This document shows positions 1-39,968 of a stretch of DNA of 39,968 nt, in pieces. The notes under the pieces were generated by a model, which worked only from the letters and a program-made list of their open reading frames with translations, was not told the DNA's origin and ran no database searches. The translations under genes and the position numbers were made by a program. Source of the DNA: a virus; the IMG/VR virus record IMGVR_UViG_3300042453_005149, positions 1 through 39,968 of that record; one strand, 5' to 3'. The first letter of the stretch is position 1. The number at the start of each line of letters is the position of its first letter.

Positions 1-860
1 TCTCCACTGGTGTAATTTTGTGAAGATCTGTGATTTATCTGTATGTTCGCTGGCTCGGGGCATTCATTTCTCACGTTTATGAATTCACGGAACTCTACCT
101 CGTCGGAGCCGTTCTCGTTTTCCACAATCAACTTAACCGAGTATATCCCGGGATCTAGATATGTCTTCGTTAAGGTCGTACCATTCACCGCTACTCCCTC
201 CACCACATCTTCCTTGGAAAGATATTCCTCGTAATTTTGAGATGTAATCACAACGTCGGGGGATCCTTCCTCTCCGAAGGTCCAAGTCTCCTTGACCCAA
301 CCCGAACTCAGTCTTAGACTCTGATTCGTGAATTTAACTGTGAGCCCCTGTGCGCCGGCCAGTCCAGTACGCTTGTCAGCAACGAACCAAGCCTTGGGCG
401 TGAAAACCAGACGCTCCAAATAGTTTATTCTCCCGCTCAGCGTTTCTTTTTTATCCTTCGTCGTGCCAAGGAATTTTTCTGCCTCAATCAACGTGTCCTT
501 GAGATGGTTGTGATGCTTGTCCAGCACGTTCATGGTCACATTGGTTATCCGTTTTGGTTTGACGGAATCCAGATGGGCGAACTCAGGCAATAGCTCCAAA
601 TCCTCAAAGCTGACCGAGGTCTTGGAGCCGTAGTAAAAACTCAATGCCCTTTTGTCTATGTCGCTGCACTGCTCGGTCAGCGTGATGATTCCAGTGTCCG
701 GAAATCTGCCCATGACCTCGGAGTCTCCCTCAACTAGAATGCTCAAGTCGCCCGGATTGTAATCCTCCAGAAGCCTTACCCTTAGAGAGTCATGGACCAA
801 AAAGAGATTGTCATCGGTGTCAAAGGAGTTCGGATAATTGCTCGCCGTTGGTATGGTCAT
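1..860 (-). CDS. PKD-domain virion protein, partial (C-terminus beyond window)
   Basis: An open frame starts at an ATG at 860 and runs without a stop through the left edge, giving about 286 visible residues (start MTIPTASNYPNSFDTDD). Its start overlaps the stop of the upstream PKD gene as ATGA. Residues about 165-265 look like a PKD/Ig-like beta-sandwich: a WTFGEEGSP segment (compare the PKD WxFGDGS motif), then TYLDPGIYSVKLIVENENGS, then EFINV. The N-terminal part also resembles the next gene upstream: FPDTGIITL and FYYGSKT here, FPDKGIIRV and VYYGAKN there. The two are therefore probably paralogues. PKD domains in phages are usually in exposed tail, baseplate or capsid decorations that bind proteins or sugars. 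Function is inferred from the domain only. Confidence 0.75.
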   Translation of the reverse strand, partial: MTIPTASNYPNSFDTDDNLFLVHDSLRVRLLEDYNPGDLSILVEGDSEVMGRFPDTGIITLTEQCSDIDKRALSFYYGSKTSVSFEDLELLPEFAHLDSVKPKRITNVTMNVLDKHHNHLKDTLIEAEKFLGTTKDKKETLSGRINYLERLVFTPKAWFVADKRTGLAGAQGLTVKFTNQSLRLSSGWVKETWTFGEEGSPDVVITSQNYEEYLSKEDVVEGVAVNGTTLTKTYLDPGIYSVKLIVENENGSDEVEFREFINVRNECPEPANIQINHRSSQNYTSG

Positions 861-1849
861 GAAACCTCCAATGAGCCGCTGGAAAGAAACACACGCCTGA
901 CCCTGTCGTTCGCGAAGGCAACCAGAAGGGAAGGTTCGTAAGTTCCGTCTTCATCGTATGTGTGCACGATCTCGTGCACGTTCGGGTCCTGTTGGACCAC
1001 TGGTTCTGAACCGTCGCCGAAAACCCAGAATCTCTGCTTTATATCCCCGTCTGTCTGGTCCACGAAGCGATAGGTTCTAGACTGAGATTCGACGGGCACA
1101 TGATAGAAGAAACCTTCAATCTCGTCCTCGGAAATCGTGATGTAATTCGTCTTGCTGGCTATGCCCTGAATGCCTGCATCGGTTATCAAGTGAAGTTTAA
1201 CCGTGTAAGTCCCTTCCTTGACATAAGCATGAAAAGGATTTTTTTCCACGCTTTGAGAACCGTCGCCGAAGTCCCAAAGGTGCCTCACCACATTGCTCTC
1301 GCTCAAGTTCTGAAACCTTATGTCCGCCCCAGGCTTCGCTCTTTTCGGAAAGGCCCTGAAAATAGGCTTCGGCGAAAGGAACTTCAGTTCCATGTCCTTG
1401 AGACGCCTGTGCAGGCTTCCCTCGGAAGGGTTCTTCAGCAACCCCACCCTTCTTTCTATGTTTATGAGAGCGTCTTTTATGGCGTTGTGCGGCTCTGCGG
1501 CGACTGAATTGGTAACCCACGACCCCGACGGCCATTGACCTTGTCTGGAGCCCGCAAAACCCCGGATCAGATCGTAAAAAGTCGTGTCGTTCTTGGCTCC
1601 ATAATAAACCAATTCCGCCTCGCCGGGCTTCCCAGCTGGCGGACCGACCCTGATGATTCCCTTGTCGGGAAAAGAACTTGTGCCCCCGACTATCATCCTT
1701 TTGCCGTTGTAGGCCAGACCAGACCTCAGGGTCGTCTCCGCATTGTTGCGCACCTCGTACAGGCTGTCCTTGTCATCGAGTGCGTCAGGAAACAGGGACA
1801 GGCCGCCCGATACGTATCCTTGGTCCAAACTGGAGGGTCTGTCAGCCAT
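857..1849 (-). CDS. Two-PKD-domain virion protein, probable tail or baseplate appendage
   Basis: 330 residues. Two PKD-like domains are visible: residues about 158-242 (RHLWDFGDGSQS, then HAYVKEGTYTVKLHL) and about 248-325 (QRFWVFGDGSEP, then HTYDEDGTYEPSLLV). WxFGDGS and the tyrosine-rich YxxxGTYxVxL segment are the PKD signature. The N-terminal 140 residues (FPDKGIIRV, YYGAKND) match the start of the following gene and may form a virion-attachment module. The start has an AAGGA site eight bases upstream and overlaps the end of the coiled-coil gene before it. The gene sits at the end of the baseplate operon, where appendages and fibres are commonly encoded. A surface-adhesion role is inference. 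Confidence 0.8.
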   Translation of the reverse strand: MADRPSSLDQGYVSGGLSLFPDALDDKDSLYEVRNNAETTLRSGLAYNGKRMIVGGTSSFPDKGIIRVGPPAGKPGEAELVYYGAKNDTTFYDLIRGFAGSRQGQWPSGSWVTNSVAAEPHNAIKDALINIERRVGLLKNPSEGSLHRRLKDMELKFLSPKPIFRAFPKRAKPGADIRFQNLSESNVVRHLWDFGDGSQSVEKNPFHAYVKEGTYTVKLHLITDAGIQGIASKTNYITISEDEIEGFFYHVPVESQSRTYRFVDQTDGDIKQRFWVFGDGSEPVVQQDPNVHEIVHTYDEDGTYEPSLLVAFANDRVRRVFLSSGSLEVS

Positions 1850-2507
1850 TCTGTTTTTCCTTGTTCTCTATCCCCGATCTTTTCACTGCGATGGCCCGGT
1901 CTTGGATTTGCTCCAGTAGACCTATCATCTCCTTCCTGGTAGCGGACTCGTTGTCCATCGCAAGTATGCACTTGACCAGTTCAAGATCCAGCGGCTTCTG
2001 CAGGAGAAGTCTCAACTGTAGCTCTTGTGCGAAGTTCTCGTTCCAGAACTCGGCGTTTGACTCTGGGTCGTCGTGCCTCTTGAGCGGCTCTATCTTCTCC
2101 AGTTGCTCGTATGCAGCCATGAAGAAATTCGTTTCCTCCTCGGTTTCACGAAGTTTCTTGGTCATGTCTCTTACGGAGTCCATAAGAGCCGTCTTCTTGC
2201 GGTTCAACTTCCTTTTTTGAATTGACTTGTACTCTCTATGTAGGTCGTTTTTCTCTTTCTTTTTTTCCAAAATCGCCATTTTTAGATCAAGCATTTTTAT
2301 GTCGTCCTCGGCCTCTTCAATGCCCAAATTCATTGATTTCATCGCCGAAACCCGAGCATCTATCTCCCTGAGGCACTTCTGAAGTTTGGCTTGGGTGGTC
2401 AGTTCCTTACCCAGAACGAAGTGTTTGAGTTGATAGAAAGTATGCCTATTTGAAACCCCCGATCGGGTTATTAATGCATCGGCTCGGCCGTAAGTCTGAC
2501 TTGACAT
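1842..2507 (-). CDS. Coiled-coil protein of unknown function in the tail operon
   Basis: 221 residues, not recognised. The sequence is strongly charged and helical. A coiled coil seems likely over residues about 40-145, with heptad-like runs of Lys, Glu and Leu. There is no signal peptide or membrane segment. It starts 64 bases from the divergent deoxyribosyltransferase-like gene, with an AAAGGGAGC Shine-Dalgarno region. It overlaps the downstream PKD gene by eight bases and is therefore probably co-translated with the two PKD proteins. It could be a fibre/appendage chaperone or a structural linker. Neither can be told from the sequence. Confidence 0.7.
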   Translation of the reverse strand: MSSQTYGRADALITRSGVSNRHTFYQLKHFVLGKELTTQAKLQKCLREIDARVSAMKSMNLGIEEAEDDIKMLDLKMAILEKKKEKNDLHREYKSIQKRKLNRKKTALMDSVRDMTKKLRETEEETNFFMAAYEQLEKIEPLKRHDDPESNAEFWNENFAQELQLRLLLQKPLDLELVKCILAMDNESATRKEMIGLLEQIQDRAIAVKRSGIENKEKQNG

Positions 2508-2570
2508 TGAAGCTCCCTTTGGATAATTTAATAGAGAGGCAAGTGATCAATTTAGCAAGAATGTGAAATC

Positions 2571-3104
2571 ATGAACAGACTAAAAAACCAGAGGGTTTAT
2601 CTAGCGGGAGCCATGGACCGGGTCGCCGACAGGGGGGCTGGATGGCGCGCCCTGATAACCCCTTTCCTGCAGAATCTAGGGGTGACCGTGTTCAACCCAC
2701 TGAACAAGCCCAGCGACCTCGGAGCCGAGGACGAGGACACTCACAGAAGAAAAGTCCTTCTAAAAGAAGAAGGGGATTACGAGGGGTTTTCCGACATCAT
2801 GAAGACTGTCAGGGCAATAGATCTAAGGCTCGTGGATATCAGTGATTTTCTGGTGGTCAACTTAGATCTTAACACCCATCCATGCGGAACCTTGGAAGAG
2901 ATATTCCTCGCCAACAGATCCAAGAAGCCGGTTGTCGTCAGGATGGAACAGGGAAAAGGCAACGTGCCCGATTGGCTGTTTGGCACGCTTCCTCATTCCA
3001 TGTTCTTTTCAACGTGGGGAGAGGTCCGTGACTATCTCAAATACATAAACAGTTCGCCGGAGATAGAGTGCGAAGGAAGGTGGAGATTTTTTAATCTCGG
3101 TTGA
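2571..3104 (+). CDS. Nucleoside 2-deoxyribosyltransferase-like protein
   Basis: 177 residues. The N-terminus (RVYLAGAMD, then GAGWRALITPFLQNLGVTVFNP) and the later CGTLEEIFLANRSKKPVVV segment match the nucleoside 2-deoxyribosyltransferase fold, in which a glutamate in a GTxxE motif is the catalytic nucleophile and the first strand plus VYLAGP/A binds the base. The likely nucleophile here is one of the two glutamates at about residues 107-108. Such enzymes cleave or exchange the glycosidic bond of deoxynucleosides. Phage members could serve nucleotide salvage or modified-base supply. The gene is the only plus-strand gene in the first 24.5 kb and is flanked by minus-strand structural genes on both sides, so it looks like an inserted single-gene cassette. 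The exact substrate is unknown. Confidence 0.7.
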   Translation: MNRLKNQRVYLAGAMDRVADRGAGWRALITPFLQNLGVTVFNPLNKPSDLGAEDEDTHRRKVLLKEEGDYEGFSDIMKTVRAIDLRLVDISDFLVVNLDLNTHPCGTLEEIFLANRSKKPVVVRMEQGKGNVPDWLFGTLPHSMFFSTWGEVRDYLKYINSSPEIECEGRWRFFNLG

Positions 3105-3665
3105 TCAACATATCTTCACTCCCAATATGGCCTTGAATGCCGCCCCTTTGCTGTCGGCCTCCAATCCCCAAAATTGCTTGGATATTTTTATCGGGTTGTC
3201 GGAAAACTTGCCCACTTCCTCATACAGACTCTTGTGAATTAGAATTCCATTCAAGGTGCATTCCGAAAAATCAGAAAGTATCTTTGATGGAATCCCTTGT
3301 ATGTCGTATGTCGTCACTATGGGGAAAAGAACATCTTTTTTGTTCTTTATCCATTTGAAATATCTTGTTTCTATGCTTCTGGGGAGCCACGCCCCTTCCA
3401 TGATGAACATGCACCACCCATCACCCGCGTTCTTCATGCCGGCATTCATCAACGACGTGACTGTTTCCCCTCCTCTGAAAGTTGGACAAACCGCCTTCAT
3501 TTCTTCAAATTCTGGTTTCTTTATCTTTTTCTCCACCGCACAGACGATTGCGGCATCTTCCGAATAGTTGTTCTTTATTGAACGAACTGTTCCCTTTAGT
3601 CTTCCTATGTTCGGATCCGGAGAAAGGACTACGAATGTTATGTTGTTGTGCCGTTCAATTTGCAT
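3105..3665 (-). CDS. Glycosyltransferase-like (GT-A fold) protein
   Basis: 186 residues from the ATG at 3665 (MQIERHNN). A longer frame exists upstream but lies inside the preceding structural gene, so the shorter start is preferred; this ATG lies just past that gene's TAA. The opening strand and helix (NITFVVLSPDPNIGRLKGTV, then DAAIVCAVEK) look like the nucleotide-sugar-binding start of family 2-type glycosyltransferases. MEGAWLPRSIETRYF sits where an acceptor or metal-binding region would be, but no clear DxD is visible. Two other glycosyltransferase-like proteins lie at 27-29 kb. Roles in glycosylating virion proteins or host surface sugars are possible. The assignment is by overall pattern, not by a catalytic motif. 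Confidence 0.5.
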   Translation of the reverse strand: MQIERHNNITFVVLSPDPNIGRLKGTVRSIKNNYSEDAAIVCAVEKKIKKPEFEEMKAVCPTFRGGETVTSLMNAGMKNAGDGWCMFIMEGAWLPRSIETRYFKWIKNKKDVLFPIVTTYDIQGIPSKILSDFSECTLNGILIHKSLYEEVGKFSDNPIKISKQFWGLEADSKGAAFKAILGVKIC

Positions 3666-3666
3666 T

Positions 3667-4524
3667 TTAATTGGAAGAGCTGCTTGACGAAGAACTGCTT
3701 GACGATGAGCTGCTGAAAGTCGGCAGAGGAGTGCCCAACAATTCGTCAAAATCTATTCTTACGACATCATTTACGCTCAAGGCTCTGTTGAGACTGAAAG
3801 TTCCGGCCTCATAGTCTTGATCCTCAACATAGGTTGACACCCAAGAAGTACTGGAAGATCCGTAATTCATTACCTTCACGGCCTCGTCCGTGAGCCTTGA
3901 TCCGTTCACGTAGACCCTGAGGGTTCCATCCATGAAAGAAGTATTAAGAGATGTGGTCTTGTAGTGCTGAAAACTAGGACTAGAAGGATTGTCGTAGGCG
4001 GGAGTAACGTCGTAGTGGTGTCTGTGTGCTATGTCCGGCGGGAGGTTTGAATGTATCGCTAGCGTGTCCGGGCTTGTAAATTCAAAGAATATGCTCGGTG
4101 ATTTGACGAGTTTAAGAGAACCACTCTCCAGATCGGGAGGAAAAGTCACAATGGAATCATCTACGTCTTCTATTTCCATCTGGAATCTGTTCGCCCCGTC
4201 CAGAACGAGATCCAACTTGTCGCGCTCCGCAGTGGTCATTCTCACGTAATTTTCGCCGTCCACGTGGGATTCTATACTGTGGAGGGTTTCGTCCACGGCC
4301 GAAGTCTTGAGATCTCCGTTCGCCTCCAATGAGACATCCAGCCTGTCGTTCAATGATCCAACGCTTCCGGCCGCGCCCCTGAGCACGTCCGTATTGGTGT
4401 CCACCTGTATGTTCACCATGCCTATCCTGGCAAGTATGTTCTTGAGCGGCAGGTTGTCATACAAGTGATGATAAGGCTGATTTGCCTCGTACAACGACTC
4501 CGGGATGCTGTTTATCTGGGGCAT
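3667..4524 (-). CDS. Virion structural protein with polyserine C-terminus
   Basis: 285 residues. The N-terminal part (LYEANQPYHHLYDNLPLKNILARI) looks like a virion-attachment segment, and the middle is beta-rich with PDIAHRHHYDVTPAY and RVYNGSR-like stretches typical of phage tail accessory proteins. The protein ends in 14 consecutive serines followed by Asn. All six serine codons are used in that tract, so it is kept at the protein level rather than arising from simple DNA slippage. The start has a GAGG site seven bases upstream, inside the end of the SET-domain gene. The exact virion location is unknown. Confidence 0.65.
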   Translation of the reverse strand: MPQINSIPESLYEANQPYHHLYDNLPLKNILARIGMVNIQVDTNTDVLRGAAGSVGSLNDRLDVSLEANGDLKTSAVDETLHSIESHVDGENYVRMTTAERDKLDLVLDGANRFQMEIEDVDDSIVTFPPDLESGSLKLVKSPSIFFEFTSPDTLAIHSNLPPDIAHRHHYDVTPAYDNPSSPSFQHYKTTSLNTSFMDGTLRVYVNGSRLTDEAVKVMNYGSSSTSWVSTYVEDQDYEAGTFSLNRALSVNDVVRIDFDELLGTPLPTFSSSSSSSSSSSSSSN

Positions 4525-5001
4525 TTAGTACCTCTTTAGTTTTCCTAAGTTATATAGACCAAGTTCCAGAAAACTGCCCCATTCCTTGTCCTCGGAGGCT
4601 CCCCGGGCCCTTCTGAATTCCTCTCCGTAGTCGCCTAGTACTTCTTCGTTCTTCTCTACATCCCGGATGAAGTGATACACGCAAATTTCCTCGCCTTCCC
4701 TTTTTACATATCTTATCTCAACGTTCTGGTCTCGTTTGTTATTGGCATGGTTCACTATGCCGCCGTAACCCATTGGAATTATGTGCTTTTTGAATGAGTC
4801 GGCGTAGTCGGCCGCAAACTTGTATTCGTCGGCGTACGAAGAGCATAAATCAGCGACGGAACCCCTGTCCACAAGCACGCCTATCACCTCTAGATCGTCC
4901 CCCTTCTTTATCCTCTTTGAGGCGAAAAGTCCCCTTCCTGCTCCCGGTTGAGTGGATTGAGAAACGTAAAATCTGTCGTCTTTCTCTTCAATCTCTATCA
5001 T
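4525..5001 (-). CDS. SET-domain protein (putative lysine methyltransferase)
   Basis: 158 residues. Three SET-domain landmarks are in order: GAGRGLFASKRIKKGD at about 21-36 (compare GRGVFA..I..GE), IVNHANNKRDQN at about 84-95 (compare the NHS..PN motif that binds S-adenosylmethionine), and NEEVLGDYGEEF at about 117-128 (compare GEEL..DYG). The family transfers a methyl group from S-adenosylmethionine to protein lysines. The length is close to a minimal SET domain, with no extra domain. The start overlaps the upstream stop as ATGA with a GGGGA ribosome site. A second SET protein is at 32.9-33.4 kb. Its target is unknown; a virion or host protein are both possible. Confidence 0.8.
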   Translation of the reverse strand: MIEIEEKDDRFYVSQSTQPGAGRGLFASKRIKKGDDLEVIGVLVDRGSVADLCSSYADEYKFAADYADSFKKHIIPMGYGGIVNHANNKRDQNVEIRYVKREGEEICVYHFIRDVEKNEEVLGDYGEEFRRARGASEDKEWGSFLELGLYNLGKLKRY

Positions 5002-5237
5002 TGAAGATTCCCCGTTCTCAACGCGTCGTTGATTTGTTTCATGGTGGGCCTGAAACCCAGAACCTCCGACAGGGAATCCAACAAATGATCTCTTATGTCG
5101 TTGTGGACCGACCTGATATCCTCTTGATCATTCGCCATCTCTATGGACGCGTCGTCCAGTCCCCAGTCAAAAAGTTCTCCGTTTATGAATATGACTTTCT
5201 GACCCTCCGATTCCCCAACTTCAAAAGAAAAACTCAT
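4998..5237 (-). CDS. Small acidic protein of unknown function
   Basis: 79 residues if the ATG at 5237 (MSFSFEVGESEG) is used. That codon is preceded by a run of six G and then AG, a strong Shine-Dalgarno site. An upstream in-frame ATG at 5270 would overlap the fibre-adaptor gene by 22 bases and has no comparable site. The product is acidic with a beta-rich first half and helical second half (RDHLLDSLSEVLGF). It is not recognised. It lies between the fibre-adaptor-like gene and the SET-domain gene with overlaps on one side, so it belongs to the same transcript. Confidence 0.6.
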   Translation of the reverse strand: MSFSFEVGESEGQKVIFINGELFDWGLDDASIEMANDQEDIRSVHNDIRDHLLDSLSEVLGFRPTMKQINDALRTGNLQ

Positions 5238-5248
5238 TCTCCCCCCGT

Positions 5249-5719
5249 TCAGATGAAGCTGAGCCGCCAATTAAAAGTCACCTGAATCTGCGGCGTCTTG
5301 GTTATTCCGGGAAAGGTGGCCATGCTGTAAAGGTCGCCGGTGTGCAACTGCAAGGCCATCTCGTTCAAGGTAAAATTGTTGCCTTCGTCGTAAGACAACA
5401 CCGAAGTGAATACAACCTGAGTGCTGTTGTTCGGATCTATGTTTGCGATCACGGGCTTGGAAGCACGAGTGGAGCCGAAAAGCCCATTCCTATCAGCCGC
5501 GACAGTCTTCGGAACTCCGCCGGTCGTTCCTCCATCCCCAAAAAGCATCCTGTTGATGAAGAAGTCAAAATCGTCACCGACCCGGTTGGCCAAGGAGAGA
5601 GCGAGTGCCTCTCTCCCAGTCCTGAGTATGGTGTTCCTGAATTCTACAATTTGGCGCGAGCCGTCCCTCGCCTCAATCATCATTTCCACATCGCCCCTGC
5701 AACTCGTTGACTCTTGCAT
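5249..5719 (-). CDS. Tail fibre adaptor-like virion protein
   Basis: 156 residues from the ATG at 5719; a GTG one codon earlier at 5722 is an alternative. The AAGGAG run upstream fits the ATG better. The N-terminus (DGSRQIVEFRNTILRTGREA) and the C-terminus (NNFTLNEMALQLHTGDLYSM, then FNWRLSFI) resemble the N-terminal attachment domain of P2 gpH-type tail fibres, where an xIxExGLxxxDGxL strand and a final WxIxF strand are common. The gene directly follows the gp7/gpI-like wedge gene, the usual place for fibre-attachment proteins. Its start overlaps the wedge stop. The family link is inference from motif and position. Confidence 0.55.
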   Translation of the reverse strand: MQESTSCRGDVEMMIEARDGSRQIVEFRNTILRTGREALALSLANRVGDDFDFFINRMLFGDGGTTGGVPKTVAADRNGLFGSTRASKPVIANIDPNNSTQVVFTSVLSYDEGNNFTLNEMALQLHTGDLYSMATFPGITKTPQIQVTFNWRLSFI

Positions 5720-8700
5720 CACTCCTTCTCCTCTTCTTTGTATTCTATCTTAAAATCTATTGATTCGGTCTGGCCCACTATGTCTATGGGCTGATTGGCA
5801 TTCGCGGCATTCAGTACGGAAGACATAAGGACCACTCTGTTGTAATCGTTGGTATTTGTCAAAATACTTCCTCCGCTCCTGTCTATTCCGTCAAACTGAT
5901 ACCTCGGCGGATGGGCCGTATAAGGTGGGACGACCTTCTCCGGAAGCTCCAGATTCTCCTTCGCGAACTTGTACACCATGAAATTTACGACTTCGCCGGA
6001 TATGGAGAATTCGTCCATGGGACCCAAAAGCACGACGGCAGACCCGTCAACTTCCGAAATAGTGTAGTATTTGCCGTCTATAAATAGCAGGAAGTTCTCC
6101 TTGACATTATCTGAATTAAGATCGGCAGGATCGTAATTGGCCCCGTTTGATATTTCCGCGATCGTCTCCAGATCGTCGTCCGCATCCAAGGCCAGTCCCT
6201 CATAGCCCAACTGACCCACCTTGTTGTCAAAGACTCGTCTATAAACCTTTACGTCCTCGCCCCCCACTCCGCCCTCGTCATAATCCTGTATATAAAATTG
6301 GTCGTCTTGACCGGACTTGAATGACTTGACCCTGTACGATCTGGTGGACGAGGGCCATCCAAGATAAATGTAGTCCCCTATCTTCACCGAGTCCCTCACG
6401 TCGCCGACAAGCGAATTCACAGTGATCAATCCGTAATGGTAGGTGTCGGGTGCCGAAGCCGTGAGCGAAAACTTCTGAACTACGCCGTCCCTCAGCAGTT
6501 CCCAGCCAGAGACGGGCGATATGGATGACTCCTCCTTCAGAAGAAGAGCGCCGTCCGGCAGCACATTCTGTATGGAATATTCCTTGTCGTCTACCCTTAG
6601 TCTCCAAACGCTTCCGGTCACCGAGTTGAAGTCAACATCGTATTGTGTGACTATGCCCAACATGTGAAAATCCGCATCGTCGTCCGTGAATATTATTTGG
6701 TCTGCCTGGTCTATATCCACGTTGAAATCGACAATCCTGTTTGAAACCCTATACTCAAAAAGAGGGCCCACAAGGGATGAATCCACACCTGAAGGCTCGT
6801 GTATCTTGGCCGAACTCCTGTTGACCTCCGCGAGAGTGTAGTTGCTCGTGGTCATGCCGAGTATCTCGAGCAGATTTCCACTCTCAAAAGGGTCCGAATC
6901 AAGTTGCGATGTGTTAACGTTTACCGAGTCAAAACCCTGCGTCTTTCCCTTGAAATCCGGATCGGACAATTCCGATTCGTCCGAAGTCGTGGAGGGCATA
7001 AGAGAAATTCCACTGTTCCTGATGGTCCCTGACCATGTTGTTCCCGATCCATTAGAGACCGGCGAATAACTGGCGAGCATGTCGCGCTTGACACTTTCCA
7101 GATCGTCCGCATCCACATTCCTGTGGAATATCTTCTGACCATCGCCAGCGATCAACACGTCCTCGCGAGAATAAGAGACGAGCATGTCAATCCTTTCGGC
7201 AGAAGGCCTGACAAATTCGTTTACCGCCCCACTCAGGTTAAACGTGTGTATCCTAGAGTGGAAGGGCATGTACTCGTCCACGATGTTCCTAGCCTCGTTG
7301 AAACTATCGTCTGACAACTTCTCCACTTCCAGGTCAAGATTGAAGCTGCTGCTCTGGCAACCTCCGCACGGGTCCACGAAATCCTTGTCTATGTCGCAAG
7401 GATCAATGCTGTCGCGCTTTGATCCGTTGTATTCATCCATGTTGTAGGCATTTTCACTGTAAGGGAATTCGGTCCTGATCTTGCCCCAAATGATCGGATC
7501 TGCTAGGGGATGTCTAGTGGGTACAATAAGGTTGAACATTGGGTCGTCCTCTTCCAAGGCCCGCACGTTCCAATTCTTCGGAGGATAGTCCTGATCGCGT
7601 TCGTCTCTGTCATCCAAGAGGGGGAGCGACCTTATATAATCCTCGGATTCCTGAACCCCCGCCGGAACGTTCCGCGTACGGTACAAAATCCTTACCGAAT
7701 CGCCCTCGCTTAATCCGGGACCCGTCCAGACGATACTTTCCTCGTTGGTCTCTATGTAAGAGGCATAGTCTTCGGTCAATTCCTGCCATTCTTGACCCGA
7801 CCCAGCAGGCCTGTACCAGAGGCCAAAGTTCTCGTCTACCGGCAGAATCATCGTCTTTGAGAGTGAGAAAGTTGAAAATCCGTCATAGACGAAATGCTCC
7901 TGATGGGTGTATTTGGAAACAACCTGCCACAATCTCGTTATCTTCTGGAATTTCATTCCTATGTCGCCGAGGGCCGACTTGAGCCCGAGGATGGAGCCCT
8001 TGCGTTTGAAATTGGGTATCGCCTTCTTTATCTGCCTCCTCCACAGCGTTGGGTCTGACGACTTCAGGCGAAGGTTGAACATGTTTGAAAGAAGCGGCAG
8101 CAATTGCTCGTGGGTGGCGTTGGCGTCCAGCAAATCTATGATTTGATTCGCCATGTTCTCCACCATGCCGAATCCGGCCCCAACCGATTCGTTGAGTCCC
8201 TTCATGACCAACGGCGTGAGATCGTTCTCGGACAATATGCTCTTGAACATTTCGGGCGTGTAACGATCCAGAAGCATTTCGTACTTGCGGGGGTCGGCCA
8301 CGTGCGTCGGTATGCTTGCCGTGAGCGCCCCGTTGGCGTGCAAAGAGAAATATGTATGGGCCGACATGGAGTCGCCCGCCATCCGTGGCGTCCAATTCCA
8401 ACATATGAAATAATCTCCCTCCCTCATGTCCAAGGGTTGCCACTCAAGAACAAACTTTCCAGTTTGTATCTTTCCGTTTTCCTCGTACTCGTAAAGAATG
8501 TTGTCGGCGATCGTCTTATCTTTTTCCTCGATTGGCACAAGCGTCGGATTAAGCCACGCCGGAAAAAGCTCTCCTGTTTCGGGGTCTGTGTAGCCTCCGA
8601 ACACCTTGACAGGAATTGCGTCCTTGTAGAAGAAGGTTGAGGTCTTCCTTGAATCTTCAATCTGTTTCTTTAGATCACGAAGGCGATCCGACGAATTACT

Positions 8701-9276
8701 GTCGGGACTGGATGGAGTTCCGTTCTCGGAAAATTTCAAGAACGACAGCGAAGTGGTTCCGACGAATATCGGATCAGAACTTATCAAGACCCACCCAGTG
8801 GATATGTTCTGCACCCCACTCTCCACGAAAACGTACATTCCCTTGACCACCTCGTCGTCCGCATCCGCGTCCTCGGACCTTTCCCACGCGGAAGACGAAA
8901 CCACGTATATCCCGTTCTGGGAAGCGGAGGTCTGGTTTTTCACGAGAACACGCTCCCCTTCGGACAGACTTATCCCGTCCACGGTCTGAATCCCGGAAAG
9001 TACGATGTTGGAAGTGGTCGCGGCCACCACGCTGGACTTGGCCTTAAGGCATATTTCCTTCTTGACCGACTCGTACTCGGCGACCAGATCGGGTCGGTCA
9101 ATCTGCTTGTCATACTGTTCGGCCGTGCTGTCGGTGAACTCTCTGGATACGAAGTATATGACTACGCTGTTTATCTTGTAGGGTGTGATCAGACAATCAT
9201 CCCCGTCCCTTGCGTCAAGGATGAATCTAAGGTCATCGGCTATACTTATATCTGAATCTACCCCTACCGTCTTCAT
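5719..9276 (-). CDS. Baseplate wedge protein, gp7/gpI-like, with fibre-type domain
   Basis: 1185 residues, the second largest protein here. Residues about 385-440 (ATHEQLLPLLSNMF, RRQIKKAIPNFKRKGSILGL, SALGDIGM) match the core of P2 gpI/T4 gp7-type baseplate wedge proteins: a helix, an RxxIxxAI helix, then a KGTxxGL-like turn. Residues about 85-180 contain the ATTSNIVLSGIQTVDG, ERVLVKNQT, NGIYVV module that is frequent in phage tail fibre proteins. The rest is beta-rich and possibly bears several small domains. The gene lies directly after the gp6-like wedge gene, as gp7 follows gp6 in T4 and gpI follows gpJ in P2. The start has a GAGG site overlapping the end of the gp6 gene. The role, bridging the inner wedge to the peripheral baseplate, is by homology and synteny. 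Confidence 0.7.
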   Translation of the reverse strand: MKTVGVDSDISIADDLRFILDARDGDDCLITPYKINSVVIYFVSREFTDSTAEQYDKQIDRPDLVAEYESVKKEICLKAKSSVVAATTSNIVLSGIQTVDGISLSEGERVLVKNQTSASQNGIYVVSSSAWERSEDADADDEVVKGMYVFVESGVQNISTGWVLISSDPIFVGTTSLSFLKFSENGTPSSPDSNSSDRLRDLKKQIEDSRKTSTFFYKDAIPVKVFGGYTDPETGELFPAWLNPTLVPIEEKDKTIADNILYEYEENGKIQTGKFVLEWQPLDMREGDYFICWNWTPRMAGDSMSAHTYFSLHANGALTASIPTHVADPRKYEMLLDRYTPEMFKSILSENDLTPLVMKGLNESVGAGFGMVENMANQIIDLLDANATHEQLLPLLSNMFNLRLKSSDPTLWRRQIKKAIPNFKRKGSILGLKSALGDIGMKFQKITRLWQVVSKYTHQEHFVYDGFSTFSLSKTMILPVDENFGLWYRPAGSGQEWQELTEDYASYIETNEESIVWTGPGLSEGDSVRILYRTRNVPAGVQESEDYIRSLPLLDDRDERDQDYPPKNWNVRALEEDDPMFNLIVPTRHPLADPIIWGKIRTEFPYSENAYNMDEYNGSKRDSIDPCDIDKDFVDPCGGCQSSSFNLDLEVEKLSDDSFNEARNIVDEYMPFHSRIHTFNLSGAVNEFVRPSAERIDMLVSYSREDVLIAGDGQKIFHRNVDADDLESVKRDMLASYSPVSNGSGTTWSGTIRNSGISLMPSTTSDESELSDPDFKGKTQGFDSVNVNTSQLDSDPFESGNLLEILGMTTSNYTLAEVNRSSAKIHEPSGVDSSLVGPLFEYRVSNRIVDFNVDIDQADQIIFTDDDADFHMLGIVTQYDVDFNSVTGSVWRLRVDDKEYSIQNVLPDGALLLKEESSISPVSGWELLRDGVVQKFSLTASAPDTYHYGLITVNSLVGDVRDSVKIGDYIYLGWPSSTRSYRVKSFKSGQDDQFYIQDYDEGGVGGEDVKVYRRVFDNKVGQLGYEGLALDADDDLETIAEISNGANYDPADLNSDNVKENFLLFIDGKYYTISEVDGSAVVLLGPMDEFSISGEVVNFMVYKFAKENLELPEKVVPPYTAHPPRYQFDGIDRSGGSILTNTNDYNRVVLMSSVLNAANANQPIDIVGQTESIDFKIEYKEEEKE

Positions 9277-9282
9277 TGTTCC

Positions 9283-10851
9283 TCACTGGTACATGAACGC
9301 CACTTCAATCAATCCGGGCCTTACTATCTCATAGAACTTGGCTTGCACGACATCACCCGAACCAGAGTTCGTGGAAAATACTATGTCAAAACTTTCCGCC
9401 TGCTTGATGGCCGCGAGAGACTTTATCATGTCTGAATCACGCAGGTTTTGGCCGTAATCCCAATTCTTCAAAGAGAAAAATTCATCTATTTTGTTCTGTA
9501 TGTTTACCCTTATTTCTTGTTCAAATTTCTTGTTGATTCTGGAGAGCGTGATTTCTATCGACGCATCAACCTCCACAACCTGACCATCCTTGATGCAGAT
9601 GTAATCCGTTATCATCTTTTTCTGCTCCAGCATTTCGGAAAGATCGGCCTTCAATCCGTCGCTCGCCTCCTGAAGACCGTAGTTCCCGTCCCTCGCCAAG
9701 ATGTATATGTCAACAACGTTTCCGGCGCATCCGTGGTTCCTTAAAACAGCCGTTGATTTGCCGATCTGTCCATGGTAGGGAGTCACGAATTGATCAGTAA
9801 GAGCTTTGTAGTCCAAGCCTGTGACCGCCCTGTCCTGCGTCCTCAGGTAGGCTGGCAATTTTCGTCTTATGTCCTCTATGGTGTCGCCGTCGTATCCGTT
9901 GTCGCCTCTGGTGTAGTTCCTGAACGTCACGGGAGCGTTCGCGGCCTGACCCAGTATCTGAGCCTGTGTCTGGTACTCCACAAATCCCGTCACTATGTTG
10001 CCTCTGGTCCCTCCTCCTGTCCTGGCCGTGACCTCTATCTGGGAACCCTTGGCAGGACTCAATCCCGCACGATTATTGCCGAACATAATGAAGGCCCTGT
10101 AGTTCGGGTCAAACTCCACCCTATATTCTCGTCTGGGCTGCGAATCGGTGAAGTAGTCAACGCGCTCCCAAAGAATCCCGTCCACCTTGACACTTATGGA
10201 GTCGTATATGACCGAGGTCTTTGTCGTAGAAACCGACTGAAGAGTCTGTCCTGTTCCATTGAAGGTGTCCACGAAGGTCAGTCCCTCTAGTCCGACCACC
10301 GAAGAATTGGTGAATGAACCGGCCGAAATGATTATGTTTTGGTCAAATATGGGATTTTTCTTTGAGTCGGCAGGGAACAACTCAATGGATATGAGTCCGT
10401 CATCCGTGGCCACGCTCACCGCAACGGGGGCCTGCAACTCCAAATCCACGTCAAGGACATTGTTTATGGTGGCTGTCCACATGGAACTTGATGGTATCGG
10501 AGGCGTGGGTTTGAAGCCGACCAATTGACAAAGCCTAAAGGCGTTGTCGGGCTCCGTCACGGTGTCAATGAACAATTCATTGACCATCTGGTCCATCTTG
10601 AATGAGAGCATATCTGCCATGAAGGCCCAGTTCTCCATCAGCATTATGGCGATGGATCCCTCCACAAGGTCGTTGAAGGTGTTCGGAAGAACAGTGCCCT
10701 TGTCCCCGAACCTCTCGTTTATGAACTCCACCAGTCTGGTCTTGAGCGACCAGAAGTCCTGATTCGTGTAGTTAAGGCTTATTATTTGTTCGTTTTTTAT
10801 CGGGTTTGACTGGGCGAACGGCGTTATTTCAAACGGGCAGTCTTTTGCCAT
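9283..10851 (-). CDS. Baseplate wedge protein gp6/gpJ-like
   Basis: 522 residues. The N-terminus (FWSLKTRLVEFINERF, then DLVEGSIAIMLMENWAFMADML) and the middle (RGNIVTGFV, RGDNGYDGDTIEDIRRKLPA, RTQDRAVTGLDYKAL) are characteristic of the Baseplate_J family (T4 gp6, P2 gpJ, Mu gp47). These proteins dimerise around the hub to form the inner baseplate ring. The C-terminal part (VDASIEITLSR) fits the same family. The start has a very strong AGGAGGATAAT site. The gene lies between the gp25-like and gp7-like genes. Confidence 0.9.
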   Translation of the reverse strand: MAKDCPFEITPFAQSNPIKNEQIISLNYTNQDFWSLKTRLVEFINERFGDKGTVLPNTFNDLVEGSIAIMLMENWAFMADMLSFKMDQMVNELFIDTVTEPDNAFRLCQLVGFKPTPPIPSSSMWTATINNVLDVDLELQAPVAVSVATDDGLISIELFPADSKKNPIFDQNIIISAGSFTNSSVVGLEGLTFVDTFNGTGQTLQSVSTTKTSVIYDSISVKVDGILWERVDYFTDSQPRREYRVEFDPNYRAFIMFGNNRAGLSPAKGSQIEVTARTGGGTRGNIVTGFVEYQTQAQILGQAANAPVTFRNYTRGDNGYDGDTIEDIRRKLPAYLRTQDRAVTGLDYKALTDQFVTPYHGQIGKSTAVLRNHGCAGNVVDIYILARDGNYGLQEASDGLKADLSEMLEQKKMITDYICIKDGQVVEVDASIEITLSRINKKFEQEIRVNIQNKIDEFFSLKNWDYGQNLRDSDMIKSLAAIKQAESFDIVFSTNSGSGDVVQAKFYEIVRPGLIEVAFMYQ

Positions 10852-10852
10852 A

Positions 10853-11275
10853 TTATCCTCCTAGAGGAACTTCCAATTTGAGTTCCTGCACTTGCTGTAC
10901 GTTATCAAAGTCAGAAAACAATATTCTTATCATCAAAACGTGGTCCAATTCCTGCATGTTGTCATTTGGATCCAAGGAAGGCTCCATGGATTGTCTGGAA
11001 TTTGTGACTTCTATCTGTGAAACCGCTATCCTTGGCTCCCATGTTCTGATGGAATTGGCGATCGTCTCCCTTATTCTTTCCGCTATTATTGAATCATTCT
11101 GCTCAAAGATATACATTTTTAGGGGGGTTCCAAACTCCGGCAGCATTACGCGCTCTCCGGGCTCGGTCAAAAGCAGAACCATGAGATCGGATTTCACTTG
11201 ATTAACTCCCCTTTGAGTGCGAAGCATGCCGAGGGGGTGTTTAACTATTGGATAAGGGGCTCCTAAGAAAATCAT
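10853..11275 (-). CDS. Baseplate wedge gp25/gpW-like protein
   Basis: 140 residues. Features of the GPW/gp25 family are visible: QVKSDLMVLLLTEPGERVMLPEFG near residues 26-49 (the family has N..LLTxxGERxxxPxFG), then IIAERIRETIANSIRTWEPRI (the helix and the EPR motif). In T4 gp25 and its relatives this small protein docks the sheath to the wedge and the EPR motif is critical; here E-P-R is intact at about residues 80-82. The start has an AGGTGAAAA ribosome site. The gene is two bases from the gp6-like gene. Confidence 0.92.
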   Translation of the reverse strand: MIFLGAPYPIVKHPLGMLRTQRGVNQVKSDLMVLLLTEPGERVMLPEFGTPLKMYIFEQNDSIIAERIRETIANSIRTWEPRIAVSQIEVTNSRQSMEPSLDPNDNMQELDHVLMIRILFSDFDNVQQVQELKLEVPLGG

Positions 11276-11285
11276 TTTTCACCTT

Positions 11286-13406
11286 TTATTGCTTGCAATT
11301 AACTCCCGATGACTTGACGAACGGCGACAATGTGAACATTGATATCACCGGTGATTCCAAAGAAGCAGACGCAAAAACCCTGTCGCTGGCTACGAGCCGG
11401 GCAGACTTGGTGTTTGGATCGCTCAAAAGCACCGCCACTGGGCCGATGCATGGTCCGCACTCGGTCTCGCCCGGCGGAGGCGGGCAGTCCTTCCCGGCCA
11501 TGAGAAGTATCAGTTTGTCCGCCAGAAATGCAGCTATTTCTGACTTGTTGAAGTAAAACTTGCACGACCAGTGAACCGAGTGCTGAGACACGGCGGTGAA
11601 CCAGTTCCTAGGACCTAGGCATCCGCCCTTGCAAAAGTCGTCCTTGGGCGTCGTCTTGCCCACGCCCACAACGGTCACGTGGTCTCCCTCGGTAACGCAC
11701 ATGTAGTCACCGCCAGCCCTCACAAATATATACCCGCAGTAATCACTCTCCTGCATGCGTATCAGGTGAGGACCACAGCAGGCGTCCTTCTGTGGCGCCA
11801 TTATCTGAATGTACTGCTTTTGAGTGTCCTCCTGATGATTGTCGTCGGCCATCATCATCTCCAGACCGTAGCCAGTCCTTATTTTTATGAACGCATCCGT
11901 GGCCTTGTTATTCGGAACTCCTCCTTCAACCCTGTTGAGATTGCACTGCTCATTGTTTTCATCAATCATCTGGATGATGTGATTTGACGTACTTTGAAGT
12001 TCTATGCCTCTTCGGGGACCGGCTTTGCAACTCTTTCCCTTGGTGTCATCATTCATCTCAAAGCGATTGCCCGTCGCTGTCATTATCCTGATGAAGTTTT
12101 CGTCGCTCCGGCCTCGCGGGGTGCCGTCCGGCTCGGCATCGCTCATTACCATCTGGTGTCCGTGGGCACTCTTCCAGACGGTCTTTCCCTTGAATACTTC
12201 GTCGCAACCGTAGTCAAATGGAGCCATCCCCATCTCCCAGTTGTTCTTCCCCCTCGGCTCGCTTACGGCGTCGTCCATCCAAAAAGTGTGGCCGCTCAGC
12301 GAGGTCATCTGTATTCCGGACTGCGGTAGAGTCGTCTTGTCCACCCTGTTGTTCTGTGGGTTACCCGGACCGGAATAAGGACGGCACTCGCTCTTGTGCT
12401 TGAAGTATGGATTGGCGCATTGGGGCGTCCTGCTCCCGCTGGCACTCGGGCTGCTCCTAGGCTTACCACTGCCCAACATCAGCACATCGGGCGCTATGGG
12501 CTTGTTGTCCCCCTTGACGTCGGCGGGACACGTGTCCACTTTTTCTATGGGCTTGTCGCCCTCATTGCACTTCGTAAGGTCTCCACTACCGCAACCGCAG
12601 TCCGGATGGGCCCATTGAGCGGCTGGGTGAACCCTGTCGTCCTTGAATATGAGATGGTTCCCCTGGGCAGACTTGATCTCAATTCTCTGCCAACGAAAAT
12701 TGCACTTGTAATTCCCGTCCACCATCTTGATCATGTGCTTCTGGGGAGTCTTCCAACCGTATATGTTCGGATACGTTATCTTGTTCTTTGCCTCAGGATC
12801 ATTCTCAAAGTCATCTATGGAATCTATGTCTAATCCGTTGTAGTTCTCGGTATTCCAAGGGGGGAAAACTTGAGTCTCGTCCTTTCCCACGAGATAGCCG
12901 CCGCGATGCCCCCTGTGAATTTTCTCGTACTCGGGAACGGGGTAGTTCCAGCCTTCTTTAAGGTCCCTCTCTCTGTCCCAAGTGGTGCCAAGGTAATAAG
13001 GCCATTGACGATTGCCGGCTTCAAAAATAAGACAAAGTTTGGACCCGGCAGGAGGAACCCAAGTGCAACCGCAGTCATCAAATCCTCCTTGGCTTGAAAT
13101 GGGATAAGCCCAAGGAAGCGATTTGACTGGCGACTTGGGTGAATGCTGCAGAGGACTGAAATACCTTACTCTTCCTTGTTTCCATGGATCTATTGTCTCA
13201 ATACATACGGCTGTATGCATTCCATATATTACCTCTTTTTGGGCTGGCACTTTCCATGAAGTTTTAATTTCGGAAGTTACCAATGTTTTTACGTCATAAC
13301 CCATTTCAGAGAAACGTTCTTCTACTTGAGCAAGGCGTTGCTCCATATAATCCATTTTCTCTGGAATTGATATATTTGAAAAATCTCTTATTATGTTGTT
13401 TGCCAT
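11286..13406 (-). CDS. Baseplate spike protein, gp5/VgrG-like
   Basis: 706 residues. A short coiled coil (residues 12-35) precedes an OB-fold (about 60-150: GMHTAVCIETIDPWKQGRVR, then WVPPAGSKLCLIFEAGN, then PYYLGTTW) as in the N-terminal domain of T4 gp5 and VgrG. From about residue 215 onward come short beta repeats with G(H/N)xxxMxD cores (GHTFWMDD, GHQMVMSD, GNRFEMND, NHIIQMID, GLEMMMADD), typical of the trimeric beta-helix needle. No lysozyme catalytic segment is apparent between them. Several cysteines are paired (CGC, CGCGSGDLTKC, GECGPC-like), which is unusual for T4 gp5. It pierces the outer membrane in its family. No strong ribosome site is seen before the start. Confidence 0.8.
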   Translation of the reverse strand: MANNIIRDFSNISIPEKMDYMEQRLAQVEERFSEMGYDVKTLVTSEIKTSWKVPAQKEVIYGMHTAVCIETIDPWKQGRVRYFSPLQHSPKSPVKSLPWAYPISSQGGFDDCGCTWVPPAGSKLCLIFEAGNRQWPYYLGTTWDRERDLKEGWNYPVPEYEKIHRGHRGGYLVGKDETQVFPPWNTENYNGLDIDSIDDFENDPEAKNKITYPNIYGWKTPQKHMIKMVDGNYKCNFRWQRIEIKSAQGNHLIFKDDRVHPAAQWAHPDCGCGSGDLTKCNEGDKPIEKVDTCPADVKGDNKPIAPDVLMLGSGKPRSSPSASGSRTPQCANPYFKHKSECRPYSGPGNPQNNRVDKTTLPQSGIQMTSLSGHTFWMDDAVSEPRGKNNWEMGMAPFDYGCDEVFKGKTVWKSAHGHQMVMSDAEPDGTPRGRSDENFIRIMTATGNRFEMNDDTKGKSCKAGPRRGIELQSTSNHIIQMIDENNEQCNLNRVEGGVPNNKATDAFIKIRTGYGLEMMMADDNHQEDTQKQYIQIMAPQKDACCGPHLIRMQESDYCGYIFVRAGGDYMCVTEGDHVTVVGVGKTTPKDDFCKGGCLGPRNWFTAVSQHSVHWSCKFYFNKSEIAAFLADKLILLMAGKDCPPPPGETECGPCIGPVAVLLSDPNTKSARLVASDRVFASASLESPVISMFTLSPFVKSSGVNCKQ

Positions 13407-13407
13407 T

Positions 13408-14916
13408 TTATTTTGCCGCGTATTTCACCGAGACTCCGCCGCTTCCTTCTCCGCCAAGAGGCTTGTCGGCATCCACATTAATTCCAGGAGCACCGAGCAT
13501 TAATTTTAAAGTAGTGGTGTAAGATCCCTCTTTTATAGAATGATTTATGCCCTGTAATAACCAGTTTTTATTGCTGAGTATTACGTTGCAAGGAGGATCG
13601 GCGAGCCAATCTCCACAACCTTTGTTTTTTTCTCCACTGAGGTGAAAAGGATTTATCGCCACTATGCTGCATGTTCTTCCCAGATGATTTTCTGTGAACT
13701 TTGATCTTGGGTCTCCCAATATTTTTAAGGTTGCTTGGATGGGCGTGACCCCGATTTCAGTTATGCGACCAGCCTTTTCATGAGCCTGCATTGATCGCAT
13801 GTTTTGTATCCATCCGTTTTTAGGCCCATAGGCTCTCCATGCTTGTTGAGTTATTGTGTTCTGTTGCTGGAGACCCGTAGTTTCGCAGTGCTCCTTTTCT
13901 TGATTTTGTTTTTTTACATCTTCGTGAAAATTACTTTTTGTTGTTCCCGGACCAGAAGTTTCACCACCGGCACTGAAATTGGCCATGCCAGTAATCCAGT
14001 TGAACGTGGGTGAAAACTCTATTACAGGACTACATTTTCCTCCATTCACAATGAATGTTCCAACGCTTGAGGAATTGCCACCACAAGAATTTTTTTCTTC
14101 GGAAGGATCTGTGAGTAGAACCAACACATCTGGGTCTCCGGGTTCCCAAAAAGGAATTATGCCGAGTCCCTCTTCTGTGCCGTTGTCAACCCTAAAGGGC
14201 TGAACCCATTTTGATATTACTGCTATTCTATTTTGATTATCTGCCTGCCATGTGCCAGGAGGGCCTCCTTTTCCAAAAATTTTCCACTTGAAACCATCTT
14301 CACATTTTATTTTTCCATCCGCCTCCCTCTTGCAGTACTTTACTGTTATTGGGGGACATTGAGATGCTAAATTTCTAATTGCTTCTTCTAGTGTTATGGT
14401 TTTGTCGTCCTCGGCAGAAGACGAATCCTCCCTCATGACATTCAGAATTTTTTCTGAAGTCGCACCCTTGATGTTATATTTTATCTTTCCTTCTGAATAG
14501 TTTACTTGTATTTCCACTATGTGAGATTTGAACATCTGAGATGGTATGGAGCTCCTAGAGCCCTCGCAGGTGGTTATTGTCCAACCCCATTGAAACCTCA
14601 TCATTGTTCCCCGGCCGGGAAGTGCGGAATTCTTTCTAACCGAGTCAACAAACGCCTGCATCCTGCCGCCAGCCTCATCAAGTATTTCAATTGATGTTTC
14701 TTGCGAATCAATCCATCCGACCTCAAACGATTTTATGCACGCTCTGTTTTCAGAAGAAGGAAAAGACTCGTTGCCCACAGTTATTTCATTGTCGCCGTCA
14801 CCGAGCCAAACTTTGATCCAAGGAGCAAAACTCTCCGCCTGAAGTCCTGCCGGTCCGGGCTGGTTCAATTGGCCGCACTCGTATTCCGCAGCACATCCTT
14901 TGAGGCAATTAGGCAT
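13408..14916 (-). CDS. Baseplate hub protein, gp27/gpD-like
   Basis: 502 residues from the ATG at 14916 (MPNCLKGC), which has a CGGAG site seven bases upstream and overlaps the end of the LysM gene. A start 15 codons earlier would overlap it further and lacks such a site. The segments PWIKVWLGDGDNEITVG, SFEVGWIDSQETSIEILDE and FQWGWTI fit the gp27/gpD beta-barrel that forms the hub ring and joins the spike to the tube. NHSIKEGSYTTTLKLMLG near the C-terminus matches the last strand pair of the same family. It is unusually rich in Cys. Its position next to the spike gene supports the call. Confidence 0.7.
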   Translation of the reverse strand: MPNCLKGCAAEYECGQLNQPGPAGLQAESFAPWIKVWLGDGDNEITVGNESFPSSENRACIKSFEVGWIDSQETSIEILDEAGGRMQAFVDSVRKNSALPGRGTMMRFQWGWTITTCEGSRSSIPSQMFKSHIVEIQVNYSEGKIKYNIKGATSEKILNVMREDSSSAEDDKTITLEEAIRNLASQCPPITVKYCKREADGKIKCEDGFKWKIFGKGGPPGTWQADNQNRIAVISKWVQPFRVDNGTEEGLGIIPFWEPGDPDVLVLLTDPSEEKNSCGGNSSSVGTFIVNGGKCSPVIEFSPTFNWITGMANFSAGGETSGPGTTKSNFHEDVKKQNQEKEHCETTGLQQQNTITQQAWRAYGPKNGWIQNMRSMQAHEKAGRITEIGVTPIQATLKILGDPRSKFTENHLGRTCSIVAINPFHLSGEKNKGCGDWLADPPCNVILSNKNWLLQGINHSIKEGSYTTTLKLMLGAPGINVDADKPLGGEGSGGVSVKYAAK

Positions 14917-15235
14917 AAACGCTCTCCGGAAGAACGATGGTGCGACCAGCCTTAAAATCAATGATGTCTTTTATGTTATTCGCTTCCATTATTTTCCACC
15001 AAAAATCAGGCATGCCGTATCTTTCTTTAGACACCAAGTCCGGCCTGTATTCCATGCCCGGCGGTATAACAGCTACAGTATCCGACCCAGACTGCTCATT
15101 TTTTTTTCTCTTATAGGTCTCAAAGGTAAGTATTTTTTCTTCAGAGTAATAAATGACCTTGCTTTCCGAATATCTGCTGACCCTTGTCACGAAATCAGTT
15201 GCCCTCAAATTTGTATATTCTATTTTGTTTGCCAT
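14909..15235 (-). CDS. Baseplate wedge LysM-type protein, gp53-like
   Basis: 108 residues. The C-terminal half (YRPDLVSKERYGMPDFWWKI, then EANNIKDIIDFKAGRTIVLP) is a LysM-like fold: an R..L...YG..xxWWxI..AN...P..LxxGxxI.IP pattern. T4 gp53 and Afp7-type injection proteins carry this domain and bind at the hub/wedge interface. The start has an AGGAAG site six bases upstream. It sits between the tube-initiator-like and hub genes. Confidence 0.85.
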   Translation of the reverse strand: MANKIEYTNLRATDFVTRVSRYSESKVIYYSEEKILTFETYKRKKNEQSGSDTVAVIPPGMEYRPDLVSKERYGMPDFWWKIMEANNIKDIIDFKAGRTIVLPESVYA

Positions 15236-15236
15236 T

Positions 15237-15779
15237 TCATCTTCCTAATATAAATATTCTTTCTTGACCCGGCAGATCAGCACTTTTGTAAACAACATCC
15301 CAAGTAGTCTCTATATCAAATTTAAATGGAACAAATGTGTCTTCATCCCAAGCGACTTCAGTTGGGAATTTGACAGAGTAATTTTTAAGAATTACACATA
15401 ATTCTCCATAAGAAAGAAGCCTTCCACATTTTATCCTACAAACAGGCGGCGGTACGAAAGGAGACCCAGTCGTCCCTTCTCTAGGATATACGGCACTTTG
15501 TATAGCCCTCAACGCTTCCAAGTTGTAATCAACATCCCCAGCCTCAGAAACAACCATGTGAATGGTCATTGTTATTGATCTATTATCAGATTGCGAATAT
15601 GTTTTTAGCGGCGAAGATCTTCCTATCACTATTTCGTCATTGTAAGATGCTGATTTTGTGTCGGATATGTCCGGCAAAACCTTCATAATAACCTTAAATT
15701 CATCTCCTTCTGAAGGTATTATCACATAGCAATCTTGAATCGGTACTAATGATCCGCCTGGTACTGTTGCCGCTGGCAT
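15237..15779 (-). CDS. Tail-tube initiator-like baseplate protein (gp48/gp54 or Afp5/7-like)
   Basis: 180 residues, beta-rich. An early SDTKSASYNDEIVIGRSSPL stretch followed by SQSDNRSITMTIHMV resembles the first strands of the contractile-injection tube-type protein family (CIS_tube), in which sAsy.....g.S.P...y...e.r.i.....f is common. In T4, gp48 and gp54 start the tube at the baseplate. The position fits, next to a LysM gene and after the tape measure. The assignment is by pattern and order only; it could be another baseplate protein. Confidence 0.5.
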   Translation of the reverse strand: MPAATVPGGSLVPIQDCYVIIPSEGDEFKVIMKVLPDISDTKSASYNDEIVIGRSSPLKTYSQSDNRSITMTIHMVVSEAGDVDYNLEALRAIQSAVYPREGTTGSPFVPPPVCRIKCGRLLSYGELCVILKNYSVKFPTEVAWDEDTFVPFKFDIETTWDVVYKSADLPGQERIFILGR

Positions 15780-15781
15780 GA

Positions 15782-18700
15782 TTATGACTCTCCATTATTA
15801 ACTAGAGACCTATTTGCGTTCCCGCCGACTTTTCCGTATTTCATTTTTCCGAAATTTGCGGCATGCAATGGTCTTTTGGGGTCTCTGGTACGACCTGCGG
15901 TTCCAGCTCCATCTCCTATTGTACTGCTTCCTCTTGGCTTCAGCAGCGAAACCATTTCTCTTATTCCCTCTCTGATCTGTTCAAGTTCTTCAACTTGTCT
16001 GTAAGAGGCCTCTTCCATCCTTGAAAGCTCGTCGCTCTGAAGTTTACTGCCACCGGATCCAGCCCTTTCCCTAAGTATGGAATCGGTTATGTCCCTCAGG
16101 TGTATGGGCTGAACGTCGTTGACCGATTCTGCTTCCGGCTTGAGAACGGGAATGGCGTGCTGACCGACTGCGGTGGACATTAAGGCCGACGTCTTTTCTA
16201 CGGATGCAGACGTCGCCTTCATCAATTCATCCATCTTGTCCGTGGCCATCGCCACGTCGGGATTCACCTTCGCCGTTTCGGCATTCGGCTTTTCCGTAAG
16301 AATCTTGTAAAACTCCCCGCCCGTTCCCAGAATGCCTCCAATCACTCCTCCAACTGCGGTGCCAATCACGGGGACCATCGAGCCCAGAGCTGCTCCCGTC
16401 ATGGCCCCGGTCGCTCCCGCACCCAACACACCGAGAGCCTTGTCCGTGTTTGAGCCCTCTTTGACGCCGAGCCAACTGCTGAACATGCTTCCCGTCTTCG
16501 CGTCACCCGTAACAGCACCTAACAAACCAGCCTCCAATGTGCTTCTTCCTGTTTCCTGTGCCTGAAACGCGCCATTTATTCCAGCGAGCATCGGTGCAAG
16601 AACGGGCGCTGCCTTAGCAAGTCCCTTCGTGGCAACCAAAAGTCCTGATCCGACCTTGGAAACCACTCCGCCCATAGCCGAAATTCCTTGTTTCATCATC
16701 TTGGGCATTACTTTCCCAACATTCTTTTCCAAAAAGCCTATGACTCCTTCATCCAAAACGCCCACAACATTTTCAGCCACACCAAATCCGCCTTCTACAA
16801 TGCCCTCTCCAGCAACGGCTCCCTTTGTCATTTTGCCGAACTTTCCGGAACCTTGAGCGGCTATGTTTTGCACAAGACTCGCCGGAACCACCATTTCTCC
16901 CTGATGAAGCATGGCTAAACCCGGCTTTTCTATGTGTCTGGTTCCCTCTTGGAAATAACTGAAAGGGTTGAGATAGGATCCTACGGCTTTCATTCCCTCC
17001 CAAACATTTTGGCCTTGAGCGTGAACTCCTTCTGCCGTTCCATAAGCCATTTTCTTCAAGCCCTGCCATATGTCCAAAGACGCTATGTCGGCCAATCCTC
17101 CTACTATTCCCCCGAGTGCTCTTGTAGTCCTCGGACCTTCTTTGTCCCAAGTTTCATACTGTTGTTCTGCGTTGGAGCCGTACCCTGAAGCCACGTTGCC
17201 AACTGCACCCCTCACGCTCTGTGGAATCCAACTCTTGATCCAATCCCACAACTTCCCGAACGCCCACTTCAGTCCATCCCATATGTAAATCGGGAGCTTG
17301 ACAAACGTAAGCTTAACAACACTGAGCAGCACGCCGGGCAGAGCAAGAAGACCGTCCTTCAAGGTGGACAAGAGCCAAACAGGGAACTCCACGAATATCT
17401 TTTTGAACATCTTGAACGCGAATGTCGGAATCTTCTTGAATGTGCCGAACAAAAATTTGGGAAGGGCGGTGAAATTATCCCATATGGCTTGGCCTATTCC
17501 ACTGATGCCCTTCCATATTCTTGAACCATCAAGCGTGAATATGCCAGCCAAAATATCCACTAGTCCCTTTATTACTTTGGCCACATTGCTTATTGCTATT
17601 GAGATGATTTTGATGACAACTTGCAATGGGAACAAGGCTATCTTCAGGAATGTTCCTATGACTTTGGAAACTACCCATATCACACTCTTTAGAGCATCCA
17701 TCACTCCGAACGCACTCTTTGCCGATTTCTCTGTTCCAGCAAACATTGATGTGATTGGACTGAATATGGACGATATCGCACTCAACAAAGAACCCAGAGA
17801 CTCCTGAACTACAGCGTAAACCTCGTAGAAAACATTGCCGATCTCCGAGAACGCAGAACCTATCTCCGCGAAGGCCCCGTATAAATCGGCCATGGCGTCC
17901 TTCAACGGACTCAATACGGAGAGGAACGGCTCGAAAATAGGCCCGAACCAGTCGCTTGAGGCGAGTGAAGTCAGTCCGTTCCACAGGTAGTTCGGGAACT
18001 CCAAGAAAACAGCCTTCATGCCCGAGAGAATGGCTGAGCCGATTCCCATTATCGCCTGTCCCACATAGGCATGCAGACTCAACAGGGCCTTCGCGAGATA
18101 AATTGGAAGCTTCAATAACGACTCCATTATCCTGAGCGGCAGCATCGCGAAGAACTTGATTATCCCGAAAACTAAATCTGGAATTATGGAGTGTCCAACA
18201 AGAACATCATAGAGATACTGGAAAGGCGCTATTATCGCGGATATCAGGCCCCCGATTATTTTCAATACAAAACCAAGAGCCCACGCAAAAACTTTGAGAG
18301 GAGCAATTAGCCAACTTATCACATAAGAAACGGCATACACGGCCTTCTGCAGGACCCACATTATCCCGGACAGAATCCCGCCACCCTCGCCAGCACCGAA
18401 CAAGGCTTTTCCAAGGTCATCAAAAACCTTGTAGAGTCCCGAGAATATCTGGGAGATGGGGGTCCATATCGCCATGAACCCATCGTAAATCATATTGAAG
18501 GCGTCAGAGAACACCTTGAATATCGGACCGACCCAGGAATTATCCACCATGCTCACCAAGGCATTCTTTATGGAATCCATCAACATCCTCGGCAATTCCC
18601 AGATCATGCTTAAGGCTCTCAATATCAATTTTGGAAGACCTATGAATATTGATTCCAAAACTCCCATAATCAGGCGCGGTATAAGTGCTATAGTGCTGCC

Positions 18701-21700
18701 GATTTGATTGAATATGGCTCCAAACACCCTGCCGAAATCCAAAGTAAATATTCCCGCAATCACATCGTATATGTTCTTGAACGTCTGATAGACGTAGTCT
18801 ACGATTACCTGAAAAGGCTTGAATATCTGTTGGAGTATGTCTGTGCCCTCGGTGATTATCTTGACAACCTCCATGATTCCGCCAACAACAGCCCCCACCG
18901 CCGCGAAAGCAGGTATGCTCAAACCGGCAGTGAATGGAGCTAATGAAGCACCTATTGCCGCCCCAGCCATTGCGCCCCATCCAGCCGCTCCTGCCACGCC
19001 CAAGGCCTTGTCTGTACCAGAGCCTTCCTTAACTCCAAGCGTAGAACTCATAAAGCTTCCCGTCTTGGCCCCACCCGTCAATGCGCCAAGAATTCCCCCT
19101 TCCAATCTGGTTCTTTTCGCTTCGGAAGATTCCATTACGCCCTTAATGGCCCCAAGAAGCAAAACTGCTGGGCCTATTGCTTTTTGAAGACCTGAGAAGG
19201 CGCCCATTCTGAATGCAGATGGAATCCTAGTCATCACTTCTTTTATTCCTGCGAACGACGAACTTACTAGTCCGCCCTTTCCAGACGTGAACGATTCCGA
19301 GAATTCTTTTCCAAATTGCTTCAAGAAGTAGTTTTCGCTATCCATCAATCCCATAAACAAGTTAGAGATACCAGACACACCCCCAAAAGTATTAACTAAT
19401 GCTGAGGCCTGAAAGCCCAATTGCGCCGCGAACAGACCCAAGGCCCCTAACAGATCAATTAATCCGCCAACAAGTGACGAAGTGTAATTTCTTATCGTTT
19501 CGTTAAGTTCAGACATTGTCTTGGTCAAAGCCTTAGTCGGGTCGGTATCGGCCTCAAGTTGCGTGTCTAGTTTCTTTCTTTCAGTAATAAAATTGTCGTA
19601 GGCCTCGCTGAACGCCTTACCGTCGCCCCTCTCCAATGCCTTTGCCATGTCTGGTCCAAAATCTTTATATTCAATTCCTTTTTCCTTGGCGACATTGGCT
19701 GCTTGGTTAGCAGAAATTAGGGAACTCAATTCTAATTTCTTTTCGTCCTTCATCCCCGCCATTTGTGATTGAATCTGCGCCTCAGAACCACTCAAGCCAA
19801 ACTGTCTTTTCATGGAGTCCGTCAGAGCGCCAGACATCCCCGAAAAATCTTTCATTTGGGCTTGAAAATCCTTGTCCATTGATAGTTCAGACAAGGCTTG
19901 GTCTACGCCCATCTTGGAACTTTTTTCTCTAAACTTAGATAAGCTACCCATGCTTTCTGACATGTAAAGCTCTGACTTCTGCTGTTTGGCTAGTTTCTTC
20001 TCTTGGTCTGTGGCGAATGGACTGTTTGCGATCTGATCTATTTCGGCCAACCTTTCTTTCATGGGGGCCGAACTCTTCTTCAGTTGTTTATATAGTTCCT
20101 TTGCCTCATCAATCTCCAGCCCCATAGACTGAAGTCTGAGAGTCAATTGCATCCTCTGTTTCTCATCAAGCTTATCAAAATCAGCCAAAGACCTTACTGC
20201 TCCATTGGTAAAATCTCCAAATATTCCCATGAGATTATTCGCAAAAGCATTCCTGTCTTCCCTTGTTTCCATAAGGGTCCCGGACAGGGCTTTTTGAGTA
20301 GACTCAGGCCCCATGCGACCAGCCACAGAATAAACGAGATTCTGTGTTTGTGCATCAGCGTTCAAAAGTTTATTTGTACTGGTAAGTGCCTCTAGAACAC
20401 GCCCCGTGGTCTCCTCGGTCCCTGACTTCTTCGCCTCCGCCATTATCTGTATTAGTGCCTTCGCACTGCCGGTCGTAAGATTTCCTTGGTTCTTCAAGTT
20501 CTTCAGAAGTCCTTCGGAAGATTTCATAGCCCCCAATAATTCATCGCCAGTAACTCCAGTCATCCTTGCCACGTCCTTCATGTTGAAGGCCATAGTGTCC
20601 ATCTGCTCCGCACTCAATCTGAGGGTGCGATACCAATCTCCGAACAGATCTGCGGTAGACTCCGCCTCCGAGCCGATCATCGTAGAGAGGAATAGGCCGG
20701 ACTTCATGGTCTTAAGACCACCCTTGTTTTCTTGGAATCCCTTCTTGAGGTTCTTGATGTACACCCTCTGGAGCACGTCCACGCTCTTTCCGGTCTCGGA
20801 AACTATGGAATTACCGAGATTAGCGAATTCCGCCTGAAGGCCCCGCAGGTCTCCGGTTATTCCTTGGGTCTGGAAGGCGAGTTCGCGCATCTCCACCCTG
20901 AACTCAAAAGCATCCCTCACGGCTCCGGAGAAAAGAATCTGACTGAAACTGTGTCCCCCCATGAGCAGACTTGAGACGCCCGTGGCCCATTTCGCCATTT
21001 TTTCTCTTGTGCTCTTGTCAAATCTGGTGGAGAAACTCTGGGCGGCCTCCTCGCCAGCCTCACTGAACAATCGTTTCATGTCCTCGAATTCAACAGTAAG
21101 ACGTATTTCGCCACTGCTGTCCACGGGCCTAGAGCCTTTAGGTCCTGGTATGCTGGAACCGTCCTTCAGATAGGCGGGTTTCACCTTTCCACCCAGACGG
21201 TAACCCTTGTTTATGCTGTTTAATATTCTCTCGTTGCCTTGCGTTCCCTTCCTGTTCACTATGAACTCGCCGGGACTGAGCATGGCGGGCACCTTGTCGG
21301 TACCCCTCGGCTTGAATCCCATGTCGGCGAGAGCGGGACGCTTCTTGATCACCGATCCCAGAGAAGCGCCTCCGGTAGTGTATTTTGCCACCTTATCCGA
21401 CTGCGCTTTTTGCTGGCTTCTAAGTATCGCGGCGAGGACCTTCGTGTGTTCGCTCTGTGTCTTGGCGATAGAATCCAGACCGGACTTCCGTTCCTCCTTC
21501 TGCTTGGAGATCGAGTCGGCAGCCTTGACGACCTTTTCAACAAACTCCTTGGTGGACTTCACGCTGTCGCGGACGTCATCCCCCAGTTTCTCCATGGATT
21601 CGGCAAGTTCCTTGATCTTGGAACCCAGATCCGAAGATCCCTTGGACTGCTCCGTCATGTACTTTACGGCCGCGCCCACGGCGGACTTGAGAGACTTCGC

Positions 21701-21766
21701 AAGCGACTCCAAGTCCGCGCTGTTCACGCTGTTTACCCGTCCAAAGTCATCGGTAATGTCGGCCAT
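15782..21766 (-). CDS. Tail tape-measure protein
   Basis: 1994 residues. It has charged coiled-coil ends, long hydrophobic amphipathic middle segments with several likely membrane-inserting helices (residues about 840-1520), and the MLSPGEFIVNRKG and MLHQGEMVVP motifs found in tape-measure proteins. It scaffolds tube assembly and sets tail length. At roughly 1.5 angstroms per residue the tail would be near 300 nm. A large internal duplication lies at nucleotides 18,880-19,120 and 16,330-16,550 (see repeats). The start overlaps the upstream stop as TGATG. It is the longest protein here, and the adjacent baseplate genes fit the usual order. Confidence 0.92.
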   Translation of the reverse strand: MADITDDFGRVNSVNSADLESLAKSLKSAVGAAVKYMTEQSKGSSDLGSKIKELAESMEKLGDDVRDSVKSTKEFVEKVVKAADSISKQKEERKSGLDSIAKTQSEHTKVLAAILRSQQKAQSDKVAKYTTGGASLGSVIKKRPALADMGFKPRGTDKVPAMLSPGEFIVNRKGTQGNERILNSINKGYRLGGKVKPAYLKDGSSIPGPKGSRPVDSSGEIRLTVEFEDMKRLFSEAGEEAAQSFSTRFDKSTREKMAKWATGVSSLLMGGHSFSQILFSGAVRDAFEFRVEMRELAFQTQGITGDLRGLQAEFANLGNSIVSETGKSVDVLQRVYIKNLKKGFQENKGGLKTMKSGLFLSTMIGSEAESTADLFGDWYRTLRLSAEQMDTMAFNMKDVARMTGVTGDELLGAMKSSEGLLKNLKNQGNLTTGSAKALIQIMAEAKKSGTEETTGRVLEALTSTNKLLNADAQTQNLVYSVAGRMGPESTQKALSGTLMETREDRNAFANNLMGIFGDFTNGAVRSLADFDKLDEKQRMQLTLRLQSMGLEIDEAKELYKQLKKSSAPMKERLAEIDQIANSPFATDQEKKLAKQQKSELYMSESMGSLSKFREKSSKMGVDQALSELSMDKDFQAQMKDFSGMSGALTDSMKRQFGLSGSEAQIQSQMAGMKDEKKLELSSLISANQAANVAKEKGIEYKDFGPDMAKALERGDGKAFSEAYDNFITERKKLDTQLEADTDPTKALTKTMSELNETIRNYTSSLVGGLIDLLGALGLFAAQLGFQASALVNTFGGVSGISNLFMGLMDSENYFLKQFGKEFSESFTSGKGGLVSSSFAGIKEVMTRIPSAFRMGAFSGLQKAIGPAVLLLGAIKGVMESSEAKRTRLEGGILGALTGGAKTGSFMSSTLGVKEGSGTDKALGVAGAAGWGAMAGAAIGASLAPFTAGLSIPAFAAVGAVVGGIMEVVKIITEGTDILQQIFKPFQVIVDYVYQTFKNIYDVIAGIFTLDFGRVFGAIFNQIGSTIALIPRLIMGVLESIFIGLPKLILRALSMIWELPRMLMDSIKNALVSMVDNSWVGPIFKVFSDAFNMIYDGFMAIWTPISQIFSGLYKVFDDLGKALFGAGEGGGILSGIMWVLQKAVYAVSYVISWLIAPLKVFAWALGFVLKIIGGLISAIIAPFQYLYDVLVGHSIIPDLVFGIIKFFAMLPLRIMESLLKLPIYLAKALLSLHAYVGQAIMGIGSAILSGMKAVFLEFPNYLWNGLTSLASSDWFGPIFEPFLSVLSPLKDAMADLYGAFAEIGSAFSEIGNVFYEVYAVVQESLGSLLSAISSIFSPITSMFAGTEKSAKSAFGVMDALKSVIWVVSKVIGTFLKIALFPLQVVIKIISIAISNVAKVIKGLVDILAGIFTLDGSRIWKGISGIGQAIWDNFTALPKFLFGTFKKIPTFAFKMFKKIFVEFPVWLLSTLKDGLLALPGVLLSVVKLTFVKLPIYIWDGLKWAFGKLWDWIKSWIPQSVRGAVGNVASGYGSNAEQQYETWDKEGPRTTRALGGIVGGLADIASLDIWQGLKKMAYGTAEGVHAQGQNVWEGMKAVGSYLNPFSYFQEGTRHIEKPGLAMLHQGEMVVPASLVQNIAAQGSGKFGKMTKGAVAGEGIVEGGFGVAENVVGVLDEGVIGFLEKNVGKVMPKMMKQGISAMGGVVSKVGSGLLVATKGLAKAAPVLAPMLAGINGAFQAQETGRSTLEAGLLGAVTGDAKTGSMFSSWLGVKEGSNTDKALGVLGAGATGAMTGAALGSMVPVIGTAVGGVIGGILGTGGEFYKILTEKPNAETAKVNPDVAMATDKMDELMKATSASVEKTSALMSTAVGQHAIPVLKPEAESVNDVQPIHLRDITDSILRERAGSGGSKLQSDELSRMEEASYRQVEELEQIREGIREMVSLLKPRGSSTIGDGAGTAGRTRDPKRPLHAANFGKMKYGKVGGNANRSLVNNGES
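16330..16550 (-). repeat. Tape-measure internal duplication, copy 2
   Basis: Counterpart of the segment at 18,880-19,120, about 2.5 kb further along the same gene. Both copies are followed by a Gly/Ala-rich glycine-zipper-like helix (GAMAGAAIGA and GAMTGAALGS) with membrane-insertion potential. Confidence 0.8.
18880..19120 (-). repeat. Tape-measure internal duplication, copy 1
   Basis: This part encodes LEGGILGALTGGAKTGSFMS and STLGVKEGSGTDKALGVAG in the tape measure. Copy 2 at 16,330-16,550 encodes LEAGLLGAVTGDAKTGSMFS and SWLGVKEGSNTDKALGVLG. More than 30 of 40 residues in the core are the same or similar by eye. Confidence 0.8.
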
Positions 21767-22311
21767 CAGTCTCCGGTGTTGATCTGCCCTTCCTCAGGCG
21801 AACTTAGTTTAGTTAACTGGCTTGCTTTTGGGTTGATCTGTTGTTTTATTTGCTCTTGGACCTGCCTTCTTATGATCTGAACCTCGGCGGGATCATACGA
21901 CCTCACCATGCTAATAACCTGCAGGAGGAACCGCCTGTCCAGCGCCTTGATCTGTCTCACCCCGGTCCACTTGTAGGACCTGTACGCTTTCTTCACATAA
22001 TCGTCGCCAGATATGGATTTGTACGAGAAAGAAGGATTATTGGCACTCATCGCGAGCAGTTGTTTGATGTAGGGGAATGTCAGGTAGTGCAGGTTTATCC
22101 CGCACAACTTCCCGTTCATCCTGTTGTCGTCGCTCACGATCACCAGAGGATAGGCGTCGTTCCTCCAGAACGTGTAGTTGAAGGAGATGAGACTGCCCTT
22201 GCCGGTTCCGTAATTAGACGCCATCCCCCTGTCGGGATTGACGGGATTCCGCCCCACGGGTTGAAATAACTGCCGAAGGATTTCGGCTCTTTTGGGAGGC
22301 AAAGGCGCCAT
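21766..22311 (-). CDS. Conserved virion protein upstream of the tape measure, unknown function
   Basis: 181 residues. The NYGTGKGSLISFNYTFWRND, YPLVIVSDDNRMNG, and INLHYLTFPYIKQLL segments look like a conserved structural protein of large T4-like phages, but I cannot name it. The C-terminus is helical and Gln-rich. A TATATA box lies 33 bases upstream, with a seven-base inverted repeat between it and the start. The gene ends exactly at the tape-measure start. Tail completion, a DNA-end protector or a tape-measure chaperone are all possible; none is supported by a motif. Confidence 0.6.
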   Translation of the reverse strand: MAPLPPKRAEILRQLFQPVGRNPVNPDRGMASNYGTGKGSLISFNYTFWRNDAYPLVIVSDDNRMNGKLCGINLHYLTFPYIKQLLAMSANNPSFSYKSISGDDYVKKAYRSYKWTGVRQIKALDRRFLLQVISMVRSYDPAEVQIIRRQVQEQIKQQINPKASQLTKLSSPEEGQINTGD

Positions 22312-22315
22312 GAAA

Positions 22316-22344
22316 CTCTGTTAATAAGGAGGGAGACAACAGAG
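22316..22344. repeat. Seven-base inverted repeat in the leader of a virion gene
   Basis: CTCTGTT at 22316-22322 and AACAGAG at 22338-22344 are inverted, with a 15-base loop. It lies in the leader between a TATATA box and the ATG at 22311 and would put the start region close to an RNA hairpin. Its importance is unknown. Confidence 0.35.
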
Positions 22345-22350
22345 TATATA
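22345..22350 (-). promoter_or_regulatory. TATATA box upstream of conserved virion gene
   Basis: TATATA is 33 bases upstream of the ATG at 22311, with a GC on one side (GCTATATACTC on the coding strand). Its spacing is like other boxes listed here. A seven-base inverted repeat sits between it and the start. Candidate late promoter. Confidence 0.35.
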
Positions 22351-22379
22351 GCGAATTTTTGGCAGAAAATTTGAACAAC

Positions 22380-22841
22380 TCACATCGTGTTGGAAAGGTC
22401 GCCTGCGCTCCCGTTGACCACGATCTTGCTGTGTATGTCAACTCCGTCCGAGTTGATTTTGTCCTGGGCTTCCGAGCTCTTCTTGAAGAAGTTTTTGAAC
22501 TCCGCGACCACGGCCTTCTTGATCTCGTCCGCCGCCTTGTCCTCGTCCATGTCAGTTATCAGGTCTCCGAACATCTCTTCTATGTTCAGTGGATATGCCG
22601 CTCCGTAAGGCTCGGTCTTGCTCTCCTTCTGAATGCGATAAGCGAGGTTGGATCCGATCTTGTAGATTCTAACGCCGTCAAAGTCCAGATTCGTACCCTC
22701 CCCCTTCAGGAACAGGTACGGAGGATCGCTCTCCAGATGGTCCTCCACCTGCATCTCGCCCTCCTTGAGAACGTCCCTCACCAGCCCCAGTTCCTTGCGG
22801 GCCCGCTTGTTTTTATTGTCAAGAAAACTAGAAAATCTCAT
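22380..22841 (-). CDS. Unknown protein with capsid-targeting-like N-terminus
   Basis: 153 residues from the ATG at 22841 (MRFSSFLDNKNKRARKELGL). An ATG two codons upstream (22847) is possible. GAGG lies seven bases before the preferred ATG, which overlaps the preceding gene's stop as TAATG. The first residues (MRFSSFL) weakly match the M-x-F-x-x-W/F-L motif shared with other genes here. Residues 40-75 are beta-like, then acidic helices (DMDEDKAADEIKKAVVAEFKNFF) follow. It is not recognised. A prohead, head-completion or packaged internal protein is possible. Confidence 0.6.
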   Translation of the reverse strand: MRFSSFLDNKNKRARKELGLVRDVLKEGEMQVEDHLESDPPYLFLKGEGTNLDFDGVRIYKIGSNLAYRIQKESKTEPYGAAYPLNIEEMFGDLITDMDEDKAADEIKKAVVAEFKNFFKKSSEAQDKINSDGVDIHSKIVVNGSAGDLSNTM

Positions 22842-22861
22842 TAGCATTGCCTCATTAGCAT
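22837..22861 (-). repeat. Eleven-base direct repeat at a gene junction
   Basis: CTCATTAGCAT occurs at 22837-22847 and 22851-22861 on the plus strand. It gives MLMR both at the end of one gene (MLMRQC) and at the possible start of the next (MLMRF), so the junction may have come from a short duplication. Confidence 0.5.
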
Positions 22862-24106
22862 GTCATGGGCGCTGTAGACGCACCTTTTCAGAGCCTTCAG
22901 ATCGCTGGGGTTACCCGGATAAGGAACTTCCTTGAATTCCGTCCCTTGCATGGACTCGGAAGCCTCCTTGATGGTCATGAGCCCGGCGGTGAGAAAAAGC
23001 ATGCCGTTCCGCTTCTCCATGAACTCCACCTCTTCCATTTCCGGATTGCCCTCCTCGTCCTGCCCTTCGGTCTCCTTAACGAAATAGACCTTGAGGTCCA
23101 CCATGGGAAGTATCTGGCCATCGTCGCTGATCATCGCCTCCGAATTCTCGGACTTAACTGTCTTAACCACGATCTTGCCTTCCGTATACGCGCCGCGCAG
23201 GGCGTTGCTCATGTCCCAGCCTAAGTGATATATGGTTCCCTCATCCGACACGACGTTGATGATGAAGGCCTGCTCGTCAAACTGCTTGGCTATGGACTCC
23301 ACGACGATCCTCCTGCGAAGCACGTCCCTCTCTTGGGGGCTTCCCTCAGAAAGCCTCTTGAGTTCAGGCTCGGAAAGGTAACGCTCGGGATCGTCCTCGC
23401 GAAGGCTCCAACTTCCTAGTGCGACCTCGCCCCACTCGCTGTTGAGCCTCGTGGACATCTTTATTGAGTATTCCTTCTCATTGAATATGATGTTCTCCTT
23501 GTCGGGACTGCTGCTCACCTGCACCGACCCAGTGAGGGCCGCGACGAACTTCCTGTGCAGTTCGCCCTTGTTTCCGCTGTAGCCCATCATCCTCATGAAG
23601 GTCTCATTTAGTTGCGGTATGGAATCAAGCGTGTTGACCATGTGGTTAACAACGCTGGTAGCAGGATTGTTCCTGTCTAGTTGTTCCCTTATGCTCTTTC
23701 TTATCTGCTTGGATGCGTCCCCGACGTTCGCGTTGTTTCTGAGCAACTGCACATTCCAATTGTCCTCGAGGAATTTTCTCTGATACGGTTCCAGCGTGTC
23801 CTTGTCCCTGATGGGCGATATCAACTCCATCAGCTTGTTCGCGTCGCCTTTGATGCTTTCCTTGAAGTAGTTGCTTTTCCATACTTCGAAGTCAACATCT
23901 TCTTTCTCCTCGGGCATGTCGGGAGCCTGTGGGTCCTCGGTCACGTCGTCCTGAGTTTGATTCTCGGGCTGACCCTGTGGTTGTTCCATGCTCGGATCGG
24001 CTTCCTGATCGGGAGCAGGAGCTCCTTGGTCTGCGGCGACCTGATTTGTCACCTGCGGCTCCAATGTCTGATCCTCTTCCAGCCAGCTCTGCAGATTGTG
24101 TCTCAT
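22841..24106 (-). CDS. Unknown protein with acidic Gln/Pro-rich linker
   Basis: 421 residues from the ATG at 24106 (MRHNLQSWLEEDQ), which overlaps the upstream stop as ATGA. A longer frame upstream is not used because it lies in the previous gene. The N-terminus resembles the M-x-x-x-x-W-L-x-E capsid-targeting-like motif (NLQSWLEED). Residues 15-90 are low-complexity Gln, Pro, Asp and Glu. The rest is mixed alpha/beta (YSGNKGELHRKFVAAL, WDMSNALRGAYTEGKIVVKT). It is not recognised. It could be a scaffold, a core protein or a packaged protein. Confidence 0.65.
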   Translation of the reverse strand: MRHNLQSWLEEDQTLEPQVTNQVAADQGAPAPDQEADPSMEQPQGQPENQTQDDVTEDPQAPDMPEEKEDVDFEVWKSNYFKESIKGDANKLMELISPIRDKDTLEPYQRKFLEDNWNVQLLRNNANVGDASKQIRKSIREQLDRNNPATSVVNHMVNTLDSIPQLNETFMRMMGYSGNKGELHRKFVAALTGSVQVSSSPDKENIIFNEKEYSIKMSTRLNSEWGEVALGSWSLREDDPERYLSEPELKRLSEGSPQERDVLRRRIVVESIAKQFDEQAFIINVVSDEGTIYHLGWDMSNALRGAYTEGKIVVKTVKSENSEAMISDDGQILPMVDLKVYFVKETEGQDEEGNPEMEEVEFMEKRNGMLFLTAGLMTIKEASESMQGTEFKEVPYPGNPSDLKALKRCVYSAHDMLMRQC

Positions 24107-24552
24107 GCTTCTTCCTTCTTTTCTTTTTGAACCCTCTCCATCAGCGACTTCCTGTTGATCCCGCTTGAGTCGTATATGTTTATCGTGTTGCCGCCCTTTT
24201 CTTTGCCCTTGGACATCCAAGGCTGAAAGGTGTCGGGCTGCTTGAGTTTTATTCTAGTCATCAGATCGGCGATCTTCGCCATCCTGTCGCTCGCATCTAT
24301 CTTCGTCTTGAGCAGGTTGACCAAGGCTTCCTTGCTGGCGGTGGACGAGTCCCCGTCGTTGAGGACCATGTTGGAGAAGGTATCCACCAACCCCGACACC
24401 TGATTGCGGTCGTCCCGCAGGTTGTCCATTATCTCGCCGTACACGCCGAGTAGAGCCTCGTCGGTTATTATTGAAGCCTCCTGAGCGGGCTTCTCGGCCA
24501 AAGCGCCTCCGGCCTTGACGATTTCGTTCTCGCCCTCAAGTTCTTTGTCCAT
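24103..24552 (-). CDS. Helical protein, possibly terminase small-subunit-like
   Basis: 149 residues from the ATG at 24552 (MDKELEGENEI), with TATATAGG just upstream. A longer frame to 24651 would cover the divergent gene's start. The centre (NLRDDRNQVSGLVDTFSNMV, then SKEALVNLLKTKIDASDRMA) is helical. The NMV/SKE/KIDASDRMAKIADLM pattern vaguely recalls small terminase (T4 gp16-like) helical bundles, but no DNA-binding motif is clear. The neighbouring genes are unknown. The terminase idea is weak. Confidence 0.5.
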   Translation of the reverse strand: MDKELEGENEIVKAGGALAEKPAQEASIITDEALLGVYGEIMDNLRDDRNQVSGLVDTFSNMVLNDGDSSTASKEALVNLLKTKIDASDRMAKIADLMTRIKLKQPDTFQPWMSKGKEKGGNTINIYDSSGINRKSLMERVQKEKKEEA

Positions 24553-24555
24553 AAA

Positions 24556-24568
24556 ACCTATATATAAC
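24556..24568. promoter_or_regulatory. TATATA box in divergent gap
   Basis: TATATA at 24559-24564 lies between the minus gene starting at 24552 and the plus gene starting at 24599. It is close to T4-type late promoters (TATAAATA consensus). It is 34 bases upstream of the plus gene, a spacing that fits a late promoter; it is too close to the minus start. Candidate only. Confidence 0.35.
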
Positions 24569-24598
24569 ACCGGTTTGATATTGTCCCGAGGAACAAGC

Positions 24599-24919
24599 AT
24601 GGAAGACAACGACCCCACGGAACACAAGGACAGGATGAGAGGCCTGTCCAAGAGGATTTCGGAGATGGACAGGGGTTTGAGGTCCTTGGAAATGACGAGT
24701 CACGACCTGGAGGCCCGCGTGAGGGTCTTGGAATCGTCGGACGTGGAAAGGTTCAAGCAGGATTTGTACAAGCTGGAAAGCAAGATAAATTTGTTTGAGT
24801 CCGACCACGACGACAGGAAGGAAAACTGGAGGATGGCGGCCAACTTCATCGTGCAACTGCTTTGGGTGAGCATGGCCGCGTGGCTTTTAACTAAATTAGG
24901 ACTGCAGGCGCCCTTATGA
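24599..24919 (+). CDS. Coiled-coil protein with C-terminal membrane anchor, XhlA-like topology
   Basis: 106 residues from the ATG at 24599 with GAGG seven bases upstream. An upstream frame to 24515 lacks a site. Residues 10-75 are heptad-rich and charged. Residues 82-102 (ANFIVQLLWVSMAAWLLTKL) form a single likely membrane helix near the C-terminus. This topology matches the XhlA haemolysin family and some phage lysis accessories, which help holins or endolysins at the membrane. No sequence-level identity can be claimed. Its stop overlaps the start of the next gene, whose N-terminus carries the capsid-targeting-like motif. A TATATA box lies about 34 bases upstream of the start. Confidence 0.6.
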   Translation: MEDNDPTEHKDRMRGLSKRISEMDRGLRSLEMTSHDLEARVRVLESSDVERFKQDLYKLESKINLFESDHDDRKENWRMAANFIVQLLWVSMAAWLLTKLGLQAPL

Positions 24920-25629
24920 GATTCAAAGAATGGCTGGAAAAGATTGACGAGTCGGCCCCGAGAACACAGAACGCTCCCAGTCCGTTCACGGCCGCCGCCA
25001 ACGCAGCCAGTAGATTCGGCAGCGGTGCGACCCAACTCGCCATCTCGGCGGATTTGGACAACGCGACGGTGGCCGGTCTGGCGGGAGGGGTCGGCAGCGC
25101 TATAAACAGAAACCTTCAAAGAATGGGCCACAACATAGCACAGACGCCGAGAATAGAACCCTTCCCCAGAGACAAGAAGCCACTCATAGAGCACGGAAGC
25201 CTTCCGCTTCAATTGCCGATTATAGACGGAAGGCCCGTCCTGGGTCAGAGTTTCACTTACGGCAAGGCCGGTGTCAGAAGCCTCAGGGGATTAGTCTCGG
25301 ATCGTTCTTATGAGGACGGAAAAATCAGAAAGGTCGGCGAGGATTTGGACGAGATCGCTCCTCCCGGCAAGTTTGAACTTTATCAGCGAATAGAAAACAG
25401 GGAAGACGCGATCAGAAGTTATCAAACCGCCGTGAATTTCACGCAGGCGCTCATACACGTGATCATCAGGGATAAAATGCAAAACGTGGATAAGTTGAAG
25501 AACAAATACGACGTGGACTCCATGAAATTGGAATCCACCCAGACCAATGAAAACAATACAATAACTTGCGTCTTCTCATTCAAACCGAATGCGACAATGG
25601 TTGACAAGGACGATGGAGGGGAAATATGA
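24916..25629 (+). CDS. Unknown protein with capsid-targeting-like N-terminus
   Basis: 237 residues. It begins MRFKEWLEKIDESAP, a clear match to the M-x-F-x-x-W-L-x-x-x-x-E motif. Cleavage after IDE would leave a protein starting at Ser13. Residues 25-70 are small-residue-rich and helical (GGVGSAINRNLQRMGHNIAQ), and the C-terminal half has a helix (AVNFTQALIHVIIRDKMQNV) and a final beta segment. It is not recognised. Its start overlaps the previous stop (ATGA) and its stop overlaps the CCA-type enzyme gene, so the three are co-translated. I infer a packaged internal protein. Confidence 0.65.
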   Translation: MRFKEWLEKIDESAPRTQNAPSPFTAAANAASRFGSGATQLAISADLDNATVAGLAGGVGSAINRNLQRMGHNIAQTPRIEPFPRDKKPLIEHGSLPLQLPIIDGRPVLGQSFTYGKAGVRSLRGLVSDRSYEDGKIRKVGEDLDEIAPPGKFELYQRIENREDAIRSYQTAVNFTQALIHVIIRDKMQNVDKLKNKYDVDSMKLESTQTNENNTITCVFSFKPNATMVDKDDGGEI

Positions 25630-27200
25630 AATCATTCAAACAATTCGTGGAGCAGAGGTCCAAAGTAGTTTCCGAGGCCTCGGAGAAAAAGAACAACGAC
25701 TGGAAAAAGGAGTACGTCAAGCTCGAGAAGGGCTTCGTGCCGCCGAGCAACATGAGGCCGATCATCCAAGCGTTTCACGACAGCGGCAACATAGAGTTGA
25801 CCAATGACACCTCGTCCAAAGTTACGATGCCCAAGAAGTCCCTCTTCCTTGTGGGCGGCCCGGTTAGGGATTTCCTGATGGGCAAGAGACCCAAGGATCT
25901 GGACCTCGCCACGAACGCCACTCCCGAACAAATAGCGCTCATACTGCACAACGCTGGATTCAAGGTGGATCACGACGGAGAGGGCAATCCCGACTACGAC
26001 AAGACAGGAAAGACAGACAAGAATGGCAACCGGATCAAAGAGATGAAGCTCTCCTTTAGACCAGCGATGGCATCCAAAGACGACAACAAGAAATGGTACC
26101 TCAAGGGCCGTGACGCGAGCCAAGAAGGAAGACCGTTCGTAATAGGAGCCGTCGTCAACGGCGAGGAATTTGACATAGCCACCTTCAGGAAGGACGCGAA
26201 AACCATCAACGGCCAGTCGGAAGTGGACTTCGTGGACAATCCCCACGAGGACGCGGAACGAAGGGACTTGACCATCAACGCCATGTACATAGAACTCACG
26301 AAGGCCGACGGAGAAAACAACAAACTTTACGACCCGACCCGACAGGGATACCACGACGTTCACAACAGCAGGATCAGGACCGTCGGCAAGGCCGAGGACA
26401 GGTTCAACGAGGACAAGTTGAGAGTAATGAGAGCCATCAGGTTTTATTGCAAGTTCGGCAAGAATACCGACATGGACAAGGACATAGAAGCGGCGATACC
26501 GAAATTCAGAGACCTAGAAGGCGTAGCACTTGAACGCATCCGAGACGAATTCGTGAAGGGCCTGGAAGACCCGGAGATAGATCCGAGGAAATACATAAAC
26601 ACCTATGGTCGCCTCGGACTGTTGAGCAAGGTCCTGCCCGGCGTCATGCTTAACACGGCCGTACCGCCGCAACTCAGGGACAAGAAGGACAAGTTCCTCG
26701 CCCTCGCTTGGATACTACAGGACAACCCGCTAGGTAAGGTCGCCGAAGTACTCGGAAGATCACGCAGAATAGGAGACAAAGACCTCCAGACAGGGTGGTC
26801 AAATCAGGAGAGGGACATAGTTCTTTATCTCCTAAGGCTCAAGGAATTTGACATGGACCAACTGGACGACCTCGTCAGCAAGAAGAAGGTCTTGGGAGTC
26901 ACAAAAGATCAGATAAAGAAATGGGTGGAACTCTTCGACGTCGCCGACGACAAAGAGGTCAGGAGCGCCCGTCCGACATGGGCCCGCAGAGTTCGCACGT
27001 TCGCCGATTTCAACCCCGATCCGACAAAGTTGGTAAGTTGGTTCGCCCGAGACGAGAAGGGCCAGCCAACCAAAGACGTGCACCCGGAGATAAGACAGAT
27101 CAACATGGCCGACGTACCTCCTCAATTCAGAGGCTCAGTAATAAAGGACATCAACAAGAAGAAGATCAAACAAATGTTCGACGACCATTTCGCCGCCTGA
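25626..27200 (+). CDS. CCA-adding/poly(A) polymerase-type nucleotidyltransferase with N-terminal targeting-like segment
   Basis: 524 residues. Nucleotidyltransferase motifs of the class II tRNA CCA-adding/poly(A) polymerase family are visible: LVGGPVRDFLMGKRPKDLDL at about 75-94 (GG..RD and the DxD metal-binding aspartates), RRDLTINAMYI at about 212-222 and RFNEDKLRVMRAIRFYCKF at about 255-275. The C-terminal region is helical. The family adds CCA to tRNA 3' ends or A residues to RNA. The first 18 residues (MKSFKQFVEQRSKVVSEA) resemble T4 capsid-targeting leaders, and VSE before A fits prohead-protease specificity. An insertion of roughly 30 residues lies between about 100 and 165 relative to usual enzymes. 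A strong GGAGGGG site precedes it. Packaging is an inference. Confidence 0.88.
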   Translation: MKSFKQFVEQRSKVVSEASEKKNNDWKKEYVKLEKGFVPPSNMRPIIQAFHDSGNIELTNDTSSKVTMPKKSLFLVGGPVRDFLMGKRPKDLDLATNATPEQIALILHNAGFKVDHDGEGNPDYDKTGKTDKNGNRIKEMKLSFRPAMASKDDNKKWYLKGRDASQEGRPFVIGAVVNGEEFDIATFRKDAKTINGQSEVDFVDNPHEDAERRDLTINAMYIELTKADGENNKLYDPTRQGYHDVHNSRIRTVGKAEDRFNEDKLRVMRAIRFYCKFGKNTDMDKDIEAAIPKFRDLEGVALERIRDEFVKGLEDPEIDPRKYINTYGRLGLLSKVLPGVMLNTAVPPQLRDKKDKFLALAWILQDNPLGKVAEVLGRSRRIGDKDLQTGWSNQERDIVLYLLRLKEFDMDQLDDLVSKKKVLGVTKDQIKKWVELFDVADDKEVRSARPTWARRVRTFADFNPDPTKLVSWFARDEKGQPTKDVHPEIRQINMADVPPQFRGSVIKDINKKKIKQMFDDHFAA

Positions 27201-28079
27201 TCATTTGTTGTTTCTTCTCTTGTAAGACCTTATTACCTGATGAAGGTAATTGGTATTTATCGTCGGATTGTGCTCCATGATCGTGTCGTACGGGCCTTGG
27301 CCGGTGAAGTAGACGCCCTCTTCGTACTTGTAGAACTTCTTGTGGAACACGGGCGGGATTCCATTCTTGTAATGAATGAAATTTATGTTTTCATCATCGA
27401 ACATGAGAGGTGCGGCGAGGAACTTGCCCTTCATGGAACAGTGCTGGGAGCTTTCCGCGAGGGTTAGTTCCCAAGCCGCCTTCTCGCACGGAAAAGAAGA
27501 GTCCCTCTTTGACAATATGTCTAGCATGTTCATGTGAAGTTTGGAGAAGAACGTCTCCGATATGTATTCAAAAGGAGAATTGAAAACGACTGGCGCCGAG
27601 AAGAACGGAATGACGGGCAATTCGTCCTCTGCGATGCTCCTCTCTTCACACAAACGCTTTATCGCCGGAGATATCTCCTCCTTTATTGAATTCTCCTCGC
27701 CCGCCGAGAAGTCCTCGTAATTGTTTATGATCACCCCGTAATTATCCTCGCCCTCTCCGATGGAAACAGGATTCCTCAATATCATGTCGGCGTGTATCAG
27801 AACGAAAGGGAACTTGAGTGCCTTGTGGGCGATGGCATGCCGGAGAGCCAATGCCCTGTTGACCGGCGGATAGCCTCGTTCGGAGCCTTCGTTCGGATGC
27901 ATGAATTTGTTGCCGTACTTGACGAGATTGGAGGAAAATCCCCTGATCTTCTGCGACTCGTTCTCCGCCAAGCCTATGATGAGATTTTTCTCCAAACCCT
28001 GCATCAGGAAGCTCTCTATCAACAATTCCAACTGCCAATAGAAGTAACTTGAATTTTCGGCACTCACGAAGTATTGCAT
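27201..28079 (-). CDS. Glycosyltransferase-like protein, peptidyl-hydroxyproline/serine glycosyltransferase type
   Basis: 292 residues. The N-terminus (SAENSSYFYWQLELLIESF) and RGYPPVNRALALRHAI at about 68-83 resemble the plant hydroxyproline arabinosyltransferase/serine galactosyltransferase group, which has YF.WQ...L..S and YPP.N.PW. LIHADMILRNPV at about 93-104 sits where a metal-binding DxD-type strand belongs (H-A-D). The later SAPVVFN and HYKNGIPP segments also fit a GT-A fold. Phage homologues are known to occur near structural genes. The reaction is unknown. No ribosome site is seen, and an inverted repeat lies 12-33 bases upstream. Confidence 0.6.
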   Translation of the reverse strand: MQYFVSAENSSYFYWQLELLIESFLMQGLEKNLIIGLAENESQKIRGFSSNLVKYGNKFMHPNEGSERGYPPVNRALALRHAIAHKALKFPFVLIHADMILRNPVSIGEGEDNYGVIINNYEDFSAGEENSIKEEISPAIKRLCEERSIAEDELPVIPFFSAPVVFNSPFEYISETFFSKLHMNMLDILSKRDSSFPCEKAAWELTLAESSQHCSMKGKFLAAPLMFDDENINFIHYKNGIPPVFHKKFYKYEEGVYFTGQGPYDTIMEHNPTINTNYLHQVIRSYKRRNNK

Positions 28080-28090
28080 GAACTAAACTA

Positions 28091-28112
28091 GTCAAAAAGT
28101 CGTTTTTTTGAC
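28091..28112. repeat. Inverted repeat next to the sigma70-like promoter
   Basis: GTCAAAAA at 28091-28098 is the inverted complement of TTTTTGAC at 28105-28112, an eight-base stem with a six-base loop. It lies directly upstream of the -35 element and just upstream of the minus glycosyltransferase-like start. It could be an operator or, in the other reading, part of a terminator-like structure. Confidence 0.5.
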
Positions 28113-28140
28113 TTGACAAAACAACCAACTAACGTAGAAT
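28113..28140 (+). promoter_or_regulatory. Host sigma70-like promoter for the DUF2934 gene
   Basis: TTGACA at 28113-28118 and TAGAAT at 28135-28140, 16 bases apart, lie 23 bases upstream of the ATG at 28163. It is the best sigma70-type match I noticed in the window. It suggests host polymerase-driven early expression of the DUF2934 gene. Confidence 0.6.
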
Positions 28141-28162
28141 GACAACTTACAAGGAGAAAATT

Positions 28163-28444
28163 ATGTTTTTCAACACCATCTTGTCCCGTAAAAAAGAAAA
28201 TTCCCAAAGGTCTGTTTTTGATGGTCCGAACGACCCGACCATCATCGTGAGTTTTGAAGGAATAAGACAGCAAATAAGAGAACTCGCCTACAAGAAGTGG
28301 GAAGAAGCAGGTCAGCCCGAAGGCCAGGACGAGGAGTTCTGGGTGAGGGCCGAGAGAGATCTGTTCGGCGACGAACCTCTTGTGGACGGTGGCTACAGAA
28401 TCAGGATGGACGACGGGGAGTACGTCCTGGTCAGGCCCACTTGA
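28163..28444 (+). CDS. DUF2934-domain small protein
   Basis: 93 residues from the ATG at 28163 (MFFNTILSRKK), with AAGGAG seven bases before it. An upstream ATG at 28139 lies inside the promoter -10. The central IRELAYKKWEEAGQPEGQDE and EFWVRAERDL match DUF2934, a short helical domain common in proteobacteria, especially rhizobia and pseudomonads. Its function is unknown. The gene has its own host-like promoter (TTGACA, 16 bases, TAGAAT), unlike the surrounding late genes, so early expression in the host is likely. Confidence 0.75.
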   Translation: MFFNTILSRKKENSQRSVFDGPNDPTIIVSFEGIRQQIRELAYKKWEEAGQPEGQDEEFWVRAERDLFGDEPLVDGGYRIRMDDGEYVLVRPT

Positions 28445-28447
28445 CGC

Positions 28448-29260
28448 TTATTCATTGAACGAAGACAGTTTTGAATACTCGTCCAGAATGTCCGTTCTAT
28501 CCATGTGCACCCTCTGATTACAGAACGCAAAATGCACGGCCAAGGCCCCTCCGAAAATCTCGCTGGGTCTTTTTAGTTTTCTGGGCAGGTCTTCAGTCAG
28601 ATACTCCTCTTCGTTCCGAGCTATATCGGCTTTGATTTTGGCCATGTCGTATCCCATCCAAGAAATTGCGTTTATTGAAACTCGCTCGTGTTGATAGCAC
28701 ACCCATTTGCCGAAAGACGATCTCCATTTGTTCACCTCGCCCGATTTTAAATCCCGAATAAAGGAACGATGAACCTTTTCCGCGAACAATCCGTCTTCCC
28801 ACCCTACTCTATCCAAACAACCATACCCGCATAATTCGGCATGATCTATGAGTCCGTTCCGCTGGTGAATGTGGCTCATTACGGCGTTATTTATTGTGTT
28901 GGCGAAAACAAGGAAGGGCTTCCTGTTGTCAAGCCTATACGCCAGTAATTTCTTGAAGAAATCCTCATCTAAGTAAACGACGTCGTCGTCCAGTCTCACG
29001 TAGACGGAGTCCTTTTCTTGGGCGTATTTGAAGAACTTGTGAATATTTTCATTTGACACCTCATTTATGTCCGGAATCTCCACCAATGAAATCCAATTGT
29101 GATCCCGTGCCAAGTCCCTGCAGTATTCAATGTCCGACGCCACGTTCGTGTTCATCCAAAGGTGCCACTCGTCAAAGTCTTCCTTTTCTCTCAGAAGATT
29201 TTTGATTAACACTTCAAGATAACGTTTCCTTCCCGCCGGGGTCACCACAATTCTTCGCAT
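28448..29260 (-). CDS. Glycosyltransferase family 2-like protein
   Basis: 270 residues from the ATG at 29260 (MRRIVVTPAGRKRY); a TTG five codons upstream (29275) is possible, and neither has a clear ribosome site. YVRLDDDVVYLDEDFF at about 87-102 is a GT-A DxD motif (DDD), which binds a metal and nucleotide-sugar. IVVTPAGRKRYLEVLIKNLL is the usual first beta-alpha unit. The C-terminal part is Trp-rich and unassigned. The gene faces the DUF2934 gene tail-to-tail with three bases between. It could decorate virion proteins or host surface sugars; the substrate is unknown. Confidence 0.7.
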   Translation of the reverse strand: MRRIVVTPAGRKRYLEVLIKNLLREKEDFDEWHLWMNTNVASDIEYCRDLARDHNWISLVEIPDINEVSNENIHKFFKYAQEKDSVYVRLDDDVVYLDEDFFKKLLAYRLDNRKPFLVFANTINNAVMSHIHQRNGLIDHAELCGYGCLDRVGWEDGLFAEKVHRSFIRDLKSGEVNKWRSSFGKWVCYQHERVSINAISWMGYDMAKIKADIARNEEEYLTEDLPRKLKRPSEIFGGALAVHFAFCNQRVHMDRTDILDEYSKLSSFNE

Positions 29261-29290
29261 GTTGTATTTAGACAACTATTTGGTATCGCC

Positions 29291-29563
29291 ATGAGAAATG
29301 TGGAAAAAACACTATTTTATGTCATGCCAAAGAGTAAACTTGAAAAACAGAAGGAAGCCGAGGAGAGGGCGAACGCCAGGGCCAAGAGGAGCCACAAGGA
29401 TCAAATATCGCGACTTGACTCCCTGTTCGGACAAGGAACCGGGGCGGTGAAGGAAAGAGCCAAATTGCTCGCCCGGATGGAGACCAAGCCCAAGAAGGCA
29501 GACGAAGAGTCCGAGGATAAGCCGAGGAAGAAGTCGCGCAAAAAATCGGACGTCAAGGAGTGA
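29291..29563 (+). CDS. Small Lys/Glu-rich helical basic protein
   Basis: 90 residues from the first ATG; an internal ATG at 29324 (MPKSKLEKQKEAEE) is an equally possible start giving 79 residues. It is highly charged, with a predicted long helix (KLEKQKEAEERANARAKRSH) and a lysine-rich tail (RKKSRKKS). No known domain is seen. The charge pattern suggests a nucleic-acid-binding or packaged internal protein, which is only an inference. It overlaps the end of the next, convergent gene by 11 bases. Confidence 0.5.
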   Translation: MRNVEKTLFYVMPKSKLEKQKEAEERANARAKRSHKDQISRLDSLFGQGTGAVKERAKLLARMETKPKKADEESEDKPRKKSRKKSDVKE

Positions 29564-30413
29564 CCAGATCGGCGGACTCAAGCACGTGAGGAATTTCCGT
29601 CACCTTGCTGGGGTTTGAATTGCCTCCCGCATAGGTGTACTGAATCTTCCTCGCCAGATCTCCGGGAACGGCCCCTGCGGGATATTCTATTATCTGGGTT
29701 ATGCGGTCGCTGCCGTCCACGGTCAATTTCTGAAAGGTGAAAAGACCGGAGGCCCTGCCGCGCATCAATTGCCAATCGGCCTGCATGGCGGCCGGGTCAA
29801 ATCCAGCATTCTCTATCACCGCTTGGTCCACGGGATTCGTCTCGTCCAAGCGAACCAGAATCCCGACGGAGTCATCAAAATCCCTTACGTTCTCTACCGA
29901 ATGCCTATCAAAATAGACGGGCAACTCCGATACACCGGCTTTCTTGTTGAAACCCAGAGCCGTCTCCGCACCCGAATTGCCGAAATAAAACCTGACATTC
30001 TGCTTGTTGTGGTTCCTTGAGATCAAAACTGAATCCCCGCCCGGAACCGGCACTACGCTCGCCGTATATACGGAAAAGAAGGTCGCGTTTGAATTTAGAG
30101 CATTCACAACCTCTGCCGCAGTCGTGGCACTTGGATTAGATCCCGCCACATCTATTGAAACCCGAGCCCAGTTGCGGAATTCTTTGTCCCAAGCAAAGTT
30201 GAATTCAAGAAGACCACCGCCAGACGCACTGGAACTGCTACTGGACGAACCGGAAGTTCCTCCCGAAAGATCATAAGGACCCGCGTTCCAAGCCACCTGC
30301 TTGGATTGAAGGTTCTTGTTGGGCGCCACCTTGAAGGTGGGAATCAGTTTCCTGTCCGCCAACAACATGTATCCCTGATATTCTTGATCAAACAAATTCT
30401 GAAAAAAGGCCAT
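29553..30413 (-). CDS. Virion structural protein with polyserine linker
   Basis: 286 residues. It starts MAFFQNLFDQEYQGYMLLAD, then LIPTFKVAPNKN and a Gly/Ser-rich linker with seven serines in a row at about 54-63. The N-terminal pattern looks like a conserved structural protein of large myoviruses, but the role is unclear. The rest is beta-rich with a repeated-like LTVDGSDRITQIIEYPAG region. The start lies 30 bases from a TATATA box in a divergent gap. A tail, neck or decoration protein is possible. Confidence 0.55.
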   Translation of the reverse strand: MAFFQNLFDQEYQGYMLLADRKLIPTFKVAPNKNLQSKQVAWNAGPYDLSGGTSGSSSSSSSASGGGLLEFNFAWDKEFRNWARVSIDVAGSNPSATTAAEVVNALNSNATFFSVYTASVVPVPGGDSVLISRNHNKQNVRFYFGNSGAETALGFNKKAGVSELPVYFDRHSVENVRDFDDSVGILVRLDETNPVDQAVIENAGFDPAAMQADWQLMRGRASGLFTFQKLTVDGSDRITQIIEYPAGAVPGDLARKIQYTYAGGNSNPSKVTEIPHVLESADLVTP

Positions 30414-30442
30414 TTTTTTCCTCGGGTTGCTTCGCTACTCAC

Positions 30443-30448
30443 TATATA
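30443..30448. promoter_or_regulatory. TATATA box between divergent genes
   Basis: CTATATAG is 29 bases upstream of the minus structural gene start at 30413 and about 47 bases upstream of the plus gene at 30496. It is near-palindromic, so it could act either way. Candidate late promoter by likeness to TATAAATA. Confidence 0.35.
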
Positions 30449-30495
30449 GAGGCAAATCAGTCTAAATTTTCTCCAGCAACAACAAGAGGAAAACA

Positions 30496-30747
30496 ATGAA
30501 ATTTGAATCTAACGGAAAAAAAAGGACGATAAGAAAAGTATCAGAAAACGAATTCATCCTTGCGGGACATGCGATATATTTGAAATGGTCCATGAAGGAA
30601 GGCCCCGCCAAGGTTGAATTCCACTACGGACCGGTAGTTGAAGAAGGAAAGGATTTCTACGGACTAGGCAAGGCCGAAAAAATTGAACAGGTACACACGA
30701 ACGACCCCATGACCAAGGCGGTCAGGATCGTGACTAGCCCCTCTTGA
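30496..30747 (+). CDS. Small basic protein of unknown function
   Basis: 83 residues with a good AAGAGGAAAACA site before the ATG. It is beta-rich (KRTIRKVSENEFILAGHAIY, then KVEFHYGPVVEEGKDFYGLG). Not recognised. It overlaps the convergent gene at its end by 14 bases. It lies opposite the structural gene at 29.6-30.4 kb across a gap with a TATATA box. Confidence 0.55.
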   Translation: MKFESNGKKRTIRKVSENEFILAGHAIYLKWSMKEGPAKVEFHYGPVVEEGKDFYGLGKAEKIEQVHTNDPMTKAVRIVTSPS

Positions 30748-31090
30748 TCCCAGATATGTCCCAGATTCCCTTTTCGCCGTTGTTGGCCGCGTAGTCTTTT
30801 CCAGACTTGTGGGTGGGTTTGCCTTTAATACCAGATATATCCCAGACTCCCCCCTCGCCGCTGTTCATCTTCTCTTTTGACTTGGGCGGCAGATGAGTTA
30901 TGCCGAAGGAGCCTCCCTCCTTTCCTTTGTATATCCTTTCGTCTATAGACATGTAAAAAATTGCGTCCGCACTTCTGGTCAGATACCAAGAAGGTGGATA
31001 AAGACCTATACCGCCGTATCCAAGCGGATACAGTCCCGTCTTCGCCCCGGGGTTTGATCCTTCGGCCAAGAGCCACTCCCTGAAGTTCAT
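30734..31090 (-). CDS. Unknown protein with capsid-targeting-like N-terminus and short tandem repeat
   Basis: 118 residues. The start MNFREWLLAEGSNPG is the best match in the window to a T4-like targeting leader: ten residues ending LAE before Gly, the same spacing as the T4 leader cut after E. The C-terminal third has two copies of a GEGGVWDISGIKGK-like unit (second copy GEKGIWDISGIKRG). The middle is Gly/Tyr-rich. It overlaps the next basic gene by ATGA and has a GAGGGG site. I infer a packaged protein. Confidence 0.65.
   Translation of the reverse strand: MNFREWLLAEGSNPGAKTGLYPLGYGGIGLYPPSWYLTRSADAIFYMSIDERIYKGKEGGSFGITHLPPKSKEKMNSGEGGVWDISGIKGKPTHKSGKDYAANNGEKGIWDISGIKRG
30740..30860 (-). 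repeat. Two-copy WDISGIK repeat
   Basis: The C-terminus of the protein at 30734-31090 has two WDISGIK units about 27 residues apart, seen at DNA level as two similar ccagatatgtccca and ccagatatatccca stretches. Confidence 0.6.
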
Positions 31091-31302
31091 TCGCCCCTCG
31101 TCGATCTGTCTATGGCATCCCTTTTACCCTTTGCTCTGGAACCCTTTCTCTTTTCGCTCTCAATTGTGCCAGCCTTTCCGTGCTTCATGCTGTGCATGCT
31201 CTTGGATACTGCCCTCTGATGCAACTCCAAAGAGCTGAGCCTTTCCGGCATCTTGGTCGCATCCCTCTGATTTCTCTCGTTGATCCAATGTGAAAACTTC
31301 AT
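31087..31302 (-). CDS. Small basic protein with capsid-targeting-like N-terminus
   Basis: 71 residues, MKFSHWINERNQ at the start, then a Ser, Lys and Arg-rich body with a high positive charge. The motif matches M-x-F-x-x-W-I-x-E and cleavage after INE would free the basic part. It overlaps both neighbours by ATGA. DNA binding inside the head would fit the charge, but is not shown. It resembles T4 internal proteins only in size and composition. Confidence 0.6.
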   Translation of the reverse strand: MKFSHWINERNQRDATKMPERLSSLELHQRAVSKSMHSMKHGKAGTIESEKRKGSRAKGKRDAIDRSTRGE

Positions 31303-32120
31303 ATATTCAACATCCCCCTGAGTCCTCTTCTGTCGCTCCTCGTGTAGTTATCCGTCCCGTACGAAACTCCGTATCGGCACTTGTTGAATTCCACTGTCTG
31401 GAAAGGCGTCTCCATGGGCTCCACAAGATGAATGTTAATGCCCCTGTAGCCGAATTCTCCCTCGTTCTTGAGGCACTTGCCGATATCCCGCATCATGATC
31501 TCGTTGAGGCTTATGTCCAAAGCCCTGTAGGCCATCTGGATTGCGCTCATGAATCCACCGGGCATCTTCCATTCCTCTATGTTGAACTTTCTACCCATGA
31601 TCACGTATATGTCGTCGCAACCGGCTTCTATACACTGCTCCAGTGGGGCGAGTTGTCTGCTTCCCGCGTCCACCCATCCGTTCCTGTCCTCCACCAGAGC
31701 CGTTATGGCGACGGCCCCAAGGACCGCCTCCGCAAAATCATCCGAATTGCAGGACTTGTTGGAAACATACTCCATTCTTCCATCCTGTATGTTCATCCTT
31801 ACGACTACGCTCTCGCATATAGGGTCATTTTTCATGGCCTTTCTTACAATCTTTTCCATGGGTCTCTGATTCAATAACCCCCTCCGCCAAGGAAAGGTCC
31901 AGTTCACGCCGAACACGTCAAATATGTTTGATATGTCGGACCACATGTCGGCCAAACCCTTCGGGCCGAGATAAGAATAAGATGCAGCGCATATGGAGCC
32001 GGAGGATATTCCTATGGTAAAATCGGCATTTATTCCCTCGTTGTGAAGTCCGAGAGCCATTCCCGCCTGAACAGATCCCCTCGCTCCTTCTCCGGTGAAA
32101 CAGAATCCAACCTTGCTCAT
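31299..32120 (-). CDS. Patatin-like phospholipase
   Basis: 273 residues from the ATG at 32120 (MSKVGFCFTGEGARG), which overlaps the preceding stop as ATGA. Patatin landmarks are present: an oxyanion-type GEGARG loop at about 9-14, the nucleophile GISSG at about 36-40 (GxSxG), and the catalytic aspartate in DAG near residue 151 (usually DGG/DGA). The family is a Ser-Asp dyad lipase or phospholipase on membrane lipids. It has no signal peptide or membrane segment. Its operon has three capsid-targeting-like proteins around it. A role in membrane attack, lysis or host takeover is possible. Confidence 0.85.
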   Translation of the reverse strand: MSKVGFCFTGEGARGSVQAGMALGLHNEGINADFTIGISSGSICAASYSYLGPKGLADMWSDISNIFDVFGVNWTFPWRRGLLNQRPMEKIVRKAMKNDPICESVVVRMNIQDGRMEYVSNKSCNSDDFAEAVLGAVAITALVEDRNGWVDAGSRQLAPLEQCIEAGCDDIYVIMGRKFNIEEWKMPGGFMSAIQMAYRALDISLNEIMMRDIGKCLKNEGEFGYRGINIHLVEPMETPFQTVEFNKCRYGVSYGTDNYTRSDRRGLRGMLNI

Positions 32121-32428
32121 TTCTTCTTCCTCTTTTTCCTTTTCTTCTTGTCGCACGTGCATTTCGGATAACAAAAGCCGCAGCATCCAAGCCTGAATGG
32201 CACTTTTGCGACGTCTTTCGTGGTCGTCCCGCTATCCGTAGGAGGCGAAGCCGGTTGATCTCCCGATCCCGAAGAACCACCGCCATCGGAGGAGCCTCCG
32301 GGTGAAGGAGCACTAGATCCGGCTCCAGCGTCGCCACCTCCAGTTCCCCCGGCACCCGCAGCTCCACCGGCCGAACCGGCTGCTGCTCCGTCCTCCATCA
32401 ATCTCAACCAATCGGTGAACTTGATCAT
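32117..32428 (-). CDS. Gly/Ala/Ser-rich protein with targeting-like start and Cys/Lys tail
   Basis: 103 residues. The start MIKFTDWLRLMEDG matches the shared motif. Residues 15-65 are a Gly, Ala and Ser-rich linker. The C-terminus has a cysteine cluster (CCGFCYPKCTC) followed by a lysine/arginine run, which could bind metal and DNA. It has an AAGGAG ribosome site and a TATATA box 16 bases upstream of the start. It is the first gene of the patatin operon. Function unknown. Confidence 0.6.
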   Translation of the reverse strand: MIKFTDWLRLMEDGAAAGSAGGAAGAGGTGGGDAGAGSSAPSPGGSSDGGGSSGSGDQPASPPTDSGTTTKDVAKVPFRLGCCGFCYPKCTCDKKKRKKRKKK

Positions 32429-32444
32429 GATTTTTCTCCTTCGG

Positions 32445-32450
32445 TATATA
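32445..32450 (-). promoter_or_regulatory. TATATA box upstream of the patatin operon
   Basis: GGTATATACTC is 16 bases upstream of the first gene start at 32428, followed by AAGGAG. It is in a 40-base gap facing the plus DUF4177-like gene. Candidate late promoter for the four-gene operon. Confidence 0.4.
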
Positions 32451-32476
32451 CTCCTTTAAATCCGGGAATGACAAGT

Positions 32477-32677
32477 ATGAAATATGAATACAAATACGTG
32501 ATGTGCGTGTTGGATGAGAAGAACACTTCCCTCAAGGAATTGGAGAGGCTGCTCGCCGATGGCTGGGAACCAATAAGGGAAACGGGCATGCCGTCAAGCG
32601 GCTCCAACTATTCCGAGAACGCGCAACTGCCCACCTGCGTTTGCGTGCTGAGAAGGCAACTCACCAGTGACGAATGA
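32477..32677 (+). CDS. DUF4177-like small protein
   Basis: 66 residues from the ATG at 32477 (MKYEYKYVMC); an ATG three codons upstream (32468) is an alternative, and GGGA lies closest to the first but is at a better distance from the second. The pattern YEYKYV, then ELERLLADGWEPI matches the DUF4177 layout, a small beta-alpha domain of unknown function. Its ends face the convergent membrane-protein gene. Confidence 0.55.
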   Translation: MKYEYKYVMCVLDEKNTSLKELERLLADGWEPIRETGMPSSGSNYSENAQLPTCVCVLRRQLTSDE

Positions 32678-32864
32678 CACTGGCGATTACAAATCCGCAC
32701 GTCACAAAATTAACTAGCACGATGAAAAACTTCATCAAGAACGCCGTCAGAGCCTCTTCCACGGTGAGGACGGGAAGTTCGGGCTTTTCGTAATCGGTCC
32801 TGCCGATTCTGTGATCCATCACCCTGGCGAGGACCAGTAGCGCACGGTTTTCAATTTTACCCAT
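32661..32864 (-). CDS. Small membrane protein, possible holin-like
   Basis: 67 residues from the ATG at 32864 (MGKIENRALL). An ATG at 32906 would overlap the SET-domain gene by 31 bases. One strong hydrophobic segment at residues about 42-64 (FFIVLVNFVTCGFVIASVI) is near the C-terminus. The N-terminus is charged. Topology would fit a small lysis or membrane-insertion protein, but it is not diagnostic. A 16-base tail overlap with the convergent DUF4177-like gene exists. Confidence 0.5.
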   Translation of the reverse strand: MGKIENRALLVLARVMDHRIGRTDYEKPELPVLTVEEALTAFLMKFFIVLVNFVTCGFVIASVIRHW

Positions 32865-32875
32865 GCACTTATCTA

Positions 32876-33361
32876 TTATTTGGGCTTGAAAACTTGGGAT
32901 GTGCATGATCCCAATTGACCGCCATTCATTCCCTTTTCTTGGGAGCCCAAACTGATCTTGTTTCTGTTCTGAAAATAATTCGGTCCGTAATTAACGAATA
33001 TTTCCTCGTCCTTCGCTATGTCGTTTATGGCCTTGACGTCCGCGTATTGTTCTTTTAAATTAAAATTTATTGAGGCATTGTTGTCGTCCTGATGATTGTA
33101 TATCTGCCCGTACCCCATGACCATCAGAAAATGACCGCCGTGTCTCTTGCACTCCTCGCACGGACAGGTGTTTGTAAACATGTATGACCATATTGCAGGG
33201 TCCTTGTGGTAATTCATTCTGTGTGCCATGATCACCATAGGACAACGCTCAATTAGTTCTCCTTTCTTTATATCTTCAGTGGCGAACACGCCCCTTCCGT
33301 GGATTTCAGAGTGACGGACGACCATCTTTCGCTTGAAATCGTAATCTGGCTTTTCTTCCAT
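32876..33361 (-). CDS. Second SET-domain protein (putative lysine methyltransferase)
   Basis: 161 residues. HGRGVFATEDIKKGELIE at about 20-37, QIYNHQDDNNASINF at about 86-100 and DEEIFVNYGPNYF at about 119-131 are the three SET motifs in order. The NH...N motif and the C-terminal NYG tyrosine that form the S-adenosylmethionine and lysine channel are intact. A Cys cluster (CPCEECKRHGGH) is inserted at about 66-77, and the protein does not resemble the first SET protein closely outside the motifs. Target unknown. Confidence 0.82.
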   Translation of the reverse strand: MEEKPDYDFKRKMVVRHSEIHGRGVFATEDIKKGELIERCPMVIMAHRMNYHKDPAIWSYMFTNTCPCEECKRHGGHFLMVMGYGQIYNHQDDNNASINFNLKEQYADVKAINDIAKDEEIFVNYGPNYFQNRNKISLGSQEKGMNGGQLGSCTSQVFKPK

Positions 33362-33374
33362 GAAATAAATATAG

Positions 33375-33572
33375 TTAAGAAAACCAGATATCCCAGTCGT
33401 CGGCTTCCTTTTCTATCATCTCGGAAAGGACGCTTAAAGTGGCGTCCTTGTACATGAAGGCGGCACGCCGGAGCGTTTCGCTCCTCTTCTCGTTGAATAT
33501 AGTCCTGGCGAACCTCACAAGTTCGTCGGCCTTCTCTATGAGCTCCCTTCTGACGAACGGGGCCATTCCCAT
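33375..33572 (-). CDS. Small helical protein of unknown function
   Basis: 65 residues. It is almost all helical (RRELIEKADELVRFARTIF, then LSVLSEMIEKEADDWDIWF). It has GAGG nine bases before the first ATG and a TATATA box 26 bases upstream. It heads the transcript with the second SET-domain gene. Not recognised. Confidence 0.55.
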   Translation of the reverse strand: MGMAPFVRRELIEKADELVRFARTIFNEKRSETLRRAAFMYKDATLSVLSEMIEKEADDWDIWFS

Positions 33573-33598
33573 GATCTCGCCCTCTTTTGAGACACGGC

Positions 33599-33604
33599 TA
33601 TATA
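33599..33604 (-). promoter_or_regulatory. TATATA box upstream of small helical gene
   Basis: GGTATATAGCC on the coding strand is 26 bases upstream of the start at 33572 in a 70-base gap. It is a candidate promoter for the small helical gene and the second SET gene downstream. Confidence 0.35.
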
Positions 33605-33642
33605 CCGTTTTAGAAGGCTAGTTGGGGAATTTTTTCACCAAA

Positions 33643-34653
33643 CTATTCTTTGATTCCCTCCCTCATCCTGAAAATTTGATCAAGGCTTCTGCCCGCACTC
33701 TTTTTCGCGAGGTCGGCAGGAAGAAGACTTTTGCGGACTGCGAGATTCGGATTCCCGAACTCCCTCACGTACTTGAACCTGGAGGGACGGTTCTTCAGGG
33801 CGTCGTCCACTTTGTCTATGTCGTTCACCGTCATAATGAAAACGACGCCGTCATGAGTGGTGTAGGACCCGTCTAAGCCGTTCAATATGATGTCAAAAGT
33901 AAACTTTATATTCTTGTTATCGCCGCCGATTATGCACCTGCGACGGTCGTAATAATTGTCGAAGTCCTCGAAGAGCACGATGCACTTCCTCGGTATCTGA
34001 GAGAACATGAGCAGCAGGTCGTGATTGCTCCAGTCCGGATTGAGGGTGAATATCATCACGGGCAACTTGTGCCTCGTAGCAAGATACTTTATGAAGAAAC
34101 TCTTCCCGTTGCCCGGAGGCCCGTAAAGCAACGCTCCCGTCTTCTTCCTTTCCCCGGCCGCGACTTCCGAAACCTCCCTGTCTATGTCCCTCCACAAGGA
34201 CTCGTCCAAGGCGGGTTCTCCGTACTCCTCCTTCAATGAGCCTATCTTGTCCACGCCGTAAGGAAGCATCAACTGCACGGGTACGCCGAGAGTACAAAGT
34301 TGCATCTCTTTCAATTTTGTTCTCAAGAAATTTTTCAACCACGAATATCTCCACCTGAAACAGGTCAGGATCGTCACGTGATCCTTCTCGTTCCAACCCG
34401 CCTGAAGGAGCCTTTCCGAATGATTCATATAAAACCAGGGAGCTCCCTTGAAAAAACAGAACGCGACGAAGGCGACGGGATGTCTGTTCTCCGAGACGAA
34501 TTCCTCGTAGATCATGATCTTACGGCCCCCGGCACAAAGGTCGTAAAGAGTCTTGTAGGTGTTTGAATCCACCCTCATTTCTATGAGGAGGACGTATTTG
34601 AACAATGCCCACGCGCCGACGAAAGACGCTATGACGGTGAAAAATGCATTCAT
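33643..34653 (-). CDS. Bcs1-like AAA ATPase with N-terminal membrane anchor
   Basis: 336 residues from the ATG at 34653 (MNAFFTVIASF); a longer frame lies inside the cysteine-rich gene. Residues 2-24 (NAFFTVIASFVGAWALFKYV) are a likely membrane helix. Walker A is GPPGNGKS at about 176-183, Walker B is CIVLFEDFD near 224, and downstream NGLDGS and TVNDIDKVDDALKNRPSRF fit AAA sensor and arginine-finger regions of the Bcs1/AAA group. Mitochondrial Bcs1 moves folded proteins across membranes; phage Bcs1-like proteins are uncharacterised. Chaperone-like assembly or membrane remodelling is possible. No clear ribosome site. Confidence 0.8.
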   Translation of the reverse strand: MNAFFTVIASFVGAWALFKYVLLIEMRVDSNTYKTLYDLCAGGRKIMIYEEFVSENRHPVAFVAFCFFKGAPWFYMNHSERLLQAGWNEKDHVTILTCFRWRYSWLKNFLRTKLKEMQLCTLGVPVQLMLPYGVDKIGSLKEEYGEPALDESLWRDIDREVSEVAAGERKKTGALLYGPPGNGKSFFIKYLATRHKLPVMIFTLNPDWSNHDLLLMFSQIPRKCIVLFEDFDNYYDRRRCIIGGDNKNIKFTFDIILNGLDGSYTTHDGVVFIMTVNDIDKVDDALKNRPSRFKYVREFGNPNLAVRKSLLPADLAKKSAGRSLDQIFRMREGIKE

Positions 34654-34672
34654 GTGTTTGATGCTAACAAAA

Positions 34673-36829
<2,157 letters not shown>

Positions 36830-36834
36830 GCACT

Positions 36835-36876
36835 TATATAGGTTTTTTGGAAAAAAACACCATGGCATATATAAAT
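36835..36876. promoter_or_regulatory. Two TATATA boxes in a divergent gap
   Basis: TATATA occurs at 36835-36840 and TATATAAAT at 36868-36876, between the minus cysteine-rich gene (start 36829) and the plus ArdC-like gene (start 36879). The second box is a near-exact TATAAATA-like element. It lies 38 bases upstream of the minus gene and directly before the plus start, so the plus gene would be almost leaderless if it used it. A T-run/A-run palindrome lies between. Confidence 0.35.
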
Positions 36877-36878
36877 CC

Positions 36879-38153
36879 ATGGAATTCGCGACATGGCTTT
36901 TCATAGAAACGGCACAGAAATACATCAGGTCACGCAAGGAGACCAGTCCCAAGAATCCGGACAACACCTTCCTGGTGCTCTACGGGGCCGATCCAGACGA
37001 GAGGGAACTCATGTTCTCCCGAAAGGAAGAACTGAAAAGACTCGGCTTCAGGTACTTCGGGATAAACGGCACCTACAGCCTTTTCAGCACGAAACTCACC
37101 CCGGAAACAAGAACCAGATTAGAGAACTTGGGCGTTGATCTATCCGGATACGATACCCAGCACGAGCCCAATCAGGAACCAGCTCCGACCACACAAGAAC
37201 CCTCCAAGGCCGACGCCACCCTCGAGAAGATGCACGCGGAACTCGAGAAGGTCAAGACCTCGGACAAGAAGGCCCAGTCGCTGATAGACCGGATAGAGAA
37301 GATGATTGAAGAGGTCGCGAACGGCACCGACGAGGCGGCCAAGCAGAGTTTCATCAGGAACTTTCTAGACTTCTCGTCCAAGTTCTACAACTACAGTTTC
37401 CACAACCAGATGCTCATATGGATTCAGAGCCGCGGACAAGCAAGGCACGTGGCCGGGGCCAGACAATGGGAACAGAAGTTCGGCAGAACAGTTAGGGATT
37501 GGAAGAACGCAATCTCAATACTCGCCCCCGCCAGATCAAAGAAGGAAGTGGACAACCCCCAGACCGGCGAGAAAGAACTTCGCGAAAGGATGTATTTCAT
37601 AGCGAAGTCCGTCTACGACGTCTCCGCAACCGCGCCCATCCCCGGTCACCCGAAAAGCTTCCAGCCCATCACCAGAAAGGACTGGAGCAAGGACAACAAC
37701 GAAGAGATAGAGGAAATAAAACACCTCGTCTCGGCGCTGGAGGACTGGGCCAAGGAGCAGGGCATAAAAGTGGACATAGAAGACATGGATTCCGAAAAGG
37801 GCGGATACTCGTCGGGTGGAAAGATAGCCATAAACAGCACCTTCAAGGGAATAAACATGTTCAGCACCTACGTCCACGAGGTCGCGCACGAACTGCTGCA
37901 CTGGAAGGAAAAGGAAGGAAAGCAGAGCAGCAGCAGGGACAAGGAAATTGACGCAGAAACGACAGCCTACATCGTCCTGAAACACTTCGGCATGGAGACT
38001 CAGGACACGAGCAATTACCTCGCCCTGTGGAGGGCCACCGGCGAGGACGTCAGAGCCAGAAGGAAGAACATCCAGAAAGCCGCCATGGAGATCATCAACG
38101 GCATCAGGAGCAAGACGGAACAGGTGGAACCCGAGGATGAGTCAGAAACCTAA
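36879..38153 (+). CDS. ArdC-like anti-restriction metalloprotein with capsid-targeting-like N-terminus
   Basis: 424 residues from the ATG at 36879 (MEFATWLFIETAQK), 17 codons inside a longer frame. The N-terminus fits M-x-F-x-x-W-L-x-x-E with Glu at residue 10. Residues about 160-225 (FSSKFYNYSFHNQMLIWIQS, ARQWEQKFGRTV) match the ArdC N-terminal ssDNA-binding domain. A zincin motif HEVAHELLHW lies near residue 332, with the third ligand probably in EIDAETTAYI about 25 residues later. In conjugative plasmids ArdC protects incoming DNA from type I restriction. No ribosome site is visible, and a TATATAAAT box lies just upstream. Confidence 0.8.
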   Translation: MEFATWLFIETAQKYIRSRKETSPKNPDNTFLVLYGADPDERELMFSRKEELKRLGFRYFGINGTYSLFSTKLTPETRTRLENLGVDLSGYDTQHEPNQEPAPTTQEPSKADATLEKMHAELEKVKTSDKKAQSLIDRIEKMIEEVANGTDEAAKQSFIRNFLDFSSKFYNYSFHNQMLIWIQSRGQARHVAGARQWEQKFGRTVRDWKNAISILAPARSKKEVDNPQTGEKELRERMYFIAKSVYDVSATAPIPGHPKSFQPITRKDWSKDNNEEIEEIKHLVSALEDWAKEQGIKVDIEDMDSEKGGYSSGGKIAINSTFKGINMFSTYVHEVAHELLHWKEKEGKQSSSRDKEIDAETTAYIVLKHFGMETQDTSNYLALWRATGEDVRARRKNIQKAAMEIINGIRSKTEQVEPEDESET

Positions 38154-38779
38154 ATCTTGTACTTCTTGAATACGGATTTGTACCTCTGGTGGAGTTTCTT
38201 TTTGTTTACCACGCCTTTGGCTGCCTTTTTGCTGATTTCTGTGGCCATGTAGGCCTGTATTTCGTCTTTGGTCACGGCGGAGCAATATCCTATCTGCCGA
38301 AGATTCTTTTTGAATTTGGACATGTTGGATTTTGATATGGAAGAAGTTATCTCATCCATTTGTCCCTTGTATTTCATGTCGGTGTAATACAAGGCGTGAG
38401 CCAGTTCGTGGTCAAATGTCTTGTTCTTGAGAGAATCCAAGCCGATGATGTACTGTCTGGTTCCATTGACAAAAAGACCATCCACAATTTCCTTCATCAT
38501 CACGTCGTACGGGGTCTCCACACAGTTCACATCGTAGCACTTCTTCGCCACGATCAAAGGCAGGTTGAACCCCACGAAATCAGATGGATAAGAAAAACAC
38601 CCCTTGTCCTCCGCATACCAACGGAAGTAATCCCAGACCGAGAAATTGTTGTCTCTGAATTTCTTGGAAGGACTTTCGTAGAACTCCTGAACCCTGAAGA
38701 ACAACATCGCCCTCTCGTAGTGGTCGGGCACCACCACAGCGAATATGTTCGGCATTATTTCCTTGATCTTATATTTCAT
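38150..38779 (-). CDS. Zinc metallopeptidase-like protein
   Basis: 209 residues. HELAHALYYTD at about residues 123-133 is a HExxH zincin motif with the usual following A-L-Y; EIQAYMATE at about 173-181 could hold the third metal ligand. The rest is not recognised. It ends in a basic KKKLHQRYKSVFKKYKI tail and has no signal peptide. Its start overlaps the stop of the caspase-like gene as ATGA, so both are on one transcript. It is unlike the ArdC-like protein apart from the active site. Confidence 0.65.
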   Translation of the reverse strand: MKYKIKEIMPNIFAVVVPDHYERAMLFFRVQEFYESPSKKFRDNNFSVWDYFRWYAEDKGCFSYPSDFVGFNLPLIVAKKCYDVNCVETPYDVMMKEIVDGLFVNGTRQYIIGLDSLKNKTFDHELAHALYYTDMKYKGQMDEITSSISKSNMSKFKKNLRQIGYCSAVTKDEIQAYMATEISKKAAKGVVNKKKLHQRYKSVFKKYKI

Positions 38780-39747
38780 TTTGAGGGCAAAGGAATGAAG
38801 TTCATGTCAAACTTCCCGCGTCCCCCGTGATCCAATATGGGAATTCTCTGGGCGGGCGAGGGGCCGAAAAGCAGTTCTCCGAACATCCGGTTGTCCGGCA
38901 GAACCTTGTAATGAGGCTGCTGTCCCGACGATCCATGGCTCAAGGCAAACTTCTTCAGGAAACCGCCCACGGTCACGCTCCTGTCGTCCCTGACGGACTT
39001 GAACGTGGAGGCGAACCTTGATGCAAAGGCGCCCCTGATGGACAAATCCTCCACGCTGGAGGAACTGATTATCAGTATCTCTTCATAGACCCCGCTGTCC
39101 TCCCCGTAGTCCACTTCATAGGTAGTTTGGAAAAATTTTCTTCCACGGGAAATCTGTTCCACGTACACCGTCCTCGTGAAAATAGATATGAAGGGCATCG
39201 CCTCCTTGGAATAAGAGGAGGGCAACTCAGGAAGGAACGAGGTGGGCTTGGCCATCTGAATATTCCTGAGCAGGTCCCCGTCCTGTTTCAGGCTGTCTTG
39301 GATACTTCCTTCGGCGTGGCAGGTGTCAACGAGGAATATAAGCCTCTTTATGGGACGGCCGGATTTTCCGAGGGCCTCGAGGGCCTTGCTGAATTTGAAG
39401 CTGCCTCCTTGGGCGGTCATTATGAAACCGTTCCCGCTGCCTCCCCCGTGACTGTTGAAGTAGAGCAAAAGAGTCGCATCTGAATCCAGAGCCTTCGCCG
39501 TATCGGTCAATTTATTGTAGATGAAGGGAGACGAGACGTTGTGGTGCCTCTCGCACCTGAATCCGAGGGTCTTGTCCTTGAACACGCTCTCCATGAGCTC
39601 AAGGTTCCTTATCCGTCCGTCCTCGCTAGTCATAGTGAAGAGAACGGCCACGTTGTTGGCGGAAGGATCAATCGCTATGCCGGTCTTTTCCTGGGCGTTC
39701 GCTGCGAAACAGAACAAGAACAAAAAAATTGCAAGAAATCTATTCAT
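38776..39747 (-). CDS. Exported caspase-like (C14-type) protease
   Basis: 323 residues from the ATG at 39747 (MNRFLAIFLFLF) with AAGGAAACAT before it. The first 19 residues are a Sec signal peptide, with likely cleavage after ANA (residue 19). LLYFNSHGGGSGNG at about 92-105 has the catalytic His (SHGGG), and LIFLVDTCHAEGS at about 133-145 has the catalytic Cys (DxCHxG in caspase-like proteins). The rest follows the p20-like fold. It would act in the periplasm or outside the cell. The paired zincin gene is next to it. Confidence 0.85.
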   Translation of the reverse strand: MNRFLAIFLFLFCFAANAQEKTGIAIDPSANNVAVLFTMTSEDGRIRNLELMESVFKDKTLGFRCERHHNVSSPFIYNKLTDTAKALDSDATLLLYFNSHGGGSGNGFIMTAQGGSFKFSKALEALGKSGRPIKRLIFLVDTCHAEGSIQDSLKQDGDLLRNIQMAKPTSFLPELPSSYSKEAMPFISIFTRTVYVEQISRGRKFFQTTYEVDYGEDSGVYEEILIISSSSVEDLSIRGAFASRFASTFKSVRDDRSVTVGGFLKKFALSHGSSGQQPHYKVLPDNRMFGELLFGPSPAQRIPILDHGGRGKFDMNFIPLPSK

Positions 39748-39892
39748 ATGTTTCCTTTTCTTCAAATTCATCCGGCGAAAGGACCACAGTACAGTCCTGT
39801 TTCTCCAACCATATTTCATAAGAGTGGGAATCAAGCCTCCTTGTGATGTAGCCCTCTCTACCGTCCTTCAAGACCACTTGAACTCCGTTCAT
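39740..39892 (-). CDS. Small 50-residue protein of unknown function
   Basis: Starts at an ATG at 39892 and reads MNGVQVVLKDGREGYITRRL, then an acidic end (DEFEEKETYE) and a TAG. GGGG lies five bases before the start, and the start overlaps the upstream stop as ATGA. The end overlaps the caspase-like start by eight bases, so it belongs to the same transcript. The short beta-rich pattern is not recognised. Confidence 0.6.
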   Translation of the reverse strand: MNGVQVVLKDGREGYITRRLDSHSYEIWLEKQDCTVVLSPDEFEEKETYE

Positions 39893-39968
39893 GCGAGCCC
39901 CAAATAAATCACAATTTTTTCGGCCATGTCGCCCGTGAGGCCTATTTCCGGGTTAGTCTGGAAGAATC
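39889..39968 (-). CDS. Partial C-terminus of an unknown gene
   Basis: The frame enters from the right edge and ends in TGA at 39889. Only 25 residues are visible (QTNPEIGLTGDMAEKIVIYL, then GLA). The end is helical. Overlap by ATGA with the next small gene shows it is part of the same operon. No function can be told. Confidence 0.5.
   Translation of the reverse strand, partial: FFQTNPEIGLTGDMAEKIVIYLGLA

Follow-up and report, generated by a model that had tools for sequence, protein, structure and literature searches.

A putatively exported caspase-like cysteine peptidase in a jumbo phage lineage

Caspase-type proteases of bacteria are discussed as effectors of immunity and cell death, and a gene for such a protein on a viral contig raises the questions of whether its product is a peptidase of this family, in which compartment of the host it would act, and whether it acts jointly with the metallopeptidase encoded next to it. 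The window, the whole stretch of 39,968 bases that was analysed, is a complete IMG/VR virus record, the record itself being a genome fragment. The phage origin given in a preliminary description of this DNA is borne out by the contractile-tail genes of the contig, with Pfam domains gp25, baseplate J, Tail_P2_I, Phage_base_V and the tail-fibre N-terminus; the label of jumbo phage comes from relatives (cited below by L number), one of which is a 381-kb contig with genes for both the caspase-like protein and the metallopeptidase.

Three overlapping ORFs of the minus strand occupy the right end of the window (Table 1). The caspase-like gene is read from an ATG at 39747, the mechanical ORF call beginning further upstream at a TTG. 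Its stop overlaps the start of the HELAH metallopeptidase (zincin) gene as ATGA (38776-38779), as had been pointed out earlier, and its own start overlaps the stop of the 50-aa ORF within ATGAATAG. The 50-aa ORF has no Pfam match and starts at 39892, the upper limit of the region originally singled out (38150-39892), which is exactly the three-ORF unit; L002, L003, L004 and L098 have a comparable short ORF, whose end coincides with the start of the caspase gene or falls shortly ahead of it. The gene convergent with the caspase-zincin unit (36828-38153, plus strand), syntenic in the same four relatives, encodes an ArdC-like protein (ArdcN, Pfam 5.8e-6) that has a zincin-type motif of its own, HEVAHELLHW.

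Table 1. Features of the three-ORF unit and the evidence on which each was assigned.
Feature	Coordinates	Strand	Evidence
Putative exported cysteine peptidase, caspase-like (clan CD, C14 type), 323 aa	38776..39747	-	Pfam, fold, signal, selection
Zincin-type metallopeptidase, 209 aa, HELAH	38150..38779	-	HExxH conservation, model, no signal peptide
50-aa ORF upstream of caspase gene, overlapping caspase start	39740..39892	-	ORF call
Predicted export-signal coding stretch MNRFLAIFLFLFCFAANAQ	39691..39747	-	N-terminal sequence analysis

The 323-aa protein belongs to C14, the caspase family in the broad sense, by its Pfam match, its dyad and its fold, the family to which the preliminary description had assigned it. 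The match to PF00656 (Peptidase_C14; E=1.5e-8) scores 35 bits against a curated cut-off of 21.4, and PF00656 matches 15 of 16 family members at E values up to 0.1. C14 is the only domain above the Pfam cut-off, and the protein has no Death or Ig domain by which a paracaspase would be recognised. An export signal (residues ~1-18), a variable linker (~163-213) and a p10-like part (from ~221) can be distinguished. The motifs SHGGG and DTCHAEG, to which attention had been drawn, contain His100 and Cys143, respectively; His100-Gly101 and Asp141-Thr142-Cys143-His-Ala are invariant in all 16 sequences, in the His-then-Cys order of caspases. The AlphaFold model has a pLDDT of 53, low around the linker and the C-terminus, because it was built from a four-sequence alignment; with this model, the best Foldseek match is to caspase-1 (E 8.5e-5), the best match on VIA re-alignment is to procaspase-3 (Z 14.4, 182 residues, 3.4 A), and the best 50 VIA matches listed are all caspases or procaspases (Z 13.0-14.4, about 180-207 residues). 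When the protein alone was searched by sequence against the PDB, no match rose above chance level (ribosomal S8). Locally, in the surroundings of His and Cys, the protein weakly resembles legumain and GPI transamidase (C13), but it falls below the Pfam C13 cut-off and its top fold matches are caspases.

Relatives were gathered by alignment queries against viral contigs and reduced to 16 distinct IMG/VR sequences including that of the window, to which the others are 43-72% identical. Homologues of the caspase gene are under strong purifying selection (pN/pS 0.05-0.27 between homologues and 0.04-0.26 in the mature part; dN/dS about 0.05 between the closely related L009 and L010). A search of the viral contigs with the single sequence had found none of the relatives that the alignments later recovered, and absence from pattern-based searches is thus weak evidence. 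No caspase relative was found in GenBank phages (50,697 records) or in a plasmid scan, no match in PHROGs, and nothing for either the caspase or the zincin in PADLOC or NCBIfam; there is no caspase of this type in LR756511, linked to the window by a baseplate gene, or in LR756502 and XacN1, linked by the zincin. Two scans of cellular genomes also found no relative, but they use short peptide patterns, which would overlook bacterial orthocaspases that are only distantly related, and a cellular origin is still conceivable.

The caspase-like protein appears to be exported from the bacterial cytoplasm, in keeping with the Sec signal peptide originally suggested for it. Signal peptides were judged heuristically, by hydrophobicity and small residues at positions -3 and -1; the N-terminus has a hydrophobic core followed by predicted cleavage at MNRFLAIFLFLFCFAANA/Q, i.e. 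ANA/Q, and its hydrophobicity stands out against shuffles of its own sequence (P=0.001). A hydrophobic N-terminus is present in 16/16 family members, with small residues at -3/-1 in most, and in the window and near relatives the cleavage-type sites (ANA/Q, AHA/Q, ATA/Q, ALA/Q) lie directly after the hydrophobic core. The N-termini of L028-L030, where the gene has a TTG start, and of L099 are short and without a basic residue, and those of L101 and L103 have no clear cleavage site. Among the window, L002, L003, L004 and L098, pN/pS is 0.32-0.52 in the signal region versus 0.10-0.26 in the mature part, a faster drift that is as expected of a functional signal.

The residues predicted to line the S1 pocket point to cleavage after a basic residue. 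Caspase-7 binds Asp in an S1 pocket formed by Arg87, Gln184 and Arg233; Asp365, Asp462 and Glu500 of MALT1, which cleaves after Arg, are placed similarly in the structure and bind Arg (PMC4357240). In a profile alignment, where MKTRNG of an ancestral effector caspase is paired with MTnEeG of the phage family, the position of the S1 Arg is taken not by a basic residue but by Glu42, invariant in 16/16; Cys-2, the position of MALT1 Asp462, is Asp141 throughout the family, not the Gln of caspases; and at the third position, that of MALT1 Glu500, no acidic residue is conserved. From Glu42 and Asp141, cleavage after Arg or Lys, not Asp, is predicted; of the two options that the preliminary description had named for P1, Arg/Lys or Asp, the basic one is favoured. 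With the caspases of C14A the phage protein shares its fold, the order of its dyad and the p20-linker-p10 layout, but it differs in having Glu42 for the S1 Arg, DTCHA for the QAC motif and an apparent export signal, in lacking a death-fold prodomain, and in being phage-borne. With C14B (MALT1, TbMCA2 and bacterial orthocaspases) it shares the acidic Cys-2 residue, an acidic residue at the S1 Arg position and the predicted basic P1, but it is without an Ig, death or other extra domain and has no close cellular sequence in the scans used. The linker between Cys143 and the conserved YGED block that follows is of variable length (44 to 71 residues), and the basic residue that recurs about +37/+38 from Cys143 in most members is a candidate processing site.

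The zincin seems to be the product of a separate, common jumbo phage gene and to stay inside the cell. Its HELAH motif comprises His124, Glu125 and His128, with Glu173 in the conserved segment KDEIQAYM as the likely third ligand, and both HExxH and this segment are kept in 9/9 aligned relatives. The model of the 209-aa protein has a pLDDT of 94, and its best fold match is PPEP-3 at a low Z of 4.8; Pfam matches to a toxin OB-fold and to MutS are below cut-off and were taken as chance. The protein resembles zincins of the PPEP/lethal-factor type in HExxH and, weakly, in fold. PPEP-1 is a secreted enzyme, whereas the phage zincin, which begins with the charged residues MKYKIKEI, has no signal peptide. 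The gene was found at 67 loci in viral contigs and in two phages of GenBank, one an uncultured phage of 642 kb and the other Xanthomonas phage XacN1. The XacN1 homologue, ORF432 (L112 6001-6552), is probably misannotated as an ABC transporter ATP-binding protein: the annotation is unsupported because relatives of the protein contain HExxH.

The preliminary description presented the zincin as a partner coupled to a secreted protease and proposed a search for the pair in other phages. The pair was indeed found: the zincin lies directly downstream on the same strand in five of the 16 caspase sequences (window, L002, L003, L004, L098), overlapping the caspase gene in all but L002, where the two adjoin, and directly downstream but convergent in L008 and L009 (L010 being nearly the same). 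Elsewhere the genes are 114 kb apart (on the 381-kb contig) or no zincin was detected (nine caspase contigs, all fragments), and no caspase was detected on 18 of the 23 zincin contigs tested, which are also fragments. In the sequence, the two genes are truly coupled in one sub-lineage, but not as a general rule; the notion of functional coupling to a secreted partner is not supported, the zincin being without a signal peptide, widespread without a detected caspase and variable in position. A homologue of the poly(A) polymerase / CCA-adding enzyme, whose head domain is also encoded in the window (25626-27200, plus strand; 1.3e-25), is found close to the zincin of L008 and of L009.

That the caspase gene resides in phages is indicated by its synteny, from contig to contig, with genes for patatin, ArdC, AAA and SET proteins. 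In L002, L003, L098, L026/L027 and L103 a patatin-like gene is no more than about 6 kb away from it, and the caspase gene accordingly belongs to an old neighbourhood of the phage lineage. No gene for lysis or superinfection was recognised beside it. Other genes of the window include that of the patatin-like phospholipase (31299-32186, minus strand), 64-81% identical in relatives; two of SET-domain proteins of the lysine methyltransferase type (32876-33361 and 4525-5001, both minus strand; Pfam 1.7e-15 and 9.5e-9); an AAA ATPase gene (33643-34839, minus strand; Pfam 8.3e-14), 75-77% identical in L002 and L003, whose product has a hydrophobic N-terminal stretch in a Bcs1-like layout; and a 764-aa ORF (34673-36967, minus strand), very rich in cysteine, which contains a long run of glycines and matches no Pfam family.

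On balance, the 323-aa protein is probably an exported, catalytically competent peptidase of C14 type with basic P1 preference that acts in the host envelope during infection. Its domain, fold, dyad, signal-like N-terminus, conservation and selection were computed; from there we infer activity, P1 preference, linker processing and compartment, and the substrate and role are guesses. The gene would encode an active peptidase long retained by a jumbo phage lineage; the enzyme would be made in the infected cell, exported via the host Sec machinery and released by signal peptidase, and would fold in the envelope compartment, which would be the periplasm if the host is Gram-negative, as is assumed. 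Such envelope or periplasmic action is plausible. The His100/Cys143 dyad would cut proteins after Arg or Lys, and the enzyme may itself be cut, or may have to be cut, in the variable linker that follows Cys143. Its targets might be host envelope or surface proteins, the cleavage of which could help with release, keep out superinfecting phages or neutralise a defence located in the envelope. The zincin would be a separate cytoplasmic peptidase of the phage, probably made from the same transcript in one sub-lineage.

Other explanations assign the enzyme a different place or partner. It could be carried on virions, or act at entry on surface or structural proteins, its signal serving for membrane targeting; the gene of L028-L030 lies near genes with repeat-rich, structural-looking products and the window is rich in tail genes, but the neighbours on other contigs are not structural, and tailed-phage virion proteins, which assemble in the cytoplasm, are as a rule made without cleavable Sec signals, so that such a role is unlikely. 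Caspase and zincin might instead act together, for example by one activating the other, as the overlapping, adjoining or convergent genes and their similar identity (about 70% across both) might suggest; joint action is nevertheless improbable because one protein appears to be exported and the other not, and the zincin contigs without a detected caspase, the caspase contigs without a detected zincin and the 114 kb between the genes on the 381-kb contig also speak against it.

Quite unlikely, too, is a caspase held in the membrane by an uncleaved N-terminus or acting on cytoplasmic host proteins: the N-termini of L101 and L103 might be read in this way, but the window and its near relatives have good cleavage sites, and even an anchor with its N-terminus inside would leave the domain facing the envelope. 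As for an inactive homologue, a decoy that would bind, but not cut, proteins of the host envelope, nothing in the data argues directly in its favour, although bacterial pseudo-orthocaspases without the dyad do exist (PMC6426788); with the dyad, the flanking Gly and Asp141 invariant in 16/16, it is very improbable. The exported, active peptidase remains the favoured reading, and the findings that could have spoken against the preliminary description turned out otherwise: a caspase fold was found, the export signal is kept, and the catalytic pair is never lost.

Precedents exist for parts of this picture. Some bacterial metacaspases have an N-terminal hydrophobic segment, possibly a signal peptide, and eight Clostridium metacaspase operons have been described as phage-related (PMC3501461). 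Caspase-family proteins of giant viruses (Pithovirus, Solumvirus and Medusavirus; BFVD) are likewise viral and of caspase-type fold, but they belong to viruses of eukaryotes, not to tailed phages, and are about 10% identical. None of the best 50 BFVD fold matches is a tailed-phage protein with a caspase annotation, and the overviews of jumbo phages in PMC7824862 and PMC13282480 do not mention caspases. No earlier description of an exported jumbo-phage caspase was found in the open-licence literature, and the putatively exported tailed-phage version is to that extent new.

With its single small catalytic domain, clear dyad and predicted basic P1, the phage caspase is directly testable. To our knowledge, few phage proteases are known in the envelope compartment; if the favoured explanation is true, caspase chemistry would be used there by a virus. 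It is conceivable, though doubtful, that the family is restricted to phages and serves jumbo phages as an exported envelope weapon, cutting proteins of the host's surface or periplasm after Arg or Lys so as to exclude competitors, inactivate an envelope defence or trigger release. In that event, a type of protease associated with cell suicide and immunity would have become a viral offensive tool outside the cytoplasm.
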